From contig JAGGXR010000159.1 in assembly GCA_021162935.1 (NCBI GenBank), positions 1-58,750 on the forward strand: a stretch of DNA of 58,750 nucleotides, read 5' to 3'. The DNA comes from Deltaproteobacteria bacterium (lineage in GTDB: Bacteria > Myxococcota_A > Polyangia > HGW-17 > SLPX01). The notes under the pieces were generated by a model that ran no database searches, was not told the origin of the DNA, and saw nothing but the letters and a program-made list of their open reading frames with translations. This document shows, one piece after another, positions 1 to 58,750 of the stretch (the stretch's first letter is position 1; every line of letters begins with the position of its first letter). A program made the translations under genes and the position numbers.

Positions 1-441
1 GAGGCAGGAGCGTACTGGTTGCACCGGGCACGGCTGTACCGACGACAGCTCGACGAGAAGGTCTTCGGCACCCAGGCCGAAATCGCCCGGCATGAAGGGG
101 TGTCGCGAGCGCGGATGAGCCAGATCACGATGCTGCTTCGTCTCGACGAGAGGCTGCAGCAGGACGTGCTGGCAGGCAGCTACGGCATCATCGCCGACCG
201 GACGCTGCGGGAGATCGTTCGGCTGCGCAAGGCGAAGCGTCCCATGACCGCGCCGGCTTGCTTCGAGCAACTCGCCTCGGGCCACCTGAACATGGTGCTC
301 ACGGGCCCCGACGACCAACCCGCTTACATCGCCACCGAGCCCGACGCCGAGCAGCGCGACCTGCTCGAAAGGCTGCGCTTGTCGTACCTCGTCGACGAGG
401 CCGAGATTGCATCGCGCATCCAACCCCGCCCCGCCGCCTGA
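1..441 (+). CDS. Helix-turn-helix (ParB/KorB-like) protein, 5' end outside the window
   Basis: The reading frame is open from the first base of the window, so the N-terminus is probably missing; a TTG at 19 is only a possible internal start. The visible 140-plus residues contain a clear helix-turn-helix (TQAEIARHEGVSRARMSQIT) followed by a helical stretch, as in ParB/KorB-type DNA-binding domains and in small HTH proteins found beside site-specific recombinases. No ParB nuclease motif is visible in what remains. The next gene is on the opposite strand more than 250 bp away, so no operon partner can be seen. The function is inferred only as DNA binding. An origin from a mobile or plasmid-like region lying to the left of the window is possible but unproven. 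Confidence 0.6.
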   Translation, partial: EAGAYWLHRARLYRRQLDEKVFGTQAEIARHEGVSRARMSQITMLLRLDERLQQDVLAGSYGIIADRTLREIVRLRKAKRPMTAPACFEQLASGHLNMVLTGPDDQPAYIATEPDAEQRDLLERLRLSYLVDEAEIASRIQPRPAA

Positions 442-630
442 CACAGGCCGGGCCTCTTCCTCCTTCGGCCTCACACACGGCCGCCAAGGCGAAATTGTAT
501 CGACACGGTCGACTAAAACGCTGAAATTACAGCGAGTTCCGATCTGTGGTCAAGATGGGGTTATCACAGGGTACGACCGCGGCGGCCATACACCAGATTT
601 GACAATAGCTCCGAAGGAGGGAGCAGGGAG

Positions 631-659
631 CGAAGCCGGCTCGAAAAGGGTCGGCTTCG
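631..659. repeat. 8-bp inverted repeat in the HTH gene-rny intergenic region
   Basis: CGAAGCCG at 631-638 is perfectly complementary to CGGCTTCG at 652-659, with a 13-base loop. It lies 37 bp beyond the rny stop codon. Neither side has a convincing T-tract, so it is not a standard intrinsic terminator, although it could stabilise the 3' end of the rny transcript. Nothing else was recognised in 442-695. Confidence 0.4.
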
Positions 660-695
660 TGCTGGATGTGTTGGAAAGGGTTGGGGCTAAAAAGA

Positions 696-2258
696 TTATT
701 TCGCCACGTCGGTGTAGCGCGATTCCCGTAGGACGTGGACCCGGATCTGACCTGGATAGCTCAGTTCGTTTTCGATCTTTTCCGCGATCTCCCGAGCGAG
801 TAGGACCGACCGTTCGTCGGAGATCCTGTCGTTTGCAACCACGACCCGGACCTCACGTCCCGCCTGGATGGCGTAGGCCTTTTTGACGCCGTCAAAGCCC
901 TTACAGAGTTTTTCCAGCACGTCAATGCGGCGCACGAAGGATTCGAGCATATCCCGGCGGGCTCCAGGCCGGCGGGCGCTCAGGTTGTTCGCTGTTTGGA
1001 CCACGATGTCGAGCAGGGTCGCAGGTTCTGGGTTGCCGTGGTGTGTGGCGATGGCCTGGACCACGGCGGGAGACTCGCCGTGTTTCCGAGCGAGTTCTGC
1101 TCCGACTTGAGCGTGATCGCCCTCCACGTTTTGGTCGAGGGCTTTGCCGATGTCATGCAACAGACCGGCACGTCGGGCCTGTTTGACGCTGATGCCCAGC
1201 TCGGACGCCATCAACCCGGCCAAAAATCCAACCTCGGCCGAATGGCGCAACAGATTCTGTGCGTAGCTCGATCGGTACTTGAGCGTTCCGATGAGGCGGA
1301 TGAGCTCGGAGTCCATTTTGTGGATCCCGAGGTCGAAGACGACCTGCTCACCAGCTTCCTTGCATTGGGCCTGGATTTCGGATTCGCAATGTCCAACCAC
1401 ATCTTCGATCCGCGCTGGATGGATGCGGCCGTCGGCGACGAGTCTGGTCAATGCCAGGCGAGCCACTTCACGCCGGACCGGGTTGAAGCAGGAGAGTAGA
1501 ACGGCCTCCGGCGTGTCGTCGATGACCACATCGACGCCGGTCGCCGCCTCGAAGGTTCGAATGTTGCGTCCTTCTCGGCCGATGATTCGGCCCTTCATCT
1601 CGTCACTGGGCAGTTCCACCACGGAGACTGTCCGTTCCGCCACGTATTCACCTGCGTATCGCTGGATTGCGGTGGCGATCAGGGTCTTGGTTCGTGCGTC
1701 TGCTTCGGCTCGAGCCTCATCTTCGATCTTTTTGATCGTGGCGGCAGCCTCGGCCTTGGCTTCGTCGAGGAGCTGCGCATTGAGGCGTTCCAACGCCTGT
1801 TCGGCCGACAAACCTGCCAGTTCTTCGAGTTGCTGCCTGGCCTGTGAGAGCGCCCTGTCCGCGGACAGGGCCGCCGCCTCGGCGGTTTGTTCCTTTTGTT
1901 TGAGTGCCTTGGTCTGTTTGTCCAGGTCGGCTTCCCGTTGTCGGGCGGACGACTGCTGCTTCTTGAGTCGTTCTTCCCAGCGGGCCAAGTCTTTGCGTTG
2001 TTCTGCAAGCTCCTTTCTCATTGTGTCCAGTTCTTCGGACACTTTGGACCGAATTTTCTGGACCTTTTCTTTGGCCTCGATTTCAGCGGCCGCAAGGATG
2101 CGTTTCGCTTCCGCTTTCGCTTCGTTCAGGATGCCGGCTGGATCTTCGGTCTCATCTGGCTGTTGCTCGGAGGGGCGTACGGCGAACCACCAATATGCTC
2201 CTCCAAGACCAGCAGCGAGACCAACGATCGCGGCCAGCAGGATACCCCACGGACCCAT
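696..2258 (-). CDS. rny: Ribonuclease Y
   Basis: This 520-residue protein has the full RNase Y architecture: one N-terminal membrane helix (about residues 4-26), a long charged coiled coil (about 30-190), a KH RNA-binding domain with GRIIGREGRNIRTFE, and an HD metal-phosphohydrolase domain with LLHDIGKALD. RNase Y is a membrane-anchored endoribonuclease that starts mRNA decay. The ATG at 2258 was chosen because GGAGG lies 8 bases upstream and the membrane helix follows directly; an extension to 2288 is open but lacks a ribosome site. It lies downstream of zapA on the same strand but 537 bp away, so it may have its own promoter. Length is normal for the family (about 510-530). Confidence 0.96.
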   Translation of the reverse strand: MGPWGILLAAIVGLAAGLGGAYWWFAVRPSEQQPDETEDPAGILNEAKAEAKRILAAAEIEAKEKVQKIRSKVSEELDTMRKELAEQRKDLARWEERLKKQQSSARQREADLDKQTKALKQKEQTAEAAALSADRALSQARQQLEELAGLSAEQALERLNAQLLDEAKAEAAATIKKIEDEARAEADARTKTLIATAIQRYAGEYVAERTVSVVELPSDEMKGRIIGREGRNIRTFEAATGVDVVIDDTPEAVLLSCFNPVRREVARLALTRLVADGRIHPARIEDVVGHCESEIQAQCKEAGEQVVFDLGIHKMDSELIRLIGTLKYRSSYAQNLLRHSAEVGFLAGLMASELGISVKQARRAGLLHDIGKALDQNVEGDHAQVGAELARKHGESPAVVQAIATHHGNPEPATLLDIVVQTANNLSARRPGARRDMLESFVRRIDVLEKLCKGFDGVKKAYAIQAGREVRVVVANDRISDERSVLLAREIAEKIENELSYPGQIRVHVLRESRYTDVAK

Positions 2259-2795
2259 CGACGAGCCTCCTTTCCAACGATACACCACGCCACAGACATG
2301 GCACGACGGCTCATCCTGCCCTGCAGGTACTCTCAGGTATGTCGTTGAAACGCCGCGACCCTACAGGTGGCCACACACCATGCTGCGGATCGATGGGTTC
2401 CAGATGAATTCGCGGTTCAGCCGGATCTGGTCTGCTCAGTCGAATCGAGTTAGCCAGACATGGACGTTATTCCTGGCAACTTGTAGGTCCTCCCTGACCG
2501 CGAACCGTTGCATTCCAAGCAGCTCATATCAAATGGCCGCTTCTAGCTTTTTCCTGAGAATATATGTCGAACACCTGTTCTGTGCAGGTGGCGCACCGAT
2601 AAAAGTTCCCCCGCTACAGCCGTGTGGAGCAACCCTCTGAACCTGGATGGTTCCCATCCAAAGGGGGTGCCTTTAGGTCACTTTAGGCATTTTCGACGAG
2701 GGAAATGCACACCATGACTGAAAAAGCTCCCATTTTCGAGGCGTTGGTTCGGAATGCGTCAACTCCATCACGAACCGAGCAGGGGAATATGTTTG
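2259..2795. other. 537-bp zapA-rny intergenic region with small hairpins, no gene seen
   Basis: No coding frame here looks real. Visible structures are a 7-bp hairpin with a 3-base loop at 2644-2660 (TGGATGG / CCATCCA), a 6-bp hairpin at 2572-2590 (CACCTG / CAGGTG), and a direct repeat CTTTAGG at 2671 and 2681. A long 5' leader for rny or a small RNA is possible because the gap is unusually long for this compact neighbourhood. The space next to zapA is a common site for 6S RNA in other bacteria, but no 6S-like closing stem was found here, and a better candidate lies at 27850. Confidence 0.4.
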
Positions 2796-3185
2796 TCACT
2801 GTTTCCTTTTTGGTTTTTCGATCACCTCGTTTTGTACCAACTGTGCATCAATGATATCTAAGATCCTGTTTGATTTCAAGCGAATATTTTTCTTGAGGGC
2901 GTTTGTGGCGGCACGTTCTTTGAAGAGTTCGTCGGCGATACGAAGTGCCGTCAGGAGGCTGATCTTCTGGGGGGACCCTGGCCGTGACGGGGCGGACAAT
3001 GCATCGTACTGTTCGTCGACGAAAGCCGCGAGTTGGTGGAGGTAGGCGGGGTCCGCGTCGGTCTTGATCGCATAGCGTTGACCGGCGATATAGAGGACGA
3101 CTGTGTGTCTTCGTGCCACCGGACTCCTGCCGTTGTTGTGCCGTCCCTCGTCTTGAGGGGGCGCGCTGGTTTCTGCTGCGACCAT
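2796..3185 (-). CDS. zapA: Cell division protein ZapA
   Basis: This 129-residue protein has an N-terminal tail of about 25 polar residues, then the ZapA globular domain starting at VVLYIAGQRYAIKTDADPAY, with the typical Y-L-x-x-L-A-x-x-V-D-E element and a C-terminal helix for coiled-coil tetramerisation. ZapA bundles FtsZ protofilaments at mid-cell. The ATG at 3185 is preceded by AAGG about 5 bases upstream and by a strong promoter at 3205-3234. It is the first gene of a leftward unit with rny downstream. Length is slightly above the usual 100-110 residues because of the N-terminal tail. Confidence 0.9.
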   Translation of the reverse strand: MVAAETSAPPQDEGRHNNGRSPVARRHTVVLYIAGQRYAIKTDADPAYLHQLAAFVDEQYDALSAPSRPGSPQKISLLTALRIADELFKERAATNALKKNIRLKSNRILDIIDAQLVQNEVIEKPKRKQ

Positions 3186-3204
3186 CTGCCTTCAGCGAAG
3201 ATTG

Positions 3205-3234
3205 ATTAAAGCATCTTCCCATTTTGCCTGTCAA
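3205..3234 (-). promoter_or_regulatory. Sigma70-type promoter for zapA
   Basis: On the minus strand a perfect TTGACA (3229-3234) is followed, after an 18-base spacer, by TTTAAT (3205-3210), a 5/6 match to the -10 consensus. Transcription would start near 3198, giving a leader of about 13 bases before the zapA ATG. It is one of the best-matching promoters in the window. Confidence 0.75.
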
Positions 3235-3288
3235 GCAGGGCGCGTGCCTTTGTCTATGGCTCCGGCTACCACAGGGACAGACGGCGCG

Positions 3289-5205
3289 TCATGGTTCCAG
3301 GATGCTGCCCCGTCTGCCGACGGTTCGACGCCGGATGAGCAGCAGCAGTCCCAGCAGGCCGAGGAGCCAGGCGCCCCCCATGTCTTTTTGGGAGCGACAT
3401 CCGCATCCTGTGTCCCGTTCAGCCCCCGACGTTGGGCCACCGTCGCCGTTTGTGGACTGGGCGTCGCCTTCGACCGAGCCGTCTGAGATGAGTCCGGAGT
3501 CGGACGCCTGGCCGTCGGATGTCCCGCCGTCGAACGAGATCGATCCGTCCCCGTCGACTCCACCGTCGGGTTTTGGGTTTTCTGCGCCCCATTCATAGGC
3601 GCCCACGTCGGGATAGGAGTCGCGCGCCGGGCCGTCGAATGCCAATGGGGCGCTCAAGGTGGGGTGGCCGTGGTCCACCATGGCCACATGGCCATTTATC
3701 GATGACAGATCGAAGGTCGGACCGGCTGGGTTTGCATAGCCTGGGTCGGCCTCCTGTGAGGCGGAGCCGAACCCAGACGCCGCCTGCCAGGCGCTCAACG
3801 GATTGGGATTCGTACCGATGCCGTTCACCCACTCTCCGTTGGATGCATTCGGGAACCAGCATACATTGTTGTCCACGGCTTGGTAGTCGGTCGTAGCGAG
3901 GTCGAGGGCGAAGCAGTTCCAGGTTCCGGTCCCCGCGTATGCGATTGCATTGGACACCACGAGATGGTCGTTGCCTTCACCGCCCACCCGGATTCCGGTG
4001 CCGCCCCGGCCCGACACATAGATCGAGTTGTTGCGGACGTCCACGTTGGTTTCGGGCAGGTCGTTGCTGTCGGTTCGCGCCTTGCTGGGAGCCGCGATGG
4101 CTCGGAAGTTGAAGTCCTGCTCCTGGACGATGACGTTGTTTTCGATGACGCAGTTTTGGCAGGAAGATACGCCGATTCCCAGGTTGCCCACGTTGATGAC
4201 CGTGTTCGAGCGGATCGCCACGTTTGTGAAGCCTTCGGCTTCGTCCTGATACCCTGGGTCCACCGCGATGCCCCAGCAGCCCTGGTTGGCGCCGCCGACA
4301 TCCTCCCACACCCTGTTGCCTTCGATGACGAGGTCGTCGTGCTCGCCATGCACCACGAGGGACGTGGCGGTGCAGCTCCCCGTGGGTTCCCAGGCCGAGT
4401 GGTACAATTCGTTGTTCAGGATGCGTGAACCCGATGTATGGGCTGCAGCCCCACTGTAGTAGATGTTGTGGTCGAAGGTGGCTCTCGTACCGTTGTTTTC
4501 GAAGACGTTTCCTTCGATGATCGTTTCGTTTCCCGATCCGAGAAAGCCCTGCGAATGGCTGTTGACGATTGTCGAGTTCCGCAGGGTGAGTCGATCGTTT
4601 TGCCCGTCACACTTGGGGTCGCTGGAGCAGGGGTTCGATCCTGCCAGGTGCACGCCGATGCCGAAGCCGTCGATGACCAGATGATCGAGGAGTACGTCGT
4701 CGATGTCGTTGTAGAGAAAGAAGCCCCATCGATGCGTTTGATCGCAGACCGTGCAGCGAAGCTCCAGGTTGCGGAACACGTACCCTTCTTCGTGGTCCGC
4801 GTTCCCTCCGTCTTCGAGCGAAAATGCGTTCTGGTCCGACCGGACCCAGACGATGGGCATAGCCTCGTCACCCGACGCCCAGGGAGGCGTGTAGTCATCC
4901 ACCACGCAAGGGTTGGCGGCCCGGCAGGCTGCGTTTACCCACCGTGCTCCCTGTGTTGCCTCGAGGGCGCCCCCTCGGCAGAAGTGGATCGCATCCCCCG
5001 CCGCCAGGGTTGCGAATGCCAGGCGAGCCTTGTTGTAGCTCTGCCATGGAGTGGCTGGTGCGGTACCGTTCGCCGAGTCGTTTCCTGGTTGGCAGTCGCT
5101 ATCGGAATTCGTGTCGCAATCGCAGACATAGTAGTCTGCAGCAAAGGCTGATCTGGTGCTGGTCAGGATCAGGAGAAGAATCATTGTACAAAAAGATCTG
5201 CGCAT
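3289..5205 (-). CDS. Secreted right-handed beta-helix protein with MYXO-CTERM-like tail
   Basis: This 638-residue protein starts with a signal peptide ending near TRSAFA. The body (about residues 90-500) is a ladder of parallel beta-helix (PbH1) strands rich in N-N-V-I, I-E-G-N and L-R-N-S turns, the fold used by polysaccharide lyases and adhesins. A Gly/Asp/Ser-rich linker (about 530-600) leads to a C-terminus with Cys-Gly-Cys, a Leu-rich helix and Arg residues, the MYXO-CTERM type of surface-anchoring signal handled by myxosortase. The ATG at 5205 is used because GAGGAG lies 8 bases upstream; a GTG at 5214 would overlap that ribosome site. Catalytic activity cannot be inferred. A copy of the 132-bp repeat lies 60 bp upstream. 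Confidence 0.85.
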   Translation of the reverse strand: MRRSFCTMILLLILTSTRSAFAADYYVCDCDTNSDSDCQPGNDSANGTAPATPWQSYNKARLAFATLAAGDAIHFCRGGALEATQGARWVNAACRAANPCVVDDYTPPWASGDEAMPIVWVRSDQNAFSLEDGGNADHEEGYVFRNLELRCTVCDQTHRWGFFLYNDIDDVLLDHLVIDGFGIGVHLAGSNPCSSDPKCDGQNDRLTLRNSTIVNSHSQGFLGSGNETIIEGNVFENNGTRATFDHNIYYSGAAAHTSGSRILNNELYHSAWEPTGSCTATSLVVHGEHDDLVIEGNRVWEDVGGANQGCWGIAVDPGYQDEAEGFTNVAIRSNTVINVGNLGIGVSSCQNCVIENNVIVQEQDFNFRAIAAPSKARTDSNDLPETNVDVRNNSIYVSGRGGTGIRVGGEGNDHLVVSNAIAYAGTGTWNCFALDLATTDYQAVDNNVCWFPNASNGEWVNGIGTNPNPLSAWQAASGFGSASQEADPGYANPAGPTFDLSSINGHVAMVDHGHPTLSAPLAFDGPARDSYPDVGAYEWGAENPKPDGGVDGDGSISFDGGTSDGQASDSGLISDGSVEGDAQSTNGDGGPTSGAERDTGCGCRSQKDMGGAWLLGLLGLLLLIRRRTVGRRGSILEP

Positions 5206-5266
5206 GGTGGGCACTCCTCGTCGATTTGGATTCGTGGGGCCGATCCAATCCAGAAGATACGAATGA

Positions 5267-5398
5267 TTTTGATGACGAGGCCTCGGTCATCGTTTCGGGG
5301 ACAAATTCATCATGGTGGGCCACGCGGCTTCGTGTCAAGGAGTTGTTGACTGGCTAGCCGCGGGGCTTTTTGGTGCAGTTCCGAAGCGGCCCATCCGG
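5267..5398. repeat. 132-bp dispersed direct repeat, copy 1
   Basis: This segment matches 8551-8682 over 132 bp without gaps, with about 11 mismatches (about 92% identity by eye). It contains a near-perfect dyad at 5271-5291 (GATGAC, GAGGCCTC, GTCATC). Read leftwards it also contains TTGACA (5333-5338), an 18-base spacer and CATGAT (5309-5314), a plausible promoter for the beta-helix gene. Read rightwards it merges into a transposase-like remnant. It is therefore either a duplicated promoter-operator segment or the end of a decayed mobile element. Confidence 0.85.
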
Positions 5399-5647
5399 AT
5401 GATTGGCTGGAGCGACAAGCAGAGATCGACGAGTCGTCAGCGGTGGTTGCGTTCTTCAGAGAGCCCGGAAGGTCTGGCATTCCTGCATCGCGTGGTGCTC
5501 GCTGCGCAGTTCGTGATCACGCTCATGGGCGTCGGCGGGATCCGCATTGTCTGCAAGTTCCTCGAACTCAGATGCCTGAGCCTCGAGCCGCCAACAGGCC
5601 ACATCGAAGGACCTCCCTTTCGATTCCGTGAACGCCGGTCGAAGTGA
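5312..5647 (+). pseudogene. Transposase-like (DUF6399-type) remnant
   Basis: An open frame of 111 codons contains SPEGLAFLHRVVLAAQFV followed by G-V-G-G-I-R-I-V-C-K-F-L-E-L-R, which resembles, from memory, the conserved helical core of DUF6399/transposase-type proteins. It has no ribosome site, begins inside the 132-bp repeat and ends abruptly where the rest of such a protein should continue, so it is read as a decayed fragment rather than a gene. Nothing else was recognised in the 457-bp gap 5206-5662. Family assignment is by pattern only and could be wrong. Confidence 0.4.
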
Positions 5648-5662
5648 CAGACCAAGAAAAAA

Positions 5663-8260
5663 CTACAAAGCCTCTCGAACCGCCTGGTCCCCATCCACCT
5701 TCAACAGGAAGATGTGTGACCGGGAGTTGATCCCCCAAATCCTCTCCTGCGCGTCGATCACCAGGCCCAGGCTCACGTTGTAGACGCCGTGGGAGTCCTT
5801 CTGGCCGCCGAACTCGTAGCCGTACCACTTGTTTTCCCCGACATCGAGCACGGGGGTCAGCAGGGTCCCATCCCCCCGGTCGAAGGCAGTCCCGAGCACC
5901 AGCAGATTCAGACTCGGGAGGTAGACGGCTTCCCGAAGGAAATCGACATTCTCGGCGGCAAGCCGATTCATCCCCTCTGGGCTGGCTGTCGCCACCACAC
6001 CTCCGGCCCTGTCATAGATCCAGACCTGCCCCGAGTTCCCATTGACCGCCGACAGGAGCATGAGCCTGTCCGTCGTAGAATCGTACACCAAGGCGTTTCT
6101 GTCTGCACTCATGGCAGGAAGCTCGTCTCCTGTGACGGTGACCGGATCGAACCCCTTGGTGACGGGATCCAGATCCCACAGCCCGTCCGGGGTCCAGGCG
6201 GAAACTCCGTCATTGGTCGCACACAGAACGGTCACGTACATGTTGCCCCCGCCGTCCGTGCTTCCGCGCTCGGACTCGAAATCATGCAGGTCGGGGTCGT
6301 ATATGTACACTACTGGCTCCTTCCAAAGCACCATGCGGTCGAGCACCGCAGAAAACGTGTAGGTCTTGTAGGAATGCCCGGACATGAACGGCCGTCCCTC
6401 AAAGGTCCATTGCCCGGGGACCAGCCCGTTGGTGTACTCGAAATTGAGCGGCATCTCCGGCGGGTAGTACAGGTGGAACCGGTTTTCTGCGATGTCGTAT
6501 TCGAGCACATCCGTTCCACCATGGGCAACGTGCCCTCCGGACCAGCGAAAGATGACCCCTCGCACCGGATCGACGGCAGCCGTCCCCCAGTCCCGGTTCA
6601 TGCCGGGGCGGTTCGGAACATCGATCTCGGTCCATTGATTTTCCGGAACGGAATCGAGCAATGCGGCGTGCGCCCCCTCGTCCACCGCCGGCCACCCCTG
6701 TTCGTACCAATCCGGACTGTAGGGACCGGTACGGGTTTCCTCGCTGTCGGGCATTACCCCATAGGTCGATGTGCCCCCCTGGTCGGTCACGGAAGGGTCG
6801 ATCCTGATGGCCCAGGTTTCACAGTCTTTCTGTTCGGGCCCATACCCCTTCTTGACATGGACCACCACCACGTCACCGGGCCCCACGGCCGCAGACCAGG
6901 CCAGGTTCCGTTTGGCCTGCATGGCGGGTTGGACATCCGTCTCATCGAAATGCTTGACCAGATCCCATCTGGGGCCCGTCCAGTCGAAACGCCAGATTTC
7001 CCAAGGCTTCATCGAGTAATGGGAGGCCGTGTAGTCCGTGCTCGATGCATACCCGAATCCGCCAATGAGAACGAGCCTGCGGCTTTGCGGCAAAAAGAGC
7101 AGCTTCGCCCCGCCCCTTGGACTGGGAGACCGCTGGGGCGAAAAGTGCTGCCACGTCTGTGTTCCCGCATCGAAAGACCAGGTGTCGGACAAAAGGCGGT
7201 CCAGGTGGTCCCCTCCGAACAACAGATAGGCATGACGATCTGGATCCATGGCCAGGGCAGGCAAAGCCCGCTCGGCCGGCGCCGCGCCCTCGACACTGGC
7301 CCAGGCATCCGAATCGGGATCGTAGAGCCATGTCCCGGGCCCTCCGTCATCGTCGAGCACATTGCCTCCTCCGAAGAGCAAAACCTGGTCGCTGCTCGAA
7401 TCTGCGGCCATGGCCCCCCACAACAGCCTGGGCCGGTCCACCCCTCCCGCAGGATCCTCGCTGGGATCGTGCATCGTCCAGGTGCGCGCAGACAGGTCGT
7501 AGGAAAAAGTCCGGTTGTAGAGATAGAACAGCACCCTGTTCGAGTTGGGCAACAGCGCGTACTGGCGATAGGCCAAAATCGTGGGGGACACGCCCCAGTT
7601 CGGCCTGACGTTCCCCTCCTCGTCTTCGAACACGAATCGCTCGGTCCCGAATCCAGGCGCCTGCGACGCTCCCTCCTCGGGCCCCCAGTCCTTGCCATCC
7701 GGGAAACGATTCTTCCAGGTCCCCTCGGACAGGACCAAGGACTGCACATCATAGGGCCTGGGTGTCACGCTCGCCGGAATGAGCCCGCCGACGAGCACGT
7801 ACTCGCCGGTCTGCCCAAAATGCACCAATGCCGGTGATTCCCTCGGCCCCACGTCCCCCGTGCTCAGCAAGACCCACTCGTTGGCCGGTAGGTTCACCCC
7901 GCAAGGCCCCTCGGCCTCCGGGATACACTCGCCCAGGCACAGCTCGTACCCTTGGTCACACTCAATCCCGCAGACCAGCCCGTCACAGGTCGCCGAGCCA
8001 TGCTCGGGATCGGGACAGGGCACGCACCTGTCCCCGCAATGCTCCACCGAGTCGTTCGACACACATTGGCCCTCACAACGATGCTCCCCCTTGTTGCAAG
8101 GAGGAGCCGCGTCGACCTCCTGTCCCCCATCGCCCGGTGCTCCGTCCACCACCCCGGCATCCAAGGAAGCATCTCCCCTGGGCCCGTCGTCATCCGAACA
8201 GCCCATCAGCACCATTGCCAGCATCACCACAGAAGCGAAAAAAACAGATCTTCTGAACAT
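5663..8260 (-). CDS. Kelch-repeat lipoprotein
   Basis: This 865-residue protein begins with a lipoprotein signal whose lipobox L-M-G-C places the acylated Cys at residue 21. An Asp/Gly-rich linker follows, then a Cys-rich segment (about 55-115) with C-N-K-G-E-H-R-C and C-D-Q-G-Y-E-L-C spacing, then a long array of kelch blades (about 130-860) with repeated L-F-G-G, W-x-Y-D and D-x-W motifs such as DQVLLFGGG and WSFDAGTQTW. It is probably an outer-surface beta-propeller for binding; no catalytic residues stand out. The ATG at 8260 has GGGAGG 9 bases upstream; an extension to 8287 has none. It lies between the two copies of the 132-bp repeat. Confidence 0.88.
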   Translation of the reverse strand: MFRRSVFFASVVMLAMVLMGCSDDDGPRGDASLDAGVVDGAPGDGGQEVDAAPPCNKGEHRCEGQCVSNDSVEHCGDRCVPCPDPEHGSATCDGLVCGIECDQGYELCLGECIPEAEGPCGVNLPANEWVLLSTGDVGPRESPALVHFGQTGEYVLVGGLIPASVTPRPYDVQSLVLSEGTWKNRFPDGKDWGPEEGASQAPGFGTERFVFEDEEGNVRPNWGVSPTILAYRQYALLPNSNRVLFYLYNRTFSYDLSARTWTMHDPSEDPAGGVDRPRLLWGAMAADSSSDQVLLFGGGNVLDDDGGPGTWLYDPDSDAWASVEGAAPAERALPALAMDPDRHAYLLFGGDHLDRLLSDTWSFDAGTQTWQHFSPQRSPSPRGGAKLLFLPQSRRLVLIGGFGYASSTDYTASHYSMKPWEIWRFDWTGPRWDLVKHFDETDVQPAMQAKRNLAWSAAVGPGDVVVVHVKKGYGPEQKDCETWAIRIDPSVTDQGGTSTYGVMPDSEETRTGPYSPDWYEQGWPAVDEGAHAALLDSVPENQWTEIDVPNRPGMNRDWGTAAVDPVRGVIFRWSGGHVAHGGTDVLEYDIAENRFHLYYPPEMPLNFEYTNGLVPGQWTFEGRPFMSGHSYKTYTFSAVLDRMVLWKEPVVYIYDPDLHDFESERGSTDGGGNMYVTVLCATNDGVSAWTPDGLWDLDPVTKGFDPVTVTGDELPAMSADRNALVYDSTTDRLMLLSAVNGNSGQVWIYDRAGGVVATASPEGMNRLAAENVDFLREAVYLPSLNLLVLGTAFDRGDGTLLTPVLDVGENKWYGYEFGGQKDSHGVYNVSLGLVIDAQERIWGINSRSHIFLLKVDGDQAVREAL

Positions 8261-8851
8261 GTCACATTCCTCCCGCGTTCCGCGCACGGCAGTGGCTGAT
8301 TTCTCCGTCTCCCTGCCCTTCCGCTGACCGCTTCCGCTTCCCGTTTTCCGTGTTCTGTTGCGGCCTCCGTGCAGGGCCTATTTCCCCGGGAGGCTGCGCA
8401 AAAACGGCCCGTACCTTCCGTTCACCTTGTCAGGATTTCCCCGACGTGACGTCCACGTTACTTGGCTTGGGCTCGTGATTGGTGTCGTCGTAGTGGTTCC
8501 ATCTCCAACGCGAATCCGATCGTATCATGCCGTTCCTCTCGTTCCACTGTTTTTAATGACGAGGCCTCGGTCATCGTTTCGTCGACAAATTTATCATGGA
8601 AGGCCACGCAGCTTCGTGTCAAGGAGTTGTTGTCTGGCTAGCCGCGGGGCTTTTTGGTGCAGTTCCACAGCCGCCCATCCGGGGGCTCATGGAGCCTCGG
8701 TCGTGGCCTTTGTCCGCGGTGAAGCTTGACGGCTCCGGTCATTTTGCTAGCCTAAAAAGATAGAATAACCAATGGTGGAGCGGCGGTTTGGACGTACCTT
8801 ACGGGGATACCAGTGGAGATTGGTCGCATCAGCCAAGGAGGGATGATCGAG
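8261..8851. other. 591-bp intergenic region holding repeat copy 2
   Basis: No convincing gene is present. The region holds repeat copy 2 (8551-8682) and the diverging 5' ends of the kelch gene (-) and the small secreted protein (+). Outside the repeat no clear promoter, hairpin or further fragment of the transposase-like remnant was recognised. Confidence 0.4.
8551..8682. repeat. 132-bp dispersed direct repeat, copy 2
   Basis: This is the partner of 5267-5398. The dyad is kept at 8555-8575, and the leftward TTGACA (8617-8622), 18-base spacer and CATGAT (8593-8598) are all conserved, placing a possible promoter about 330 bp upstream of the kelch gene. Unlike copy 1, it is not followed by the transposase-like frame. 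Confidence 0.85.
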
Positions 8852-9403
8852 ATGTATTTTGCTTCTGGTGTTGCAGGGGTGGCCGTTCTCATTCAGTTAT
8901 TGTTCGGGGCTTTGCCGCCCTGGGCGGTGCAGCGTCAGCGCCATGGAGAATGTGTGGCACGGGCGCGTGCGCCTGAACTCCTTCATGTCAAGGTCGTCCG
9001 GGTCCGGGCCAAAACCACGTGGTGCCAAGGACGCCGTCGCCACGCAGGGCGGTCGTTTCGAGCCTGGCGGTACAAAGACCTGACTGTGCTGGCCCGGGTC
9101 ACCAAGGTGACCAAATCGGCATCCGGCCTCAAGGTGGGTGCCATGGTTCGGTTTTCCTATTCGATTTTCCACCTTTGCCCTCACATGACCGGGCCTGGGA
9201 ATCGCCCTCAGCCCAGGTGGCTTGGCCAAGGCGAGTCGGTTTGGGTGTTTCTCAGACACCGCAAGGGGAATCGGTTCAGCCTTGCGGCTGGGGCTGCGAG
9301 CTTCAGCCAGCATCAACCCAATATAGGCTCCTTGGCGCATTGGTTGCGCCATTGCGACAGGCTTTATCCGCGCCGTGGGCGGCGGCGTCCAGGGCGCAGG
9401 TAA
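8852..9403 (+). CDS. Small secreted protein of unknown function
   Basis: This 183-residue protein starts at an ATG with AAGGAGG about 10 bases upstream. An N-terminal hydrophobic stretch (about residues 1-27) looks like a signal peptide. The centre has alternating beta-type segments (LLHVKVVRVRA, LTVLARVTKVTKSASGLKVG, GESVWVFLRHRKG) and F-S-L-A-A-G-A-A-S-F, a pattern seen in uncharacterised secreted proteins of myxobacteria; I do not recognise a named family. The last 25 or so residues are unusually basic and overlap, in another frame, an esterase-like remnant, so the true C-terminus may have been altered by a rearrangement. It is a single gene between oppositely oriented neighbours. Confidence 0.6.
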   Translation: MYFASGVAGVAVLIQLLFGALPPWAVQRQRHGECVARARAPELLHVKVVRVRAKTTWCQGRRRHAGRSFRAWRYKDLTVLARVTKVTKSASGLKVGAMVRFSYSIFHLCPHMTGPGNRPQPRWLGQGESVWVFLRHRKGNRFSLAAGAASFSQHQPNIGSLAHWLRHCDRLYPRRGRRRPGRR

Positions 9404-9560
9404 CTGGGGCGCCGAGGATCTCGGACGGGACGCGGCTCAGCTCTTGGGCTGTGATCAGACTGCCGATCCGGTGGCCTGTATGCGGGTCAAGACTCCGGCT
9501 GAAAATTTTTCGATGCTCAAGCCGGCCACGGCAGCCTTCATGAAGGGACCGGTCTCATGA
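9327..9560 (+). pseudogene. Carboxylesterase-like fragment
   Basis: This frame, open after a stop at 9324, encodes AGNWGAEDLGRDAAQLLGCD and then A-D-P-V-A-C-M-R-V-K-T-P-A-E-N, resembling the helical segment after the nucleophile elbow in type-B carboxylesterases, where an A-x-x-L-G-C and C-L-R-x-x-x-A-x-x-L pattern is typical. The nucleophile Ser and the remaining 400 or so residues are absent and it overlaps the upstream gene in another frame. It is read as a gene remnant ending at a good terminator. A short unrelated protein cannot be excluded. Confidence 0.4.
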
Positions 9561-9573
9561 AGGGACCGTTTTT
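9551..9573 (+). terminator. Intrinsic terminator
   Basis: GGTCTC (9551-9556) pairs with GGGACC (9562-9567), with one T-G pair and a five-base loop, and is followed by GTTTTT. It sits at the stop codon of the esterase-like fragment and would end rightward transcripts from the small secreted gene before they reach queG. Confidence 0.6.
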
Positions 9574-9661
9574 CAAAGCATCGTGGACGGCCATCTGGAT
9601 GGGGGGCGGTGGAGCCCGAGTTGTCATGGGTTGAGGGGGGGCGTCGGCACGAGTTCGGCGG

Positions 9662-10792
9662 TCACTGGTCGTCATGGTCGTGCCCTGTCGAATCCGGATG
9701 CAGGGCGGAGATCGCCTGGGCGCGAACCAGAGGGTTGACGTGGCGGGCCAACGCGTCGAGAAGGCTTTTTGCTCCAGATTGCTTCATCTGGGCGGCAGCG
9801 GCAACGGCGGCGTTTCTGAGCAGTCGGATCGGGCCCTGATGCGCGAGAGCGGTGCCTCGTAGGCGTCGCGCCAGGCCTTTCGTGCTGAGGGCCGCCCAAG
9901 AGGTGATGTCCACCCAGGCGGACGGCCATTCGGACATGCTGGCGTCATGGGCAGGTTCGTCGTGCCTCTCGACGGCAGCTTTGTTTTTGGTCGCGTTTCG
10001 GGTCGTGAGACGAATCTGGGCTGCGTTGTGTGTGCAGACGAGCTGGCAGGTGTCACAGCCGAACAGACGGAGGCCGGCTTGCTGTGCGGTCGTGGTCGGA
10101 ATTTTGTCTTTCTGTTCGGTGGTGGCATAGGCCAGACAGGAGGCGATGTCGAAGTCACCGTCGTCTCGTAGAGCGCCGGTGGGGCAGGCGTCCAGGCAGC
10201 GTCGGCATGTGCCGCATGGGTCCCATGGGACAGGTGGGTCGGGGCGGAGCGGAACATCGAGGAGGACTTCGGCGAGGACCACGGCACTGCCGCATCCGGG
10301 GACGATGAGGTTGTGGTTTCGGCCGATGGCTCCAAGTCCACAGGAAACGGCCAGGGAACGTTCCATGAGGGGGAAACTGTCCACGGCGATGCGATAGTGG
10401 ATGGTCACGTCCAGGTTGCGGCAGGCCTGCTTCATCGCTTCGTCGAGGCGTTTGCGGATCCAGATATGGTAGTCCGGCCCGCGGGCATATCCAGCCACGA
10501 GGGCCCAGATGCCTTTGTCCTGCGGTATGGGGGGATCGCCCAGTGGGATCGGAAAAGCGACGGAGAGGATCGAGACGCAGGCGGGAACGGATCGGCGTGC
10601 ATCCTGTCTGGTCCATGCGGTGCGGGTCATGTAGGAAAGGTCTGGGTGCCGTTCGAGCCATCGTTCCAATCGGCTGGCGTCGACTGCGGCTCCGTCCGGG
10701 CGAGCCACGGCCGCTTTGCATGCGCCAGCAGACAAAGCCGCATCGAGAAGCGTCTGTTTCACTTGGTCGAGGTCAGTGGGAATCCGTTGCAT
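9662..10792 (-). CDS. queG: Epoxyqueuosine reductase QueG
   Basis: QueG is the cobalamin-dependent, two-[4Fe-4S] enzyme that reduces epoxyqueuosine to queuosine in tRNA. The 376-residue reading has the conserved AVDSFPLMERSLA segment with the catalytic-type Asp (D138) and G-L-G-A-I-G-R-N. The cluster cysteines fall at C193, C196, C199, C203 (CGTCRRCLDACPTGAL) and at C219, C246, C249, C253 (CDTCQLVC). The C-terminal 110 residues are helical and HEAT-like, as usual. ATG 10792 was chosen because family N-termini begin just here; the frame is open back to 10894 without a ribosome site, so the start is moderately certain. It is a lone gene, divergent from the TPR/PEGA gene. Confidence 0.93.
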   Translation of the reverse strand: MQRIPTDLDQVKQTLLDAALSAGACKAAVARPDGAAVDASRLERWLERHPDLSYMTRTAWTRQDARRSVPACVSILSVAFPIPLGDPPIPQDKGIWALVAGYARGPDYHIWIRKRLDEAMKQACRNLDVTIHYRIAVDSFPLMERSLAVSCGLGAIGRNHNLIVPGCGSAVVLAEVLLDVPLRPDPPVPWDPCGTCRRCLDACPTGALRDDGDFDIASCLAYATTEQKDKIPTTTAQQAGLRLFGCDTCQLVCTHNAAQIRLTTRNATKNKAAVERHDEPAHDASMSEWPSAWVDITSWAALSTKGLARRLRGTALAHQGPIRLLRNAAVAAAAQMKQSGAKSLLDALARHVNPLVRAQAISALHPDSTGHDHDDQ

Positions 10793-10861
10793 CCGAAGGT
10801 CCTGTTTCGCTAGCACGAGGGGCAGGATAGCATATGTTTCTCGTTCGCACAGCATGTCGCG

Positions 10862-10890
10862 TTGACAGGCGATTGGTTGGAAGCTATGTT
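10862..10890 (+). promoter_or_regulatory. Sigma70-type promoter for the TPR/PEGA gene
   Basis: Perfect TTGACA at 10862-10867, a 17-base spacer and TATGTT at 10885-10890. Transcription would start near 10897, giving a 75-base leader before the ATG at 10972. Confidence 0.65.
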
Positions 10891-10971
10891 GCAATAATAC
10901 GCGGGTAGGCGATGCGTATCGGTTTGGTTGTTCGTGAATCCGAGTCTTTGAGCGGAAGTCAAGGTGTGGCT

Positions 10972-12702
10972 ATGAGGCGGTTTTTTTTGATTGTGATGGT
11001 GGGTCTATGGTCTCCAGCGGTTCTGGCGGCCGGCAAGGCGGACCTGGTGAAGGCCAAGCGACTCTTTGTCGAAGGCCAGAAGCACTTTCTCAAAGGAGAG
11101 TACCAGAAGTGCGCTGACACGTTTTTGGAGGCCTATCGATACCGACCGTTTGCGGCGTTCTACTACAACGCAGCCGTCTGCTTGGAGAAGTCGCACCAGT
11201 ACGTCAAGGCGGTTTCTTACTTCAAGGAATATATCCATCTCAAGCCGCATGCCGAGGACGTTCCCCTCATCCACAAGCGGATCGCTGCTTTGGCCAAGTT
11301 CATTTCAGCCCAGACGAGTTGTTCAAGTGATGCACAATGCGGGGCCGGGTACCGTTGCGTGACGGGAAAGTGTGTGGCCCTGGGCACCTGCAAGGCGGAC
11401 AGCGCGTGTGGAGCCGGGTACAAGTGTGTCTCGGGGAGGTGTCTTGCCGCTGGTGTCTGCAAGGCGGACAGTGAGTGTGGGGCCGGGTACAAGTGCGTGA
11501 CGGGAAAGTGCGTGGCCCTGGGGGCCTGCAAGGCGGATAGCGAATGCGGGGCCGGGTACAAATGCGTGACGGGTAAGTGTGTGGTCGTGGGCACCTGCAA
11601 GGCGGACAGTGAATGTGGGACTGGGTACCGGTGCCAGTCGGGCAAGTGCCTGGTTGCAGCACCGCCGCACCGGGCTCCGGTGCTCCCCCCCTTGAAGACC
11701 AAAGGGTTGGTGGTCATCGACTCGCAGCCACAGGGTGCGAAGATTTGGCTCAAGGACAAGATGAAGCCTCCCATTGGACTGACCCCCTATCAGGGCACGT
11801 TACCGGCTGGGGATTATATGGTGCTCGTGGAACTCAAGGGCTTCAAACCGTCTCGTCGTCGCATCCACGTCACTCCATCGCGGATGCTGGATCTCTATTT
11901 CGCCTTGAGCCGTGATCTGTACATGGGGTGGGTGGAGGTCACCTCGAATGTTCCGGGGGCCAAGGTGTACGTGGACAACGCCAAGTCCGGAGCCGTCGGG
12001 CGGACGCCCTATAGCGGTTTCCGCAAGCCGGGACTCCATACGTTCTGGGTTTCCAAGGCCGGCTACGTGACCAGGAGGAAGGACGTTCGGGTCATTTCAG
12101 GCAAGACCCACCGGATTTCTTTTCGGCTCACGCGGGTTCGCTATGGTTGGGTCAACCTGGGCGGTAAGGCGACCAAGGGAGCCGTGGTCAAAGTGGATGG
12201 CAAGCAGAGGTGTCGGGCCCCCTGCAAGGTGGTCAAGGTAGCAGCTGGCGGACACCGTCTCACCGTGGTTCGGCCAGGCTACAAGACTCTCGTTGCTCCT
12301 TTCAAGGTGGAGCAGGGGCGGGTGACGGATTTGGCCGTGCGGTTGTACGCAAAGCCGAGTCGGGTGCCGGCCTACGTGGCGTATGGATTCGTCGGGGCGT
12401 TTCTGGCAGGGGCGATCTACAGTGCGGTCCAGGCCAAGAATCTGAAAGACGACTTGGATTCCGAAATCAAGGCGGGCAAACTCGTGGTGAGCACGGACAA
12501 ACGGTTCAAGCAAGGTAAGATCTATTCCGGGGTCGCCGACGGCCTCTTTGGTCTGAGTGCTTTGGTGGGAGCCATGGCTCTCTATTACCAGTTTCGTAAC
12601 ACGGGACCGAAGTCGAAGCTCACCTTTACGATTCACGGGGTGAGCATGACGCCGCAGGTTGGGTTGGGAACCGTTGCGCTTGGTGGCACGTTTGACTTTT
12701 GA
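10972..12702 (+). CDS. TPR / Cys-rich-repeat / PEGA envelope protein
   Basis: This 576-residue protein has a signal peptide (ending near AVLAA), a TPR-like helical region (about 22-110) with F-V-E-G-Q-K-H-F-L-K-G-E-Y, and five tandem 23-residue Cys-rich units (about 117-231) of the type C-K-A-D-S-E-C-G-A-G-Y-K-C. A PEGA beta-domain follows near L-V-V-I-D-S-Q-P-Q-G-A-K, with two or three further PEGA-like copies to about residue 460, and finally a membrane helix (about 467-487). PEGA domains are surface-associated in many bacteria. The ATG at 10972 follows AAGGTG; an earlier in-frame start has no signal peptide at its N-terminus. The FG-GAP gene follows after 22 bp, so they are probably one operon. 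The gene at 49917 has a similar TPR-PEGA-membrane plan. Confidence 0.85.
   Translation: MRRFFLIVMVGLWSPAVLAAGKADLVKAKRLFVEGQKHFLKGEYQKCADTFLEAYRYRPFAAFYYNAAVCLEKSHQYVKAVSYFKEYIHLKPHAEDVPLIHKRIAALAKFISAQTSCSSDAQCGAGYRCVTGKCVALGTCKADSACGAGYKCVSGRCLAAGVCKADSECGAGYKCVTGKCVALGACKADSECGAGYKCVTGKCVVVGTCKADSECGTGYRCQSGKCLVAAPPHRAPVLPPLKTKGLVVIDSQPQGAKIWLKDKMKPPIGLTPYQGTLPAGDYMVLVELKGFKPSRRRIHVTPSRMLDLYFALSRDLYMGWVEVTSNVPGAKVYVDNAKSGAVGRTPYSGFRKPGLHTFWVSKAGYVTRRKDVRVISGKTHRISFRLTRVRYGWVNLGGKATKGAVVKVDGKQRCRAPCKVVKVAAGGHRLTVVRPGYKTLVAPFKVEQGRVTDLAVRLYAKPSRVPAYVAYGFVGAFLAGAIYSAVQAKNLKDDLDSEIKAGKLVVSTDKRFKQGKIYSGVADGLFGLSALVGAMALYYQFRNTGPKSKLTFTIHGVSMTPQVGLGTVALGGTFDF
11320..11664 (+). repeat. Five 69-bp tandem coding repeats
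   Basis: Units begin at 11320, 11389, 11458, 11527 and 11596, each encoding 23 residues with four Cys. The first is the most diverged, and the later ones are very similar at the DNA level, so unit number could change by slippage or recombination. Confidence 0.9.
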
Positions 12703-12724
12703 GGGCGTGGGGCAGGAGATCAGC

Positions 12725-14095
12725 ATGAGATGGTTTGAGAAGATTTTGGTCGTGGCGGCTGTCCTGGTCGTGTCGAGTTGTGATTGGACGGCTTTTGATG
12801 ATCTCGCTCAGCGTGCACCGGTGCAGGCGGCCGAGCCTCCAGGTGGTCTCGATGTTTTCGGGCGTTCGGTGATCCCCATGGACGGATACGATGCGTCACA
12901 TGGTGGTCGGTCGAACCTGTTGGTTTTGGCTGGTTCGGGCACAGAAGCCGTGGTGCGTTTGTCCATGGATGGTGACGGGGCCTTTTCGCTGAAAAGCGGC
13001 GGGGAGCCCGACCCTTCGTTGGACAAGGAACCCGGATCCGTGACCGCGTTGGCGCAGATCCGTTCGGACGATGCCGATGCATCCGCGGTGCTCGTGGCTA
13101 TGGCAAGCAAGGGGTTGGTTTATAGTGTCACCATCCCTAAGAAGGGAGGCCCGGTGCCGGTGATCGGCGGCCTGATCAACTGGACGGACGGTAGCTGGGA
13201 GATGTTCGGGCAGGCTCTGGCCGTGACGGACATGGACGGGGACGGTAAGGACGATTGGGCCGTGGTGTCCTCGCAGAGTATCTATGTCTTTCCCGATGCG
13301 GACGATGGGGTCTCGAATAGCCGTGTCCTGCATTGTGATGCTTCGCATCAATGCGCCACTGATTGCGGCGCCTATCTCGGGGATCGTCCCGTTGCAGCCA
13401 TCGGGAACCTTTTGGGCGACCTGTCGCGTCCCACGCTGGCTGTGGGGTTGCCTGACGATACGGGTGGGCGGGTCGTGCTTATGTCTTGGTCGGGCAGTGG
13501 ATCCCTGCCGACCGGCGATTGCCGGGATGCCACAGACCTTGTGCGAGTGACGGTCGAAGCCCCCAATGACGCAGGGTCCTTCGGAATGGCCTTGGCTGTC
13601 TATGACGTCGATGGCGACGGCCGGGACGAATTGTTCGTGGGCGCGCCCGATCAGAGTCGCGTGTACGTGTATCAGGGCACGAGCGACGCCACTGGCTGGC
13701 AGATGGCTCTGGTTGCCACCATCGCTCCGAGCGCGGGTGATGCGGTGGCTTTCGGGTCCGCCATTGCGTTGGTGGATCTGGACGGCGATGGGGCGCCTGA
13801 ACTCGCTGTCGGCGATTCACAGGCACCCGAAGGCGGCAAGGTCGGCGCTGGTCGCGTCCACCTATTTCGTCTGACGTCGCAAGGTGGCATTGCAGCCGAG
13901 GAGTTGGGTGTCGTGGCGGACATGCATCCACAGACTCGGGGTCACTTCGGCAAGGGACTTGGGGCCATCGTGGCGCAGAGTGTCCAGCATTGGGTGCCGG
14001 GGACTGCAGGGGTGGCTCAGGAGTTGGTCATCGTGTCGGACAAGCAGGTCTATGCATTCCTCAAGACGGGGATCGATGGGGACGTGCGACCTTGA
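12725..14095 (+). CDS. FG-GAP repeat lipoprotein
   Basis: This 456-residue protein has a lipoprotein signal (V-S-S-C, acylated Cys at 19) and an integrin-alpha-like beta-propeller. FG-GAP calcium loops are visible as DMDGDGKDDWAVVS, DVDGDGRDELFVGAPD and DLDGDGAPELAVGDSQ. It is probably anchored in the outer membrane and used for binding. The ATG has GGAG about 6 bases upstream, and the gene starts 22 bp after the TPR/PEGA gene, suggesting co-transcription. The next gene, phaC-like, starts 72 bp later with two hairpins between them. Ligand and role are unknown. Confidence 0.85.
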   Translation: MRWFEKILVVAAVLVVSSCDWTAFDDLAQRAPVQAAEPPGGLDVFGRSVIPMDGYDASHGGRSNLLVLAGSGTEAVVRLSMDGDGAFSLKSGGEPDPSLDKEPGSVTALAQIRSDDADASAVLVAMASKGLVYSVTIPKKGGPVPVIGGLINWTDGSWEMFGQALAVTDMDGDGKDDWAVVSSQSIYVFPDADDGVSNSRVLHCDASHQCATDCGAYLGDRPVAAIGNLLGDLSRPTLAVGLPDDTGGRVVLMSWSGSGSLPTGDCRDATDLVRVTVEAPNDAGSFGMALAVYDVDGDGRDELFVGAPDQSRVYVYQGTSDATGWQMALVATIAPSAGDAVAFGSAIALVDLDGDGAPELAVGDSQAPEGGKVGAGRVHLFRLTSQGGIAAEELGVVADMHPQTRGHFGKGLGAIVAQSVQHWVPGTAGVAQELVIVSDKQVYAFLKTGIDGDVRP

Positions 14096-14106
14096 ATCGA
14101 GGGTGG

Positions 14107-14152
14107 CGCCCGGGCAGAGGTCCGGGCGTGATCGGCCCCAACTTTTGGGTCC
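14107..14152. other. Two adjacent hairpins in front of the phaC-like gene
   Basis: CGCCCGG (14107-14113) pairs with CCGGGCG (14122-14128). Then GGCCCCAA (14134-14141) pairs with TTGGGTCC (14145-14152), with one mismatch and a 3-base loop. The second ends four bases before the GGAGGGG ribosome site, so it could affect translation of the phaC-like gene. Neither has a T-tract. Confidence 0.4.
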
Positions 14153-14167
14153 ATGGGAGGGGAAATC

Positions 14168-15523
14168 ATGCCTGGTGACGTGCCGCTGATTCGGCACATC
14201 GATCCATTCGAAGATCCATATCTTAGCATGGCAGCAAAGAAGTCGCGACAGGAGTATCGCGACCTCTATCGGCGGATTTTCGATGAGTTTCCCAAGAAGT
14301 TTCGGGAACTGGTGCGTCAGCAACTCGATGAATACGACGATCGGGTGGTGGCGCTGCTCAGCGACCCGTGGGCTTTGGTGGATTGGGGCCGGGCGGTGGC
14401 CAATGCTGCCGACATGGCGTCCTTGTGGTTGGGATTCAGCCGAGGGATGCTCAATCAGTGGCACGACGAGCGGGCGAAGATGGAACTCCGCGAACCGTCG
14501 CTGGACTTCAAACTCGGCGAGAACGTGGGCAATACGCCCAAGGAAATCGTGTATTCTTCCGAGTTGCTCGACGTCTATCGATACCTGCCCACCGACACTG
14601 TCCATCGCACGCCCTTTCTGATGTTTTACTCGTGGATCAATGCCTATTGGATTTTGGATCTGACCGAAGAAGTGAGTTTGATGCGGCATCTCCGGGACAA
14701 GGGTATCGAGACCTTCATCACGGCCTGGAAGATTCCCGAGTCGCAGACCGGGCGGCAGGCCTCGCTCGACCGGTATCTTCGCGAAGGTCTCGCGGCCATC
14801 GATCGGGTTTTGGATGTGACCGGCCAGCAGGAACTCGGCATTGGAGGCTACTGCATCGGTGGCGTGGTGGCCGACATCCTGGCGGCTTTGCGTTCATCCC
14901 AGGTCCGTTGCCTGGTGAACTTGGCGACCGCGCTCGACACCATGGCAGGCGAGCAGGGGGCCGGGGCCTTCGGCGCCTTCACCAATTTCGAGATCGCCAA
15001 CTTACAGGAATATCTGGACAAGCACGAAGGAGGCTTTCCCAAGAAGGCGTTCGAAGAGTTTTTCGATAACGTGAAGCCCAAGCGAGCGGTTCGGTCCTTT
15101 TTTTCTCGCTATGTGTATGGCGACACGGCGCCCATGGACCCGATCACCTTCTGGAATCGAAAGAGCGCCAAACGGATCATGCCGGTCCACGCCGAATTCC
15201 TCCGTCGTATCTACAACGACAATGAACTGGCCGAAGGCACCATGTCCGCCATGGGACACAAAGTGGACATGAAGCATTTGACAGCGCCTGCCCTCATCGT
15301 CATGGCTGAATTCGATCACATCGTGCCCATGGCCTGTGCCCTGCGTACGGCGCACCTGATCGGGACGAAGCCGCAGGATCAGGACAACGTGGTGGTCCGG
15401 GGTGGCCATGTGCGTGCCATTGCCAATGCGCAGCTGAACAGGACGATTTCCCAGTTCTTGGCCGACAGGTTGGGTCCCAAGGATCGCAGAGCACCTCACC
15501 GGATCGTCGACCAAACTTCATAG
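14168..15523 (+). CDS. phaC: Poly(3-hydroxyalkanoate) synthase-like protein
   Basis: This alpha/beta-hydrolase of 451 residues has the PHA-synthase layout: a helical N-terminus, an entry W-I-N-A-Y-W-I-L-D-L at the start of the catalytic domain, and the modified lipase box GGYCIGG with nucleophile Cys229. The acid is Asp383 in F-D-H-I-V-P and the base His414 in GGHV. PHA synthases join hydroxyacyl-CoA units to form storage polyester. The length is between class III (about 355) and class I (about 580) enzymes. The start at 14168 has GGAGGGG 6 bases upstream. It converges with a phosphotransacylase-butyrate kinase fusion whose acyl-phosphate/acyl-CoA chemistry could supply or drain the substrate pool. 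An acyltransferase or hydrolase relative of PhaC is the alternative. Confidence 0.82.
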   Translation: MPGDVPLIRHIDPFEDPYLSMAAKKSRQEYRDLYRRIFDEFPKKFRELVRQQLDEYDDRVVALLSDPWALVDWGRAVANAADMASLWLGFSRGMLNQWHDERAKMELREPSLDFKLGENVGNTPKEIVYSSELLDVYRYLPTDTVHRTPFLMFYSWINAYWILDLTEEVSLMRHLRDKGIETFITAWKIPESQTGRQASLDRYLREGLAAIDRVLDVTGQQELGIGGYCIGGVVADILAALRSSQVRCLVNLATALDTMAGEQGAGAFGAFTNFEIANLQEYLDKHEGGFPKKAFEEFFDNVKPKRAVRSFFSRYVYGDTAPMDPITFWNRKSAKRIMPVHAEFLRRIYNDNELAEGTMSAMGHKVDMKHLTAPALIVMAEFDHIVPMACALRTAHLIGTKPQDQDNVVVRGGHVRAIANAQLNRTISQFLADRLGPKDRRAPHRIVDQTS

Positions 15524-15603
15524 CAGCCTTCCGTCGTCTGCTCATCTGTGCGATTCGGTCGACCTGGGGCGCCAGATTTTGAACACCTTTCTTGGGCTCC
15601 TGC

Positions 15604-17823
15604 TCAGAGACGATCGCGCAGTGGTTCGTATCGTTTGGCTGCTTCGATACCGCGAAGGACCCGGAGTGCTCCATCGCGCAGCGCCTCCATTTCCCGTTCG
15701 CCCGGATAGAACGTGATGGGGGTTCCAAGCTGGCCGAGGTCACGCTGGAGCGTGGTTCGGAGCCGCTCGGATCGGGCCATGCCGCCGGTGACGATGATCT
15801 GATCGACCGGCTCGCCAGAGAACTTTGGGACGCCGCTGCTGATCTCAGCGGCAATCTGTTCCATCATGGCTTGGAAGACCACCTTGGCCTGTTCGTCGCC
15901 TTGTTCGATGCGGCGTTCCACGTCGCGCAGGTCGTTCGTTCCCAGGTAGGAAACGAGGCCACCTCCGCCGATGAGTCTTGCTTCGACCTGCATGCGGGTC
16001 AGACCAGAAAAGCACAGTTCGATGAGGTCCATGCCGGGCAGGGTTCCGGCCCTATTGGGAGACATGGGGCCGTCGTACAGAGCGTTTTTCACTTTGACGC
16101 AGCGTCCCTTGCGGTGGCATCCGACGCTGATGCCTCCGCCCAGATGGGCCACGATCAGGTTCATGTCCTGGTATTCCCTGCCGTGCTTTTCCGCGTAGAG
16201 TTTCGCCGCCGCCTTTTGGCTCAACGCGTGCCAGGCCGCCTCTTGCTGGGATTCCTTGAGCCCGGTGATACGGCTCGTTTCATCCAATTCGTCCACTACT
16301 GGTGGGTCCACCACGAAAGCGTGGATGCCCACCGACGCAGCGAGTGTGCTGGCCAAGATGGCGCCGAGATTCGAGGCGTGTCGGCCTGCGACCTGTCTGC
16401 GCAGGTCGTCGATCATGCGATCGTCCACCTGGTAGGTCCCACTGGTGACCGGTAGCAACAGTCCACCGCGACCCACGATGGCGTCTAATTCCTGGATGGT
16501 CGTGTTCGCATGGGTCAAAAAATCGGTGATGGCTTCGGTACGGAAGGGAATTTGATCCTCGAGCTTTCGGTACGACTTGAGTTTGTCTGGATCATGATGG
16601 ACTTCGGTGCGATGGATTTGTTCTTCACCTTCGAATAGAGCCAGTTTGGTGGATGTGGAGCCTGGGTTGATGGCAAGGACTCGGTACCTTGGGAAGAATC
16701 GGTCGTTGAGGGTGTGTTGGTAGCGGCTCGATTTGAAGAGTTGGAGCAACAGGGCCTTGGCGCCCAGGATGACTTCGTCGGGCGTGCTCTGACGACTGAA
16801 GTCCAAGGCTCGTGCGTCGAGGCCGCCGATCATCAGAACGGTCTGGGCCTGAGGAAATCGGATCGAGTACAGGTGGTAGAGCATGTTGCCCACGTCCAGA
16901 TACGGAGCAATGAGCACGTTGCTGTGACCGGCAACGGGGTGGTCGTCCAGAGTTGCCTTGAGCTTGGTTCGGGCCGCTGTTTCGGAGATGGCCACGCTGA
17001 CCTGGAGTTCGGCCTCGATGGAGATGCTGCGATACCGGGCATTTTCCGACTGCAGTTCTGCGAGGTGCCTGGCGATGATGGGTTCGGCCTGACGGATACG
17101 TCTCACCGAAGGGCCGTCTCCGGAGCCTCGCGTGGAGTAGGAGAGGAGCGCTCCGTGGATCTGGCCCAAGACGTCTGGCGGAATGATGTCCCGCATGGTC
17201 CTACAGGATCCCACCGCGATGTCGGCCAGCGCTTCCGAAGAGGGCTCGGGGTTGAGCGCCACATCGGCGAACAGGACGAGATTTTGGTCATAGACCCCTT
17301 GGGGATGATCATCGGGCAGGGCAAACAGGGCCATTTCGTAGACAGTGCCTGTCTTGGGCAGGAGTCTGAGACAGGGCAGGAAGAACTCGCGGGATGTGTG
17401 GGTCAGCCCACCAAGGACCGCATCGGCATAACCGAGTTTTACCAGGAGAATGGCTTGGTAGATGGGGTTCTGGAGACGACTGCGGGCCTCATCGAGCGAC
17501 ATTTCCCATCGATGTCCTTTGCTTTTCTCACAGAGTCGGCCAGCCATTTGAGCCAGGAGGGACTCGTCCAGATCAGAGCCATCGGGAGCCAAAATTTTGG
17601 TTCGGTTGAGGAGCCGTTTCGTCGAGCCTTCCAGGTTCAGGTTTTGCGATAGGGTCTGTTGCACGCTGGAGCGATGGGCGAGCAGGACCACGTTCGTGAA
17701 CTTGAGCAGCCGAGAGGCCGCCATCAAGACCCTTGGATCGTCTCCTTCGGGAAAGATGATGGTCGGCTTTGGTTTCGCCTCACTGCGAAGCTGCGCGTCG
17801 ATGCAACCCTCGATATCGAACAT
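15604..17823 (-). CDS. Phosphate acetyl/butyryltransferase - butyrate kinase fusion
   Basis: This 739-residue protein has two complete enzymes in one chain. Residues 1-365 are a phosphotransacylase: G-Y-A-D-A-V-L-G-G-L, LVLFADVALNPEPSSEALAD, LLSYSTRGSGDG and V-A-G-H-S-N-V-L-I are all family signatures. Residues 381-739 are a butyrate kinase of the acetokinase fold, with RVLAINPGSTSTKLALF at the phosphate-binding start, N-A-L-Y-D-G-P-M-S-P-N-R and L-V-S-Y-L-G-T-N-D. Together they would convert acyl-CoA plus phosphate to acyl-phosphate and then to acid plus ATP, or the reverse. In clostridia these are two adjacent genes. The ATG follows GGAGG by 8 bases. It is encoded alone and faces phaC. Whether the acyl group is acetyl, butyryl or branched cannot be read from the sequence. 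Confidence 0.9.
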   Translation of the reverse strand: MFDIEGCIDAQLRSEAKPKPTIIFPEGDDPRVLMAASRLLKFTNVVLLAHRSSVQQTLSQNLNLEGSTKRLLNRTKILAPDGSDLDESLLAQMAGRLCEKSKGHRWEMSLDEARSRLQNPIYQAILLVKLGYADAVLGGLTHTSREFFLPCLRLLPKTGTVYEMALFALPDDHPQGVYDQNLVLFADVALNPEPSSEALADIAVGSCRTMRDIIPPDVLGQIHGALLSYSTRGSGDGPSVRRIRQAEPIIARHLAELQSENARYRSISIEAELQVSVAISETAARTKLKATLDDHPVAGHSNVLIAPYLDVGNMLYHLYSIRFPQAQTVLMIGGLDARALDFSRQSTPDEVILGAKALLLQLFKSSRYQHTLNDRFFPRYRVLAINPGSTSTKLALFEGEEQIHRTEVHHDPDKLKSYRKLEDQIPFRTEAITDFLTHANTTIQELDAIVGRGGLLLPVTSGTYQVDDRMIDDLRRQVAGRHASNLGAILASTLAASVGIHAFVVDPPVVDELDETSRITGLKESQQEAAWHALSQKAAAKLYAEKHGREYQDMNLIVAHLGGGISVGCHRKGRCVKVKNALYDGPMSPNRAGTLPGMDLIELCFSGLTRMQVEARLIGGGGLVSYLGTNDLRDVERRIEQGDEQAKVVFQAMMEQIAAEISSGVPKFSGEPVDQIIVTGGMARSERLRTTLQRDLGQLGTPITFYPGEREMEALRDGALRVLRGIEAAKRYEPLRDRL

Positions 17824-18235
17824 GGATTTCCTCCAGGGCTGGTGGGTCGTCGCTCGATTTCGCCGGTCGACCAGGTCGGCTGTGGACCAGGGTCATTCCA
17901 TGGGCTGTGATATTGAACCGGCCCTGGACGATGTGCAAGCAATTCACCGCAAGGCAGCATCCGGTTCGTGGCACGGCCCGAAAGCGGCGGATGGACGGCG
18001 CGTTCGTGTCGTCGTGTGTCGGACCCAAAGATGACTCCGAGTTCATGGTTGCCTTTGGACGTCCAGGAGATCGAGGCTCCAAAATGCTGGACATCGTTGC
18101 AGGAAAGTCCCTATCATCGAAAACGAGTTTCGCGGTTGTCCGTTGTGCGACATGGATGCAGCTGCAGGACTCGTTGAAAATGGCCTCGGGACGGGAAGAA
18201 TCGTCTCGAGAAAGCCGTTTCGGTGGAAGGGGAAG

Positions 18236-20059
18236 ATGCTGGCGATGCATGTTTTGGGCAGGTTGATTTGCCTTATCGTTTCGCTGTCCGTGGCGACGAT
18301 TGCGTTTGGATTGTCTGGGTGCGCTGAGAAGGGAAAGCCGCTCGTGCCGGGCGTCTGCGGGGACGGCATCCTGAACATCGATGAAGAATGTGACGAGGGC
18401 GATCGCAACAGCGACATCCTGCCGGATCGATGCCGCACGGACTGCCACAAGCCGTTCTGTGGTGACGCCGTGGTGGATCAAGGTGAGACCTGCGACAGTT
18501 CCGATCTCCACGGTGCAGCCTGTACGGACTATGGTTTTCTCAAGGGCGAGGTGACCTGTGGCTCCCATTGCGCCGTGGACCTGTCTGGTTGCTGGACCTG
18601 TGGAGACGGGCTCGCGTCGGGCAAGGAACAATGCGATGGCCAGGATATTCGAGACCTGTCCTGCGCCGACCTGGGGTTCGACGGCGGAACCCTTGCCTGC
18701 GGCTCTGGGTGTGCGTTCGATTTTTCGGGCTGCACGGGTGGCTGCGGCAACGGTGTGCGTGAGGGAGCGGAGGACTGCGACGCGAGCGATGTGGGTGACA
18801 AGCACTGCGCCGACCTGGGTTTCGACGGCGGAACCCTTGCCTGCGGCTCTGGGTGTGCGTTCGATTTTTCGGGTTGCACCGGTGGCTGCGGCAACGGCGT
18901 GGTGGAGGGCGACGAGGTCTGTGACGACGGCAACGACGTGGACTACGATGGATGCAGCCATTGTGTGGGGGGGGACGCAACCTTCGAGGACGTGGTGACC
19001 TGGCTAGCCTGTGAGGCCCCAACCGACGTGACGGCGGCCGATGTGAACGACGACGGGGTGGTGGACCTCGTGGTTGCCTGCGGGGGCGGCACAGACGGAC
19101 AGGGTGGCCTGGCGGTATTGCTGGGTCAGGGACAGGCTGCTTTCGGGGCCCCGCAGTTCTTGGCGTTCCACGTTCCGGTGACATCGGTGAAGACGGCGGA
19201 TCTGAATCGGGACGGTCATGCAGAGGTGGTGGCTGGTTGTTTGTCGACTCCGGACGCCACGGACCAACAGACAGGGGCCGTCGTGGTGGTGGATTTTGCC
19301 GTCGGGTTCGATGCGACATCCCTGTTGCCCTTGGGCGGCGGGGTGACGGACCTCGCCGTGGCGGATTGGAATGGAGACGGTGATCTGGACGTGGTGGCCG
19401 CGGTTCCTTCGCTTCAGCAGCTCGTTCTTTTGGCGGGTGATGGCCAGGGAGGTTTGATTGGGGATTCGTTTCTTTACGTATATGGACTCCCCTCTGCTGT
19501 GGCTGCGGCCGACCTGGATCAGGACGGTGTCATGGACCTTGCAACGGTTCGCCAGCGATATGACGTGACGGTCGTGTTTTTTGGGTTGGGCGGTGGGAGC
19601 TTTTCCGATCCGGCTTACGATTTGGCTGGTGATCGACCCAGTGATGTCGTCGTTTTCTCATTCAATGGTGATTTTATGCCCGACGTGGCGATTGTCAATG
19701 CGGGGGATGGAACGGTCACGACCCTAGTGACCATGGGGCAGGGCCAGCTCGGATTGGGAGGGGTGCTGGAGATGGATCCTGGTATCGTTCGTGCCGCCGC
19801 TGCTTATTTCGATTCGGATAGCCACGGCGATCTCGCTGTGGCGTCGTCGGCCACGGACCAGATCTGGTCGGCGGTCGGCAAGGGGGATGGTTCGTTCGTG
19901 GTTCGCTCGAAGGTGCCGTCCTGCGACTCACCGGTCAGTGTTTTGCCGACGGACCTCAATGGCGATGGGGTGGTGGACCTCGTGACCGCCTGTTCGTTTG
20001 CAGGTACTGTTGGCGTTCATTTGGGTCATGTGGCCGATTCTGGACAAGGAGATCACTGA
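18236..20059 (+). CDS. Cys-rich-repeat / FG-GAP lipoprotein
   Basis: This 607-residue lipoprotein (lipobox L-S-G-C, acylated Cys at 29) has a Cys-rich N-terminal third of four to five disulfide repeats of the myxobacterial type (C-G-N-G-V-x-E-G-x-E-x-C-D). It ends with DDGNDVDYDGCSHC, then has an FG-GAP beta-propeller (about 240-600) with D-V-N-D-D-G-V-V-D-L and D-L-N-G-D-G-V-V-D-L blades. It is probably surface-exposed. The ATG at 18236 was preferred for the GGAAGGGG just upstream; 18245 is a close alternative. Its stop overlaps the start of the next gene (TGATG), so it heads a three-gene operon with a small lipoprotein and a macroglobulin-like protein. Confidence 0.85.
   Translation: MLAMHVLGRLICLIVSLSVATIAFGLSGCAEKGKPLVPGVCGDGILNIDEECDEGDRNSDILPDRCRTDCHKPFCGDAVVDQGETCDSSDLHGAACTDYGFLKGEVTCGSHCAVDLSGCWTCGDGLASGKEQCDGQDIRDLSCADLGFDGGTLACGSGCAFDFSGCTGGCGNGVREGAEDCDASDVGDKHCADLGFDGGTLACGSGCAFDFSGCTGGCGNGVVEGDEVCDDGNDVDYDGCSHCVGGDATFEDVVTWLACEAPTDVTAADVNDDGVVDLVVACGGGTDGQGGLAVLLGQGQAAFGAPQFLAFHVPVTSVKTADLNRDGHAEVVAGCLSTPDATDQQTGAVVVVDFAVGFDATSLLPLGGGVTDLAVADWNGDGDLDVVAAVPSLQQLVLLAGDGQGGLIGDSFLYVYGLPSAVAAADLDQDGVMDLATVRQRYDVTVVFFGLGGGSFSDPAYDLAGDRPSDVVVFSFNGDFMPDVAIVNAGDGTVTTLVTMGQGQLGLGGVLEMDPGIVRAAAAYFDSDSHGDLAVASSATDQIWSAVGKGDGSFVVRSKVPSCDSPVSVLPTDLNGDGVVDLVTACSFAGTVGVHLGHVADSGQGDH
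18661..18901 (+). repeat. Two near-identical 97-bp coding repeats, 144-bp period
   Basis: 18661-18757 and 18805-18901 differ at about four positions, all but one silent-looking, so the duplication is recent or is homogenised. The 48-residue period equals that of the repeats in the RCC1 lipoprotein at 34398, and the encoded motifs share the same Cys and Gly spacing. Confidence 0.85.
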
Positions 20060-20553
20060 TGGGGCGTCTGTGGTGGGTGGTGTCGGCCGTACTGGTCGCA
20101 GTTGGAGCCTGTCGGTCGAGCAAGCCGGCGTCGATGCATCGCAGCAGCGAGCCGAAGGTTCCGTGCAAGGACAAGGCTGCACTCCAGGTCCTTGCCCGAT
20201 TCCAGGCAGACACCATGGACAAGATCGGTGCTTCTGGGCAGGGGCTCTATACAGGGCAACCGGCTCCCGAGAAGTTGCGGGATCTGGGCATGGTGCTTCG
20301 TCGAGGAAGCCGAGCCATGGCTGGTTTGCATTCAGGGGCGGCGGAGATCGATGATCTGCTCCACAGGCGGGCTACGTTGTTTCAGGACATGGCGAAACTG
20401 TTCGACGAGATGGCTGCGGGCAAGGACGCTGGTGACAAACGGGCAGTCGAGAAGGCCAGAGAGGCGCTTTTCGCGAAGCGAGCCTTGGAGCTTGGTATTC
20501 GCAAGGATTTACGGCGACGCTTCCAGGCCTGTCATTTGAAGCCTCCAATTTGA
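20059..20553 (+). CDS. Small helical lipoprotein
   Basis: This 164-residue protein has a short lipoprotein signal (A-V-G-A-C, acylated Cys at 18). The rest is almost entirely helical and charged, with heptad-like runs around A-E-I-D-D-L-L-H-R-R and a conserved-looking Cys pair (near residues 36 and 158). No family is recognised. The ATG overlaps the upstream stop codon and has AAGGAG 7 bases before it. The next gene begins immediately after its stop, so translation of the three genes is probably coupled. A partner or accessory role to the macroglobulin-like protein is an inference from the operon only. Confidence 0.75.
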   Translation: MGRLWWVVSAVLVAVGACRSSKPASMHRSSEPKVPCKDKAALQVLARFQADTMDKIGASGQGLYTGQPAPEKLRDLGMVLRRGSRAMAGLHSGAAEIDDLLHRRATLFQDMAKLFDEMAAGKDAGDKRAVEKAREALFAKRALELGIRKDLRRRFQACHLKPPI

Positions 20554-23500
20554 ATGATGGTTGCGTGGCTCATCAGTATCATTGCGGCGTTGGGGGTCTG
20601 GTCTGGGCCTGGATCCGATCGTGGAATTCCCTGTCGTGGTGAAGTGGCTGAATGGTCTTCCCTGGTGGGGGTGGACCATGTGCCTTCCTTTCCCATTCGT
20701 CTCGTCGCTCCCTACGTCGTGGTTTCGGGCCCCGTCCGTGTTCAGGCGGCACCCCTCGAAGAAATGGACATGCCCGCTGCCTTGGCCTGGATCAGGAGCC
20801 GTCGAGCTGGCGGTCCGCGTCTGGTGCCTGGATTGGATTGGAAGGTGGACCGTGTCACCACGTCACCAGGAAGGGCCAGAATCGACCTGTCGGCGGTGTT
20901 TCGGGGGCAGAGTGTGTGGGCTCTGGTGTTGGTCAGTCGCCCGACGGCGGACGGGGATCATCGTATCGTCGATGCGGCGCTGGTCGAATTCGGGGAAGGC
21001 AGGATAGCGTCCTGGCGAGGTCAGGACCAGGTAACGGTGGCGTATCGGTGGATGGTTGGGTCGGGGGGGGATCGGTTGGCCGGGTCTCCCATCCGGTTGC
21101 TCGATGATCGTGGCGTTTTTGTGGCTCGGAGTCGAACCGGTGCTGATGGGATGGCGACGCTGCATTGGTCCGGACCAGGGGATCGGTTGTTGATCGCCGG
21201 CCGTGGGCGGCGGCGAAGCCTGCTGTTGCTCGATGGTCATTGGAGGGCGCCTGGGGGGCTCGTCGGTCACCTGGCCTTGTCTCGGACCAGAGTCGCCCCA
21301 GGCGATACGATTGCCGTTGCAGGGGTCGCGTTCGCCGTGACCGGCGGTCGCGGAACGCAGGGTGGACGGCACGGCAGAGGGCGGCGCCAGACGGGAAGGT
21401 CCCCGAGCACCTCGGGGAAGCTTGTTTTGCGGCTCGTTGCACCGGGCCGGCACGAGGTTGCCCTTGGTCGGGTCAAATGGGGCGGACGAGGGATTTTTGC
21501 TGGCAGGGTGCAGGTGCCTTCTTGGGTCTCTGGCGGGCGGTGGCGCGTTATGGCTCAGGATCCGGTGACAGGCTGGACTCTGCACCGTGCTTTGTTGGTG
21601 GAGGGGCGTCGCGCGCATCTGGTTGTCCACGTCGCCCCGACGTCGAGGAACGTTCGGGTCGATGTCCAATTGCAATCCCCCTGGCGTGGGCCGGTCCTTG
21701 GGGCAAGGATCGACTATCGGTGGGGATGGCGCAGGTCCTGTTCCGGGACCTCTGATTTGCAGGGCGGGGCGGGATCGACCTGCCTGGATGGGAAGGGCCG
21801 TGCGTCCGTCGTGATGAATTGGCCCATGCAGGACGTGGGCTGTCTGTGGGTGGAGGCCTCGACGGTTCGTGGAGGCAATCTGCTCATGGCCCACGACTGG
21901 TGGTCCGATGGGCAGAGGCAGGGGCTCCTGGTCGGGCGACGGGAGGTCTCGTGGCGCATCATGCCATCCGGGGCCGGTTGGTCGTCCGTCCACGTGCAAG
22001 GCCGAGGGGCCTGGGCGGTGGTGATCCATCACGGCTCGAGGACGAACGTCTGGCCCTGTTGGTCCGCCTCGCCTTGGTCGGAGCAGGTTCGCTGTCCGGT
22101 TCGTATGATTCGTTCGGGCGAGATCAGCCTGCTGCGGTTTCGTTCGGCCGGCGGATGGATGGTGATGGGCCGCCACGTACTGTCCGGTTCCGACCAGCCA
22201 GAACTCTCTTGGCCCCGGATCCAGCAGCGCCCGGCCATGCTGGATGCCACGTTCGATGGTGATGACCTCGTGGTCTGGCCGGATGTGGCACCGGCCGCGA
22301 CTGGCGTGGGTTTGGTCACCGTGGTCTGTGGCGGGCGGTGGTATCGACGGTCCATCACCAATCTCCTGGAGCCGGTTTCTTTTCGGCTGTCGCGTTGTTT
22401 CCGTGCTCAGGTATTCGTGGATTGGGCGAGCAGGGCGGGACATCGTCATGCCTGGCGGACCGTGGATGGGCGGGCCATGCAGATCGCTTTGGCGCTGTCT
22501 TTGCGCAAGGTGGTTTCGGGCAGATCGCTGTGCCTGAGTGCCTCGTTGCAGGATCGGTTCGGCCGATTCCTGCCGTCCGACATGGCCGCATTGTTCATCG
22601 GAGGTGGGGATGCAGGATCGTCGTTGTGGCTGCTTTCGGGCACACCACGGGCTGGTTTTTGTTTCGTGCCTCGAAGAGCCGGGGCTTTTCGTTTGGAGGT
22701 ATTGGCCGGTGCCGGGTCGGGTCGAATGGCCGTGTTGTCACGGCCTTTGGCGGTTACGCCACTGCCGCACGTGACTATCAGCGGACCGGATCTGGTTCGG
22801 ATCAGCGATCGGGTCTGTCTGAATCTGGAATGGACGGGACGGTCGGCGTTGGACTCCTGGGTGCGGACGAAGGGTTGGGCGCTGCGTCGGCCTTGGTCGG
22901 GCCGCCTCGTGTCGGGTCATCGGTCGGTTTGTGGGGTGGTTGGGAGAACAAAGTCGGTTGTTTCGATGGAGGTGGGCGCTGGTCACGGCATTCGGAGTGC
23001 TGTGTGGCGCAGTCACGTGGCGGTTGCGGGTGACGTGGGACGCTGGCGCGGCGAAACGGCCAGTTTTCCTGGCAAGGCAGTGAGGTCATTGCGGTCCGGG
23101 TCGGCACAAGGAGGGAGAGTGGGGGGGCGGCTGGTGCCGCGAGGCCGGGTCGCGGCGCTTGCCTGCAGCGCTGAACCGTGGGTTCGTCTTTTGGGGCCGG
23201 CGCTTCGGATTGTAGATTGGGACGGCGGTTTGGCTGGACTGGTTGCGCGTGTTGTGCTGTCCGACCTTTCCTGGTGGGATCGGTTGATCGCGGTGGATCG
23301 ACTGGTCCGTCGCGACCAGGGACGCCTGGAGTCGCGGCGGAGTCTCCTTGCACAGCTTTCCAGGCTGCAACGTCCTGACGGGTGGTTCGAACGTGAGGCC
23401 GGGGGGCCGATCGCTTCGTTTCACCGACAGGTCCAGGTGGCCATGGTTCTGCTTGGGCTCCATGCGGACGGAAGCGGACGGCGTCTTCTGGCGGTTTTGG

Positions 23501-24552
23501 CGGGGCATCGGCCCGTGACGCCCTCCCAGGCTGCTGTGGGGCTTTGGGCGCAGGCCCGGATGGGGCGCTGGGATGGAGCTTGGGCCCGTCGAGCGATGGG
23601 CCATATGGCAAAATTAGGCCTGGGGGCGTCTGCGCTGCTGCTCGATGCCCTGGCGCGTCGCGGCGGGGACGCGTCTGTGTTGGATCGGGTCCTTGGGCAT
23701 CTTCGGAATCTCGTCAGTGGAATCGATGTCCGGCGCAAGCCATCTTCAGGAGGCAGTTTACGATGGGAGTCCGTCGGGTCGCCCTTGTGGCCTTTGGCTG
23801 CTGCGTTGGACGTGGTGGATCGGCTGCTTCCTGGGCATGCTCTTGCAGAGCGTCTCGCCGAGGCCTTGTTTCGGGCCATGGATCGGGGCGATGGAGATGC
23901 GCTCGATCGGGCCCTGTCGATTCGGAGTCTGTGGGGCCATTGGCAGCGGCGTGCTGCGAAGGGCCGTCAGGACGTGATCGAGGCTTCGAGCCGTGGTGTG
24001 GTCTATCGGAGGGTGGTGGGTTGTTCGGACGACGCCATGATCCTGACAGGATCCGAACTCGACGTGGCGCCGGTGTCGATTCGGCATCGCGGTGACTGTC
24101 TCCTGCACTGTGCGTTGTTTTGGCACATGGTCCCTCAGATGGCTCATGGGATCGGGGCGGTGGAGTCTGCGGTGCACCGCGTCGTCCTGTCCCCATTGGC
24201 GTATGCGCCTGTGTCGGCGGGTGGGGATCGGATCCGCCGACTTCGGTTGGGCGAGACCGTGCGGCTGCGTCTCGATGTGGACCTGTCGGATCGAGTCCAG
24301 GCTGGTACGAGTACCTGTCTACGCGAGATTCTTCCTGGCGGGCTCAGTCTGGTGCGCATCCTGAGCGGGCAGGGATCTGTGACGCGGAGCCGTCATGGGT
24401 TCGACATCTGTTCGGAGCAGGTTCGATATCACGTCACCTACGATGCGGTCGCCCGGTTTCCGGGTCGGTATCGCGGCGGAGCGGCCTGCGTCCGAAGTCT
24501 CGCTGGTCCTGTGGCCTGTTCGTCCGACTGGCGCGTCCTCGTCGTGCCCTGA
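20554..24552 (+). CDS. Degenerate alpha-2-macroglobulin-like secreted protein
   Basis: This is a 1332-residue protein with a short hydrophobic N-terminus (signal peptide or anchor). Around residues 240-345 an MG-type beta-sandwich is suggested by LSRTRVAPGDTIAVAGVAFA and a following G-x-F-x-G-x-x-x-V-P pattern. Around 880-1200 a helical-barrel region (LLAQLSRLQRPDGWF, then Ala/Leu-rich pairs) resembles the thioester-domain barrel. The last 130 residues end in a receptor-type beta-domain with E-I-L-P-G-G-L. Bacterial alpha-2-macroglobulins trap proteases in the periplasm, but the C-x-x-Q/E thioester motif is not visible, so covalent trapping is unlikely. The start directly abuts the upstream stop. 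Assignment is by overall pattern; a distant relative is possible. Confidence 0.6.
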   Translation: MMVAWLISIIAALGVWSGPGSDRGIPCRGEVAEWSSLVGVDHVPSFPIRLVAPYVVVSGPVRVQAAPLEEMDMPAALAWIRSRRAGGPRLVPGLDWKVDRVTTSPGRARIDLSAVFRGQSVWALVLVSRPTADGDHRIVDAALVEFGEGRIASWRGQDQVTVAYRWMVGSGGDRLAGSPIRLLDDRGVFVARSRTGADGMATLHWSGPGDRLLIAGRGRRRSLLLLDGHWRAPGGLVGHLALSRTRVAPGDTIAVAGVAFAVTGGRGTQGGRHGRGRRQTGRSPSTSGKLVLRLVAPGRHEVALGRVKWGGRGIFAGRVQVPSWVSGGRWRVMAQDPVTGWTLHRALLVEGRRAHLVVHVAPTSRNVRVDVQLQSPWRGPVLGARIDYRWGWRRSCSGTSDLQGGAGSTCLDGKGRASVVMNWPMQDVGCLWVEASTVRGGNLLMAHDWWSDGQRQGLLVGRREVSWRIMPSGAGWSSVHVQGRGAWAVVIHHGSRTNVWPCWSASPWSEQVRCPVRMIRSGEISLLRFRSAGGWMVMGRHVLSGSDQPELSWPRIQQRPAMLDATFDGDDLVVWPDVAPAATGVGLVTVVCGGRWYRRSITNLLEPVSFRLSRCFRAQVFVDWASRAGHRHAWRTVDGRAMQIALALSLRKVVSGRSLCLSASLQDRFGRFLPSDMAALFIGGGDAGSSLWLLSGTPRAGFCFVPRRAGAFRLEVLAGAGSGRMAVLSRPLAVTPLPHVTISGPDLVRISDRVCLNLEWTGRSALDSWVRTKGWALRRPWSGRLVSGHRSVCGVVGRTKSVVSMEVGAGHGIRSAVWRSHVAVAGDVGRWRGETASFPGKAVRSLRSGSAQGGRVGGRLVPRGRVAALACSAEPWVRLLGPALRIVDWDGGLAGLVARVVLSDLSWWDRLIAVDRLVRRDQGRLESRRSLLAQLSRLQRPDGWFEREAGGPIASFHRQVQVAMVLLGLHADGSGRRLLAVLAGHRPVTPSQAAVGLWAQARMGRWDGAWARRAMGHMAKLGLGASALLLDALARRGGDASVLDRVLGHLRNLVSGIDVRRKPSSGGSLRWESVGSPLWPLAAALDVVDRLLPGHALAERLAEALFRAMDRGDGDALDRALSIRSLWGHWQRRAAKGRQDVIEASSRGVVYRRVVGCSDDAMILTGSELDVAPVSIRHRGDCLLHCALFWHMVPQMAHGIGAVESAVHRVVLSPLAYAPVSAGGDRIRRLRLGETVRLRLDVDLSDRVQAGTSTCLREILPGGLSLVRILSGQGSVTRSRHGFDICSEQVRYHVTYDAVARFPGRYRGGAACVRSLAGPVACSSDWRVLVVP

Positions 24553-24869
24553 TCGGCGAGTCGTGGTCACAGACGGCTCCTGGTGGTCCATCGGTGGCCG
24601 GGAGCGTTTCTTCGTCTGGGCGCGATCGTTGTTTTCTGGTGTGCAGGATCTCCCATGGTTTACAGGGATCGCCTGAACACGGTTTGGTAAGCAATCCAGG
24701 GTATTTTCTTGACTTTGACCTTGGCAACGGTACCCTTCGCAAGAAAAAGGGATGCAGTTGGTGGTTGGAGGCTGGTGTGGAAGCAGACACTGCATCGTGG
24801 GGTGTGCGTCGTTCCATGGTTTTGATGGCGGAGCGACCAGGGTGGCCGAAAGGCACAGGAGAAAGAGAC
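24553..24869. other. 317-bp intergenic region, no gene seen
   Basis: No believable coding frame is present. A TTGACT at 24709-24714 has only a weak -10 candidate (TACCCT) 16 bases on, so it is at best a poor promoter for the downstream gene. No clear terminator was seen after the macroglobulin-like gene. Confidence 0.35.
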
Positions 24870-25454
24870 ATGGCGGAACGGATCGAGGAGTTGACGTTTG
24901 ACTATCGCAACGAAGAGAACGTACTCGTTCGTCGCGAGGTGGATCGTGCGGTGTTGTCCAAGGGCGCTTGGGCGACCATCATGTACCTGTACCAGGATCT
25001 CGATCGACGAGCCGGAACTTACAAGCCGGCCAAGGTCAGCATCGTTCGGTACCGGAAGAACAACGGGGTCTACCGCAAACAGTCGAGTTTCAATATTTCT
25101 TCAGAGAAGCAGGGTCGCGCCATCATGGAGGTGCTGGACCGTTGGTACAGCACGGATCTCGATAAGTTGATTGCGGCGATCAAGCCGGCTCAGGAGCAGG
25201 CGTCAGCCGCTCCGGCCGAAGTCGAAGCTCCTGCAGGGACAAAGACCGATGTGCCGCCCCCGATTGCTTCGTCTGGGGCTCCGATGGATCACGGCGCAGC
25301 AGAGCCGATGACCCATGAGACGGCGACGGAGCCGCTTTCCCAGGAGCACAGCGCACCGACTGCCGGCCTTTCTGGGCAGAGCGAGAACAAGGCAGACTCC
25401 AACGACAACGAAGACAAGCCATCCGTTTCGCAGCCCTGGAAGCCTGGATACTGA
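24870..25454 (+). CDS. Conserved-looking hypothetical protein with acidic tail
   Basis: This 194-residue protein starts at an ATG with AGGAG 8 bases upstream. The first 95 residues form a compact alpha/beta domain with V-L-V-R-R-E-V-D, ATIMYLYQDLDR, KPAKVSIVRYRKNNGVYRKQ and an alpha-helix with I-M-E-V-L-D-R-W-Y. The regular pattern and lack of a signal peptide suggest a cytoplasmic protein, perhaps nucleic-acid binding given the basic central strand, but I do not recognise the family. The remaining 100 residues are Ala/Pro/Glu/Thr-rich and probably disordered. It is monocistronic and converges with the DUF4388-DnaJ gene. Confidence 0.75.
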   Translation: MAERIEELTFDYRNEENVLVRREVDRAVLSKGAWATIMYLYQDLDRRAGTYKPAKVSIVRYRKNNGVYRKQSSFNISSEKQGRAIMEVLDRWYSTDLDKLIAAIKPAQEQASAAPAEVEAPAGTKTDVPPPIASSGAPMDHGAAEPMTHETATEPLSQEHSAPTAGLSGQSENKADSNDNEDKPSVSQPWKPGY

Positions 25455-25602
25455 ATCCGGAGAGGTTGGGCCGATTTGTCTGCGCGACGTCCTGGTCACC
25501 CGGCCCGACGCATTGGATATTTGTCGACAGGTCGTGAGGGAGCCCGGATCATCCCCTGTTTTATTGTGATGGGTACGCCTCATTCTTTCCTTGGATGAGA
25601 TT

Positions 25603-27441
25603 CTATTTACTGCCGCGGAGCTTGTTCCAGAAGCTCGTTTTGGCGGTTTTTGTGGTGCGGTTGCGTCGCAGTTTGATGATGTTGATCTCACGCGCCGCAT
25701 CGACGAGGTTGTGATCCAGCTTGATCGCGGTTTCCAGGTGGTTGAGCGCCTCGTTCGTCTGTGCCTTTTCGGCGAGGATCTTACCGAGGAAATAGTGGGC
25801 TCTGGCGCATTTCGGTGAGAGTCTCAGTGCCTCTTCGAGTTGATCCTGCACCTTTTCTCGGATATCGGCCTGTCGGCTGGTCTGTCTGGCCCGGCAGTAA
25901 CGCGTCCAGACGAGCATGGCCAAGTGTTCGCCTTCTTCCGGATTTCCGTCCACTGCGTCTTGGAACATCTGTTCCGCATCGTCCCACCGACCCTTTTTGA
26001 AAAAGACCTCGCCTTTTTGGAAGTTGATCTCCGCTTCCATGATGGCCTGAGCCGCCTGCCGGCCACCTGCGAGGGTGCCGTCTTCGATGATGCGTCGGTA
26101 GTCCGAGCGTTGATGGTCGTCGATGAGGGTGGTGAAGGCCTCGGAGATCCGCTGGAAGAGGAGGCTCGCTGGTTCGTTGAGCACTTCGACTTCGAGGGTG
26201 GCGATTCGATCCGGATGGTACTTCTTCGCCAAAGACAGGTACACGTCTTTGATCTGTTGCTTCGTGGCGGCCAGTGGAACCCCGAGGATCTCGAACAGGT
26301 TCTGATCGGATACTTTCGTGAGTCTCGTGCGCAGGTCATTGTACAGTTGACGGATCTGGTCATTGGCATCATGAGGGAGTGGTTTCATGGATGACGCAGG
26401 ATTCTCTGTCTCCTTTTGAGCCAGGTACCGAGCGGTACGATGGACCACCCGGCGAGGCTCTTGCTGGGCTGCCTGCGGCTGATGTGTCTTCGTTGCCTGT
26501 TCCTGGGACGGAGGCACCATACGTCGGGGCGTAACGGAATCCTGATTCGCCGATGATTCCGCGCCGACTGCATCCCATTTCTTCGTTGGCTGCTGGTCGC
26601 GCTGCGGCTTCGACGTTTCGGGCGCATTGGCCTGTGGCATCCTGGTCTGCGTCTCTTTCGCGGTCCGGTTCGTGCGTCGTGCCTTGAGTCTGGGCACCGT
26701 ATCTGCAGCTTGGAGATCCAGGTTGCCCGTGGCCCAGTGCCAGTATGCGACCTGGAGTGCTGCCGCGATCATGCCCGGCGTTGCCCGCACCGCATCGATG
26801 AGGTCTTCGGGCAACCAGTAGCCCCGTTCGAGCAAAGCACGGGCGGCCTTGTGTTGGTCGTGGAGCGGCATTTGGTCGAAAGGGCCGTCCTCGGTCGGCA
26901 TGATACGGATGGCCGTGCTCCAGATCGGGGCCAATTCGGCGCGCAAGCGAGCTTCGGGGTACAGGGATGTCACGGCATCCCAGATGAGCCGCATGGGATC
27001 GGCGGCCATCTGCTTGAGTTCCGCAGCATCCATGGATGGAGGGGGGGCCGGGACGAATTGAAACGACCCATCGTCGAACTGGATCATCCTCAAGAGCTTC
27101 CGTCGCTGCTGAAGCTGCAGGGAGGAGACGAGATCCTTCTGTGACAGAGCCTGTTGCCCGACGAGGATCCGCCCCAAGAGCCCGCCCTGTTCTTGTTGGA
27201 TCGCCAGGGCCTGTCTGACTGATTCCGCCGTGGTCTTTCGCGCCTGAATCAGGATACGGCCCAGCAGGTCCGCGTCGTTGTGGTGGGTAACGAAGACTGG
27301 CTTGCCATCCAGGAAATGGATGTCCGCTTCGCTACCCACGTCGAGGCGGAGTATGCCGCAGAATCCCTTCTTGCGCGCAAACAGAATGAGGCGCGGAAGT
27401 GGGTATGAAGCCAATGTGCCTGCTGTCTTCCCCCTGACCAT
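25603..27441 (-). CDS. DUF4388 - DnaJ - TPR protein
   Basis: This 612-residue cytoplasmic protein has an N-terminal DUF4388/PATAN domain (about 8-100: GFCGILRLDV, V-T-H-H-N-D-A-D-L-L-G), common in deltaproteobacterial signalling and gliding proteins. A disordered Gln/Pro linker follows (about 270-355), then a J domain (about 380-440) carrying the HPD tripeptide in KKYHPDRIATLE, and TPR repeats (about 465-585) with a basic C-terminus. The J domain would stimulate a DnaK-type chaperone. AGGAGG lies 8 bases upstream of the ATG. It follows the small membrane protein by 15 bp, so both are probably read from the promoter at 27710-27738. The client or pathway is unknown. Confidence 0.88.
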   Translation of the reverse strand: MVRGKTAGTLASYPLPRLILFARKKGFCGILRLDVGSEADIHFLDGKPVFVTHHNDADLLGRILIQARKTTAESVRQALAIQQEQGGLLGRILVGQQALSQKDLVSSLQLQQRRKLLRMIQFDDGSFQFVPAPPPSMDAAELKQMAADPMRLIWDAVTSLYPEARLRAELAPIWSTAIRIMPTEDGPFDQMPLHDQHKAARALLERGYWLPEDLIDAVRATPGMIAAALQVAYWHWATGNLDLQAADTVPRLKARRTNRTAKETQTRMPQANAPETSKPQRDQQPTKKWDAVGAESSANQDSVTPRRMVPPSQEQATKTHQPQAAQQEPRRVVHRTARYLAQKETENPASSMKPLPHDANDQIRQLYNDLRTRLTKVSDQNLFEILGVPLAATKQQIKDVYLSLAKKYHPDRIATLEVEVLNEPASLLFQRISEAFTTLIDDHQRSDYRRIIEDGTLAGGRQAAQAIMEAEINFQKGEVFFKKGRWDDAEQMFQDAVDGNPEEGEHLAMLVWTRYCRARQTSRQADIREKVQDQLEEALRLSPKCARAHYFLGKILAEKAQTNEALNHLETAIKLDHNLVDAAREINIIKLRRNRTTKTAKTSFWNKLRGSK

Positions 27442-27456
27442 GTTGGGGGCCTCCTG

Positions 27457-27663
27457 TCAGATTCGGTTTTTGTCTCTTCGAAAGAAAAAGTACACCACCG
27501 TGACAATGGTGATGAAGCAGATACCGATCCACATGGCAAACGGATCAGCCTCCACGCAGCCGCCCTTGAAAGGAGCCTGCGACCAGTTTGGCCCCTGCAC
27601 CTGCACCTGGGCCACCAGACCTGTTGCATCATGATTGGTGCTTTGTGCTTCCACTGCGTTCAT
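27457..27663 (-). CDS. Small single-span membrane protein
   Basis: These 68 residues hold an acidic or polar N-terminal half (about 1-40) and one strong membrane helix (about 43-61: MWIGICFITIVTVVYFFF) followed by positive residues R-R-D-K-N-R. By the positive-inside rule the C-terminus is cytoplasmic. The ATG at 27663 lacks a good ribosome site, but a well-formed promoter lies 40 bp upstream and the stop is 15 bp before the DUF4388-DnaJ gene, which supports a real operon. It may anchor or regulate its partner; this is inference. Confidence 0.65.
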   Translation of the reverse strand: MNAVEAQSTNHDATGLVAQVQVQGPNWSQAPFKGGCVEADPFAMWIGICFITIVTVVYFFFRRDKNRI

Positions 27664-27709
27664 GTTGGGGTATATCGTCTTCTTTCGTCAAAGCTCAACC
27701 ACTTTTTGC

Positions 27710-27738
27710 ATGATGGAAGTCATCCGTCGTGTTGTCAA
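27710..27738 (-). promoter_or_regulatory. Promoter for the small membrane protein - DUF4388 operon
   Basis: On the minus strand TTGACA (27733-27738) is followed, after 17 bases, by CATCAT (27710-27715). Transcription would start near 27703, about 40 bases before the ATG. The sequence before and at the -35, CAACTCCTTGACA, also occurs in both copies of the 132-bp repeat. Confidence 0.6.
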
Positions 27739-27814
27739 GGAGTTGGCGCAGCAATACCCAAGAGGTAACTGCTCGGAGTCGCTGTAATGCCTGCAGTTCC
27801 TCGACGGTTGCCGG

Positions 27815-27843
27815 TTGACCGAAGCCGCTGTCGTGCCCATAGT
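27815..27843 (+). promoter_or_regulatory. Promoter for the 6S RNA candidate
   Basis: TTGACC (27815-27820), a 17-base spacer and CATAGT (27838-27843). The seventh base after the -10 box, 27850, is exactly the first base of the closing stem of the RNA described next, which supports both calls. Confidence 0.6.
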
Positions 27844-27849
27844 AGAGGT

Positions 27850-28030
27850 GGTGCTTCTGCCGGGTTCGTGAGGGTTTCTGCATTTTTGTTCCCTACGAGA
27901 AAGTCCCCGGGATCCACCACTGGCCGTGGAGCGCAGACCCACTCGTGGGGAGCCGGAAGCGGTTACTGTGGAGCCCACCTGTTCATGAGGGGATCAGAAG
28001 ACGTTTCCCAACGGCTCGGGCGGTTGCATC
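27850..28030 (+). ncRNA. ssrS: Candidate 6S RNA
   Basis: 6S RNA binds sigma70-RNA polymerase by mimicking an open promoter. This 181-base segment has the right size and outline. The ends close as GGTGC-TT-CTGCC (27850-27861) with GGCGG-TT-GCATC (28019-28030): ten pairs around a T-T mismatch, like the end stem of known 6S RNAs. A large open region follows (27862-27903 opposite 27994-28018). Above it are TCCCC/GGGGA (27904-27908/27989-27993), then GGG-AT-CCAC with GTGG-AG-CCC (27909-27917/27968-27976), and TGGCC/GGTTA (27921-27925/27961-27965). A promoter ends seven bases upstream and a strong hairpin follows directly. The family call is by structure and needs a covariance-model search. Confidence 0.62.
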
Positions 28031-28065
28031 GTGCAGGCGGCTTGATTTTTTCAGGTCGCCTGCAC
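28031..28065 (+). terminator. 15-bp hairpin ending the 6S RNA candidate
   Basis: 28031-28045 pairs with 28051-28065 over 15 base pairs (two G-T) with a five-T loop, starting at the base after the RNA's closing stem. The tail has only a short T-run (CATTTT), so it may be a terminator or a processing hairpin. Confidence 0.6.
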
Positions 28066-28137
28066 GTCATTTTGGATCATGTGAGGTGGCTCGAATCCGC
28101 ACGATTGGTTCTTTGTGCAGTGCAGATGCTTTGAGGA

Positions 28138-28165
28138 GGGGGCCAAATTGGTACCCCCATTTTTT
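28138..28165 (+). terminator. Second rightward intrinsic terminator
   Basis: GGGGGCCA (28138-28145) pairs with TGG-TA-CCCCC, with a two-base bulge, and is followed by A and six T (28160-28165). It would block read-through from the small RNA into the antisense of the next gene. The orientation fits rightward, not leftward, transcription. Confidence 0.65.
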
Positions 28166-28176
28166 AAACAGACTTC

Positions 28177-29448
28177 TTAGTCGTCGTCCTGGTGCTTCAG
28201 TACCACGGCGTCCAAGATCGCGTCGTCGACCCCGTCGCCGTTGCGGTCTGCATTGGACCATGAACCCAGCAGCACCCTGCCGGCTTTGGGAGCCAGGTTG
28301 AGCTTGTAGGCCATGAAGTCCCCTTCGAAGGTCTTTCGCCAGCTCGTGGGATCGCTCTCATCGCATGTCGCAGCAGTGAGGCAGGATTCGTTCAGGAACC
28401 TGATGGAGACGGCCCCGTTCGCCCACGTGCCGTCGATTGCAACCTCCCACGTGCCCTGTGAGATGTTCGAATCGAACCAGCCGTCCGAAAAGAAGTCGAT
28501 GGTCTTGAGGGGAACCTCTTCGAGGGATGCATTCGGCCCGAGGATGATCGGAGCGGATAATGCGTCTTCGGACAGCATCTGGTCGGTGGTCCCGTCATAG
28601 ACTTGCTCAACGAAACCAGTAACTCGGAACGATCCCAGCAGGCCCGTGGCCATCAGTCCTTCGTAGAAGGGGCAATCGAACGTGACGAGTTGGTCGCTCG
28701 CCCGATCTGAATCGCAGGTCTCATCCAACGATGTGGCCTGGTTGACACAGTAGGGAATCCGCTCGGATGCGGTGGCGTTGCGAGGATCCCAGCACGTCTT
28801 GTTGCTGGCGCAATCGGGATCCTGGCAATCGGTCAGGCCGTCGCCGTCGTTGTCCTGGCTGTCGTCGCAGGCGCAGGCCTCGGACGAAGCGTCGCTGCAA
28901 CAGACCGCAGCGGTCGAACAGTCTGGGTCGTCGCAGTCGGTCCGGCCATCGCCATCGTTGTCGATGCCGTCGTCGCAGCACACCCCTGCACAGTCCGGAT
29001 CCTGTTCACAATCGGTCAGGCCGTCGCCGTCGTTGTCGATGCCGTCGCAGCAGCAGGAGACGGCGCGTTCGGCCTTTTGGCAGCAGAAGCCGGACATGGT
29101 GCAGTCCGGGTCGTCGCAGTCGGTCAGGCCGTCATCGTCATTGTCTTCCCCGTCGTTGCATTGGCAGGCTTCCGAGTGCCAGCAATCCGGGTCGTCGCAG
29201 TCGGTGAATCCGTCACCGTCGTTGTCGAGACCGTCCTGGCAGGACGCGGTGGTCCAGCCGCCCAGAACCGCATCATGGGCCCAGCACTGACATTGGGCCG
29301 TGCCCGCACCCCCTGCTGCACAGTACCGACTCGCGCAGGTCCAGGTGATATTCTCCAGTTTCTGGCAGTCGGAGTCCTTGCAACTGGACCAGACCGCTCC
29401 AGACAACAGGACACAGGCCATCCAAATGGGGGTCAGATTTCGACTCAC
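28177..29448 (-). CDS. Lipoprotein with Asp-rich calcium-type repeats
   Basis: This 423-residue protein starts at GTG 29448 (GGAGG upstream) with a lipoprotein signal (V-W-S-S-C, acylated Cys at 23). Residues 70-220 hold six to seven repeats of D-N-D-G-D-G-L-T-D-C-D-D-P-D-C, a dense calcium-binding pattern of the MopE/thrombospondin-3 type, with conserved Cys every unit. The C-terminal 200 residues form a beta-rich domain without a recognised family, containing several Cys (FDCPFYEGLM, N-E-S-C-L-T-A-A-T-C). It is probably a surface or extracellular protein that becomes rigid on calcium binding. It is encoded alone, and the preceding + strand gene diverges from it. Confidence 0.85.
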   Translation of the reverse strand: MSRNLTPIWMACVLLSGAVWSSCKDSDCQKLENITWTCASRYCAAGGAGTAQCQCWAHDAVLGGWTTASCQDGLDNDGDGFTDCDDPDCWHSEACQCNDGEDNDDDGLTDCDDPDCTMSGFCCQKAERAVSCCCDGIDNDGDGLTDCEQDPDCAGVCCDDGIDNDGDGRTDCDDPDCSTAAVCCSDASSEACACDDSQDNDGDGLTDCQDPDCASNKTCWDPRNATASERIPYCVNQATSLDETCDSDRASDQLVTFDCPFYEGLMATGLLGSFRVTGFVEQVYDGTTDQMLSEDALSAPIILGPNASLEEVPLKTIDFFSDGWFDSNISQGTWEVAIDGTWANGAVSIRFLNESCLTAATCDESDPTSWRKTFEGDFMAYKLNLAPKAGRVLLGSWSNADRNGDGVDDAILDAVVLKHQDDD

Positions 29449-29820
29449 AGGGAAACCTCCATTGGGTTGAGACGCGTGGCGTCACAGGTTCTTCTGGCCG
29501 TCGATGAGCTGATTCACCGGGATTGCCGCTTTGCATCGTCGTACCAGTCGGCTGAAAAGAATAGCCTTGTGGGGTATGATTGTACAGGCAAAATCACCAG
29601 GCACAGGCGCCCACGGTGATCGACGAATAGTCATTCGGCGCAAGGATCGAGATGACGTCATTGCGTGTTGTTTGGGCAGGAACCGCCGCGCGCGGGGCCT
29701 CCGTCGATTCGGTTGCGCCGCCTGCATCTGTGGGGCAGTATCGCTGTCATGGTTGCATCGAACACTCGGAATCAGACTGCCCTCGGAACGTCTGGCTGTG
29801 GACGTGTTGGGCGTCTGACC
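29449..29820. other. 372-bp divergent intergenic region
   Basis: It separates a leftward and a rightward lipoprotein gene. A leftward TACAAT (complement at 29578-29583) about 130 bp before the Asp-rich gene has no good -35; a rightward TATGAT at 29573-29578 is equally weak. The two overlap, so a shared control region is possible. No gene or repeat was seen. Confidence 0.35.
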
Positions 29821-32283
29821 ATGAAGCGATTTTGGTTCGTATCTCTGGTGGCCCTCGTCGCATGGTGGAGCCTCGTTTTCGGTTCCTGCGTGGGAGCACC
29901 CAGACCGGCTGCAAGGCATTGGGGGCCTGGTGGATTGGCCCGGGACTGGGAGTCCGCCCTGGCGCGCCGCGATCCCCAGGCGCTCGAATCGCTTTTCTGG
30001 GATTCCTGTTTGAGGCACTGCCCTGGATTTCGATTCGAGCCCGACGGCGTCCTGGAGGGAAGCCTGCTTCGGGCCCGTTGGGCCATGCGGGCCAAGACAG
30101 GCAGCTTGGGCTGGGATCTCACAGGAGCACTGTCCAGCTTTGCTCGGGTGGACCGGGCGGTCCTACGAACGATCTGGTTCGACAGGTTTGGGCAACGCCG
30201 GGCTCGGGCGCTCATGTGGATGGAGGTGGACGGGGTCCTCCGGTCCGGCCATCGGCGTTCGGATAGGGGTTGGATTCGGCTCGAACTGGGGAGACGCGCC
30301 TGGACGGGGCCGTGGCTCGTGATCGGGATGGAGCCGGTGCAGGCGCGCACCTTCGTGGGTTTGAGACGAGGTCTGGTGGACGTGACGGATCGATTGGGAC
30401 TCAAGCGAGCCGGCCGGACGGTTCTGCCAGGATCCACCGGACAGGGCCATTTCTCTGGTCGTGTCTCTGTCTCGGTTCGCGTGGTCGACCTGGACGGAGA
30501 CGGAAATACCGATCTTGCATTGGCCCGGGGACACCGCATCGAAATCTGGCGTAATCGGTCCGGCCGGTTCGTTCGCGCATGGACTGGACTGGCGTCCGCT
30601 GCGGTCACCGACCTCCACGCTGAAGACGTGAACCGAGACGGCCGCATGGATCTGGTCCTGGCTGGTACGGGCCAGGTGCTGCTGGGTTCGCATCGTCTCT
30701 CCCAGAATCATCTCGTTCGGCACAGGCCGTCACTGGTCAAAAACCGCTTAGGCGATCGGTTCTCGTTTTTTCCCGGACGTTGGACAGGGACCGTCAGTGG
30801 CCATTTCGTTGCGGGCGTTGCACCGGGTCGAGTTTTCTTGCCGGCACAGCGGTTGTCCGAATGGCGTTTCGACCGATTCAGGGGCAAGGCTGGGTTTGCC
30901 GTGCATCTGTCCGGTCCGTTTCTTTTCAGTTCGTATGGGTCGCACCACCAGTACGCACGACGTAGCAGGGCCGTTGGGTCGTTTTCCCGCGATACAGGAT
31001 GGGTGCGTCGCGTCCTGTCCCATCTGTTCGCTGGACGGACGGGGCGGATCGGCCTCGTCCCTCTTGGCCGCGTGGTCGGACCGAAGGCCGCCATGGCCGT
31101 GGATCTGGATGCGGACGGCCAGGACGAGTTGGTGGTCTGTCGGTCACTGCATTCCGTGCGGGGCGCCTCCAAGTCCGGCTTCGCAGACCAGGGGCCCGCA
31201 TACACCCTTTCGGTTCTGAGATGGCCCAGACGTGAGGCCAGCGGCCCTGAGTCTAGCAGAGACGAGGCGGTCGGCCCGGATGATTTGGGCTTCGTCCTGG
31301 GGCTTCCTTCCCTCCAGGTTCTGGCCATGGATCGCGGAGACCTGGACGGAGACGGCGCGCCGGACTTGGTGCTGATCACGCCCGCCGGACTGAAGGTGTA
31401 TCGGAATCTCGTCGTGCATGGGAGTTTCCTGCGGCTCCACTTGCTGGACCGGAATCGCCGCCATCGCTTCGGCCTGCATGCCGTGGTCACGGTGCAGCCC
31501 GACGGCGGTCGCCCGCGATGGTATCGCGTGACGGATGGCGAGGACCAGAATCCGCTCGTGGTGGGTATTGGAGGTTCAGAAGCCGCCCGGGTTTCCGTTC
31601 TGTTCTCGGATGGCTCGACCATTGGTCCCTTGCGCCTTTCAGCGGGTCGTATGCACGTCATCGATCGCGCACAGGCCAAGGCCCGGCCGTCGCGTCCTGC
31701 AACAGGTGTCCGGCATTCTGTCGTTGGCCGCAGCCGGCAGGGTGTGTCCTCTGGAGTCATGACGTTACGCCCATCTCCTCGTGTGGCCAGGGTCGGATCC
31801 ACTCGTCTGCGCCGGGTTCCTGTGGGCAGTCTCGGCCCGGCGAGTCTGTCGGCCAAAGCCCTGGCGTCCACGTTGGGCCCCTTGGCTTCTTCGATACCCA
31901 AAGGCCGGGATCTGACCCTCCTGTTCGTGGTGGCGAGTTCTGCTGCTCGTCTGCGGGCGGTCCTGGGGCCCTGGCTTGCCGCCCATGGCAGCGTGGCCGC
32001 AGCCATGATCCGTCTCGGTCGATCGGGCAGTGTGTCGTCCCGCTCATCGGTCGGTGGAACAGGACGGGGCCGGGCCGTCCCCTCGTCGGTCCCATGTGTC
32101 GGCAGGATCTGCACCGTCACCCCCGATGCATCGTTCGCTTCGAAGTGGGCCCAGGGACCCTTGGTGCCCAGGCTCCTCGTCTACGATCGTGGTGGGCGTC
32201 TGGTGGAGACCATTGTGGGTCCGGTGGATGCGGGCCGCCTGGATGCCCTGTTGGTCAGGATCACTGGCCAAGCCCGGCCATAG
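29821..32283 (+). CDS. FG-GAP / ASPIC-UnbV-like lipoprotein
   Basis: This 820-residue protein has a lipoprotein signal (V-F-G-S-C, acylated Cys at 23). An N-terminal alpha/beta domain (about 30-180) is followed by FG-GAP blades (DLDGDGNTDLALARG, DVNRDGRMDLVLAG, DLDGDGAPDLVLIT). An ASPIC/UnbV-like beta-domain (about 525-610) has N-R-x-H-R-F-G-L-H-A-V-V-T-V and I-G-G-S-E-A-A-R-V-S-V-L-F-S-D-G. The last 120 residues, with L-L-F-V-V-A-S-S and a final L-V-Y-D-R-G-G-R-L-V-E, may be a degenerate thioredoxin-like fold without a C-x-x-C. The ATG at 29821 has a weak ribosome site but opens the only signal peptide. The role is probably a surface binding protein; no catalytic motif is seen. Confidence 0.78.
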   Translation: MKRFWFVSLVALVAWWSLVFGSCVGAPRPAARHWGPGGLARDWESALARRDPQALESLFWDSCLRHCPGFRFEPDGVLEGSLLRARWAMRAKTGSLGWDLTGALSSFARVDRAVLRTIWFDRFGQRRARALMWMEVDGVLRSGHRRSDRGWIRLELGRRAWTGPWLVIGMEPVQARTFVGLRRGLVDVTDRLGLKRAGRTVLPGSTGQGHFSGRVSVSVRVVDLDGDGNTDLALARGHRIEIWRNRSGRFVRAWTGLASAAVTDLHAEDVNRDGRMDLVLAGTGQVLLGSHRLSQNHLVRHRPSLVKNRLGDRFSFFPGRWTGTVSGHFVAGVAPGRVFLPAQRLSEWRFDRFRGKAGFAVHLSGPFLFSSYGSHHQYARRSRAVGSFSRDTGWVRRVLSHLFAGRTGRIGLVPLGRVVGPKAAMAVDLDADGQDELVVCRSLHSVRGASKSGFADQGPAYTLSVLRWPRREASGPESSRDEAVGPDDLGFVLGLPSLQVLAMDRGDLDGDGAPDLVLITPAGLKVYRNLVVHGSFLRLHLLDRNRRHRFGLHAVVTVQPDGGRPRWYRVTDGEDQNPLVVGIGGSEAARVSVLFSDGSTIGPLRLSAGRMHVIDRAQAKARPSRPATGVRHSVVGRSRQGVSSGVMTLRPSPRVARVGSTRLRRVPVGSLGPASLSAKALASTLGPLASSIPKGRDLTLLFVVASSAARLRAVLGPWLAAHGSVAAAMIRLGRSGSVSSRSSVGGTGRGRAVPSSVPCVGRICTVTPDASFASKWAQGPLVPRLLVYDRGGRLVETIVGPVDAGRLDALLVRITGQARP

Positions 32284-32361
32284 CCCGATCCGCCCCGTCG
32301 CCATCAGGGTGAGCCCGTCGACTCCGGTGTCGTTGCCCCATGATGTCGATTTCTGCGAGCG

Positions 32362-32889
32362 CTACTTGGAATTGGACAGGATCTTGTCGAAGGCGTCTGC
32401 CATGGTAGGCCCTGGGACCACGACGATCACCTCTTCGGGGAGTGAATTCTTGTGGGCGCGGAATTCGTCCACCATGGCCCGAGCGATTTCGAGAGGGGGG
32501 ATTCCCGTTTCAGCGGTGCTGCACATGGGGGGCATCACCACAGAGCGAAAATTTTTGATGTTGCTCGCCAGGAGTGCCGCCCGGGTCGCCCTCCGGATCC
32601 CTTCGATTCCGATGCGGTCTGCTGGGGTGATGGTCAGGGGAACGTGGATCAGGGCGTTGGCACCGGTCGGCCCTCCTGCCGTGACCACTGCCGCTCCCAC
32701 CGCGATGGGTGCCGCGTCCATGGTCTCTTCTTCGATTTTCTCCCCCCCCATTTCTTTGATGGTGCGTCCCAGGTTGCTCGTCAGCGCGCCGGTCGTGGTC
32801 GTGGGGACCACGATGGCCCTGGCCTCGGTGGTCACAATGTCGCCTTGGATGATCGTGATCTCAACGTTGCTCTGGAGTTGTCTGGGCAT
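32362..32889 (-). CDS. Macro-domain protein
   Basis: This 175-residue cytoplasmic protein is a single macro domain: V-E-I-T-I-I-Q-G-D-I-V-T at the start, then A-I-V-V-P-T, G-A-A-V-V-T-A-G-G at the ligand loop, and S-V-V-M-P-P-M-C-S-T-A-E-T-G. Macro domains bind ADP-ribose, and many remove it from proteins or hydrolyse O-acetyl-ADP-ribose. The usual N-A-A-N after G-D-I is replaced by V-P-T-T, so activity may differ. GAGGTGG precedes the ATG by 4-5 bases, and a TTGACA promoter lies upstream. It is transcribed alone. Confidence 0.8.
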   Translation of the reverse strand: MPRQLQSNVEITIIQGDIVTTEARAIVVPTTTTGALTSNLGRTIKEMGGEKIEEETMDAAPIAVGAAVVTAGGPTGANALIHVPLTITPADRIGIEGIRRATRAALLASNIKNFRSVVMPPMCSTAETGIPPLEIARAMVDEFRAHKNSLPEEVIVVVPGPTMADAFDKILSNSK

Positions 32890-32936
32890 GATCCACCTCG
32901 ATCTCGTTGCCGTTCCGCCATCGGTTCGATTCTAGG

Positions 32937-32965
32937 CCTGTACAATGGGGTCGGTTGCCTGTCAA
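32937..32965 (-). promoter_or_regulatory. Promoter for the macro-domain gene
   Basis: Leftward TTGACA (32960-32965), a 17-base spacer and TACAGG (32937-32942), a perfect -35 with a weak -10. Transcription would start near 32930, about 40 bases before the ATG. Confidence 0.5.
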
Positions 32966-33014
32966 GCGGTGGTCGGATGACGGACAATGAATGAGTGGGC
33001 TGCTGGGCTACAAG

Positions 33015-33112
33015 AGATGTTTCGTTGTCCATACGGGCTCCTGGTTTCGTTTGGGTATCGATAGGTGGTTCGGTGGTTGTTGCGTGGACTAGGACATGGC
33101 GTTCAGCGAACG
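33015..33112. repeat. About 98-bp dispersed repeat, copy A
   Basis: This segment aligns with 36458-36556 over its whole length with a short gap and roughly 70% identity. The best part is 33015-33062, including AGATGTTTC, TTGTCCA and TATCGA. Read leftwards, copy A carries AGGAG followed by an ATG and the codons for M-D-N-E-T-S; copy B has GTG at the same place. It ends 4 bp from the stop of the radical SAM gene. Confidence 0.6.
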
Positions 33113-33116
33113 GCCC

Positions 33117-34118
33117 TCAGTCGTTGTCTTGGTGAGTCTCGTGGTCGCTCGGGCGGAATCCATCCAGGCGTTTGACGAGATCGGCGCGACGGGCGCCAAG
33201 GAATTTGCCCTGCGAGGAATCCTGTTCGGCCATGTGCCGGGTCAGGGCGCGGAGGAAGGCCTGCTTGTCCAGACACCAGTTCGGAGCGATGAGGGCGTGT
33301 TTCGGTGCATCGCCGGCAACGCGTAGAATCACGACTTGGGCCGGGATCCGTTCGAGGAAGAGCCTGGTGCGCCGCACGTGCTCGTCGAGGCTGGGAGGCT
33401 GCTCCATCTCGCCGCGATTCCAGGCCTGCTCCATCTTGGAGCCACGCAGCACGTGGAAGTTATGAATCTTGATGCCGGCAATGGGAAGACGGGACAGGAA
33501 TTCGGCGGTTTCCATGTCCCGTTGGCATGTTTCACCTGGAAGCCCCAGGATGACGTGGGCACAGACCGCGATGTCCCGTTTGGCCAAGGCGAGGACCGCC
33601 TGGGCGAACTCTTCCACTGTATGGCAGCGATTGATGGCGTCGAGCCGGTCTTGGTGGGCGGTCTGCAGGCCCAGTTCGACCCAGAGGTCGGTCTTTTCGT
33701 TGAATTCGGACAGGAGGTCCAGCACGTCTGGGGGGAGACAGTCCGGCCTGGTGCCGATGGCGAGCCCCACCACGTCGTCGGGTTTCAGCGCTGCACCATA
33801 CAGTTTTGCGAGTCGATCGGTGGGGGCGTAGGTGGCCGAGTAGTCGTTGAAGTAGGCGACGAATCGATCCGCGCGATAGCGCCGGCTCACGCGGCGCATG
33901 CCGACGGCGAGCTGTTCGGCAATGTCGTTTGTCCTGACGTGGCTCGCCCCCATGGCGGAACCGCTGCAGAAGGTGCAGCCACCTCGACCTCGCGTACCGT
34001 CGCGATTCGGGCAGGTGAAACCGCCCCGCAGGGTGATCCGGGCCACCTTGGTTCCGTACCTGGCTTTTAGGTGGGCGGTCAGGGATCGGTAGCGCAGTTG
34101 GCTGTTTGGATCGACCAT
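33117..34118 (-). CDS. Radical SAM protein, YhcC/TIGR01212 family
   Basis: This 333-residue protein has the radical-SAM cluster motif C36-x11-C48-x2-C51 in CPNRDGTRGRGGCTFC, exactly as in the YhcC subfamily, followed by Y-F-N-D-Y-S-A-T-Y-A, ELGLQTAH and H-V-I-L-G-L-P-G-E. These enzymes bind S-adenosylmethionine and a [4Fe-4S] cluster; the YhcC substrate is not established. The start at 34118 is preferred because GGAG lies 6-7 bases upstream; the frame extends to a TTG at 34154 without a ribosome site. A leftward TATACT at 34174-34179 may be its -10 box. Nothing else was seen in the 279 bp to the next gene. Confidence 0.92.
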   Translation of the reverse strand: MVDPNSQLRYRSLTAHLKARYGTKVARITLRGGFTCPNRDGTRGRGGCTFCSGSAMGASHVRTNDIAEQLAVGMRRVSRRYRADRFVAYFNDYSATYAPTDRLAKLYGAALKPDDVVGLAIGTRPDCLPPDVLDLLSEFNEKTDLWVELGLQTAHQDRLDAINRCHTVEEFAQAVLALAKRDIAVCAHVILGLPGETCQRDMETAEFLSRLPIAGIKIHNFHVLRGSKMEQAWNRGEMEQPPSLDEHVRRTRLFLERIPAQVVILRVAGDAPKHALIAPNWCLDKQAFLRALTRHMAEQDSSQGKFLGARRADLVKRLDGFRPSDHETHQDND

Positions 34119-34397
34119 GGTTTCTCCGGGCGCAAGGAAGCTTTCGTCGTGCAAGGCCCATCACGACGCCGATAGTATAGTCAGTCTTGGGGAGCATGGA
34201 CAGATCGCTCTGCCATCGGATCGATGCGTCAGAAGGGGCTGCCCGATTCGCTCCGTAGGCTGATTTGCATCTGGGTGATTGTTTGCGATATCGTTTCAGT
34301 GGGAGGTTGAGTCATCACATCGGGCAAGGGATAGGTGAGCAGTTGGTCGTTACAAGGGGCGCGCGGGCCCATGCAGCAGGGCGCTGTTCGTCGTTTC

Positions 34398-36437
34398 CTA
34401 CTCGTACGGATCCACCACCTGGACCGGGATGGTTTGTCGGCTGTTTATCGTCCCGTTTCCGAGCTGGCCGACATGGTTTCTTCCCCAGCACCAGATCTGG
34501 CCTTCCGTGGTCAGGGTGCAGACATGCCGTTCGCCCTGGGTGATGTCGCTCCCATTGTCGATGGCGTGCACCTGAACCGGAGTAGACGTCCAGACGCCGT
34601 TGGTCGTGCCGTTTCCGAGTTCGCCGTATTGGTTGTAGCCCCAGCAGTAGACCGTTCCTGGGCTCGTCGTGACGCAGACGTTGTCCGTGATCGACACGGA
34701 CACATCGAGGACATTGGAAAGGCCTGAGACTTGGGATGCCGTGCCAGTGCCGCGTCCCCAGCACCAGAGACTGCCAGCCGATTTTACGGCGCAGGACTGG
34801 ACAAACCCAGTGGCTACCGATTTGGGGCCGGTGACTGCATCCATGCCAGGTAATCCGAATCCGACTGCTGCCAGCACGTTGTTCTGGTTGGATTCGCCCG
34901 CCTGGTGTTGGTCGTTGGCGCCCCAGAGCATGATGTGACCGCCATGCATCAACGAGGTATCCTTGCCCAGGATGCATGACGTGTCTTTGCCCATCTGACC
35001 GATTTGGGTCGGGGTGTAGGGAAGGGTAATAGACGTGGGGCTGTGTCTTTCCGTTGTGGTTCCATCGCCCAACTGGCCATGGTCATTTGCGCCCCAGCAG
35101 TAGAAGGTGCCGTTTTCCGCTCGGGCGCAGACGTGATTATCACCAGCGCCCACTTCCACGATGGCGGGCAGCATCGGGACTTGGACGGGATTATCGTGGG
35201 CGATCGTGTCGTTTTGGCCCAGTTCTCCGTGGGTGCTCAGCCCCCAGCACCAGAGGCTGTGGTCGGATTTGACCGCGCATGCGAAGTCCTGGCCGACCGA
35301 TACATCAACAACATCGATGAGCCCGTTGGGTCGGGTGGGCTCTGAGTTGGGGGGCGTCATGCTGACGAGGGCCCTGCCCCAGCACCACACGGTTCCGTCT
35401 TCCTTGAGGCCGCAGGTTCTGTCTCCGTGGGCCGAGACCTGGACCCACCCGCAGTCGTTTTGGCAGTTTTCGGAGGTTTCACCCTCGACTCGTTCGCAGA
35501 CGCCGTCTCCACAGTTCGTGCAGTCGCTCGTGTCGAAGGTGCAGTCGTTTTTGCATGTCAGGGTTCCTTGGCTCAGGCCTATTTCTGACTGGCAGGTCTT
35601 GCCGGCCAGATCGGATCCGTCACAGGCCTCGGGGCCTTCGGCGGTGTTGTTGCCGCACTGGTAGCAGTTGCTCGTGTCGAAGGTGCAGTCGTCCTTGCAG
35701 GTCAGAGTGCCCTGGCTCAGGCCTGTTTCCGACTGGCAGGTTTTGCCGGCCAGATTCGTGCCGTCACAGGCCTCGGGGCCTTCGGCGGTGCTGTTGCCGC
35801 ACTGGTAGCAGTTGCTCGTGTCCAGGGTGCAGTCGTCCTTGCAAGTCAGAATGCCCTGGCTCAGGCCTGTTTCCGACTGGCAGGTTTTGCCGGCCAGGTT
35901 CGTGCCGTCACAGGCTTCACCCGGGTCGATCGCGTCGTTTCCACAGGTCCCCACGCAACGGCTGTTGTCATAGCACAGTGGGGTGGTTGGGTCCCGGTCT
36001 GCGCATTCCTCATTCGATGCGCAACCCCGGCAGGTTCCTTCAGGATCGCAGATGGGCTTCGTGGGATCGGTGCATTCGTCATTGCTTTGACATTCTCGGA
36101 CCTCGCCGTCGTTCTGTGCGACCTCGCCGTCGTTCTGTGTGACCTGGCCGTCGTCTTGCTGGGCCTGACCGTCGTTCTGGTTGATGCCGGCGTCCTGGTC
36201 GTTTTTGTTTTGCTGGCTTCCATCCTGGGGTTCGGTGGAAACGCAGACATGACTATTGGGGTCGCATTGTTCCGTGGCGCTGCAGTCCTGGTTCGTGTCG
36301 CAGGCGTACGATGGATTGTCCGTGGTGCAGGCCGAACCGAGCCCAGCCAGTAGGAGCAGGGCTGCCCAGGCGGGCATGGGGCCGGCGACGAGACCGATGA
36401 TCGATCGTGGGTGGTTGCCTGTTGGTTTGATGTTCAT
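34398..36437 (-). CDS. RCC1-type beta-propeller lipoprotein
   Basis: This 679-residue protein has a lipoprotein signal (L-G-S-A-C, acylated Cys at 37). A low-complexity linker with 7-residue D-G-E-V-A-Q-N units follows (about 75-115), then a Cys-rich region (about 115-320) with three 48-residue disulfide repeats. The last part (about 330-679) is an RCC1/BLIP-II-like propeller with repeated C-A-x-K-x-D-x-x-L-W-C-W-G and G-E-L-G-x-x motifs. Such propellers bind proteins, and here probably act at the cell surface. AAGGAG lies 8 bases before the ATG. Repeat copy B lies 20 bp upstream and probably contains its promoter. Confidence 0.88.
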   Translation of the reverse strand: MNIKPTGNHPRSIIGLVAGPMPAWAALLLLAGLGSACTTDNPSYACDTNQDCSATEQCDPNSHVCVSTEPQDGSQQNKNDQDAGINQNDGQAQQDDGQVTQNDGEVAQNDGEVRECQSNDECTDPTKPICDPEGTCRGCASNEECADRDPTTPLCYDNSRCVGTCGNDAIDPGEACDGTNLAGKTCQSETGLSQGILTCKDDCTLDTSNCYQCGNSTAEGPEACDGTNLAGKTCQSETGLSQGTLTCKDDCTFDTSNCYQCGNNTAEGPEACDGSDLAGKTCQSEIGLSQGTLTCKNDCTFDTSDCTNCGDGVCERVEGETSENCQNDCGWVQVSAHGDRTCGLKEDGTVWCWGRALVSMTPPNSEPTRPNGLIDVVDVSVGQDFACAVKSDHSLWCWGLSTHGELGQNDTIAHDNPVQVPMLPAIVEVGAGDNHVCARAENGTFYCWGANDHGQLGDGTTTERHSPTSITLPYTPTQIGQMGKDTSCILGKDTSLMHGGHIMLWGANDQHQAGESNQNNVLAAVGFGLPGMDAVTGPKSVATGFVQSCAVKSAGSLWCWGRGTGTASQVSGLSNVLDVSVSITDNVCVTTSPGTVYCWGYNQYGELGNGTTNGVWTSTPVQVHAIDNGSDITQGERHVCTLTTEGQIWCWGRNHVGQLGNGTINSRQTIPVQVVDPYE
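35514..35945 (-). repeat. Three 144-bp tandem coding repeats
   Basis: Units 35514-35657, 35658-35801 and 35802-35945 each encode 48 residues with eight or so Cys (C-D-G-T-N-L-A-G-K-T-C and D-T-S-N-C-Y-Q-C-G). The middle and right units are almost identical in DNA. Period and motif match the repeats at 18661-18901. Confidence 0.9.
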
Positions 36438-36457
36438 GGTCGGTTCTCCTTGTGCAA

Positions 36458-36556
36458 AGATGTTTCATTGTCCACACGGACTCGTGATTTCGATCGGTTA
36501 TCGACAGATGACTGGTGCTTGTTGCTTGACCAATGCCTTGGGGCGTTTAGCGAACG
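36458..36556. repeat. About 99-bp dispersed repeat, copy B
   Basis: This is the partner of 33015-33112. It begins 21 bp upstream of the RCC1 lipoprotein ATG and fills most of the gap to the divergent N-acetyltransferase gene. Apart from this repeat, 36438-36712 shows no recognised feature. Confidence 0.6.
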
Positions 36557-36712
36557 AGCTTCGGGCTCGACGATCCTGGTGGTTGGCACCTGGGTGGCTC
36601 GGTGGTACAAGAGCCACGACGGGCGATCCTGGTCGGGCCGCCGGTTGGAAAGCACGAGACCACGAACCATGGCTGGCCGCCATGCCGCGGGCGCAGCCCC
36701 TGTGTGGATAGA

Positions 36713-37546
36713 ATGTTGGATTGGAACGAGATCGCCCCTGGTGGGCGCCATCAGGATGCTGTCGTGGACCTGCTGGATCGGTACCGCGTTCAGTGCGGGG
36801 CGCCTCGAGACGACAGACTCCATCAGGTGGCCGAGATCTTCGTGCATCTGCCCTACGAGAATTTGACGAAGCTCCTGAGGAAGCATCGGGAATCAGTGGG
36901 TCGCGACCGACTGCGTCTACCCGGGGACGTGGTTGCGGATCACGTGACGTACGGCGCTGGCGGGACGTGTTTTTCCCTGAGTTGTCTGTTCGGGTTGACC
37001 CTCGATCGCTTGGGTCTTGACGGATATCCGGTCCTGGCCAGGATGCGGACGGAGCGTGCACTGCATACGGCCTTGGTGATCCCGGTAGATGGTCGGCATT
37101 TTCTCATCGATCCCGGGTATCTCATCCACATGCCGGTTCTGTTGCGTCCAGGTGCGACGACTCGGGTCCGCACCAAGGCTGCTGTGGTGGAGATCACCGG
37201 GCGGCCCGATGGGAGGACCTATGACCTGTCCACCAATGGGCTATGGCGCTATGCGTTCATCGATGATCCGTTGGACGCGGATCGATTCGTACGGCTGTGG
37301 ATCGAGTCCTTCGATTGGACCATGATGCACGATCTGCATCTCAGTCGCGTGTGCGACGGGGGCTATCTGTACGTCAACGGTCACAAGCTGCGTCGGATGG
37401 TCGATGGCCGCAAGGAGAACCAAAACATTCGATTGAATCGAGCCGAAATCCTGCGTGAGGAGTTCGGCCTGGATCCCGAACTGACCCGCACCGCTTTGGA
37501 AGTGGTTCTGGCGAGTCGTTCCGGTGGAGTTGGAGGTGTGATGTGA
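36713..37546 (+). CDS. Arylamine N-acetyltransferase-like protein
   Basis: This 277-residue protein has the NAT fold signatures: LPYENLTK near the N-terminus, then the catalytic triad Cys86 (G-A-G-G-T-C-F-S-L), His118 (ALHTALV) and Asp133 (LIDPGY). NATs move an acetyl (or larger acyl) group from acyl-CoA to an amine through the Cys. The ATG at 36713 is the nearest start to the family N-terminus but has a poor ribosome site; upstream in-frame starts are possible. Its stop overlaps the GTG start of the DUF4416 gene, so the two are co-translated. The substrate is unknown; some relatives work in secondary metabolism. Confidence 0.85.
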   Translation: MLDWNEIAPGGRHQDAVVDLLDRYRVQCGAPRDDRLHQVAEIFVHLPYENLTKLLRKHRESVGRDRLRLPGDVVADHVTYGAGGTCFSLSCLFGLTLDRLGLDGYPVLARMRTERALHTALVIPVDGRHFLIDPGYLIHMPVLLRPGATTRVRTKAAVVEITGRPDGRTYDLSTNGLWRYAFIDDPLDADRFVRLWIESFDWTMMHDLHLSRVCDGGYLYVNGHKLRRMVDGRKENQNIRLNRAEILREEFGLDPELTRTALEVVLASRSGGVGGVM

Positions 37547-38094
37547 GTCCGGTTTATCCGCCACAGGATCGAAGCGATCCCATGGCCCTTGTTGTCGTGG
37601 GCGTGCTGTCTGGCCAGGAGTCGGCTGAGCAGGGCGCGATTGCACGATTGGAAGGCCGCCTTGGCCAAGTGGCGCTGAGCGGTCCACGTCTGCCCTTCGA
37701 TTGGACCGATTACTACGAACGAGAGATGGGGCCCGGCCTCATGCGTCAGTACCTGGCCTTCGGTTCCCTGATGCCCGAACAGGACCTGGTGGATCTCAAA
37801 TACGAGGTGTCGCGGATCGAGGCCGAGTTTGCGCAGGACGACCATCGGGTGGTCAATCTGGATCCGGGCTACGTGGACCTGCTCAAGGTGGTCCTGGCGA
37901 GTTGGAAGACCGGGATGCACAAGATTTATCTGAGTCGAGGAGTCTGGGCGGATCCGGTCCTGATCTATTCGGACGGACGGTTCAATTGTCAGGACTGGAC
38001 CTTTCCGGATCTCAAGTCGGAATCCCATCACGAGTTCTTCATGGAGGCCAGGCGTCTGTTCAAGGATCTGCGTCGGAGGGATGGTCTGGTGTGA
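37543..38094 (+). CDS. DUF4416 family protein
   Basis: This 183-residue protein matches the DUF4416 pattern: an N-terminal A-L-V-V-V-G-V-L-S segment, W-T-D-Y-Y-E-R-E-M-G-P-G-L, then L-D-P-G-Y-V and K-I-Y-L-S-R-G-V-W-A-D, ending with WTFPDLKS. The function is unknown. The GTG start at 37543 overlaps the NAT stop and has GGAGG 6 bases upstream, which fixes the start. gpsA follows 87 bp later on the same strand. Confidence 0.85.
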   Translation: MSPVYPPQDRSDPMALVVVGVLSGQESAEQGAIARLEGRLGQVALSGPRLPFDWTDYYEREMGPGLMRQYLAFGSLMPEQDLVDLKYEVSRIEAEFAQDDHRVVNLDPGYVDLLKVVLASWKTGMHKIYLSRGVWADPVLIYSDGRFNCQDWTFPDLKSESHHEFFMEARRLFKDLRRRDGLV

Positions 38095-38181
38095 GGTCCA
38101 CGGCGTCGTGATTTGGAAGTTGGTGCGTGAACAGGTCCTTCGGTCTGTATGATGGGCAGACGGCGGCAAGGAGGCAGAATG

Positions 38182-39195
38182 ATGGAAGCGTTGCGTACGG
38201 CTGTGTTGGGTGCGGGAAGTTGGGGCACCGCCTTGGCGACCTTACTCGCCAGGAACGGGCACCAGGTGACCATGTGGGCCATGGAGGAGGACGTGGTTCA
38301 GGGCATCAATCAGGAGCACAGAAACCCGCTGTTCCTGAACGAGGTCGAGTTGCCCGACCGAATTCGCGCGACTTCCTCGATGGCGGAGGCTGCGGCCACC
38401 GCGGAACTCGTCTTGGTGGTAGTGCCTGCGCAGTTCGTTCGAGGTCGCATGATCGAGGTGCGGGACGTACTGCCCAGGGACGTGCCCATCGTGATCTGTT
38501 CCAAGGGCATCGAGCAGCAGTCGCTCTGCACCATGCATCAGGTGCTCACCGAGGAACTACCCGGGAAGCATCATCGAGGGATCTGCGTGCTGTCCGGTCC
38601 CTCGTTCGCCCTGGAGGTCGCCCGCAATCGACCCACGAACGTGACCGTGGCCGGAGTGGATGACGATGTGGTTGGGCGGGTTCAGACCGCCATGTCGGCC
38701 AAGCATTTTCGGGTCTACACGAGCCAGGACATGATCGGGGTGGAGCTGGGCGGTTCCCTCAAGAACGTGGTCGCCATTGCGGCGGGCGCGGCCGATGGTT
38801 TGGAACTCGGTTCAAACACCAAGGCGGGTTTGATCACTCGTGGTCTGGCCGAGATTGCTCGGCTGGCCGTGGCCATGGGTGGACAGCCCCAGACCATGAT
38901 GGGGCTGTCGGGAGTGGGAGACCTGATCCTGACCTGCACTGGCGGTCTGAGCCGGAATCGGATGGTGGGCGAGAAGCTGGCGCGGGGCCTGACTTGGCCC
39001 GAGATCAAGGCCGAGATGCGCATGGTGGCCGAAGGTGCAGCTACGTCCGTGTCGGTCGTGGAACTGGCCCAGCGTCATCACGTGGATATGCCCATCGCCC
39101 GCGAGGTCTATGAAGTGCTCCATCAGGGCAAGTCCATTGGGGCGGCCATGGAGACTCTGCTGGCGCGGCCCCTCAAGCCGGAATGGACGTTCTGA
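38182..39195 (+). CDS. gpsA: Glycerol-3-phosphate dehydrogenase [NAD(P)+]
   Basis: GpsA makes sn-glycerol 3-phosphate from dihydroxyacetone phosphate for phospholipid synthesis. The 337-residue protein has the dinucleotide motif GAGSWGTALA at the N-terminus, V-L-S-G-P-S-F-A in the middle, catalytic Lys in LGGSLKNVVAIAAG, and G-L-S-G-V-G-D-L-I-L-T-C. AAGGAGG (38168-38174) is 7 bases from ATG 38182 and 4 bases from the ATG at 38179; the first is preferred. Length is normal. It is probably co-transcribed with the NAT and DUF4416 genes and ends facing the VWA gene. Confidence 0.96.
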   Translation: MEALRTAVLGAGSWGTALATLLARNGHQVTMWAMEEDVVQGINQEHRNPLFLNEVELPDRIRATSSMAEAAATAELVLVVVPAQFVRGRMIEVRDVLPRDVPIVICSKGIEQQSLCTMHQVLTEELPGKHHRGICVLSGPSFALEVARNRPTNVTVAGVDDDVVGRVQTAMSAKHFRVYTSQDMIGVELGGSLKNVVAIAAGAADGLELGSNTKAGLITRGLAEIARLAVAMGGQPQTMMGLSGVGDLILTCTGGLSRNRMVGEKLARGLTWPEIKAEMRMVAEGAATSVSVVELAQRHHVDMPIAREVYEVLHQGKSIGAAMETLLARPLKPEWTF

Positions 39196-39315
39196 GTCAT
39201 TCAGGCTGGGCAATGGAGCGGCGGCTCCTCGGGCCGCAATGGATGTGTTGCTGAGTCGTTCGAGAGGGTGAGATTCCGGATAGATAGAGGTGGCGTCGGG
39301 CACCGTCTCAATGGG

Positions 39316-41232
39316 CTATTGTCTGCGTCGCCGGCGCCAGAAGGGCAGGACCAGGCCCACGATGAAGATGAGGTACCAAGGCAGGGGGCGATGGGTTGCC
39401 ACGGTCTTGCAGCCGCAGGCGTCCGGTTCGTTGGCCGCGGCTCCCGGGCCGGAGGAATCGGTCGGACCGGCGTCTGGAATCTCTTCGCAGGTTCCGTTGA
39501 CGCAGCGGGCGTTGACCCCGCACAGGCCGTCGCCTTCGTCCACCTTGCCGTCGCAGTCGTTGTCCAGGCCGTCGCAGACCTCGCCGCTCGGCCTCGGAGC
39601 CGTGCAGCCGTGCCACAGACCGTTCACGCAGATTTCATGCCCCACACCGCAGGCGGTCTGGCATTCCCGGACCAGGTTTTCGTCCGTGTCGCCGTCGCAG
39701 TCGTTGTCGATGTTGTCGCAGGCTTCTTCCTGCGGGCCCTTCGCCCCAGCGCAACCACTCCAGATTCCGTCGCGGCAGGACTGGTTGCCGGGTTCGCATG
39801 CGCCCAGGTGCTGGCCGCAGGGCCGGCTGGACCCGTCGATGCAGGCGCAGCCCTCATCGATGACACCGTCACAGTTGTTGTCGATGTTGTCGCAGATTTC
39901 GTCTTTGGGAACCGGTGCGGTGCAGCCCTGCCATTGGCCGGTTACACAGTATTCCTGACCCGATCCGCAGGTGGTTTGACAGGGACGGGACAGATTTTCG
40001 TCCGTGCGGCCATCGCAGTCGTTGTCGATGTTGTCGCAGATTTCGGTCGTGGGCTGGGGAGCCGTGCAGCCGCCCCATTGCCCGCCGATGCAGATTTCGT
40101 CGCCGGTTCCACAGGCCGTCTGGCATGAACGGTGGAGATCCTCGTCGGTCTGGCTGTCGCAGTCATCGTCGAGGTTGTTGCAGGTTTCGGTTTGGGGAGC
40201 GATATTGCCCTGGCATTCGCTCCATTGACCGCTGACACAGGTCTGGGTGCCCCGCTGACAGGCGCCATCGTCCTGGCCGCAGGCACGGGTCTGTCCGTTG
40301 ATGCAGTCACAGCCCTCGTCGGTGACCCCGTTGCAGTCGTTGTCCAGGCCGTCACAGATTTCGGTCGTGGGCTGGGGCGCATCACAGCCGACCCACTGAC
40401 CATTCGAACAGGTCTCAGTGCCTGTGCCGCAGATGGACTGGCATTGCTCCGTCAGGTTGTCGTCGGTCAGGCCGTTGCAGTCATTGTCCAGGCCGTCGCA
40501 GATTTCTTGGGTCACGTGGACGACCACCTGGTCGAGTGCGGAATTGAGTTCTGACGCATTGTCTGCCTGGTGGTAGCAATTGTTCGGATCGGATGGGTCG
40601 CTGCTGGATTCGTGGCAGCCGGGGAACGCCGTGTCGGACGCCACGGCCATTCGGTTCAGGGTCAGGGTGTCCACGCTGGCGCCGAAACCGACCACGTACG
40701 TGGTGATGCCCGACGACTTCAGGTCAGAGACTGCGTCTACAGGCAAAAAACGCGTGGCGCTGTCATACGGGAAGCACCACTGCCATCCATCCGTGATGAG
40801 CAGGACGTAGTCGCCCTGGCCGGATTCGAGCAGGGGCTGATACGTGCCCGCCTCGTTGAGGCTCTGCGCCATCGGCGTGTAGTTGCCTCCTGTGGGAGGT
40901 GGATCGCCCAGGGCCGCTGCGATGGCTGCTGCGTTGTGGGGGGCAATGTCCACGAGGACCTGGCCTGGTGAACATTGGTTCGGGTCTGGGAAGACCATGA
41001 GTCCGAAGTCGATGTCGTTGTCGTAGGCCGTGGTGACCTGGTGGATGGCGTTTACCGCCACGTCCCATTTAGACGTGACCCCGTCGGCCGACACGTCCGT
41101 CATGCTGGAGGATTTGTCCAGGATAATGAGGATTCTGGGCGGACTGCAGTATTGCGCATGGGCTTTGCTGGGCAAGGCCACAGAGGCCAGCAGCGTTGCA
41201 GTGATGCCGATGCCGATAGCTTGGCGTTTCAT
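39316..41232 (-). CDS. VWA / MopE-repeat surface protein with MYXO-CTERM-like tail
   Basis: This 638-residue protein has a signal peptide (K-A-H-A-Q), then a von Willebrand A domain (about 30-240) with metal-site motif D-K-S-S-S-M and a later L-L-I-T-D-G. After it come about nine Asp/Cys repeats of the form C-D-G-L-D-N-D-C-N-G-x-T-D-E (about 245-590), each paired with a C-x-x-x-C-G-x-G-x-E-x-C segment. The C-terminus has A-C-G-C-K, one membrane helix and R-R-R-R-R-Q, the MYXO-CTERM pattern. It is probably a calcium-stiffened adhesin on the outer surface. GGAGGAAG lies upstream of the ATG at 41232; longer readings give no signal peptide. Confidence 0.9.
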   Translation of the reverse strand: MKRQAIGIGITATLLASVALPSKAHAQYCSPPRILIILDKSSSMTDVSADGVTSKWDVAVNAIHQVTTAYDNDIDFGLMVFPDPNQCSPGQVLVDIAPHNAAAIAAALGDPPPTGGNYTPMAQSLNEAGTYQPLLESGQGDYVLLITDGWQWCFPYDSATRFLPVDAVSDLKSSGITTYVVGFGASVDTLTLNRMAVASDTAFPGCHESSSDPSDPNNCYHQADNASELNSALDQVVVHVTQEICDGLDNDCNGLTDDNLTEQCQSICGTGTETCSNGQWVGCDAPQPTTEICDGLDNDCNGVTDEGCDCINGQTRACGQDDGACQRGTQTCVSGQWSECQGNIAPQTETCNNLDDDCDSQTDEDLHRSCQTACGTGDEICIGGQWGGCTAPQPTTEICDNIDNDCDGRTDENLSRPCQTTCGSGQEYCVTGQWQGCTAPVPKDEICDNIDNNCDGVIDEGCACIDGSSRPCGQHLGACEPGNQSCRDGIWSGCAGAKGPQEEACDNIDNDCDGDTDENLVRECQTACGVGHEICVNGLWHGCTAPRPSGEVCDGLDNDCDGKVDEGDGLCGVNARCVNGTCEEIPDAGPTDSSGPGAAANEPDACGCKTVATHRPLPWYLIFIVGLVLPFWRRRRRQ

Positions 41233-41795
41233 GATTTCTTCCTCCTGCGCTCCCTTGTTTGAGGGGGCGCTTCGAAGCCTGGGGCCGGATCGATGGCCCA
41301 GAGAACATTCGTGTGGGCGTATCTGATGCTCGCGTTTTTTTCCGTATTCGTGAGCCCCTTCGATTCCTTTCGGTTGCAGGTATATACGCACAAGCGTTCT
41401 GCAAAGCAAGGGTCAAACGGACCGTTTCTAGGACGACGGGTCGATGCGTTCCCGTGGCCTGACGCCCATAGACTCCAAATGATATCATGGACGGGTGCGA
41501 AGCACCAGTGGAGGAACGGGGCGCCATTTCGGGGCGTTGTCACGAGACGAGCAGTTGGTTTGTCGCGGAACGACCGGTTGCGTTGCACGGTTTTGGGCGA
41601 AACAGGTAGAAAACAGGCCCCAGCGTGCTAGCATGTCGAACCACTGGATGGAGCCGAGACGTCCTGCTGTGTGAGCCGTTTCCCAAGAGGATGGCTTTGG
41701 GATGTCTCATGCACAGATAATCGGCCGCGGCCTCGCCATCGGCCAACAGGATTCGTACTTGAAGGATGGATCGATTTCGCACATAAGATCAGCCC
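41233..41795. other. 563-bp divergent intergenic region with a possible leftward promoter
   Basis: No gene was recognised. Leftward TTGCTT (41404-41409), a 17-base spacer and TATATA (41381-41386) form a possible promoter for the VWA gene, with a leader of about 140 bases. The -35 is poor. The region is AT-richer around 41330-41400 than its neighbours. No promoter with good boxes was found for the rightward Cys-rich lipoprotein. Confidence 0.35.
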
Positions 41796-42446
41796 ATGAC
41801 CCATCAGAATCGATATGTTCCTCACGCGGTCTTTTTGGCACTCCTGGCCATGGGGTGGGTTTTTCTGTCGGCGACCGCCTGTTCCTCGGCCTCGGGATGC
41901 TCCTCTGGGGCAGACAAGCAGGCCAAGCAGACCACTCGCGCCACGGGAGGGGCCGTGCCGGCGCCCCTTGCGAAGCCAGCCGAGTTTTGCATGGCGTCCT
42001 GTCGCCGCAAGACGAATTGTCGCATGGGCATCCCGCAGGATGCGGATCGGGCGAAACTGTTCAAGACGGCGTTGGAGCGCTGCACGGAGACCTGTTTCGA
42101 ATGGATGAAAGCACATCCTTTCGAAGCGGCGGCCCAGCGACGATGCTATGGTCTGAAGCAGTGCGGTCGACTCCTCAACTGTCTGACCGAAGTGGACCGT
42201 TTGGTGAAGAACGCGGCGGATCCCGAGAAACAGAAGCAATGCCTCGGACTCTGTGTGGACGTGGGCCAGTGTGATGGTCCGGAACGCGGCTGCATGGCCC
42301 TGTGTCGCAACGAAGACATCCGCGTCTATCGAGCCTTGGACGAGTGTGAGAATCGAAGCTGTCCAAGGATCAAGGACTGCTTCATCGAACACATGCGGGC
42401 GCGGGGCGCGTTCATCCATACTTATTCTAGAAAATTGACGGAGTGA
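41796..42446 (+). CDS. Cys-rich lipoprotein
   Basis: This 216-residue protein has a lipoprotein signal (L-S-A-T-A-C, acylated Cys at 29) and about 18 further Cys. After a short polar linker, the Cys occur in helical C-x3-C and C-x(4-6)-C pairs (F-C-M-A-S-C-R-R-K-T-N-C, C-L-G-L-C-V-D-V-G-Q-C), suggesting a disulfide-rich helical fold in the periplasm or outer membrane. No named family is recognised. The ATG at 41796 has a weak ribosome site. Its stop overlaps a GTG and lies 2 bases before the lepB ATG, so it is co-transcribed with lepB. Confidence 0.75.
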   Translation: MTHQNRYVPHAVFLALLAMGWVFLSATACSSASGCSSGADKQAKQTTRATGGAVPAPLAKPAEFCMASCRRKTNCRMGIPQDADRAKLFKTALERCTETCFEWMKAHPFEAAAQRRCYGLKQCGRLLNCLTEVDRLVKNAADPEKQKQCLGLCVDVGQCDGPERGCMALCRNEDIRVYRALDECENRSCPRIKDCFIEHMRARGAFIHTYSRKLTE

Positions 42447-42448
42447 TC

Positions 42449-43618
42449 ATGACATCTGTCGTGAAACGATACAAGACATGGAAACGTTGGCGACGCATCC
42501 GCCGCGAGGCCAGGTACCTGACGGGCGAGGTGCAGCGGATCCTGGACCTGTACGGGAGCCAGGACGCCCTGAAAGGCGCCTTGGCACCGGGCATCTGGTT
42601 CAAGGTCAAGAAGGTCGCAAAGATCGGCTTTACTCTGGGATTGTACCTCCTGTTTCGGGCATGGGTCAGAAGTCGACATAGCATTGCTCCCGACGTGCAA
42701 AAGGAAATGCTGACCGCTACCGGGGATGTCCACAAGGCCATCGAGGCTCATCGATTGAGCAGGGCCCAACCTGCTCTCGAAAACTTAGATCGCGCTATGG
42801 AGAGGCATCTGCGGTTTGCCCGGAAATCCACGGTCCGCGAGTATGCGGAATCACTTGGGCTGGCGCTCGGCATTGCCTTGATGCTGCGAGCATTCGTGGT
42901 GGAAGCTTTCGAGATCCCGTCTGGTTCCATGCTGCCGACTCTCCAGGTCGGCGACCACATTTTCGTTAACAAGTTCAGCTATGGTCTCCGCGTTCCGTTC
43001 ACCAAGTATCCGCCCAAGAAATTTTTTCATTGGCGTCGGCCACAGCGAGGACAGATCATTGTCTTCATCAACAACAAGAACGTGGATCACGACTTCATCA
43101 AGCGGGTCATCGCCCGTGGTGGCGACGACGTGAAGGTGGTCGACGGTATCGTGTACCTGCGCCGCCGAGGCAAGGGGCCCTGGAAGGCGGTTCCCAGAAG
43201 GAAGCTGGACAGGCCCTGTCAGTATGAAGACTTCGAGGCCGGCCAGTGGATCCGTCGCAGCGACTGCGATTTGTGGGAGGAAACGCTCGATGGCAGAAGC
43301 TACACGATCATCGAAGACCGCGATCGTGAAGACAAAGACTATCCGCCGGTGGACCTCTACCGGGAAGCGGTGCTCCCTATCGGCTCCATGCGGATCGAGC
43401 CGCTCCAGTTTTACGATCCCTATCGAATCCCCAAGGACCATTACTTCGTTATGGGGGACAATCGTACGAACAGCGGTGATAGCCGCTATCCCCTCGAAGT
43501 GGGCTTCGTCCCACTCGACTATATCAAAGGGCGAGCGCTCGTGGTCTGGTCTTCGTGGGGACCGGGGACCGGTCTCAGTCATGTGCGTTGGTCACGCATT
43601 GGTCACGTCATCCGATAG
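42449..43618 (+). CDS. lepB: Signal peptidase I
   Basis: Signal peptidase I removes signal peptides of exported proteins at the inner membrane. The 389-residue protein has the catalytic Ser160 in PSGSMLPTL and Lys218 in DFIKRVIA, plus the family box MGDNRTNSGDSR. A membrane helix precedes the Ser (about 139-158). The first 120 residues are an extra helical, basic segment with another possible membrane helix (about 55-70), which most LepB proteins lack. GGAG lies 6 bases before ATG 42449; a GTG at 42443 is less likely. It follows the Cys-rich lipoprotein gene. Confidence 0.95.
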   Translation: MTSVVKRYKTWKRWRRIRREARYLTGEVQRILDLYGSQDALKGALAPGIWFKVKKVAKIGFTLGLYLLFRAWVRSRHSIAPDVQKEMLTATGDVHKAIEAHRLSRAQPALENLDRAMERHLRFARKSTVREYAESLGLALGIALMLRAFVVEAFEIPSGSMLPTLQVGDHIFVNKFSYGLRVPFTKYPPKKFFHWRRPQRGQIIVFINNKNVDHDFIKRVIARGGDDVKVVDGIVYLRRRGKGPWKAVPRRKLDRPCQYEDFEAGQWIRRSDCDLWEETLDGRSYTIIEDRDREDKDYPPVDLYREAVLPIGSMRIEPLQFYDPYRIPKDHYFVMGDNRTNSGDSRYPLEVGFVPLDYIKGRALVVWSSWGPGTGLSHVRWSRIGHVIR

Positions 43619-43820
43619 CCCGGCGCGTCCAACCGGTACGGCCTTACGACGGGTTCGGCGGAGAGGGACAAGACGTTGCATCGGCGCGAAAAAAGTCCCC
43701 CTCTCCCCAAAAGAGCCCCCCCACTATCGGTCGAATGCCCTATGTTCGTCTTACAAATTCTGTGGTAGAAATAATTTATGAGTTGAGCACTCGAAACCCA
43801 TTTCGACTGCAAGGAGAAGT

Positions 43821-44081
43821 ATGATGCGACGCAAAGGCTCCCTGTTTCCAGTAAAGCGTAAAGGGCAAGGCATGACCGAGTACATCATCATCGTTGCCCT
43901 GATCGCTATCGCAGCAATCGCCATCATCACCTTGTTCGGCAACAACATCCGAGCACTGTTCGGCGCGGCGTCTGATGCAACCACCGGCAAGACCGATGTT
44001 ACACCTCAGACGCAAAAGTCCCAGGTGCAGATGATCAAGGGCAAGAGTCTTAAGAACTTCGCCAGCATGAATGCGCCATAG
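43821..44081 (+). CDS. Flp-type pilin
   Basis: This 86-residue protein has a short basic leader ending in G-Q-G, then MTEYIIIVALIAIAAIAII, the hydrophobic helix of Flp/Fap pilins with the Glu at +3 of the typical site (G-x-T-E-Y). Mature subunits assemble through this helix into Tad-type pili. AAGGAG lies 5 bases before the first of two ATGs. The prepilin peptidase follows 8 bp later. The 200 bp upstream contains a TAATTT-type -10 near 43772 without a clear -35. No secretin or ATPase genes are in the window. Confidence 0.88.
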   Translation: MMRRKGSLFPVKRKGQGMTEYIIIVALIAIAAIAIITLFGNNIRALFGAASDATTGKTDVTPQTQKSQVQMIKGKSLKNFASMNAP

Positions 44082-44089
44082 CAGCCACC

Positions 44090-44626
44090 GTGGTCCTGGT
44101 TCAACCTGATCCCCTCCCTCATCTGGTCCTTGTCGTGGTCTGCGTCCTGTCCGCATGGACCGACGTGCGCACCGGGCTCATCAGTGACTATGTGACCCTG
44201 TCTGGATTGGCCGCTGGGCTGATTCTCGCGGTGACCCTGCATGGCGTATCCGGTCTTTGGTCGGCCGCGCTGGGCGCCGGTATGGGTTTCGGAATTTTCG
44301 GTATCCTGTGGCTCATCAAGACCATGGAGAGCGGCGACGTCTTTCTTATGGGGTCGGTAGGGAGCCTGCTGGGTTTCCCCGCCGTCCTATGGGGCATGCT
44401 CCTTTCGTCCCTGTTCGGTGTCCTGGTGGGGATTGCCTGGATGGTCGCCCAAGGTCGAACCAAGCAGGTCGTCTCGAACATGGTTTCCATGTTTCGTCGG
44501 GCCTGGAAGTCCGATGAACCCTCGATCGAGGGAACTCCGTTCCCGTTCGGTCTGGCCATCGCCGCTGGCAGTCTGTATACGGCGGCCATCGCCTATTGGC
44601 CGGCATTGGCCCCGAGTTGGCTGTGA
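44090..44626 (+). CDS. Type IV prepilin peptidase (A24, TadV/CpaA-like)
   Basis: This 178-residue protein has four to five membrane helices. The two catalytic Asp of A24 aspartic peptidases are visible: Asp25 in AWTDVRTGLI and Asp83 in ESGDVFLM (the G-x-G-D type site with S-G-D). It would cleave the leader of the Flp pilin encoded 8 bp upstream. The short length without an N-terminal methylase domain fits the TadV/CpaA group. The GTG start at 44090 has no good ribosome site; translation may be coupled to the pilin gene. Confidence 0.88.
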   Translation: MVLVQPDPLPHLVLVVVCVLSAWTDVRTGLISDYVTLSGLAAGLILAVTLHGVSGLWSAALGAGMGFGIFGILWLIKTMESGDVFLMGSVGSLLGFPAVLWGMLLSSLFGVLVGIAWMVAQGRTKQVVSNMVSMFRRAWKSDEPSIEGTPFPFGLAIAAGSLYTAAIAYWPALAPSWL

Positions 44627-44635
44627 GCCGCTTTT

Positions 44636-45862
44636 CTACGAGATTCCGTCGGGTTCATCGGATTTCCCCCAAATCACCTGGGCGATGTCGGGGCGCAGTT
44701 GGGCGAGTTCACGGCGGGGGCGTACGAGTCGTGTCACGTTTTGGGGATACACCACGTCGGCATTGATTCGCTTCAGGTAATAGTTGGGCTTGCGGATTCT
44801 GGGTTGCACCGTCCAGGTCGAACGGTCGTCTGGATTGTAATACACGCATGCGACCTTGATGTTGTTCTCGTTCAGATTTCTCCGGAGCACCTCTTTGAGC
44901 TTGATCACCACGTCGTTTACCATGCGACCCGACCGGAAGGTGGTATCCAGAATAAGGATCTTATGGTTTCGCGAAATGCGTTCTTCGAGGTACCGCATTC
45001 CGATCACGTTGACCCTGTAGCTCAGGTGGCTGCGCGTTGTATTGATTGCCACATGATCGAGAGGGGGGCGATCCTTGACGCGTTTCTGGTGGAAGTACTT
45101 GTACACCTCGTGGACCGGTAGGCCGACCGAGACCCCGCCGGGCCACAGCGCGATGAGGAAATCCGGCACGAACGTGTCGTCCAAGGCGATGTTGACCCCC
45201 AGCTTCAATGCGTCATGGAGAAGCTGGCGGGCAGAAACATATTCGTAGGGACGATCCGTTTCGATGTTTTCCTCGGGAAACGGTTTTGTCGCCCGCACGA
45301 TCCGCCAGATTTCTTCGTCTTTGTCCCGAATGAGGCTGTCGTCAGGGTCGTCAGGGTCGTAGAGATCCGCCAGCTCATGCGGATAGTCGATCCACATGTC
45401 GCCGGGCAGTTCCTCGATGTAGATGTGCGGCAATTCGTGCCATTGATATCGCTGAGGCTTGGCGTGTAGGGTGGCCACCACGATTTCTCTGGGTGCATTG
45501 GCCCGCGCCTGGGCCCTGAGGGTCTCGACAATTTTTTGGATCGTTCTGCCCGATTCGTACACGTCGTCCAGAATGAGCAGGCCGTCCTCGGGACAGATGA
45601 CCTTGACCACGTGTTCGAGACCTTTGACCACGACTTGCCCTTGGGCGTCAATTCCCACATAGCTCTCCGTGGCGATGGTGGTGTGATTCACCCATTGGCC
45701 CTGGGTTCGAAAATAGGCATCCACCCCGAGGCCCACGGGGGTCCCACCGCGCCAGATCGAAATGGCGTGTTTGGGGCGAAATCCAGTTTCAAAAATTTTG
45801 CGTCCCAGTCGAAAGCTGTCCAGCAGGAACTGTTCTGCATCAATATGTCTGAGTGAAACCAT
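44636..45862 (-). CDS. Double phosphoribosyltransferase-domain protein
   Basis: This 408-residue protein holds two type-I phosphoribosyltransferase domains in tandem. The first (about 1-160) has an intact PRPP loop, LLILDDVYESGRT, and I-W-R-G-G-T-P-V-G at the start of the fold. The second (about 205-380) has L-W-P-G-G-V-S-V-G and ILILDTTFRSGRM, in which the second acidic residue and the final Thr are lost. So one site is probably catalytic (hypoxanthine-type) and the other regulatory or structural. The ATG at 45862 is one base from the stop of the upstream lipoprotein gene, so their translation is coupled. The substrate cannot be told. Confidence 0.83.
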   Translation of the reverse strand: MVSLRHIDAEQFLLDSFRLGRKIFETGFRPKHAISIWRGGTPVGLGVDAYFRTQGQWVNHTTIATESYVGIDAQGQVVVKGLEHVVKVICPEDGLLILDDVYESGRTIQKIVETLRAQARANAPREIVVATLHAKPQRYQWHELPHIYIEELPGDMWIDYPHELADLYDPDDPDDSLIRDKDEEIWRIVRATKPFPEENIETDRPYEYVSARQLLHDALKLGVNIALDDTFVPDFLIALWPGGVSVGLPVHEVYKYFHQKRVKDRPPLDHVAINTTRSHLSYRVNVIGMRYLEERISRNHKILILDTTFRSGRMVNDVVIKLKEVLRRNLNENNIKVACVYYNPDDRSTWTVQPRIRKPNYYLKRINADVVYPQNVTRLVRPRRELAQLRPDIAQVIWGKSDEPDGIS

Positions 45863-45863
45863 G

Positions 45864-47081
45864 TCAATGACGCTCCGTCTTCGATGGCCGTTTCCGCCAC
45901 AGATCCAGTGGTGGTTTGATGGAAATCGACTTGATCATGTCACGCACCTTCCTCAACGATGTCGTCCGTGGGACCAGGATATCGAGCCTGTAGGAGGCTG
46001 GGACCACGACCTGGTCCATGTGGAGATCCAATCCACTGCACAGGTACCTCATGGTGAGTTCATCCGTACCGTACTTGAAGTACACTGTCATGCCGAAACG
46101 AACCTCCATGACGCGACCGAAGCGCTCTCCCAAAGGGCGAGGCCCCTCGTATCGTACCGCTTCGGGTCTGCTGTCCACCAAAGCCTGTGCATATCTGGTC
46201 AGGATCGCCGTTGCCTGTCGTCGCAACGCACCCGCCGTTTCATCCAGTCGGGTCAAGTCGGCAGGTTGGCTGCGGTGAAGGTCCACGGACATTTCGACGT
46301 ACGGCAGTCTTCCAACCTTGCCCCCTGGGACCATCGTCGTCGCGACCCGGGCTCGCAACAGCTTGAGCACGGCGGAGGGTGTAAGCTGCGACGCCACCCG
46401 AAGTCGAATGAGGCGATGCGTCGGCTTGCTTCGCGTTTTTCGGAGGTAGGGGTCGAGCTTGTCGGCAAGGGACGCCGACCAGTGATAGTCCCGTCCATCG
46501 ATGCGCAACAGACCGCAGGTCCGATTTACGAACGCGGTCTTTGCTGAATTGGGTCCGGTCAGATCGATGCGCCAGTGAGGTGCGCAGGTGCTTACAGCAG
46601 ATGGCTTGGCCGCCGCGAATGCCCCGGCGAACAGCATGACATCAGACGCTTTTGTGCTGTAGAAGGCGTAACCGAAGGGCTGCACGGCGACAGTCATGTC
46701 GAACGGCAGCCGCTGCACCAGTACCTGGCCGTATCTGGCGACGTCCCTGCGATGGTCGGATCCGTGCGTTTCGGTAGCCCCCGTGACGCTGCGGACGTGC
46801 CTCACGTGTTCGGTCTGATAGGGTGGTTTGGGTGGTTCGGTGCATTTTTTGCAGCCGGTCTGACCCAAAGTCAAACCAGCGGCCGCCCACATGAGGCAAA
46901 GGAACGCAACGCGGCCGTGAGATCGGACGAGCCTCCATGCCTGATATTCGACTCGAATTCGAACATGAGGCCGTGTCGGTCTGTGTTGTTGGCTCGTTGA
47001 ACGCTCCTGCACCCTCCTGTCGGGCCAATGACCAGACCAGCCCACGTCCGTACCTTTCCGATCGTTGCACGCAAATGTCAT
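45864..47081 (-). CDS. Lipoprotein of unknown function, start uncertain
   Basis: The body of this protein (about 330 residues after the Cys) is alpha/beta without a recognised family, with conserved-looking T-C-A-P-H-W-R-I-D and R-L-D-I-L-V-P segments. A lipoprotein-like signal, V-A-F-L-C-L-M-W-A-A-A-G-L then L-G-Q-T-G-C, lies far inside the frame. No ATG, GTG or TTG with a ribosome site stands just before it: the only near one is the ATG at 46892 inside the hydrophobic stretch. The coordinate given uses ATG 47081, but longer frames run to 47135 and would overlap the response-regulator promoter. A sequencing frameshift or unusual start codon is possible. Confidence 0.6.
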   Translation of the reverse strand: MTFACNDRKGTDVGWSGHWPDRRVQERSTSQQHRPTRPHVRIRVEYQAWRLVRSHGRVAFLCLMWAAAGLTLGQTGCKKCTEPPKPPYQTEHVRHVRSVTGATETHGSDHRRDVARYGQVLVQRLPFDMTVAVQPFGYAFYSTKASDVMLFAGAFAAAKPSAVSTCAPHWRIDLTGPNSAKTAFVNRTCGLLRIDGRDYHWSASLADKLDPYLRKTRSKPTHRLIRLRVASQLTPSAVLKLLRARVATTMVPGGKVGRLPYVEMSVDLHRSQPADLTRLDETAGALRRQATAILTRYAQALVDSRPEAVRYEGPRPLGERFGRVMEVRFGMTVYFKYGTDELTMRYLCSGLDLHMDQVVVPASYRLDILVPRTTSLRKVRDMIKSISIKPPLDLWRKRPSKTERH

Positions 47082-47096
47082 GTTGTTTGACATTGG

Positions 47097-47124
47097 GGTG
47101 ACATCTTTTAGAATCGGAATCAAG
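47097..47124 (+). promoter_or_regulatory. Strong promoter for the response regulator gene
   Basis: TTGACA (47097-47102), a 16-base spacer and TAGAAT (47119-47124). Transcription would start near 47131, 16 bases before the ATG. It is one of the strongest matches in the window. Confidence 0.75.
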
Positions 47125-47146
47125 CGATAGCCCAAAGGAAAACCTC

Positions 47147-47566
47147 ATGAAAGAGCATCTGCTTATCGTAGACGACGAACAGGACATCCTGGATTTCCTC
47201 GAACGCGTCTTTCGGAAACAGTACCACATCCATCGCGCCGGGTCAGGACGTCAGGCTCTGTCCATCCTGACCAGCGAACACATCGACGCCATCATCACGG
47301 ACCAAAAGATGCCGGAGATGACTGGTGTCCAGCTTTTGGCCACGTTGAAGGGCATGGTGGACGATTACGATCGAATCATCAAGATCTTGCTGTCCGGTTA
47401 CGCCGAAGTGCCTGAGATCATTGCGGCTATCGAAAAATACGGCATCCACCAGTACGTCGTTAAACCGGTGGATTCGAAACGATTGCGTCAGGCTGTCGAG
47501 GACGCGCGAGGCCAGCGTCAAGCAGGGGATTGGTCCCTAACCACCGGCACCGATCCAGAATATTAG
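47147..47566 (+). CDS. Single-domain response regulator
   Basis: This 139-residue protein is a receiver domain only: acidic pair D9-D10 in L-I-V-D-D-E, phosphoacceptor Asp52 in ITDQKMPEMTG, Ser83 in L-L-S-G and Lys106 in Y-V-V-K-P. There is no output domain, only a short polar tail, so it signals by protein contact, as in CheY- or RpfG-like modules. AAAGGAAAA precedes the ATG. No kinase gene is next to it; a histidine kinase lies 6 kb away at 53167. Confidence 0.92.
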   Translation: MKEHLLIVDDEQDILDFLERVFRKQYHIHRAGSGRQALSILTSEHIDAIITDQKMPEMTGVQLLATLKGMVDDYDRIIKILLSGYAEVPEIIAAIEKYGIHQYVVKPVDSKRLRQAVEDARGQRQAGDWSLTTGTDPEY

Positions 47567-47673
47567 AGCAAAGATTCTGGTCTACAGCTCCTCTTCCTCA
47601 ATACAAAACGGTCGCGTGGGCGACGCGTGCCCACCATCGATCCGAATCAGAAAGTCGATCCTGACTCGTCGCG

Positions 47674-48891
47674 TTACTTACGGAGAATGACCAGGAGAAT
47701 GGCGGTCAGCATAATGGCCACGGCTGCCGACAGCAGGACTGGGACCAACCATCGCTCCATGCCTGCGGTAGGAGTGGCGGGTTTGGGATCCACGGTCGGC
47801 TTGGGCGGTTGAACCTCGTCTACGAGTTCTGGGTTGGGTGGGTCGATGTCCTCCGGGACCAAGTCCTCGACGTCCACCTCCTCGACGTTTTCTTCGACGG
47901 CTGCATGGAGGCAGGCAGCCACCAACTGACGCTCTTCGTGGTAGTCGTCCTTGAAGAGCCCACGGAGAAAATCTCGAAGTTCCTTGGTCCGAAACTGGTA
48001 CCGATCCAGCAGTCCCCGCAAAGCGTCCCCGAATTCTTGGGCGGTCTGGTATCGATCCGCAGGCTCCCTGGCCAATGCATGCTTCACAATTTCGTCCAGC
48101 TCTGTGGGAACCCGTCTGTTGAACTTCGACGGCGGAGACACCTCGGCCTTGCGCACCTTTTCCATCAGGTCGAATTCAGAATCTCCGCGGAACAGCTTTT
48201 CCGTGGTGAGCATCTCGTGGAGGATGATTCCCGTGGAGAATACGTCCGTGCGGCAGTCCAAGGGCATGCCCCGAATCTGTTCGGGGGACATGTAGCTGAA
48301 TTTGCCCTTCAATACTCCGATTTCACTCGTAAATTTTAGCATTGCCTGGGCAATCCCGAAGTCCAGCAACTTGACATTCCCTTCATAGGAAATCCGGACG
48401 TTCGATAAACTCACGTCCCGATTTACGATGTTGAGGGGCCTTCCCGAGGCGTCGGTTAGCCTGTGGGCGTGATGGAGTCCATCGCAGATTTTGGACGTGA
48501 TGTAGACGGCGTGGGGGACTGGTATCCGCTGCCCGACTTCCTGGCACTTTCTGAGCACCTGCGTCAGGTCCTTGCCGCTGATGTATTCCATGGCAATGAA
48601 ATATCGACCTTCGATTCGACCGATTTCGACCGTTCGTACGATATTCGGATGGTCGAGCAGCACGGCCAGCTTGCCCTCCCGGATGAACATCTCGATGAAG
48701 CGGGACTCCTTGGCGAGACCGGCCCTCATGCATTTGATGGCCATCAGTCGGTCCGTCGAACTCCGTGGTCTCGCTCGATAGACCTCGGCCATACCACCAC
48801 GGGCGATGAGGCCCATGAGGTGATACTTGCCGAACGGCTGCGGCTCGTCGGGTGAGCCGGGCGGCAGAGATGGTGTTTGCTGTTTGCTCAT
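47674..48891 (-). CDS. Ser/Thr protein kinase with C-terminal membrane anchor
   Basis: This 405-residue protein has a complete eukaryotic-type kinase domain (about 20-305). The Gly-rich loop is A-R-G-G-M-A-E-V-Y, the ATP Lys53 is in M-A-I-K, with helix-C Glu72, catalytic Asp159 and Mg site DFG at 177-179. The H-R-D motif reads N-R-D (N157), an unusual change. A linker rich in Glu and Pro (about 330-375) leads to one C-terminal membrane helix and a short K tail, so the kinase is held on the cytoplasmic side. The start at 48891 was preferred; 48909 is also possible. The substrate is unknown. Confidence 0.9.
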   Translation of the reverse strand: MSKQQTPSLPPGSPDEPQPFGKYHLMGLIARGGMAEVYRARPRSSTDRLMAIKCMRAGLAKESRFIEMFIREGKLAVLLDHPNIVRTVEIGRIEGRYFIAMEYISGKDLTQVLRKCQEVGQRIPVPHAVYITSKICDGLHHAHRLTDASGRPLNIVNRDVSLSNVRISYEGNVKLLDFGIAQAMLKFTSEIGVLKGKFSYMSPEQIRGMPLDCRTDVFSTGIILHEMLTTEKLFRGDSEFDLMEKVRKAEVSPPSKFNRRVPTELDEIVKHALAREPADRYQTAQEFGDALRGLLDRYQFRTKELRDFLRGLFKDDYHEERQLVAACLHAAVEENVEEVDVEDLVPEDIDPPNPELVDEVQPPKPTVDPKPATPTAGMERWLVPVLLSAAVAIMLTAILLVILRK

Positions 48892-48969
48892 GTTTTCTTC
48901 ATGCCGCATCCTTCGTCAAGGCGAATGCGACCGGCCAATGTCTACGAATCGTAATGGACAACGCAATGC

Positions 48970-48998
48970 ATCTTACACGAGATGTGTTTTTTTGGCAA
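48970..48998 (-). promoter_or_regulatory. Promoter for the Ser/Thr kinase gene
   Basis: Leftward TTGCCA (48993-48998), a 17-base spacer and TAAGAT (48970-48975). Transcription would start near 48963, about 70 bases before the kinase ATG. Confidence 0.6.
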
Positions 48999-49000
48999 AA

Positions 49001-49018
49001 TCCCTTAGGGAATAAGGG
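49001..49018 (-). terminator. Terminator of the dksA unit
   Basis: Read leftwards, CCCTTA and TAAGGG (49013-49018 and 49002-49007) pair around a five-base loop and are followed by ATTTTG. It lies 76 bp after the small gene that follows dksA and touches the -35 region of the kinase promoter. Confidence 0.5.
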
Positions 49019-49093
49019 ACCAACATTCGATGTGGGGCTGTGGGATTGAATTGAAATTGTGTCAGTGCATCGAGCCGGCCGGCGCACCGCTGC

Positions 49094-49306
49094 TCAGGGC
49101 TCTGTGGAGGTGCGCTGGACACATCGAGCGGTGGCAACCGTCTGCAGACAATGCCTGCCAGCGGATGCCCGACAGCGATAGATGTCCCATTCCTCTTCGG
49201 CTCCGGGAGGAATGATGACGTATTCGCACTTCGCGCAATATTGGCGCACGAGATCTTTGAGTTGCAGTCGTGCAGTCGTCAGGATATTGTCATAGGAATC
49301 GTTCAT
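49094..49306 (-). CDS. Small Cys-containing hypothetical protein
   Basis: This 70-residue reading, M-N-D-S-Y-D-N-I-L-T-T-A then LQLKDLVRQYCAKCEYVI and W-D-I-Y-R-C, has two C-x-x-C-like Cys and two further Cys that could bind zinc. It starts 18 bp after dksA on the same strand, which supports a two-gene unit ending at 49001-49018, but the ATG has no ribosome site and the C-terminus is low in conserved pattern. Coding status is uncertain. Confidence 0.45.
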   Translation of the reverse strand: MNDSYDNILTTARLQLKDLVRQYCAKCEYVIIPPGAEEEWDIYRCRASAGRHCLQTVATARCVQRTSTEP

Positions 49307-49326
49307 GGTGGACGACGAGGGAGGCG

Positions 49327-49689
49327 TCAGCCGAAAGCCTTTTCTTTCTGTTCCTGCTTTTCCTTGCATCGAATGCACATGGTGGTTTCAGGTCGAGCCT
49401 CCAGCCGATTCAACGAGATTGGTTCCCCGCATTCGTCGCAGATGCCAAAGGTGCCTTCTTCGATTTTTTTGAGGGCCAAATCAATCTTCTTCAAGAAGGT
49501 TTTTTCGCGGCCGCGCAGACGAAATGTGAACGAATGCAGGTACTCGGCAGAAGCGAGATCCATTTCGTCGGGAAGTTCATTCTTGTCGAGGGTCATGTCC
49601 TCGGACAGGGTCGCTCGAGCTTTGCTGAGCAACTGGACCCTCTTTTCTTCCAGAATCTTTTGAAATTTTTTGAGATCGCGTTTCCTCAC
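49327..49689 (-). CDS. dksA: DksA/TraR-family zinc-finger regulator
   Basis: This 120-residue protein has the coiled-coil N-terminal half (about 1-75, with charged heptads) and a four-Cys zinc finger, C-D-E-C and C-I-R-C, around G-E-P-I-S-L-N-R-L-E-A-R-P. DksA binds the secondary channel of RNA polymerase and works with ppGpp. The tip region has E-L-P-D-E-M-D-L-A-S, where the classic D-x-x-D-x-A reads D-E-M-D-L-A. The GTG start at 49689 has GGAGGGG 8 bases upstream. A TTGACA promoter lies upstream. Confidence 0.93.
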   Translation of the reverse strand: MRKRDLKKFQKILEEKRVQLLSKARATLSEDMTLDKNELPDEMDLASAEYLHSFTFRLRGREKTFLKKIDLALKKIEEGTFGICDECGEPISLNRLEARPETTMCIRCKEKQEQKEKAFG

Positions 49690-49757
49690 AGCAGGGCCCC
49701 TCCACTCGATCGAAGCCGCGTGTCCACGGCACCGGACTGTCTGGTTACGAACAGAAA

Positions 49758-49787
49758 ATTGTTTCCCTATTTTCCCCTTTATGTCAA
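49758..49787 (-). promoter_or_regulatory. Promoter for dksA
   Basis: Leftward TTGACA (49782-49787), an 18-base spacer and AACAAT (49758-49763). The leader would be about 60 bases. It faces away from the rightward promoter at 49829. Confidence 0.55.
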
Positions 49788-49828
49788 GGCTTTTTGGATG
49801 GACAGGGCTTTGGCGGGTTCCTTGCGAT

Positions 49829-49857
49829 TTGCCCCAAAGTACTTTTTTCGTTAGACT
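49829..49857 (+). promoter_or_regulatory. Promoter for the second TPR/PEGA gene
   Basis: TTGCCC (49829-49834), a 17-base spacer and TAGACT (49852-49857), both 4/6 matches. The leader to ATG 49917 would be about 53 bases. Confidence 0.45.
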
Positions 49858-49916
49858 CCGGACCGAAACAGATACTCGACCGAGCCTTTGAACCGCCGCA
49901 TGAAACGAGGCACGAC

Positions 49917-50849
49917 ATGAGCCGACGCGTCATTACGCTCATCATGGGAATCGCGATGTTGAGTCAACCAGTCCGGGCTCAGTCCCTGGTCAGCGCAGCC
50001 AGGACCCACTTTGCTTCTGGACGCTCCTACTATCAAACGGGTAGGTACAAGGACGCCATTCGAGAATTTCAGGCGGCCTACGAACTGTCCAAGAACCCGG
50101 ATCTGCTCTTCAATATCGCCCAATGCTGGGAGCGCTTGGGCAATCTGACCAATGCTATCAAGTACCGTCAGGCCTATTTGGATGAGTCTGGGCACCCGAC
50201 CGACGAGGCCGAGGTCAAGTTGCAGATCGCTGCGCTCAAGCAGCGGATTGCCTCCACGGCGGTCAAGGTCCAAGGGCTCGATGTCGGTGCCGTCCTTTTA
50301 GTGGATGGCAAGCAGGTGGCCAAGGGTCCTGTGGCAGGCCCGGTCCACGTGGTGCCCGGCAGTCATCGGATCACGGCTCGTCGGCCTGGATTTGCGGATT
50401 TCCACGTCTTGGTCGCCGTGACTCCCGGCCAACAGGTCGCGATCCGGATTGTCTGGAATCCTCTGCGAAGCAAGGCCGCAGGGTCCAACGGATCCACGTC
50501 GAAATCATCCCACCGTTCCAAACGACTTTGGACCTGGGTCACCCTGGGAACGGGGGCCGGCCTCCTGCTGGCCGGTCTCGGCCTGGGGGTGGGGGCCCTG
50601 TCTGCGGTTCGAAAGGCCAATGATCGCGGCGACCGAGGGGATCTGGGCGGATATGACCGGTACAAGAAGCGCGCAAAGGGGCTCGCTGCAGCTGCCGATG
50701 TCTCGTACGCACTCGGCGGAGCCCTGGTCGTGACGGGAATCGTGCTGTATTTTTTCGAGCCTCGTTGGACCCATCATGAAAAGCAGACTGCCATCGTTCC
50801 GTATATCGGCCCCAAGGGCGCCGGATTAAGCGCCACCCTGTCTTTTTGA
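49917..50849 (+). CDS. TPR-PEGA membrane protein
   Basis: This 310-residue protein has a signal peptide (P-V-R-A-Q), a TPR region (about 25-110: G-R-Y-K-D-A-I-R-E-F-Q-A-A-Y), one PEGA domain (about 120-180: V-L-L-V-D-G-K-Q-V and P-G-S-H-R-I-T-A-R-R-P-G), a Ser-rich linker, and two membrane helices (about 203-222 and 253-272). The plan copies that of the protein at 10972 without the Cys-rich units. GAGG precedes the ATG by 8 bases. It is probably an inner-membrane or envelope scaffold; the partner is unknown. Transcribed alone, with a GC-rich hairpin at 50893-50911 after the stop. Confidence 0.85.
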   Translation: MSRRVITLIMGIAMLSQPVRAQSLVSAARTHFASGRSYYQTGRYKDAIREFQAAYELSKNPDLLFNIAQCWERLGNLTNAIKYRQAYLDESGHPTDEAEVKLQIAALKQRIASTAVKVQGLDVGAVLLVDGKQVAKGPVAGPVHVVPGSHRITARRPGFADFHVLVAVTPGQQVAIRIVWNPLRSKAAGSNGSTSKSSHRSKRLWTWVTLGTGAGLLLAGLGLGVGALSAVRKANDRGDRGDLGGYDRYKKRAKGLAAAADVSYALGGALVVTGIVLYFFEPRWTHHEKQTAIVPYIGPKGAGLSATLSF

Positions 50850-51278
50850 AAGCGATCGCCCAGGTCGTAACCACCCGTAGGCTTCAGGGGGGGCGAGCGT
50901 TGGAGGCTCGCTTTCGACGCGCAGGATGGCAGATGCGCAGAGTATTTCGTCGTCATGGCCGAAGAACAGGCTCATTATTCAGAGTGGCTGCGGCTGTATG
51001 GTCGAAGGCGGGCCGATAGGTGACCAGATGGCCCAGTGGTTCCTCATGCTCTGTGTCCTGGCGCTGCTCAAACAACCCCAGAGTTGATTTCATAGCCTGC
51101 TACCAGCACAGAATTCATGATGGCAGAGGGTCTCCATGACCTTCTTACATGCGGCCTGTTTTCATGAGTTGCATGTAGGATAATGTAGGTTTATTGACTT
51201 CCTTGTCGCATGTTTGTATACTCTTTGTGTCGATACGTGCAATTCGAAGCGTCCGACCTTGGCGACATGGAGGCCTGT
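50850..51278. other. 429-bp intergenic region with hairpin and inverted repeat
   Basis: GCGAGC (50893-50898) and GCTCGC (50906-50911), followed by TTTC, form a weak terminator after the TPR-PEGA gene. TTACATGC (51145-51152) and GCATGTAG (51171-51178) form an inverted repeat about 20 bp upstream of the PilZ promoter and could be a regulator site. No gene was seen. Confidence 0.4.
51194..51222 (+). promoter_or_regulatory. Strong promoter for the PilZ gene
   Basis: TTGACT (51194-51199), a 17-base spacer and TATACT (51217-51222), each a 5/6 match. The start near 51229 gives a 50-base leader. Confidence 0.75.
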
Positions 51279-51647
51279 ATGAACGAACGCACCGGACAAC
51301 TGGAACGACGTGGTGATCTCCGATTCGACGCGGTCTTTTCAGTGGTGGTCAGCAGTGAAGAGTTCGGGAAAATGAAGTGTATGGCTCGCAACATTTCGAA
51401 TCGCGGCATGTTCATCGAGGCCAGAGACGTTTTGCCGCTTGGCACCGAAGTTCGGGTCCATTTTCTCATGGACGCGGGTCAGGGTGAGATCGTGGCTCGA
51501 GCCGTGATCAAGAACCACTATTTCTTGAGCTACTCAGGGCAGGGTCGTCTCCGCCGATTGGTGGGCATGGGCCTTCGTTTCGTCGAGTTCGAGCAGGGCG
51601 ACAATGACTACGAACAGGCCATGAACCGATACCGTGTCCTGCACTGA
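51279..51647 (+). CDS. PilZ-domain protein
   Basis: This 122-residue protein is one PilZ domain, which binds cyclic di-GMP. The arginine-rich start E-R-R-G-D-L-R-F and the N-x-S-x-x-G motif (A-R-N-I-S-N-R-G-M-F-I) are both present, and the rest follows the beta-barrel pattern to V-G-M-G-L-R-F-V. GGAGG lies 5-6 bases before ATG 51279; an ATG at 51267 is a weaker choice. It is monocistronic under a strong promoter, next to a DUF4388 gene, a domain class often found with PilZ in this group. Confidence 0.9.
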   Translation: MNERTGQLERRGDLRFDAVFSVVVSSEEFGKMKCMARNISNRGMFIEARDVLPLGTEVRVHFLMDAGQGEIVARAVIKNHYFLSYSGQGRLRRLVGMGLRFVEFEQGDNDYEQAMNRYRVLH

Positions 51648-51673
51648 TCAACGACCATCCAAAGGATGGAATA

Positions 51674-51720
51674 ATTGAAACAGGCGACGTGGCATGATTG
51701 AAACAAGGCGACATGCCATG
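51674..51720 (+). repeat. Two tandem 23/24-bp direct repeats at a promoter
   Basis: 51674-51696 and 51697-51720 are adjacent copies of ATTGAAACA(A)GGCGAC followed by RTGSCATG. The second contains the -35 box of the promoter below; the first carries a second TTGAAA. The arrangement is typical of a regulator binding upstream of RNA polymerase. A short hairpin, CCATCC/GGATGG, lies at 51657-51671. Confidence 0.75.
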
Positions 51721-51727
51721 GTACAAT
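51698..51727 (+). promoter_or_regulatory. Promoter for the DUF4388 gene
   Basis: TTGAAA (51698-51703), an 18-base spacer and TACAAT (51722-51727). The start near 51734 gives a leader of about 57 bases. Confidence 0.6.
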
Positions 51728-51790
51728 GCGTTGCGTCAGCCGTTTTCGTTGTAGAGACCGTCTCCAAGCGGGACCTGGTCTCGGAGCGAT

Positions 51791-53086
51791 ATGATGCCCA
51801 AGCACTGGTCTGTTGAAATCGACGACAAAGGCCGCGTGGTGCCCTTGGACCGCCGGGCAAAGAAGCACCTCGGCCTGCGACAGGGGACGTGGAAGGTCAT
51901 TCCGTCTCCCGAAACCCTTGTCATTCTTCAGCGGATCGACGAGGAAACATCGCAGGTCGGCCAAGACAGCGGTCTGGGGTCTATTGGAACGGTTTCCCTC
52001 ACAGGTGCGATTCAGGAGGCGAACGATGTGGTGGACATCATCAATTTCATCGATGGAAACAAGAAAACCGGCGTCCTGGTGGTGCTCAACGGACCAGTGA
52101 AGAAGACCATCTTTTTTCAGCGCGGCGATGTCCGCATGGCCGCTTCCAATCAGCCGGAAGACCGCCTCGGTGCCGTCCTGTACCGATATGGGTTGGTGAC
52201 TCAGGAGCAGATCTCCTCGGCGCTGGATCGCAGCAAAGGAAAAAAGTTGGGGCAGCAATTCGTCGAGGACGGCGTGCTGACCGTTCCTCAGCTCTACAAC
52301 AGCATTAAGAAGCAGATCGAGGACGTGTTCTACAGCGTTCTTCTCGTCCATCATGGACTCTTTTACTTTTACACGATCAAGGACCAGACCGCCTTTCCCG
52401 TCGCCCTGAACATGTCCACCCGGGCGCTGTTGATGGAAGGTGTCCGTCGCATCGACGAGCTGAGCTATTTTCAGGAAAAAATTCCCGATCCGAACACGGT
52501 GGTCCAGATCTGTCCCGAAACGCCACCTAAGAAATTGGACGAGCGTGAAGCGGATCTCTACTGTCTCATCGACGGACATCGGACCGTCGGAGACCTCGCC
52601 CGGGAGAGCCAACTCGGACTCTTCGAGACCACCAAAGTCGTTTTTCAACTCCTCCAGCTCAAATATGTCAACCTGCGGCCTCAGGCGGAAGCAGTTCGCG
52701 GCCTGCAGCCGCATGCTTCGGCCGAAGCCCTGTCTGCGGTCATTGAAACATTTAATCAGGTGTACAAAAAAATTGCGAACACCGTCGTGGCCAAAGGGCA
52801 GGGTGATCAGTTCGTGTCCAGTCTGCGCTCGTTTTTCGCAACGGGCACCGGGTATGCAGAACTCTTCCATGATGTCGATGTCTCGCAGGATGGATCTTTG
52901 CCGGGAGATACGATTCTGGCCAACCTGGACCGGGTTTCTCCAACCACGAGGACCGACTACCTCTACGAGGCCCTCAACGAGTTGCTGTTCTTCGAAATGT
53001 TCACCGCGGGTCAGTCCCTCAACCCCAAGGATGAACGTCAGCTCCACGATCGTCTCAATGAGATCTTTGCGACGATTGATTCCTGA
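51791..53086 (+). CDS. DUF4388 domain protein
   Basis: This 431-residue protein begins with W-S-V-E-I-D-D-K-G-R-V-V-P-L, an AbrB-like or beta-rich segment (about 1-50), followed by a DUF4388/PATAN domain (about 70-230) with K-K-T-G-V-L-V-V-L-N-G and I-F-F-Q-R-G-D-V-R-M-A. The second half (about 260-431) is helical, with a winged-helix-like D-G-H-R-T-V-G-D-L-A. Such proteins occur in myxobacterial signalling clusters; the biochemical role is not established. GGAG lies 5-8 bases before two adjacent ATGs. It converges with the histidine kinase gene 80 bp away. Confidence 0.85.
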   Translation: MMPKHWSVEIDDKGRVVPLDRRAKKHLGLRQGTWKVIPSPETLVILQRIDEETSQVGQDSGLGSIGTVSLTGAIQEANDVVDIINFIDGNKKTGVLVVLNGPVKKTIFFQRGDVRMAASNQPEDRLGAVLYRYGLVTQEQISSALDRSKGKKLGQQFVEDGVLTVPQLYNSIKKQIEDVFYSVLLVHHGLFYFYTIKDQTAFPVALNMSTRALLMEGVRRIDELSYFQEKIPDPNTVVQICPETPPKKLDEREADLYCLIDGHRTVGDLARESQLGLFETTKVVFQLLQLKYVNLRPQAEAVRGLQPHASAEALSAVIETFNQVYKKIANTVVAKGQGDQFVSSLRSFFATGTGYAELFHDVDVSQDGSLPGDTILANLDRVSPTTRTDYLYEALNELLFFEMFTAGQSLNPKDERQLHDRLNEIFATIDS

Positions 53087-53166
53087 AGTTTTGATGCGTT
53101 CGTTGGATTCGAGGCGCCTTCTGTGCCGGTCGAGGCAGCGGTAGCCGCGCTCCGATTCCAGGAGCA

Positions 53167-54381
53167 TCACTCACAGACGAGCGGCAACTTCAACAACACC
53201 TGGGTTCCTCGGCCTGGCTCGGAATGGACCATGACCTCGCCGTGACACTGCTTCGCCCTGACCTCCATGTTTGCAATGCCGAAATGCCCCTGCCTCCTGA
53301 CAGCGGGATCAAATCCCTTGCCGTCGTCTGAAATAGTCAGGGACACCCCTTCGGCTTCGAGAGACAGACGAACCGACACGTGTGCCGCTTCGGCGTGTCG
53401 GACCACATTTGCCAGGGCCTCCTGGAGAATCCGAAAGCAGCACCAACTCACATCAGGAGAGACAGAAGGACTGATACCCGTGGTCTGCCAGGTCAGCTCG
53501 ACGCGATTACGATCCGACCAGGAGCGGCAGTACGTATCGAGCGTATCCGTCAGATCGAAGTTGTCCCGCATCAGAGAAACAGCGCCACGCAACTCTTCGA
53601 TGCCTTCTTGTGCCGCCTGCTTGATTTCGCCCAGTTCTTCTGAAAGCCCCACAGGATCTCCAGCCTCCCCACCCACGATTTTGGCCTGAAGGTACTCGGC
53701 CTGAAACAGGAGGCCCGACAGCACCGAGCCCAGTCCGTCGTGCAGCTCTCGGGCAATGCGGCTGCGTTCACTGGCCACGGCGGAGGTGCGTTCTACGTCT
53801 TGCAGACGCACGAGGTTTCTCAAGTACGACTGCTGTTTCTGATCCATATAGACGACCACGAGGACGATCACCGAGTTGAGTCCCGAGTTCCACAGGAGCA
53901 GGAGGAGATCCCGTTGTGCCACCTGCGTGCCCAAGATCTGCTGAATCTTTGCGAGAATGGGCAGAGTCAGAAGGGGCGGCAAGATGGCAAGGGGCGAGGG
54001 GAAGAGCATGGCGAAGAAGACCGTGTAGAGCAGTTGACCCTGCATCACCGGACTGTGTAGGCCTCCTGTCTTGCCCATAAGATAGACGAGCGCGAGTAGG
54101 TCCATGCACAAGGAAATGAACACAATCGGCCGAGCGAATCGCGAGTTCACCAAAGTATAGGCCACCACGTGCCAGGTCAGAAGGAAGAGGTAGGCGTAGA
54201 GTCCCGTCGGTAGGCTGACACCCAATTCACGGCTCCAGGCCGGTACGAGGATCACTGCCAACGCCAGGGCGTCAAACAGAAGCCGAGAAAAAAAGAGGGC
54301 GCGGGCTCGCTCTTCAAACCGTTCCCGCCCCGCTTCGCCGTCCAGCGGCGGCTGTCGGGCCGAAAAAAAGCTGTCCGCCAT
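53167..54381 (-). CDS. NarL-type sensor histidine kinase
   Basis: This 404-residue protein has five to six membrane helices (about 30-180) without a large extracytoplasmic domain. A HisKA_3 dimerisation domain follows with phospho-acceptor His214 in SRIARELHDGLGS, then an HATPase domain with E-A-L-A-N-V-V-R-H-A, D-D-G-K-G-F-D and G-x-G-T motifs. This class normally phosphorylates NarL/FixJ-type regulators; none is next to it. The many helices suggest sensing within the membrane. AAAGGA lies 7 bases before the ATG. It diverges from the MopE-type gene. Confidence 0.92.
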   Translation of the reverse strand: MADSFFSARQPPLDGEAGRERFEERARALFFSRLLFDALALAVILVPAWSRELGVSLPTGLYAYLFLLTWHVVAYTLVNSRFARPIVFISLCMDLLALVYLMGKTGGLHSPVMQGQLLYTVFFAMLFPSPLAILPPLLTLPILAKIQQILGTQVAQRDLLLLLWNSGLNSVIVLVVVYMDQKQQSYLRNLVRLQDVERTSAVASERSRIARELHDGLGSVLSGLLFQAEYLQAKIVGGEAGDPVGLSEELGEIKQAAQEGIEELRGAVSLMRDNFDLTDTLDTYCRSWSDRNRVELTWQTTGISPSVSPDVSWCCFRILQEALANVVRHAEAAHVSVRLSLEAEGVSLTISDDGKGFDPAVRRQGHFGIANMEVRAKQCHGEVMVHSEPGRGTQVLLKLPLVCE

Positions 54382-54511
54382 ACGATTCCTTTCAGGCCCG
54401 GCAAGATGGACGCCGAGACGACGACCCAGGACACCTTTCCGAGAACGAAAGCACCATCAGGCCAAAGAGACGTGCAAACAGGGCATCTGCCTCTGGCCTT
54501 TGCTTCGTTCA

Positions 54512-54520
54512 TGTTATAAT
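54512..54520 (+). promoter_or_regulatory. Extended -10 promoter for the MopE-type operon
   Basis: TG at 54512-54513, one base, then a perfect TATAAT at 54515-54520. There is no -35 match, which extended -10 promoters do not need. The leader to ATG 54607 is about 80 bases. Confidence 0.6.
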
Positions 54521-54606
54521 CTGGAGATGTTCCGTCTGTCAAAGAGGTGGGGACGAGAGGAACCGACGAGGACGACGAGGACAGGAAAGACAGGAGCGAT
54601 TCGATC

Positions 54607-56376
54607 ATGGAAGAAACCAGACATTCCGGAAGCCCAGGCCGAAGCGGCTTCATGGTGCTGCTTGCCAGCCAAAGTCTTGCACTGCTGTTCATGGTTGGGT
54701 TGTCGGGTGGCTGCAGCCTCAACAAGTATGAGCAGGTGCACGTGGACCTGGCCGATGGGTCTGTGGCTGGCGTCGATGCTTGTGTGCCAGATCTCCTCGG
54801 TGAACGATGTGACGGCGTGGACAACGACTGCGACGGCCTCATCGATGACGATGATCCGGATGTGTGGCACCAAACCCAATCGGACCCGTTCAACTGCGGC
54901 GGCTGCGGCGAAGTCTGCAAGCTCGACCATGTCTCCATCCACGGCTGCAGGGAAGGAGCCTGTACGGTGGAAGCCTGCGAGCCTGGTTATGCAGACCTGA
55001 ACCACCTGGATGGTGACGGATGCGAATCCGATTGCATCCCGACGTCGAGCTACGACTACTGCGACGGCATCGACAACAACTGCGACGGGAAGACCGACGA
55101 GGACTTCGATTTGGACAATGACGTCCATAACTGCGGCCAATGTGACTTCAGTTGCGCTGTGCAGTTCGCTGACCCATCGGTGGCCTCATTCCACTGCAAT
55201 CAGGGACAATGCCAGGTCGCCGTTTGCCAGCCTGGGTACCATGATATCGACGGCTATGTCGACGATGGGTGTGAGTATTACTGCGTCCAGGACGCCCCAA
55301 AAGAACTGTGCGACGGCCGGGACAACGATTGCAACGGCCTGACCGACGACAGCCCACAAGATGCTCCTACTTGTAATCAGCAGGGCGTCTGCGCGGGCAC
55401 TCAGCCGACCTGTACACTCGCTGGATATTGGGACTGCGATTACCCCGCCAATGCCACCGCCCGGGGAGAGGTCTACGAATCCCCTGAAACGTCGGCATCG
55501 GGCTGCGACGGCAAAGACAACGACTGCGACGGCCAGACCGACGAGGGGTTTAACGTGGGTCAACCGTGCTATGCGGGTCAGGGTGTGTGTCGCGCCCAGG
55601 GTCAGTACCAGTGCAACAGTGCACAGACCGACACCGAGTGTAGCGCCACGCCGAACACGAACAATGCCACTGCAGAGGTCTGCGACGGGCAAGACAATGA
55701 CTGCGACGGCCAGGTCGATGAACTCGTGCCGGGCAGCAGCGACGTGTCCAGCTTCGGTTCCTTCGTCTACGTGTCATCGGGCAACTTCACCATCTTTGCG
55801 TATGAGGCGAGCCGGCCCAGTGCATCCTCTACCGATGAGGGGTTCGGCGACAACGCAGTAGCCTGTTCCGTGCCCGGCAGGCTGCCCTGGTCGAACATTG
55901 CGGTTCTGGATCTGGACACGTCGGGTGACGTGGAGGTCCGAGCCGTCTGTAAACGGCTCGGGAGCGGCTGGGATCTCTGCACCCAGACCCAGTGGTATCA
56001 GGCCTGTGCCGGCGGATCGAGTCAGAAATTTCCGTATGGCAATACGTATCAGGCCAACACGTGCAACGGTTATGACTATGGGGTCAACCACAACTCCGTG
56101 GGGCCGGTCACGACGGGCCACCTGAGCGGATGTGCCAGACACTTTACCGGGACCAATGGAGGCAATGTGTTCGACATGAGCGGAAATCTCAAAGAATGGG
56201 TTTGGGTCAGCGGCACGAACTACGAGGTTCGAGGAGGTGCGTACAACAACGTGAGCTACGATGGGGCTGCGCCTGGTCTCCAATGTGACGGCACCTCGCC
56301 GATGCCGGCCGATACCGAGGTGCATCTGCCCTCCATCGGTTTTCGTTGCTGCTATTCGGGGAACCTTTTTCAATAG
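54607..56376 (+). CDS. MopE-repeat lipoprotein with C-terminal FGE-like domain
   Basis: This 589-residue protein has a lipoprotein signal (L-S-G-G-C, acylated Cys at 36). About seven Cys/Asp repeats, C-D-G-x-D-N-D-C-D-G-x-x-D, cover residues 60-370, alternating with C-x-x-C-G-x-C segments as in MopE-type copper and calcium proteins. The last 190 residues resemble the formylglycine-generating-enzyme/sulfatase-modifying fold: LCTQTQWYQACAGG, F-P-Y-G-N-T-Y, F-D-M-S-G-N-L-K-E-W-V-W, V-R-G-G-A-Y and S-I-G-F-R-C-C. In many relatives this domain is a binding fold without the oxidase activity. AGGAG lies about 8 bases before the ATG. The VWA/MopE gene follows 19 bp later. Confidence 0.85.
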   Translation: MEETRHSGSPGRSGFMVLLASQSLALLFMVGLSGGCSLNKYEQVHVDLADGSVAGVDACVPDLLGERCDGVDNDCDGLIDDDDPDVWHQTQSDPFNCGGCGEVCKLDHVSIHGCREGACTVEACEPGYADLNHLDGDGCESDCIPTSSYDYCDGIDNNCDGKTDEDFDLDNDVHNCGQCDFSCAVQFADPSVASFHCNQGQCQVAVCQPGYHDIDGYVDDGCEYYCVQDAPKELCDGRDNDCNGLTDDSPQDAPTCNQQGVCAGTQPTCTLAGYWDCDYPANATARGEVYESPETSASGCDGKDNDCDGQTDEGFNVGQPCYAGQGVCRAQGQYQCNSAQTDTECSATPNTNNATAEVCDGQDNDCDGQVDELVPGSSDVSSFGSFVYVSSGNFTIFAYEASRPSASSTDEGFGDNAVACSVPGRLPWSNIAVLDLDTSGDVEVRAVCKRLGSGWDLCTQTQWYQACAGGSSQKFPYGNTYQANTCNGYDYGVNHNSVGPVTTGHLSGCARHFTGTNGGNVFDMSGNLKEWVWVSGTNYEVRGGAYNNVSYDGAAPGLQCDGTSPMPADTEVHLPSIGFRCCYSGNLFQ

Positions 56377-56395
56377 GGAGCATCCGGAGGATCCA

Positions 56396-58750
56396 ATGAA
56401 AACGACAAACCACTTCATCCTTTGTTCGATCATGTTTTTTGGTGTCACGAGCATCGTCGGGCAGACCGCATCTGCCCAGCCGGTCAAGCCGAACATCCTG
56501 ATCATCTTCGACACGTCCGGCAGCATGTTGTCGAGCAGCTGCGACGGCCAGATGGCTCCAGTTGGTGACGACAACGACGGACAGGGTTCCAGGATCTACA
56601 ATCTTAAGGAGGCCATGCGCGAGGCCCTCTACTATGCGGGCGTGGACGAAGCCAACTTCGGGCTCATGCGGTTTCCTCAAATGGAAAACGCCTGCCACCT
56701 GGACTCGTGTAACTTCGGAACTTACACGGCTGGCTACTACCAAGTGGTGGCTTCCCAACAGGGCGGTGACAACGATCACACCGGATGCAAGTTGAGCCAG
56801 GATTCCAACCAAACCACCTACGGTACCTGGTTCGACAACAGCATCGCCGAGGCCATCGTGGTGCCCGTGACCAAACCGGCAGCGGGACTCGACCCGTCGG
56901 GGCCGAACGACTTCGACCCTCAAGATGGAAACCTGCTGGCGATTTTCCCCTGGCTGAATCAGCACAGTCATTGTCAGAACAATGCCATCGACGATCCTGA
57001 AATCCAGGGCATTCCACAGCAATGGACTCCCCTGGGCAGAAGTTTGTTCTACGCCCGGCTCTACTTCGACAATTACGTGATTCCCCACGAGAGCAGCAGC
57101 GTCCTGCCCTGCCGCAATAACGTGATCATCCTGGTGACCGACGGCGGAGAAAGTTGTGACAGCACCCTTTCAAGTCTGAACCACGAACCAACGACCCTGT
57201 CGGATTGCAACGGAGGAACCGAATTCAACCCGATTCGGCAGGCCTGCCTTGGCTTCGTGCCCAATCCACCCAGCCATCGTTATCCGATCCGCACGTACGT
57301 TTTGACTCAAACCGGCATCACCGGGAACAACGACCGCATCGCCCTGGCAGGCGGCACCGGTTCCGCATGGCGGGCGGATTTTACCCATCAGGACGAGGTC
57401 AAGGTCGCCCTGCTCGCCATCATTGCCGATGCTGTCCCGTCGGGCGAGACCTGCAACGGCATCGACGACAACTGCAACGGTCTCACGGACGAAGGCGTCA
57501 AAAATCAATGCAGCACCTTTCCGCAGTGGTGCGCCGTGGAGCAATGCAACAACATCGACGACGACTGCGATGGTCAAACCGACGAGGGCCTTCCTCTCAA
57601 TGCCTGTGGTGGCCCCTGTGGAGCCCCAGTTCCACAGGAGGTCTGTAGCGGAGTCGACGATGATTGCGATGGCCTCGTGGACACGAACGACCCAGACTAC
57701 TTCACCGGCCCCGATGCCAGTTGTCCCTGCGAAGTGGAGGTCTGTGACGGCATCGACAACGACTGCGACGGCCAGAGCGATGCCGCGGACTCAGACTACC
57801 AGGTGCCCGCGGGATCCTGCGGCGGCGTGCCCAACGTGGGAGAATGCCACCCGGGTCATTGGGTTTGCGGTCCGAATCCGGACAACAACAACCAGGTGGA
57901 GGAGCATTGCGAAGATGTCGTCGGGGCCACCCCAGAAATCTGCAATGGGCTCGACGACGACTGCAACGGCGTGCCGGACGACGTGACGTACAATCCATCG
58001 CAATGCACGGTCCCGGACTGCACCAACGGGTGCTGTGAGGGCCACTGGGAGTGTCAGAACGGGCAGGACGTTTGTGTCCCGGATGCGGTCGGGACCGAAG
58101 AGATCTGCAACGGCCTGGATGATAACTGCGACGGTCGCATCGACGAAGGGGCGAGTTGCCAGGTTCCCTACGTCTGCTTCTACGGGGCCTGCGTGGAACG
58201 AATCCCTCCCGATGGTTGCCAGAACGGCCAACTTCCCATCGACGGACTGTGCCTCGACAATCCCTGCGTGGCCGCCCACTGCGATTCAGGATTTGTCTGT
58301 GACCTGCAGAACGGAGACGCCACGAATGACTATTGTTACGATCCATGCACCCAGATGAGCTGCAACCCGGGGGACACCTGCGACGTGGTCTGTGACGACA
58401 ACGGCTGTCGGGGTGACTGCGTGGCGAACGACTGCTACCTCGATCCCACCATATGCAGCGACGGCCAGATCTGCAAAGGCGGTCACTGCATCGACGACGC
58501 CTGTTTCGGCAGCGGTGCGATGGATTGTGGAAATCAGGCCTGTCGCGATGGAGCCTGCGTTGACACCTGCGTGGATGTGCAGTGCGGAGAGAACCAGCAA
58601 TGCATCGACGGCGAATGCCAGGGCATGGATTGCGACAGTTCCAAGTGCCCGCCGGGTCGGGTCTGCGTCCAGGGCCAATGTGCTCAGGATCCCTGCGGTG
58701 GAGTCATGTGTGGGTCGGGTCGGGTTTGCCGTCATGGCTCCTGTATCGAC
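56396..58750 (+). CDS. VWA / MopE-repeat protein, 3' end outside the window
   Basis: The frame is open for 785 codons to the window edge. It has a signal peptide (T-A-S-A-Q), then a von Willebrand A domain (about 30-350) with metal-site D-T-S-G-S-M and I-L-V-T-D-G-G-E. About seven Asp/Cys repeats follow (C-N-G-I-D-D-N-C-N-G-L-T-D-E), then Cys-rich EB-type units (C-x-x-G-x-C-x-x-x-x-C) from about residue 600 on. CGGAGG precedes the ATG by 5 bases, and it follows the MopE/FGE gene by 19 bp, so they form one operon. The plan matches the protein at 39316; a MYXO-CTERM-like end can be expected beyond the window. Confidence 0.88.
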   Translation, partial: MKTTNHFILCSIMFFGVTSIVGQTASAQPVKPNILIIFDTSGSMLSSSCDGQMAPVGDDNDGQGSRIYNLKEAMREALYYAGVDEANFGLMRFPQMENACHLDSCNFGTYTAGYYQVVASQQGGDNDHTGCKLSQDSNQTTYGTWFDNSIAEAIVVPVTKPAAGLDPSGPNDFDPQDGNLLAIFPWLNQHSHCQNNAIDDPEIQGIPQQWTPLGRSLFYARLYFDNYVIPHESSSVLPCRNNVIILVTDGGESCDSTLSSLNHEPTTLSDCNGGTEFNPIRQACLGFVPNPPSHRYPIRTYVLTQTGITGNNDRIALAGGTGSAWRADFTHQDEVKVALLAIIADAVPSGETCNGIDDNCNGLTDEGVKNQCSTFPQWCAVEQCNNIDDDCDGQTDEGLPLNACGGPCGAPVPQEVCSGVDDDCDGLVDTNDPDYFTGPDASCPCEVEVCDGIDNDCDGQSDAADSDYQVPAGSCGGVPNVGECHPGHWVCGPNPDNNNQVEEHCEDVVGATPEICNGLDDDCNGVPDDVTYNPSQCTVPDCTNGCCEGHWECQNGQDVCVPDAVGTEEICNGLDDNCDGRIDEGASCQVPYVCFYGACVERIPPDGCQNGQLPIDGLCLDNPCVAAHCDSGFVCDLQNGDATNDYCYDPCTQMSCNPGDTCDVVCDDNGCRGDCVANDCYLDPTICSDGQICKGGHCIDDACFGSGAMDCGNQACRDGACVDTCVDVQCGENQQCIDGECQGMDCDSSKCPPGRVCVQGQCAQDPCGGVMCGSGRVCRHGSCID

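Follow-up and report, generated by a model that had tools for sequence, protein, structure and literature searches.

A natural fusion of a Pta-type phosphotransacylase with a butyrate kinase in a deltaproteobacterium, probably bifunctional, and the apparent loss of one active site in many of its relatives

In this study, we asked whether a gene in a deltaproteobacterial genome really encodes a phosphotransacylase and a butyrate kinase in one chain, and whether such a protein could carry out both reactions. The window, that is, the whole stretch of DNA analyzed here, comprises 58,750 nucleotides, in which positions 15604-17823 form a single uninterrupted open reading frame (ORF) of 739 amino acids with an ATG start. 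This bears out the fused chain of the original prediction and places it on the minus strand, which had not been stated. A Shine-Dalgarno-like GGAGG lies 6 nt upstream of the ATG, and the N-terminal start MFDIE or MFDLE is common to the window protein and its homologues. The features of the gene are as follows.

15604..17823, minus strand: fusion gene, Pta-type phosphotransacylase followed by butyrate kinase, 739 aa (ORF, domain profiles, homologues)
17824..17836, minus strand: probable ribosome-binding site GGAGG, 5' of the ATG (inferred by sequence reading)
16725..17823, minus strand: N half, approximately residues 1-366, phosphotransacetylase fold (profiles, residue mapping, VIA)
16686..16725, minus strand: linker, approximately residues 367-379, with W/Y..TP.D.FFPR kept in homologues (alignments)
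15607..16683, minus strand: C half, approximately residues 381-739, butyrate kinase with intact motifs (TIGR02707, 1saz/1x9j match, motif table, VIA)

The domain limits proposed earlier (residues 1-365 and 381-739) agreed with the profile matches. In the second half, the NCBIfam butyrate kinase model TIGR02707 matched residues 381-730 with 425 bits, above its equivalog cut-off of 289.1, and the Pfam Acetate_kinase family matched residues 532-700. This half was also similar to Thermotoga maritima butyrate kinase 2 (Buk2; 1saz/1x9j; E value 3e-95), with which it shared all of the kinase motifs (NPGSTSTK, RGG, HLGGG, R591, TGG and E711). In the first half, PF01515 (PTA_PTB) matched residues 17-347 with 137.9 bits against a Pfam gathering cut-off of 24. 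The original prediction had drawn its comparison with clostridial Ptb; however, the Pta-type NCBIfam models NF007233 and TIGR00651 scored 134 and 126 bits, respectively, versus only 22-25 bits for the Ptb models (TIGR02706, 22 bits against a cut-off of 410.5). Judged by these scores, "Pta-type phosphotransacylase" is the most fitting name for the first half. Since its score on TIGR00651 lay below the curated Pta cut-off (311 bits), it was not filed as a Pta orthologue. Assignment to Ptb was rejected on the model scores and on a lower structural Z score (27.3 for Ptb 7vg9 vs 33.8 for Pta). The latter came from an AlphaFold2 model of the window protein, with 15 fusion sequences as input (mean pLDDT 76, pTM 0.69; weak stretches at approximately residues 507-531 and 582-596). 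Residues 1-370 of this model matched Pta structures (1qzt, 6iow) and MaeB-PTA with VIA Z scores of about 34, the two folds fitting equally well (34.0 for MaeB-PTA and 33.8 for Pta 1qzt), and residues 379-734 matched Buk2 with a Z score of 32.7.

The same fusion, in the same order, was found as an uninterrupted ORF in at least 30 other genomes; in two more (G393 and G437) a contig end cuts the gene short. The total is thus at least 33 fusion genes (31 complete and two truncated). Thus the fusion is genuine and natural, as had been proposed, but not unique to this genome. Within the phylum, it was encoded by 11 of 379 genomes, window genome included. Complete copies were present in relatives from the same order or class, namely G396 (62% identity), G394 (59%), G418, G413 and G536. 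In a scan covering 84,980 species genomes, at least 16 further loci matched end to end, in several strains of Geothrix and other Holophagaceae, two Krumholzibacteriia, two Spirochaetales, one member of Elusimicrobia and one unclassified genome (one scan locus, L053, is the same metagenome-assembled genome as G036). Uninterrupted homologues at 39-62% identity carry the linker W/Y..TP.D.FFPR.R(I/V)L, and its core, Y/W..TP.D.FFPR, is present in nearly all fusions, which excludes an overlooked stop codon or a frameshift near residue 370. Although Ptb and Buk are often encoded by adjacent genes (e.g., the clostridial loci L054-L063), the idea that two such genes were joined by an assembly or frameshift artefact was rejected as practically untenable, because the complete single-ORF homologues come from independent assemblies, Geothrix isolate genomes among them, and share a conserved linker. 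No report of a characterized natural fusion of Pta or Ptb with butyrate kinase was found in the open-access literature, in line with the original prediction, nor was any open-access paper found on butyrate kinase in Geothrix. Already in print are the Ack-PduL fusions, the idea of channelling and the dead Pta domain acting as a sensor in MaeB.

A tree of the Pta halves, rooted on Pta, and a tree of the Buk halves, rooted on stand-alone Buk, agreed that all fusions form one lineage, which splits into clade A (nine genomes: window, G396, G394, G393, G418, G413, G437, G035 and G200) and clade B (at least 24 genomes). Two stand-alone Buks (family f29; L019:1483-2589 and L020:1471-2589) were nested within clade B in the Buk tree, and no remnant of a Pta half was found in the flanking sequence examined; they are most simply read as products of loss of the Pta half.

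We then compared the Pta active site across the family, using residue numbers of Methanosarcina thermophila Pta (MtPta) mapped onto the fusions by alignment. In Porphyromonas gingivalis Pta (PgPta), D309, S311 and R312 (MtPta D307, S309 and R310) are essential by mutagenesis, and replacement of the D316 equivalent (D318A) leaves only 11% of activity (PMC6461089); Q244 and K257 of the partner subunit contact CoA (PMC9706017). In the window protein, the catalytic residues D307, S309 and R310 are retained as D341, S343 and R344, and Q244 and K257 as Q274 and K287. Four other CoA-contact or active-site positions are changed, including that of the general base D316: K283 to H (H317), Q286 to S (S320), R287 to I (I321) and D316 to E (E350). 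Hence the earlier statement that both enzymes are complete and keep their signatures holds for the kinase motifs and for five Pta positions, but not for these four. All nine clade A proteins keep Q244, K257, D307, S309 and R310; at position 316 the window protein has E, G396 has Q and the other seven have D. In clade B, by contrast with the window and clade A, the catalytic residues have been lost as expected of a MaeB-like dead domain: in all 24 listed proteins Q244 is replaced by K, K257 by Y or H, and S309 by A or P, and in 23 of the 24 R310 is replaced, mostly by M (one protein has R and one K). D307 is kept in all fusions of both clades. The clade B transacylase site is, judged from these replacements, probably dead.

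The kinase half showed a different distribution. Its motifs are intact throughout clade B and in the window, G396, G394, G393, G035 and G200. Three clade A members (f12) have lost them yet keep the Pta site, with NPGSTSTK changed to NPVAAYTE, SPQNEYTE or SPHREHTE; in the two complete f12 proteins, HLGGG is HLGSG or FVGAG and TGG is TGS or TGA. These are as follows.

L166:5232-7535, L167:3589-5796 and L168:2300-3882: forward fusions (f12) with a degenerate kinase phosphate loop and the Pta site kept

Both halves thus appear intact in six of the 33 listed fusions, window included. Given that the intact residues are found in stand-alone Pta and Buk, the simplest history, by parsimony rather than by a reconstruction of ancestral states, would start from a two-site ancestor; clade B would have lost the Pta site once, and f12 the kinase site once. 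On the best reading, a single fusion would have given rise to the whole family, and the window protein would keep the ancestral two-site state.

We favor, with a probability of roughly 60%, the view that the window protein has two working active sites in one chain and would catalyze acyl-CoA + Pi + ADP <-> acid + CoA + ATP. The Pta-type half would interconvert acyl-CoA + Pi and acyl-phosphate + CoA, and the butyrate kinase half would interconvert acyl-phosphate + ADP and carboxylate + ATP. In favor of this view are the retained site-1 residues and kinase motifs, the single ORF, the presence of both folds (AlphaFold2, VIA), the agreement of the two trees, and the lack of a Ptb gene beside the clade A fusions examined and of a stand-alone canonical Pta in the window genome; against it are the N-half score below the Pta cut-off, the changes K283H, Q286S, R287I and D316E, though E for D is a mild one, the lack of an operon that points to a substrate, and possible redundancy with other acyl-kinase enzymes. 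We infer the activity, its substrate and its direction, as well as any hand-over of acyl-phosphate; the acyl group is probably C4-C5, straight or branched, as suggested by the kinase family only. Channelling of acyl-phosphate in the window protein is plausible, but it cannot be the general reason for keeping the fusion, because most relatives have lost one active site; the fusion, retained after such loss, has other uses in them.

Gene neighborhoods were also examined. Deriving the substrate from them failed, as no operon points to one and the neighbors of other fusions are mixed. In the window, a PhaC-like polyhydroxyalkanoate synthase gene (14153-15523, plus strand), below all PhaC class cut-offs, is convergent with the fusion gene; it is not conserved beside the clade A relatives, whose neighborhoods differ. 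The region is flanked by genes for predicted secreted-type proteins (10912-12702 and 18143-20059, both plus strand) with cysteine-rich repeats and PEGA domains, and DUF4215/FG-GAP repeats. Near the fusion lie rpoD/dnaG in G418, and a peptidase gene and an FGE-sulfatase-like gene in G413. In the f63 relatives (L150:8030-14103 and L152), the fusion gene stands at the end of a gene cluster on one strand that also encodes a molybdenum hydroxylase with three subunits, belonging to the xanthine dehydrogenase/4-hydroxybenzoyl-CoA reductase family.

The most serious alternative, though in our opinion an unlikely one, is that the window protein uses its Pta-type half as a MaeB-like sensor of acyl-CoA (or of CoA or acyl-phosphate), or as an oligomerization domain, to control the butyrate kinase. 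In MaeB, a catalytically dead Pta domain serves as an acetyl-CoA sensor (PMC7902834), and the equal fit of the modeled N half to MaeB-PTA and to Pta, together with the four changed positions, would fit such a role. Clade B provides further support: its N half is near Pta and MaeB alike by sequence comparison, and the degenerate Pta half evolves under purifying selection much as the kinase half does (dN/dS 0.01-0.19 and 0.04-0.18, respectively, in clade B pairs), so it must still do something. A true Ptb gene adjoins or lies near 10 of the 24 listed clade B genes, in four of these immediately downstream in the same orientation, and may supply the transacylase activity. The non-catalytic half of many relatives could possibly sense acyl-CoA as in MaeB; dead halves in general are probably retained for ligand sensing or assembly. 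In the clade B loci (L038-L052, L120-L127 and L169), R133, a site-2 CoA contact in MtPta and PgPta, is invariant and the site-1 residues are lost, whereas clade A shows the opposite, with R133 variable; the clade B pattern could mark a MaeB-like ligand site. For the window protein itself, however, the retention of Q244, K257, D307, S309 and R310 here and in all of clade A is hard to explain without transacylase chemistry. In addition, no Ptb gene adjoins any of the clade A fusions examined (some flanks are short), which is what one would expect were this clade to provide its own transacylase.

A less probable explanation is that the fusion serves assembly, in a larger complex that tolerates one dead site and is possibly mixed with a second, reversed fusion. 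The window genome encodes the following related proteins.

C148:12989-15427 (L128:6662-9100), plus strand: reversed Buk-Ptb fusion, 812 aa, with about 110 extra residues first
C86:32804-35116 (L004:721-3036), minus strand: cNMP-binding - AckA - PduL fusion, 771 aa

The reversed fusion overlaps the end of an AMP-ligase-like ORF and keeps the SRGDS motif in its Ptb half, but its kinase has IDPHLNFTW in place of NPGSTSTK and is degenerate in G396 too; among the genomes examined, those of f2 and f12 have a reversed kinase with NPGSTSTK intact. Thus, in f1 (window genome and G396) the intact kinase is in the forward fusion; in the f12 genomes with both fusions (G413 and G437), the forward fusion has the degenerate kinase, and NPGSTSTK is found in the reversed one. 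This reciprocal pattern, and the fact that both halves dimerize as free enzymes, would suit mixed assembly; however, the sample comprises just two genomes per side with both fusions, and in G437 the H.GGG motif of the reversed kinase is changed to QMGGG. As for the AckA-PduL protein, the idea that it is special to the window genome was dropped: Ack-PduL fusions occur in 54 of 189 sampled genomes of the phylum and are already published, although, in the listed matches, only the window genome and G155 gave full-length similarity that included the cNMP domain. Buk (C49) and Ptb (C143) also occur here on their own, and no stand-alone canonical Pta was found in this genome; the other acyl-kinase enzymes make redundancy possible.

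Returning to a bifunctional window protein, we tentatively propose a broader scheme, in which the fusion serves as a two-enzyme platform that can be reused, its halves having repeatedly been stripped of catalysis and yet remained under selection. In several phyla, the clade B Pta half may have turned into an acyl-CoA sensor for an acyl kinase, and the f12 kinase half may have become an ATP-sensing or assembly domain complemented by the Buk-Ptb fusion, with the window protein as a living ancestral bifunctional state. One fusion lineage offers three states (both sites intact, kinase only and transacylase only), which makes channelling versus allosteric control directly testable. Clade B genes, those of cultured Geothrix included, should not be taken to encode the full conversion of acyl-CoA to acid, because their transacylase site is probably dead and a nearby Ptb may provide the activity.

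Finally, we compared the window protein with known systems. The same two-step chemistry is expected as in clostridial Ptb-Buk, and the C half is a genuine Buk; in contrast, the clostridial enzymes are separate proteins, and the N half resembles Pta (126-134 bits) rather than Ptb (22-25 bits). With Pta (TIGR00651; M. thermophila 1qzt and P. gingivalis 6iow) it shares the fold, D307/S309/R310, Q244 and K257, but it differs in its score below the cut-off, in the changed K283, Q286, R287 and D316, and in the fused kinase. Ack-PduL is likewise a natural fusion of an acyl kinase and a phosphotransacylase for which channelling has been suggested (PLoS Biol 2016, PMC4784909); however, its transacylase has an unrelated fold (PF06130), its kinase is an acetate kinase rather than Buk, and the order is opposite. 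MaeB (PMC7902834) also has a Pta-type domain fused to another enzyme, with a loss of Pta catalytic residues as in clade B, but its partner is a malic enzyme and the Pta domain lies at the C terminus, whereas the catalytic S and R of Pta are still present in the window protein. The C half shares the fold and motifs of T. maritima butyrate kinase 2, with 39-46% identity in structural alignments, but that enzyme, unlike the fused kinase described here, is a stand-alone protein.

Follow-up and report, generated by a model that had tools for sequence, protein, structure and literature searches.

Two anciently diverged 6S RNA genes, one free-standing and one linked to zapA, on a single contig of a Polyangia genome

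Introduction

The 6S RNAs of Escherichia coli and Bacillus subtilis have been described as mimics of an open promoter, from which the polymerase is released by the synthesis of a product RNA (PMC8876501). In beta- and gamma-proteobacteria the 6S gene lies directly 3' of zapA, within a zapB-zapA-ssrS-(fau) array (PMC7641849). Genomes with more than one copy have also been reported. Two 6S RNAs are expressed differently in B. subtilis (PMC11077062) and in Legionella pneumophila (PMC3048289), and two tandem copies are present in the B. cereus group (PMC7726162). Our literature search, which did not reach the main 6S-distribution surveys, retrieved nothing relevant on 6S RNA in myxobacteria or delta-proteobacteria. 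The locus studied here lies in a window of 58,750 nucleotides (contig JAGGXR010000159.1 of assembly GCA_021162935.1), for which a preliminary description, made from the sequence, had proposed a 6S RNA at 27850-28030 and had named a search with the Rfam covariance model as one way to check it.

Results

The entire window was compared with all 4227 Rfam families. Only two matches were obtained, both to 6S RNA (RF00013), and a permissive Rfam search of the window returned no match beyond these two. The first match, which we refer to as 6S-N, corresponds to the proposed locus and was matched by no family other than 6S; the second, 6S-Z, did not appear in the preliminary description. The features relevant to the two genes are as follows.

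27815..27843, plus strand: sigma-70-type promoter of 6S-N, TTGACC-17-CATAGT (from sequence; conserved position in free-standing copies)
27851..28030, plus strand: 6S RNA gene of the free-standing type, 6S-N (RF00013 match and covariation)
28030..28066, plus strand: intrinsic-terminator-like hairpin of 16 pairs, followed by TCATTTT (from sequence)
2604..2788, minus strand: second 6S RNA gene, of the zapA-linked type, 6S-Z (RF00013, 72.9 bits, E=1.7e-12)
2796..3119, minus strand: zapA (Pfam PF05164, E=1.2e-14; GTG start assumed)
696..2288, minus strand: rny, encoding RNase Y (Pfam RNase_Y_N, KH_1 and HD)

6S-N passed the covariance-model check, with a score of 76.9 bits (E=1.9e-13) against a curated cut-off of 46.4 bits, and the alignment extended over the full length of the model (positions 1-187 of 187). 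Its predicted first base is 27850 or 27851. The 180 bases between the promoter and the terminator-like hairpin fall, by sequence, within the range of roughly 150-240 bases expected of a 6S RNA with its own transcription unit. No ZapA was found within 2 kb of 27851-28030, as the preliminary description had stated for its site, and linkage to zapA is not among the traits by which 6S RNA is defined; the second copy in the window does adjoin zapA. The neighbours of 6S-N are a DUF4388-DnaJ-TPR protein on one side and a repeat-rich protein without a Pfam match on the other. The latter (28177-29448, minus strand) comprises 423 residues with repeated DNDGDGxTDCDDPDC motifs and ends about 110 bases past the 6S-N terminator, on the opposite strand. 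No tRNA genes were found in the window.

6S-Z likewise covered the full 187-position RF00013 model. It begins seven bases past the stop codon of zapA, upstream of rny, and thus lies directly 3' of zapA, the position that defines a zapA-linked locus; the zapA-rny order is kept in relatives. The two genes are approximately 41% identical in alignment. No further 6S match was obtained elsewhere in the assembly, which spans 5.1 Mb and is 97% complete, and both genes are located on the same contig, so one organism carries both copies unless the contig is misassembled.

The sigma-70-like site of 6S-N ends seven bases ahead of 27851, and both this site and the start of the stem at 27850 are present as described earlier. 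The 60 bases 5' of each copy were scanned for suitably spaced hexamer pairs in which 8 or more of the 12 positions matched. Of 54 free-standing 6S genes (6S-N included), 72% had a promoter-like pair at the same spot, compared with 4.4% of shuffles, whereas the same scan detected none at the start of the zapA-linked copies (0/6). A promoter-like site, TTGAAA-17-TATCAT, is present farther upstream of 6S-Z, inside zapA (2851-2879). The hairpin that had been noticed at the 6S-N end begins at 28030 and counts 16 pairs; its arms span 28030-28045 and 28051-28066, and the tail that follows is rich in T. Judged by eye, a hairpin with a T-run, or a direct T-run, follows many of the free-standing orthologues. 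Given its own promoter and terminators, the free-standing copy has the look of an independent transcription unit. The zapA-linked RNA probably arises by processing of the zapA transcript or by termination inside it. It is solely from gene order and promoters that we infer different expression of the two copies.

The closing stem of 6S-N is formed by 27850-27854/28026-28030 (GGUGC/GCAUC) and, after a 2x2 bulge, by 27857-27861/28019-28023. The ten pairs previously described between 27850 and 28030 can all be traced in the sequence. The folding energy of the 181 bases alone was unremarkable (z = -1.03 against shuffles), and single-sequence folding energy was consequently rejected as uninformative. 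The minimum-energy fold (-72.5 kcal/mol, versus -46.5 kcal/mol for the consensus fold) includes a helix of 12 pairs that has no place in the 6S fold. When the terminator was included, 6S-N folded better than 200 of 200 shuffles, the strong terminator hairpin being part of the tested stretch. The evidence beyond chance therefore comes from the covariance-model score and from comparative data rather than from folding energy.

For the covariation analysis, 15 free-standing copies (6S-N and 14 class relatives) were aligned, with the Rfam fold projected from 6S-N. Pairing was observed in 79.9% of cells, and both-sided changes occurred at 27 pairs, a number reached in none of 500 shuffles (mean 17.5). 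The covariation score was 0.325, compared with 0.179 for shuffled and at most 0.141 for slid alignments. The closing and internal stems are kept by compensatory changes, with 84% of cells paired in helix 1 and 81% in helix 3. The helix flanking the bubble is weaker (70.7% of cells paired), and for three of its ten pairs around half of the sequences, or more, cannot form the pair. RNAalifold also lengthened the closing stem by covarying pairs between alignment columns 24-28 and 175-179. The zapA-linked set, comprising six sequences only, showed the same covariation behaviour. The motif CCUAC, on the 5' flank of the bubble, is invariant in the free-standing type, which would fit the start of a product RNA at this position; the predicted first bases of such a product would be GUAGGG for the free-standing copy and GUUGG for the zapA-linked one.

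In related genomes, covariance-model matches exceeded the RF00013 cut-off in most members of the same order (11 of 13 genomes) and class (33 of the 39 further genomes searched). Taken with the conserved promoter position, the covariation and the terminators of orthologues, the RF00013 match bears out the original proposal, and to judge by its sequence 27851-28030 is a genuine 6S RNA gene, and an unexceptional one within a well-known family. The free-standing type is distributed class-wide. In seven families (f7, f10, f12, f13, f15, f16 and f18) it often adjoins nuoH/nuoI, named by reading the translated neighbours, without a profile search, and in f4 it lies upstream of a ClpB-like gene; 6S-N itself has neither neighbour. 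The zapA type is kept in some families only and is missing in many, Rfam having identified it in f1 (both genomes), f12, f13 and f16. In an unclassified MAG (L103), zapA and 6S are followed by what appears to be fau, and then by rny. Four f11 genomes (G027, G035, G043 and G051) have two 6S matches each, with zapA undetected within 2 kb, possibly as a result of a separate duplication in that family.

RF00013 returned no 6S match on 40 zapA loci of relatives at E values up to 3. A clade-specific model, R1, was built here from six zapA-linked sequences, including 6S-Z, which itself scores 165.7 bits against it. R1 recovered a 6S RNA 3' of zapA in G002 (121 bits) and G005 (107 bits), both of family f2 in the same order; these copies, missed by RF00013, lie at 1207-1393 of L122 and 1164-1350 of L116, each on the minus strand. 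Both f1 genomes and both f2 genomes therefore carry two 6S RNAs. A loss of the zapA type in all 40 relatives, as suggested by RF00013 alone, was ruled out by R1 in G002 and G005, and RF00013 under-counts zapA-linked 6S RNAs in some class members. Model R2, applied without filters to L050 and to the 38 zapA loci that remained, returned the known G020 copy, a remnant in G037 and noise, with nothing above noise at the other loci. Absence of the zapA type from these loci is likely, and depends on the model. In G037 (f13), the zapA-rny gap (L106, approximately 310-360) contains the closing stem alone, TTTCCCCTGC...GCGGGGGAATTTT, which forms a T-tailed hairpin (-24.6 kcal/mol) 3' of zapA. The interior of this 6S RNA seems to have been deleted, and the leftover ends may serve as a terminator.

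Such decay raises the question of whether 6S-N could itself be a decaying pseudogene, with the zapA-linked copy doing the work, since two copies are present and one of the zapA type has been cut to its closing stem in G037. We consider this very improbable: it is the free-standing copy that is kept across the class, with a score of 76.9 bits, a promoter, a terminator and paired changes, and the type missing in many families is the zapA type.

In a maximum-likelihood tree built from the 6S sequences of the genomes searched, the zapA-linked copies grouped together with 99% ultrafast-bootstrap support, with the divergent G020_C102 falling outside. 6S-N fell into a group (100%) together with G001_C11 and with the free-standing copies from families f13 and f16; the underlying alignment is short and divergent, and the deeper branches are to be read with caution. 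As far as these sequences indicate, the two 6S copies belong to two old, anciently diverged lineages, and the tree gives no direction of duplication. Two strongly diverged paralogues in one genome would permit specialisation, and 6S-N might accordingly be imagined as a 6S-like RNA directed at core polymerase, or at the holoenzyme of a different sigma factor, instead of the primary-sigma holoenzyme, in the manner of Ms1, which is reported as structurally related to 6S and as binding core polymerase (PMC9130861). We give this very little credence, as 6S-N covers the entire 6S model and is matched by no further family in Rfam. The possibility that promoter-like site, stem and terminator fell into line by chance in an intergenic region, with which the insignificant folding energy (z = -1.03) would agree, is already refuted by the E value of 1.9e-13, the orthologues, the covariation and the conserved promoter.

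Discussion

The best explanation overall, to which we assign a probability of roughly 0.94, is that 27851-28030 encodes a polymerase-trapping 6S RNA with its own housekeeping promoter and an intrinsic terminator. 6S-N would be transcribed from that promoter and ended at the terminator, and the RNA, a rod opened by a bubble at its centre, would mimic an open promoter. By analogy with other members of the family, it would bind the primary-sigma RNA polymerase holoenzyme and keep it off weak promoters as growth slows, with release of the 6S RNA following once the polymerase had used the bubble as template for a short product RNA. 6S-Z, situated between zapA and rny, probably derives from the zapA transcript. 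A tentative extension, which we regard as rather doubtful, is that labour is divided between the two: 6S-N might act as a general holoenzyme trap, and 6S-Z, made with cell-division and RNA-decay genes, might tune the polymerase differently, the zapA copy having been lost repeatedly and once reduced to a terminator stem.

These observations extend the lineages that carry two 6S RNAs by a class that seems to be represented mainly by draft genomes, and provide a clear case of two old 6S paralogues in different gene settings of one genome. The failure of RF00013 to detect some zapA-linked copies bears on surveys in which 6S genes are counted.

Compared with described 6S RNA (SsrS, RF00013), 6S-N is alike in its length, full-length model match, two arms around a bubble, and own promoter and terminator. 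It differs from a typical SsrS in adjoining neither zapA nor fau, in the class-specific CCUAC and in the covarying extension of the closing stem. 6S-Z resembles the zapB-zapA-ssrS-(fau) array in its zapA linkage, but has rny downstream. L. pneumophila, with 6S and 6S2, is likewise a Gram-negative bacterium with a second copy (PMC3048289). B. subtilis, with 6S-1 and 6S-2 (bsrA and bsrB), likewise has two diverged 6S RNAs at separate loci of one genome (PMC11077062, PMC7726162); in comparison with that duplication, the paralogy reported here is traced within the class only. The two-copy setting thus has precedents and is a known kind of arrangement.
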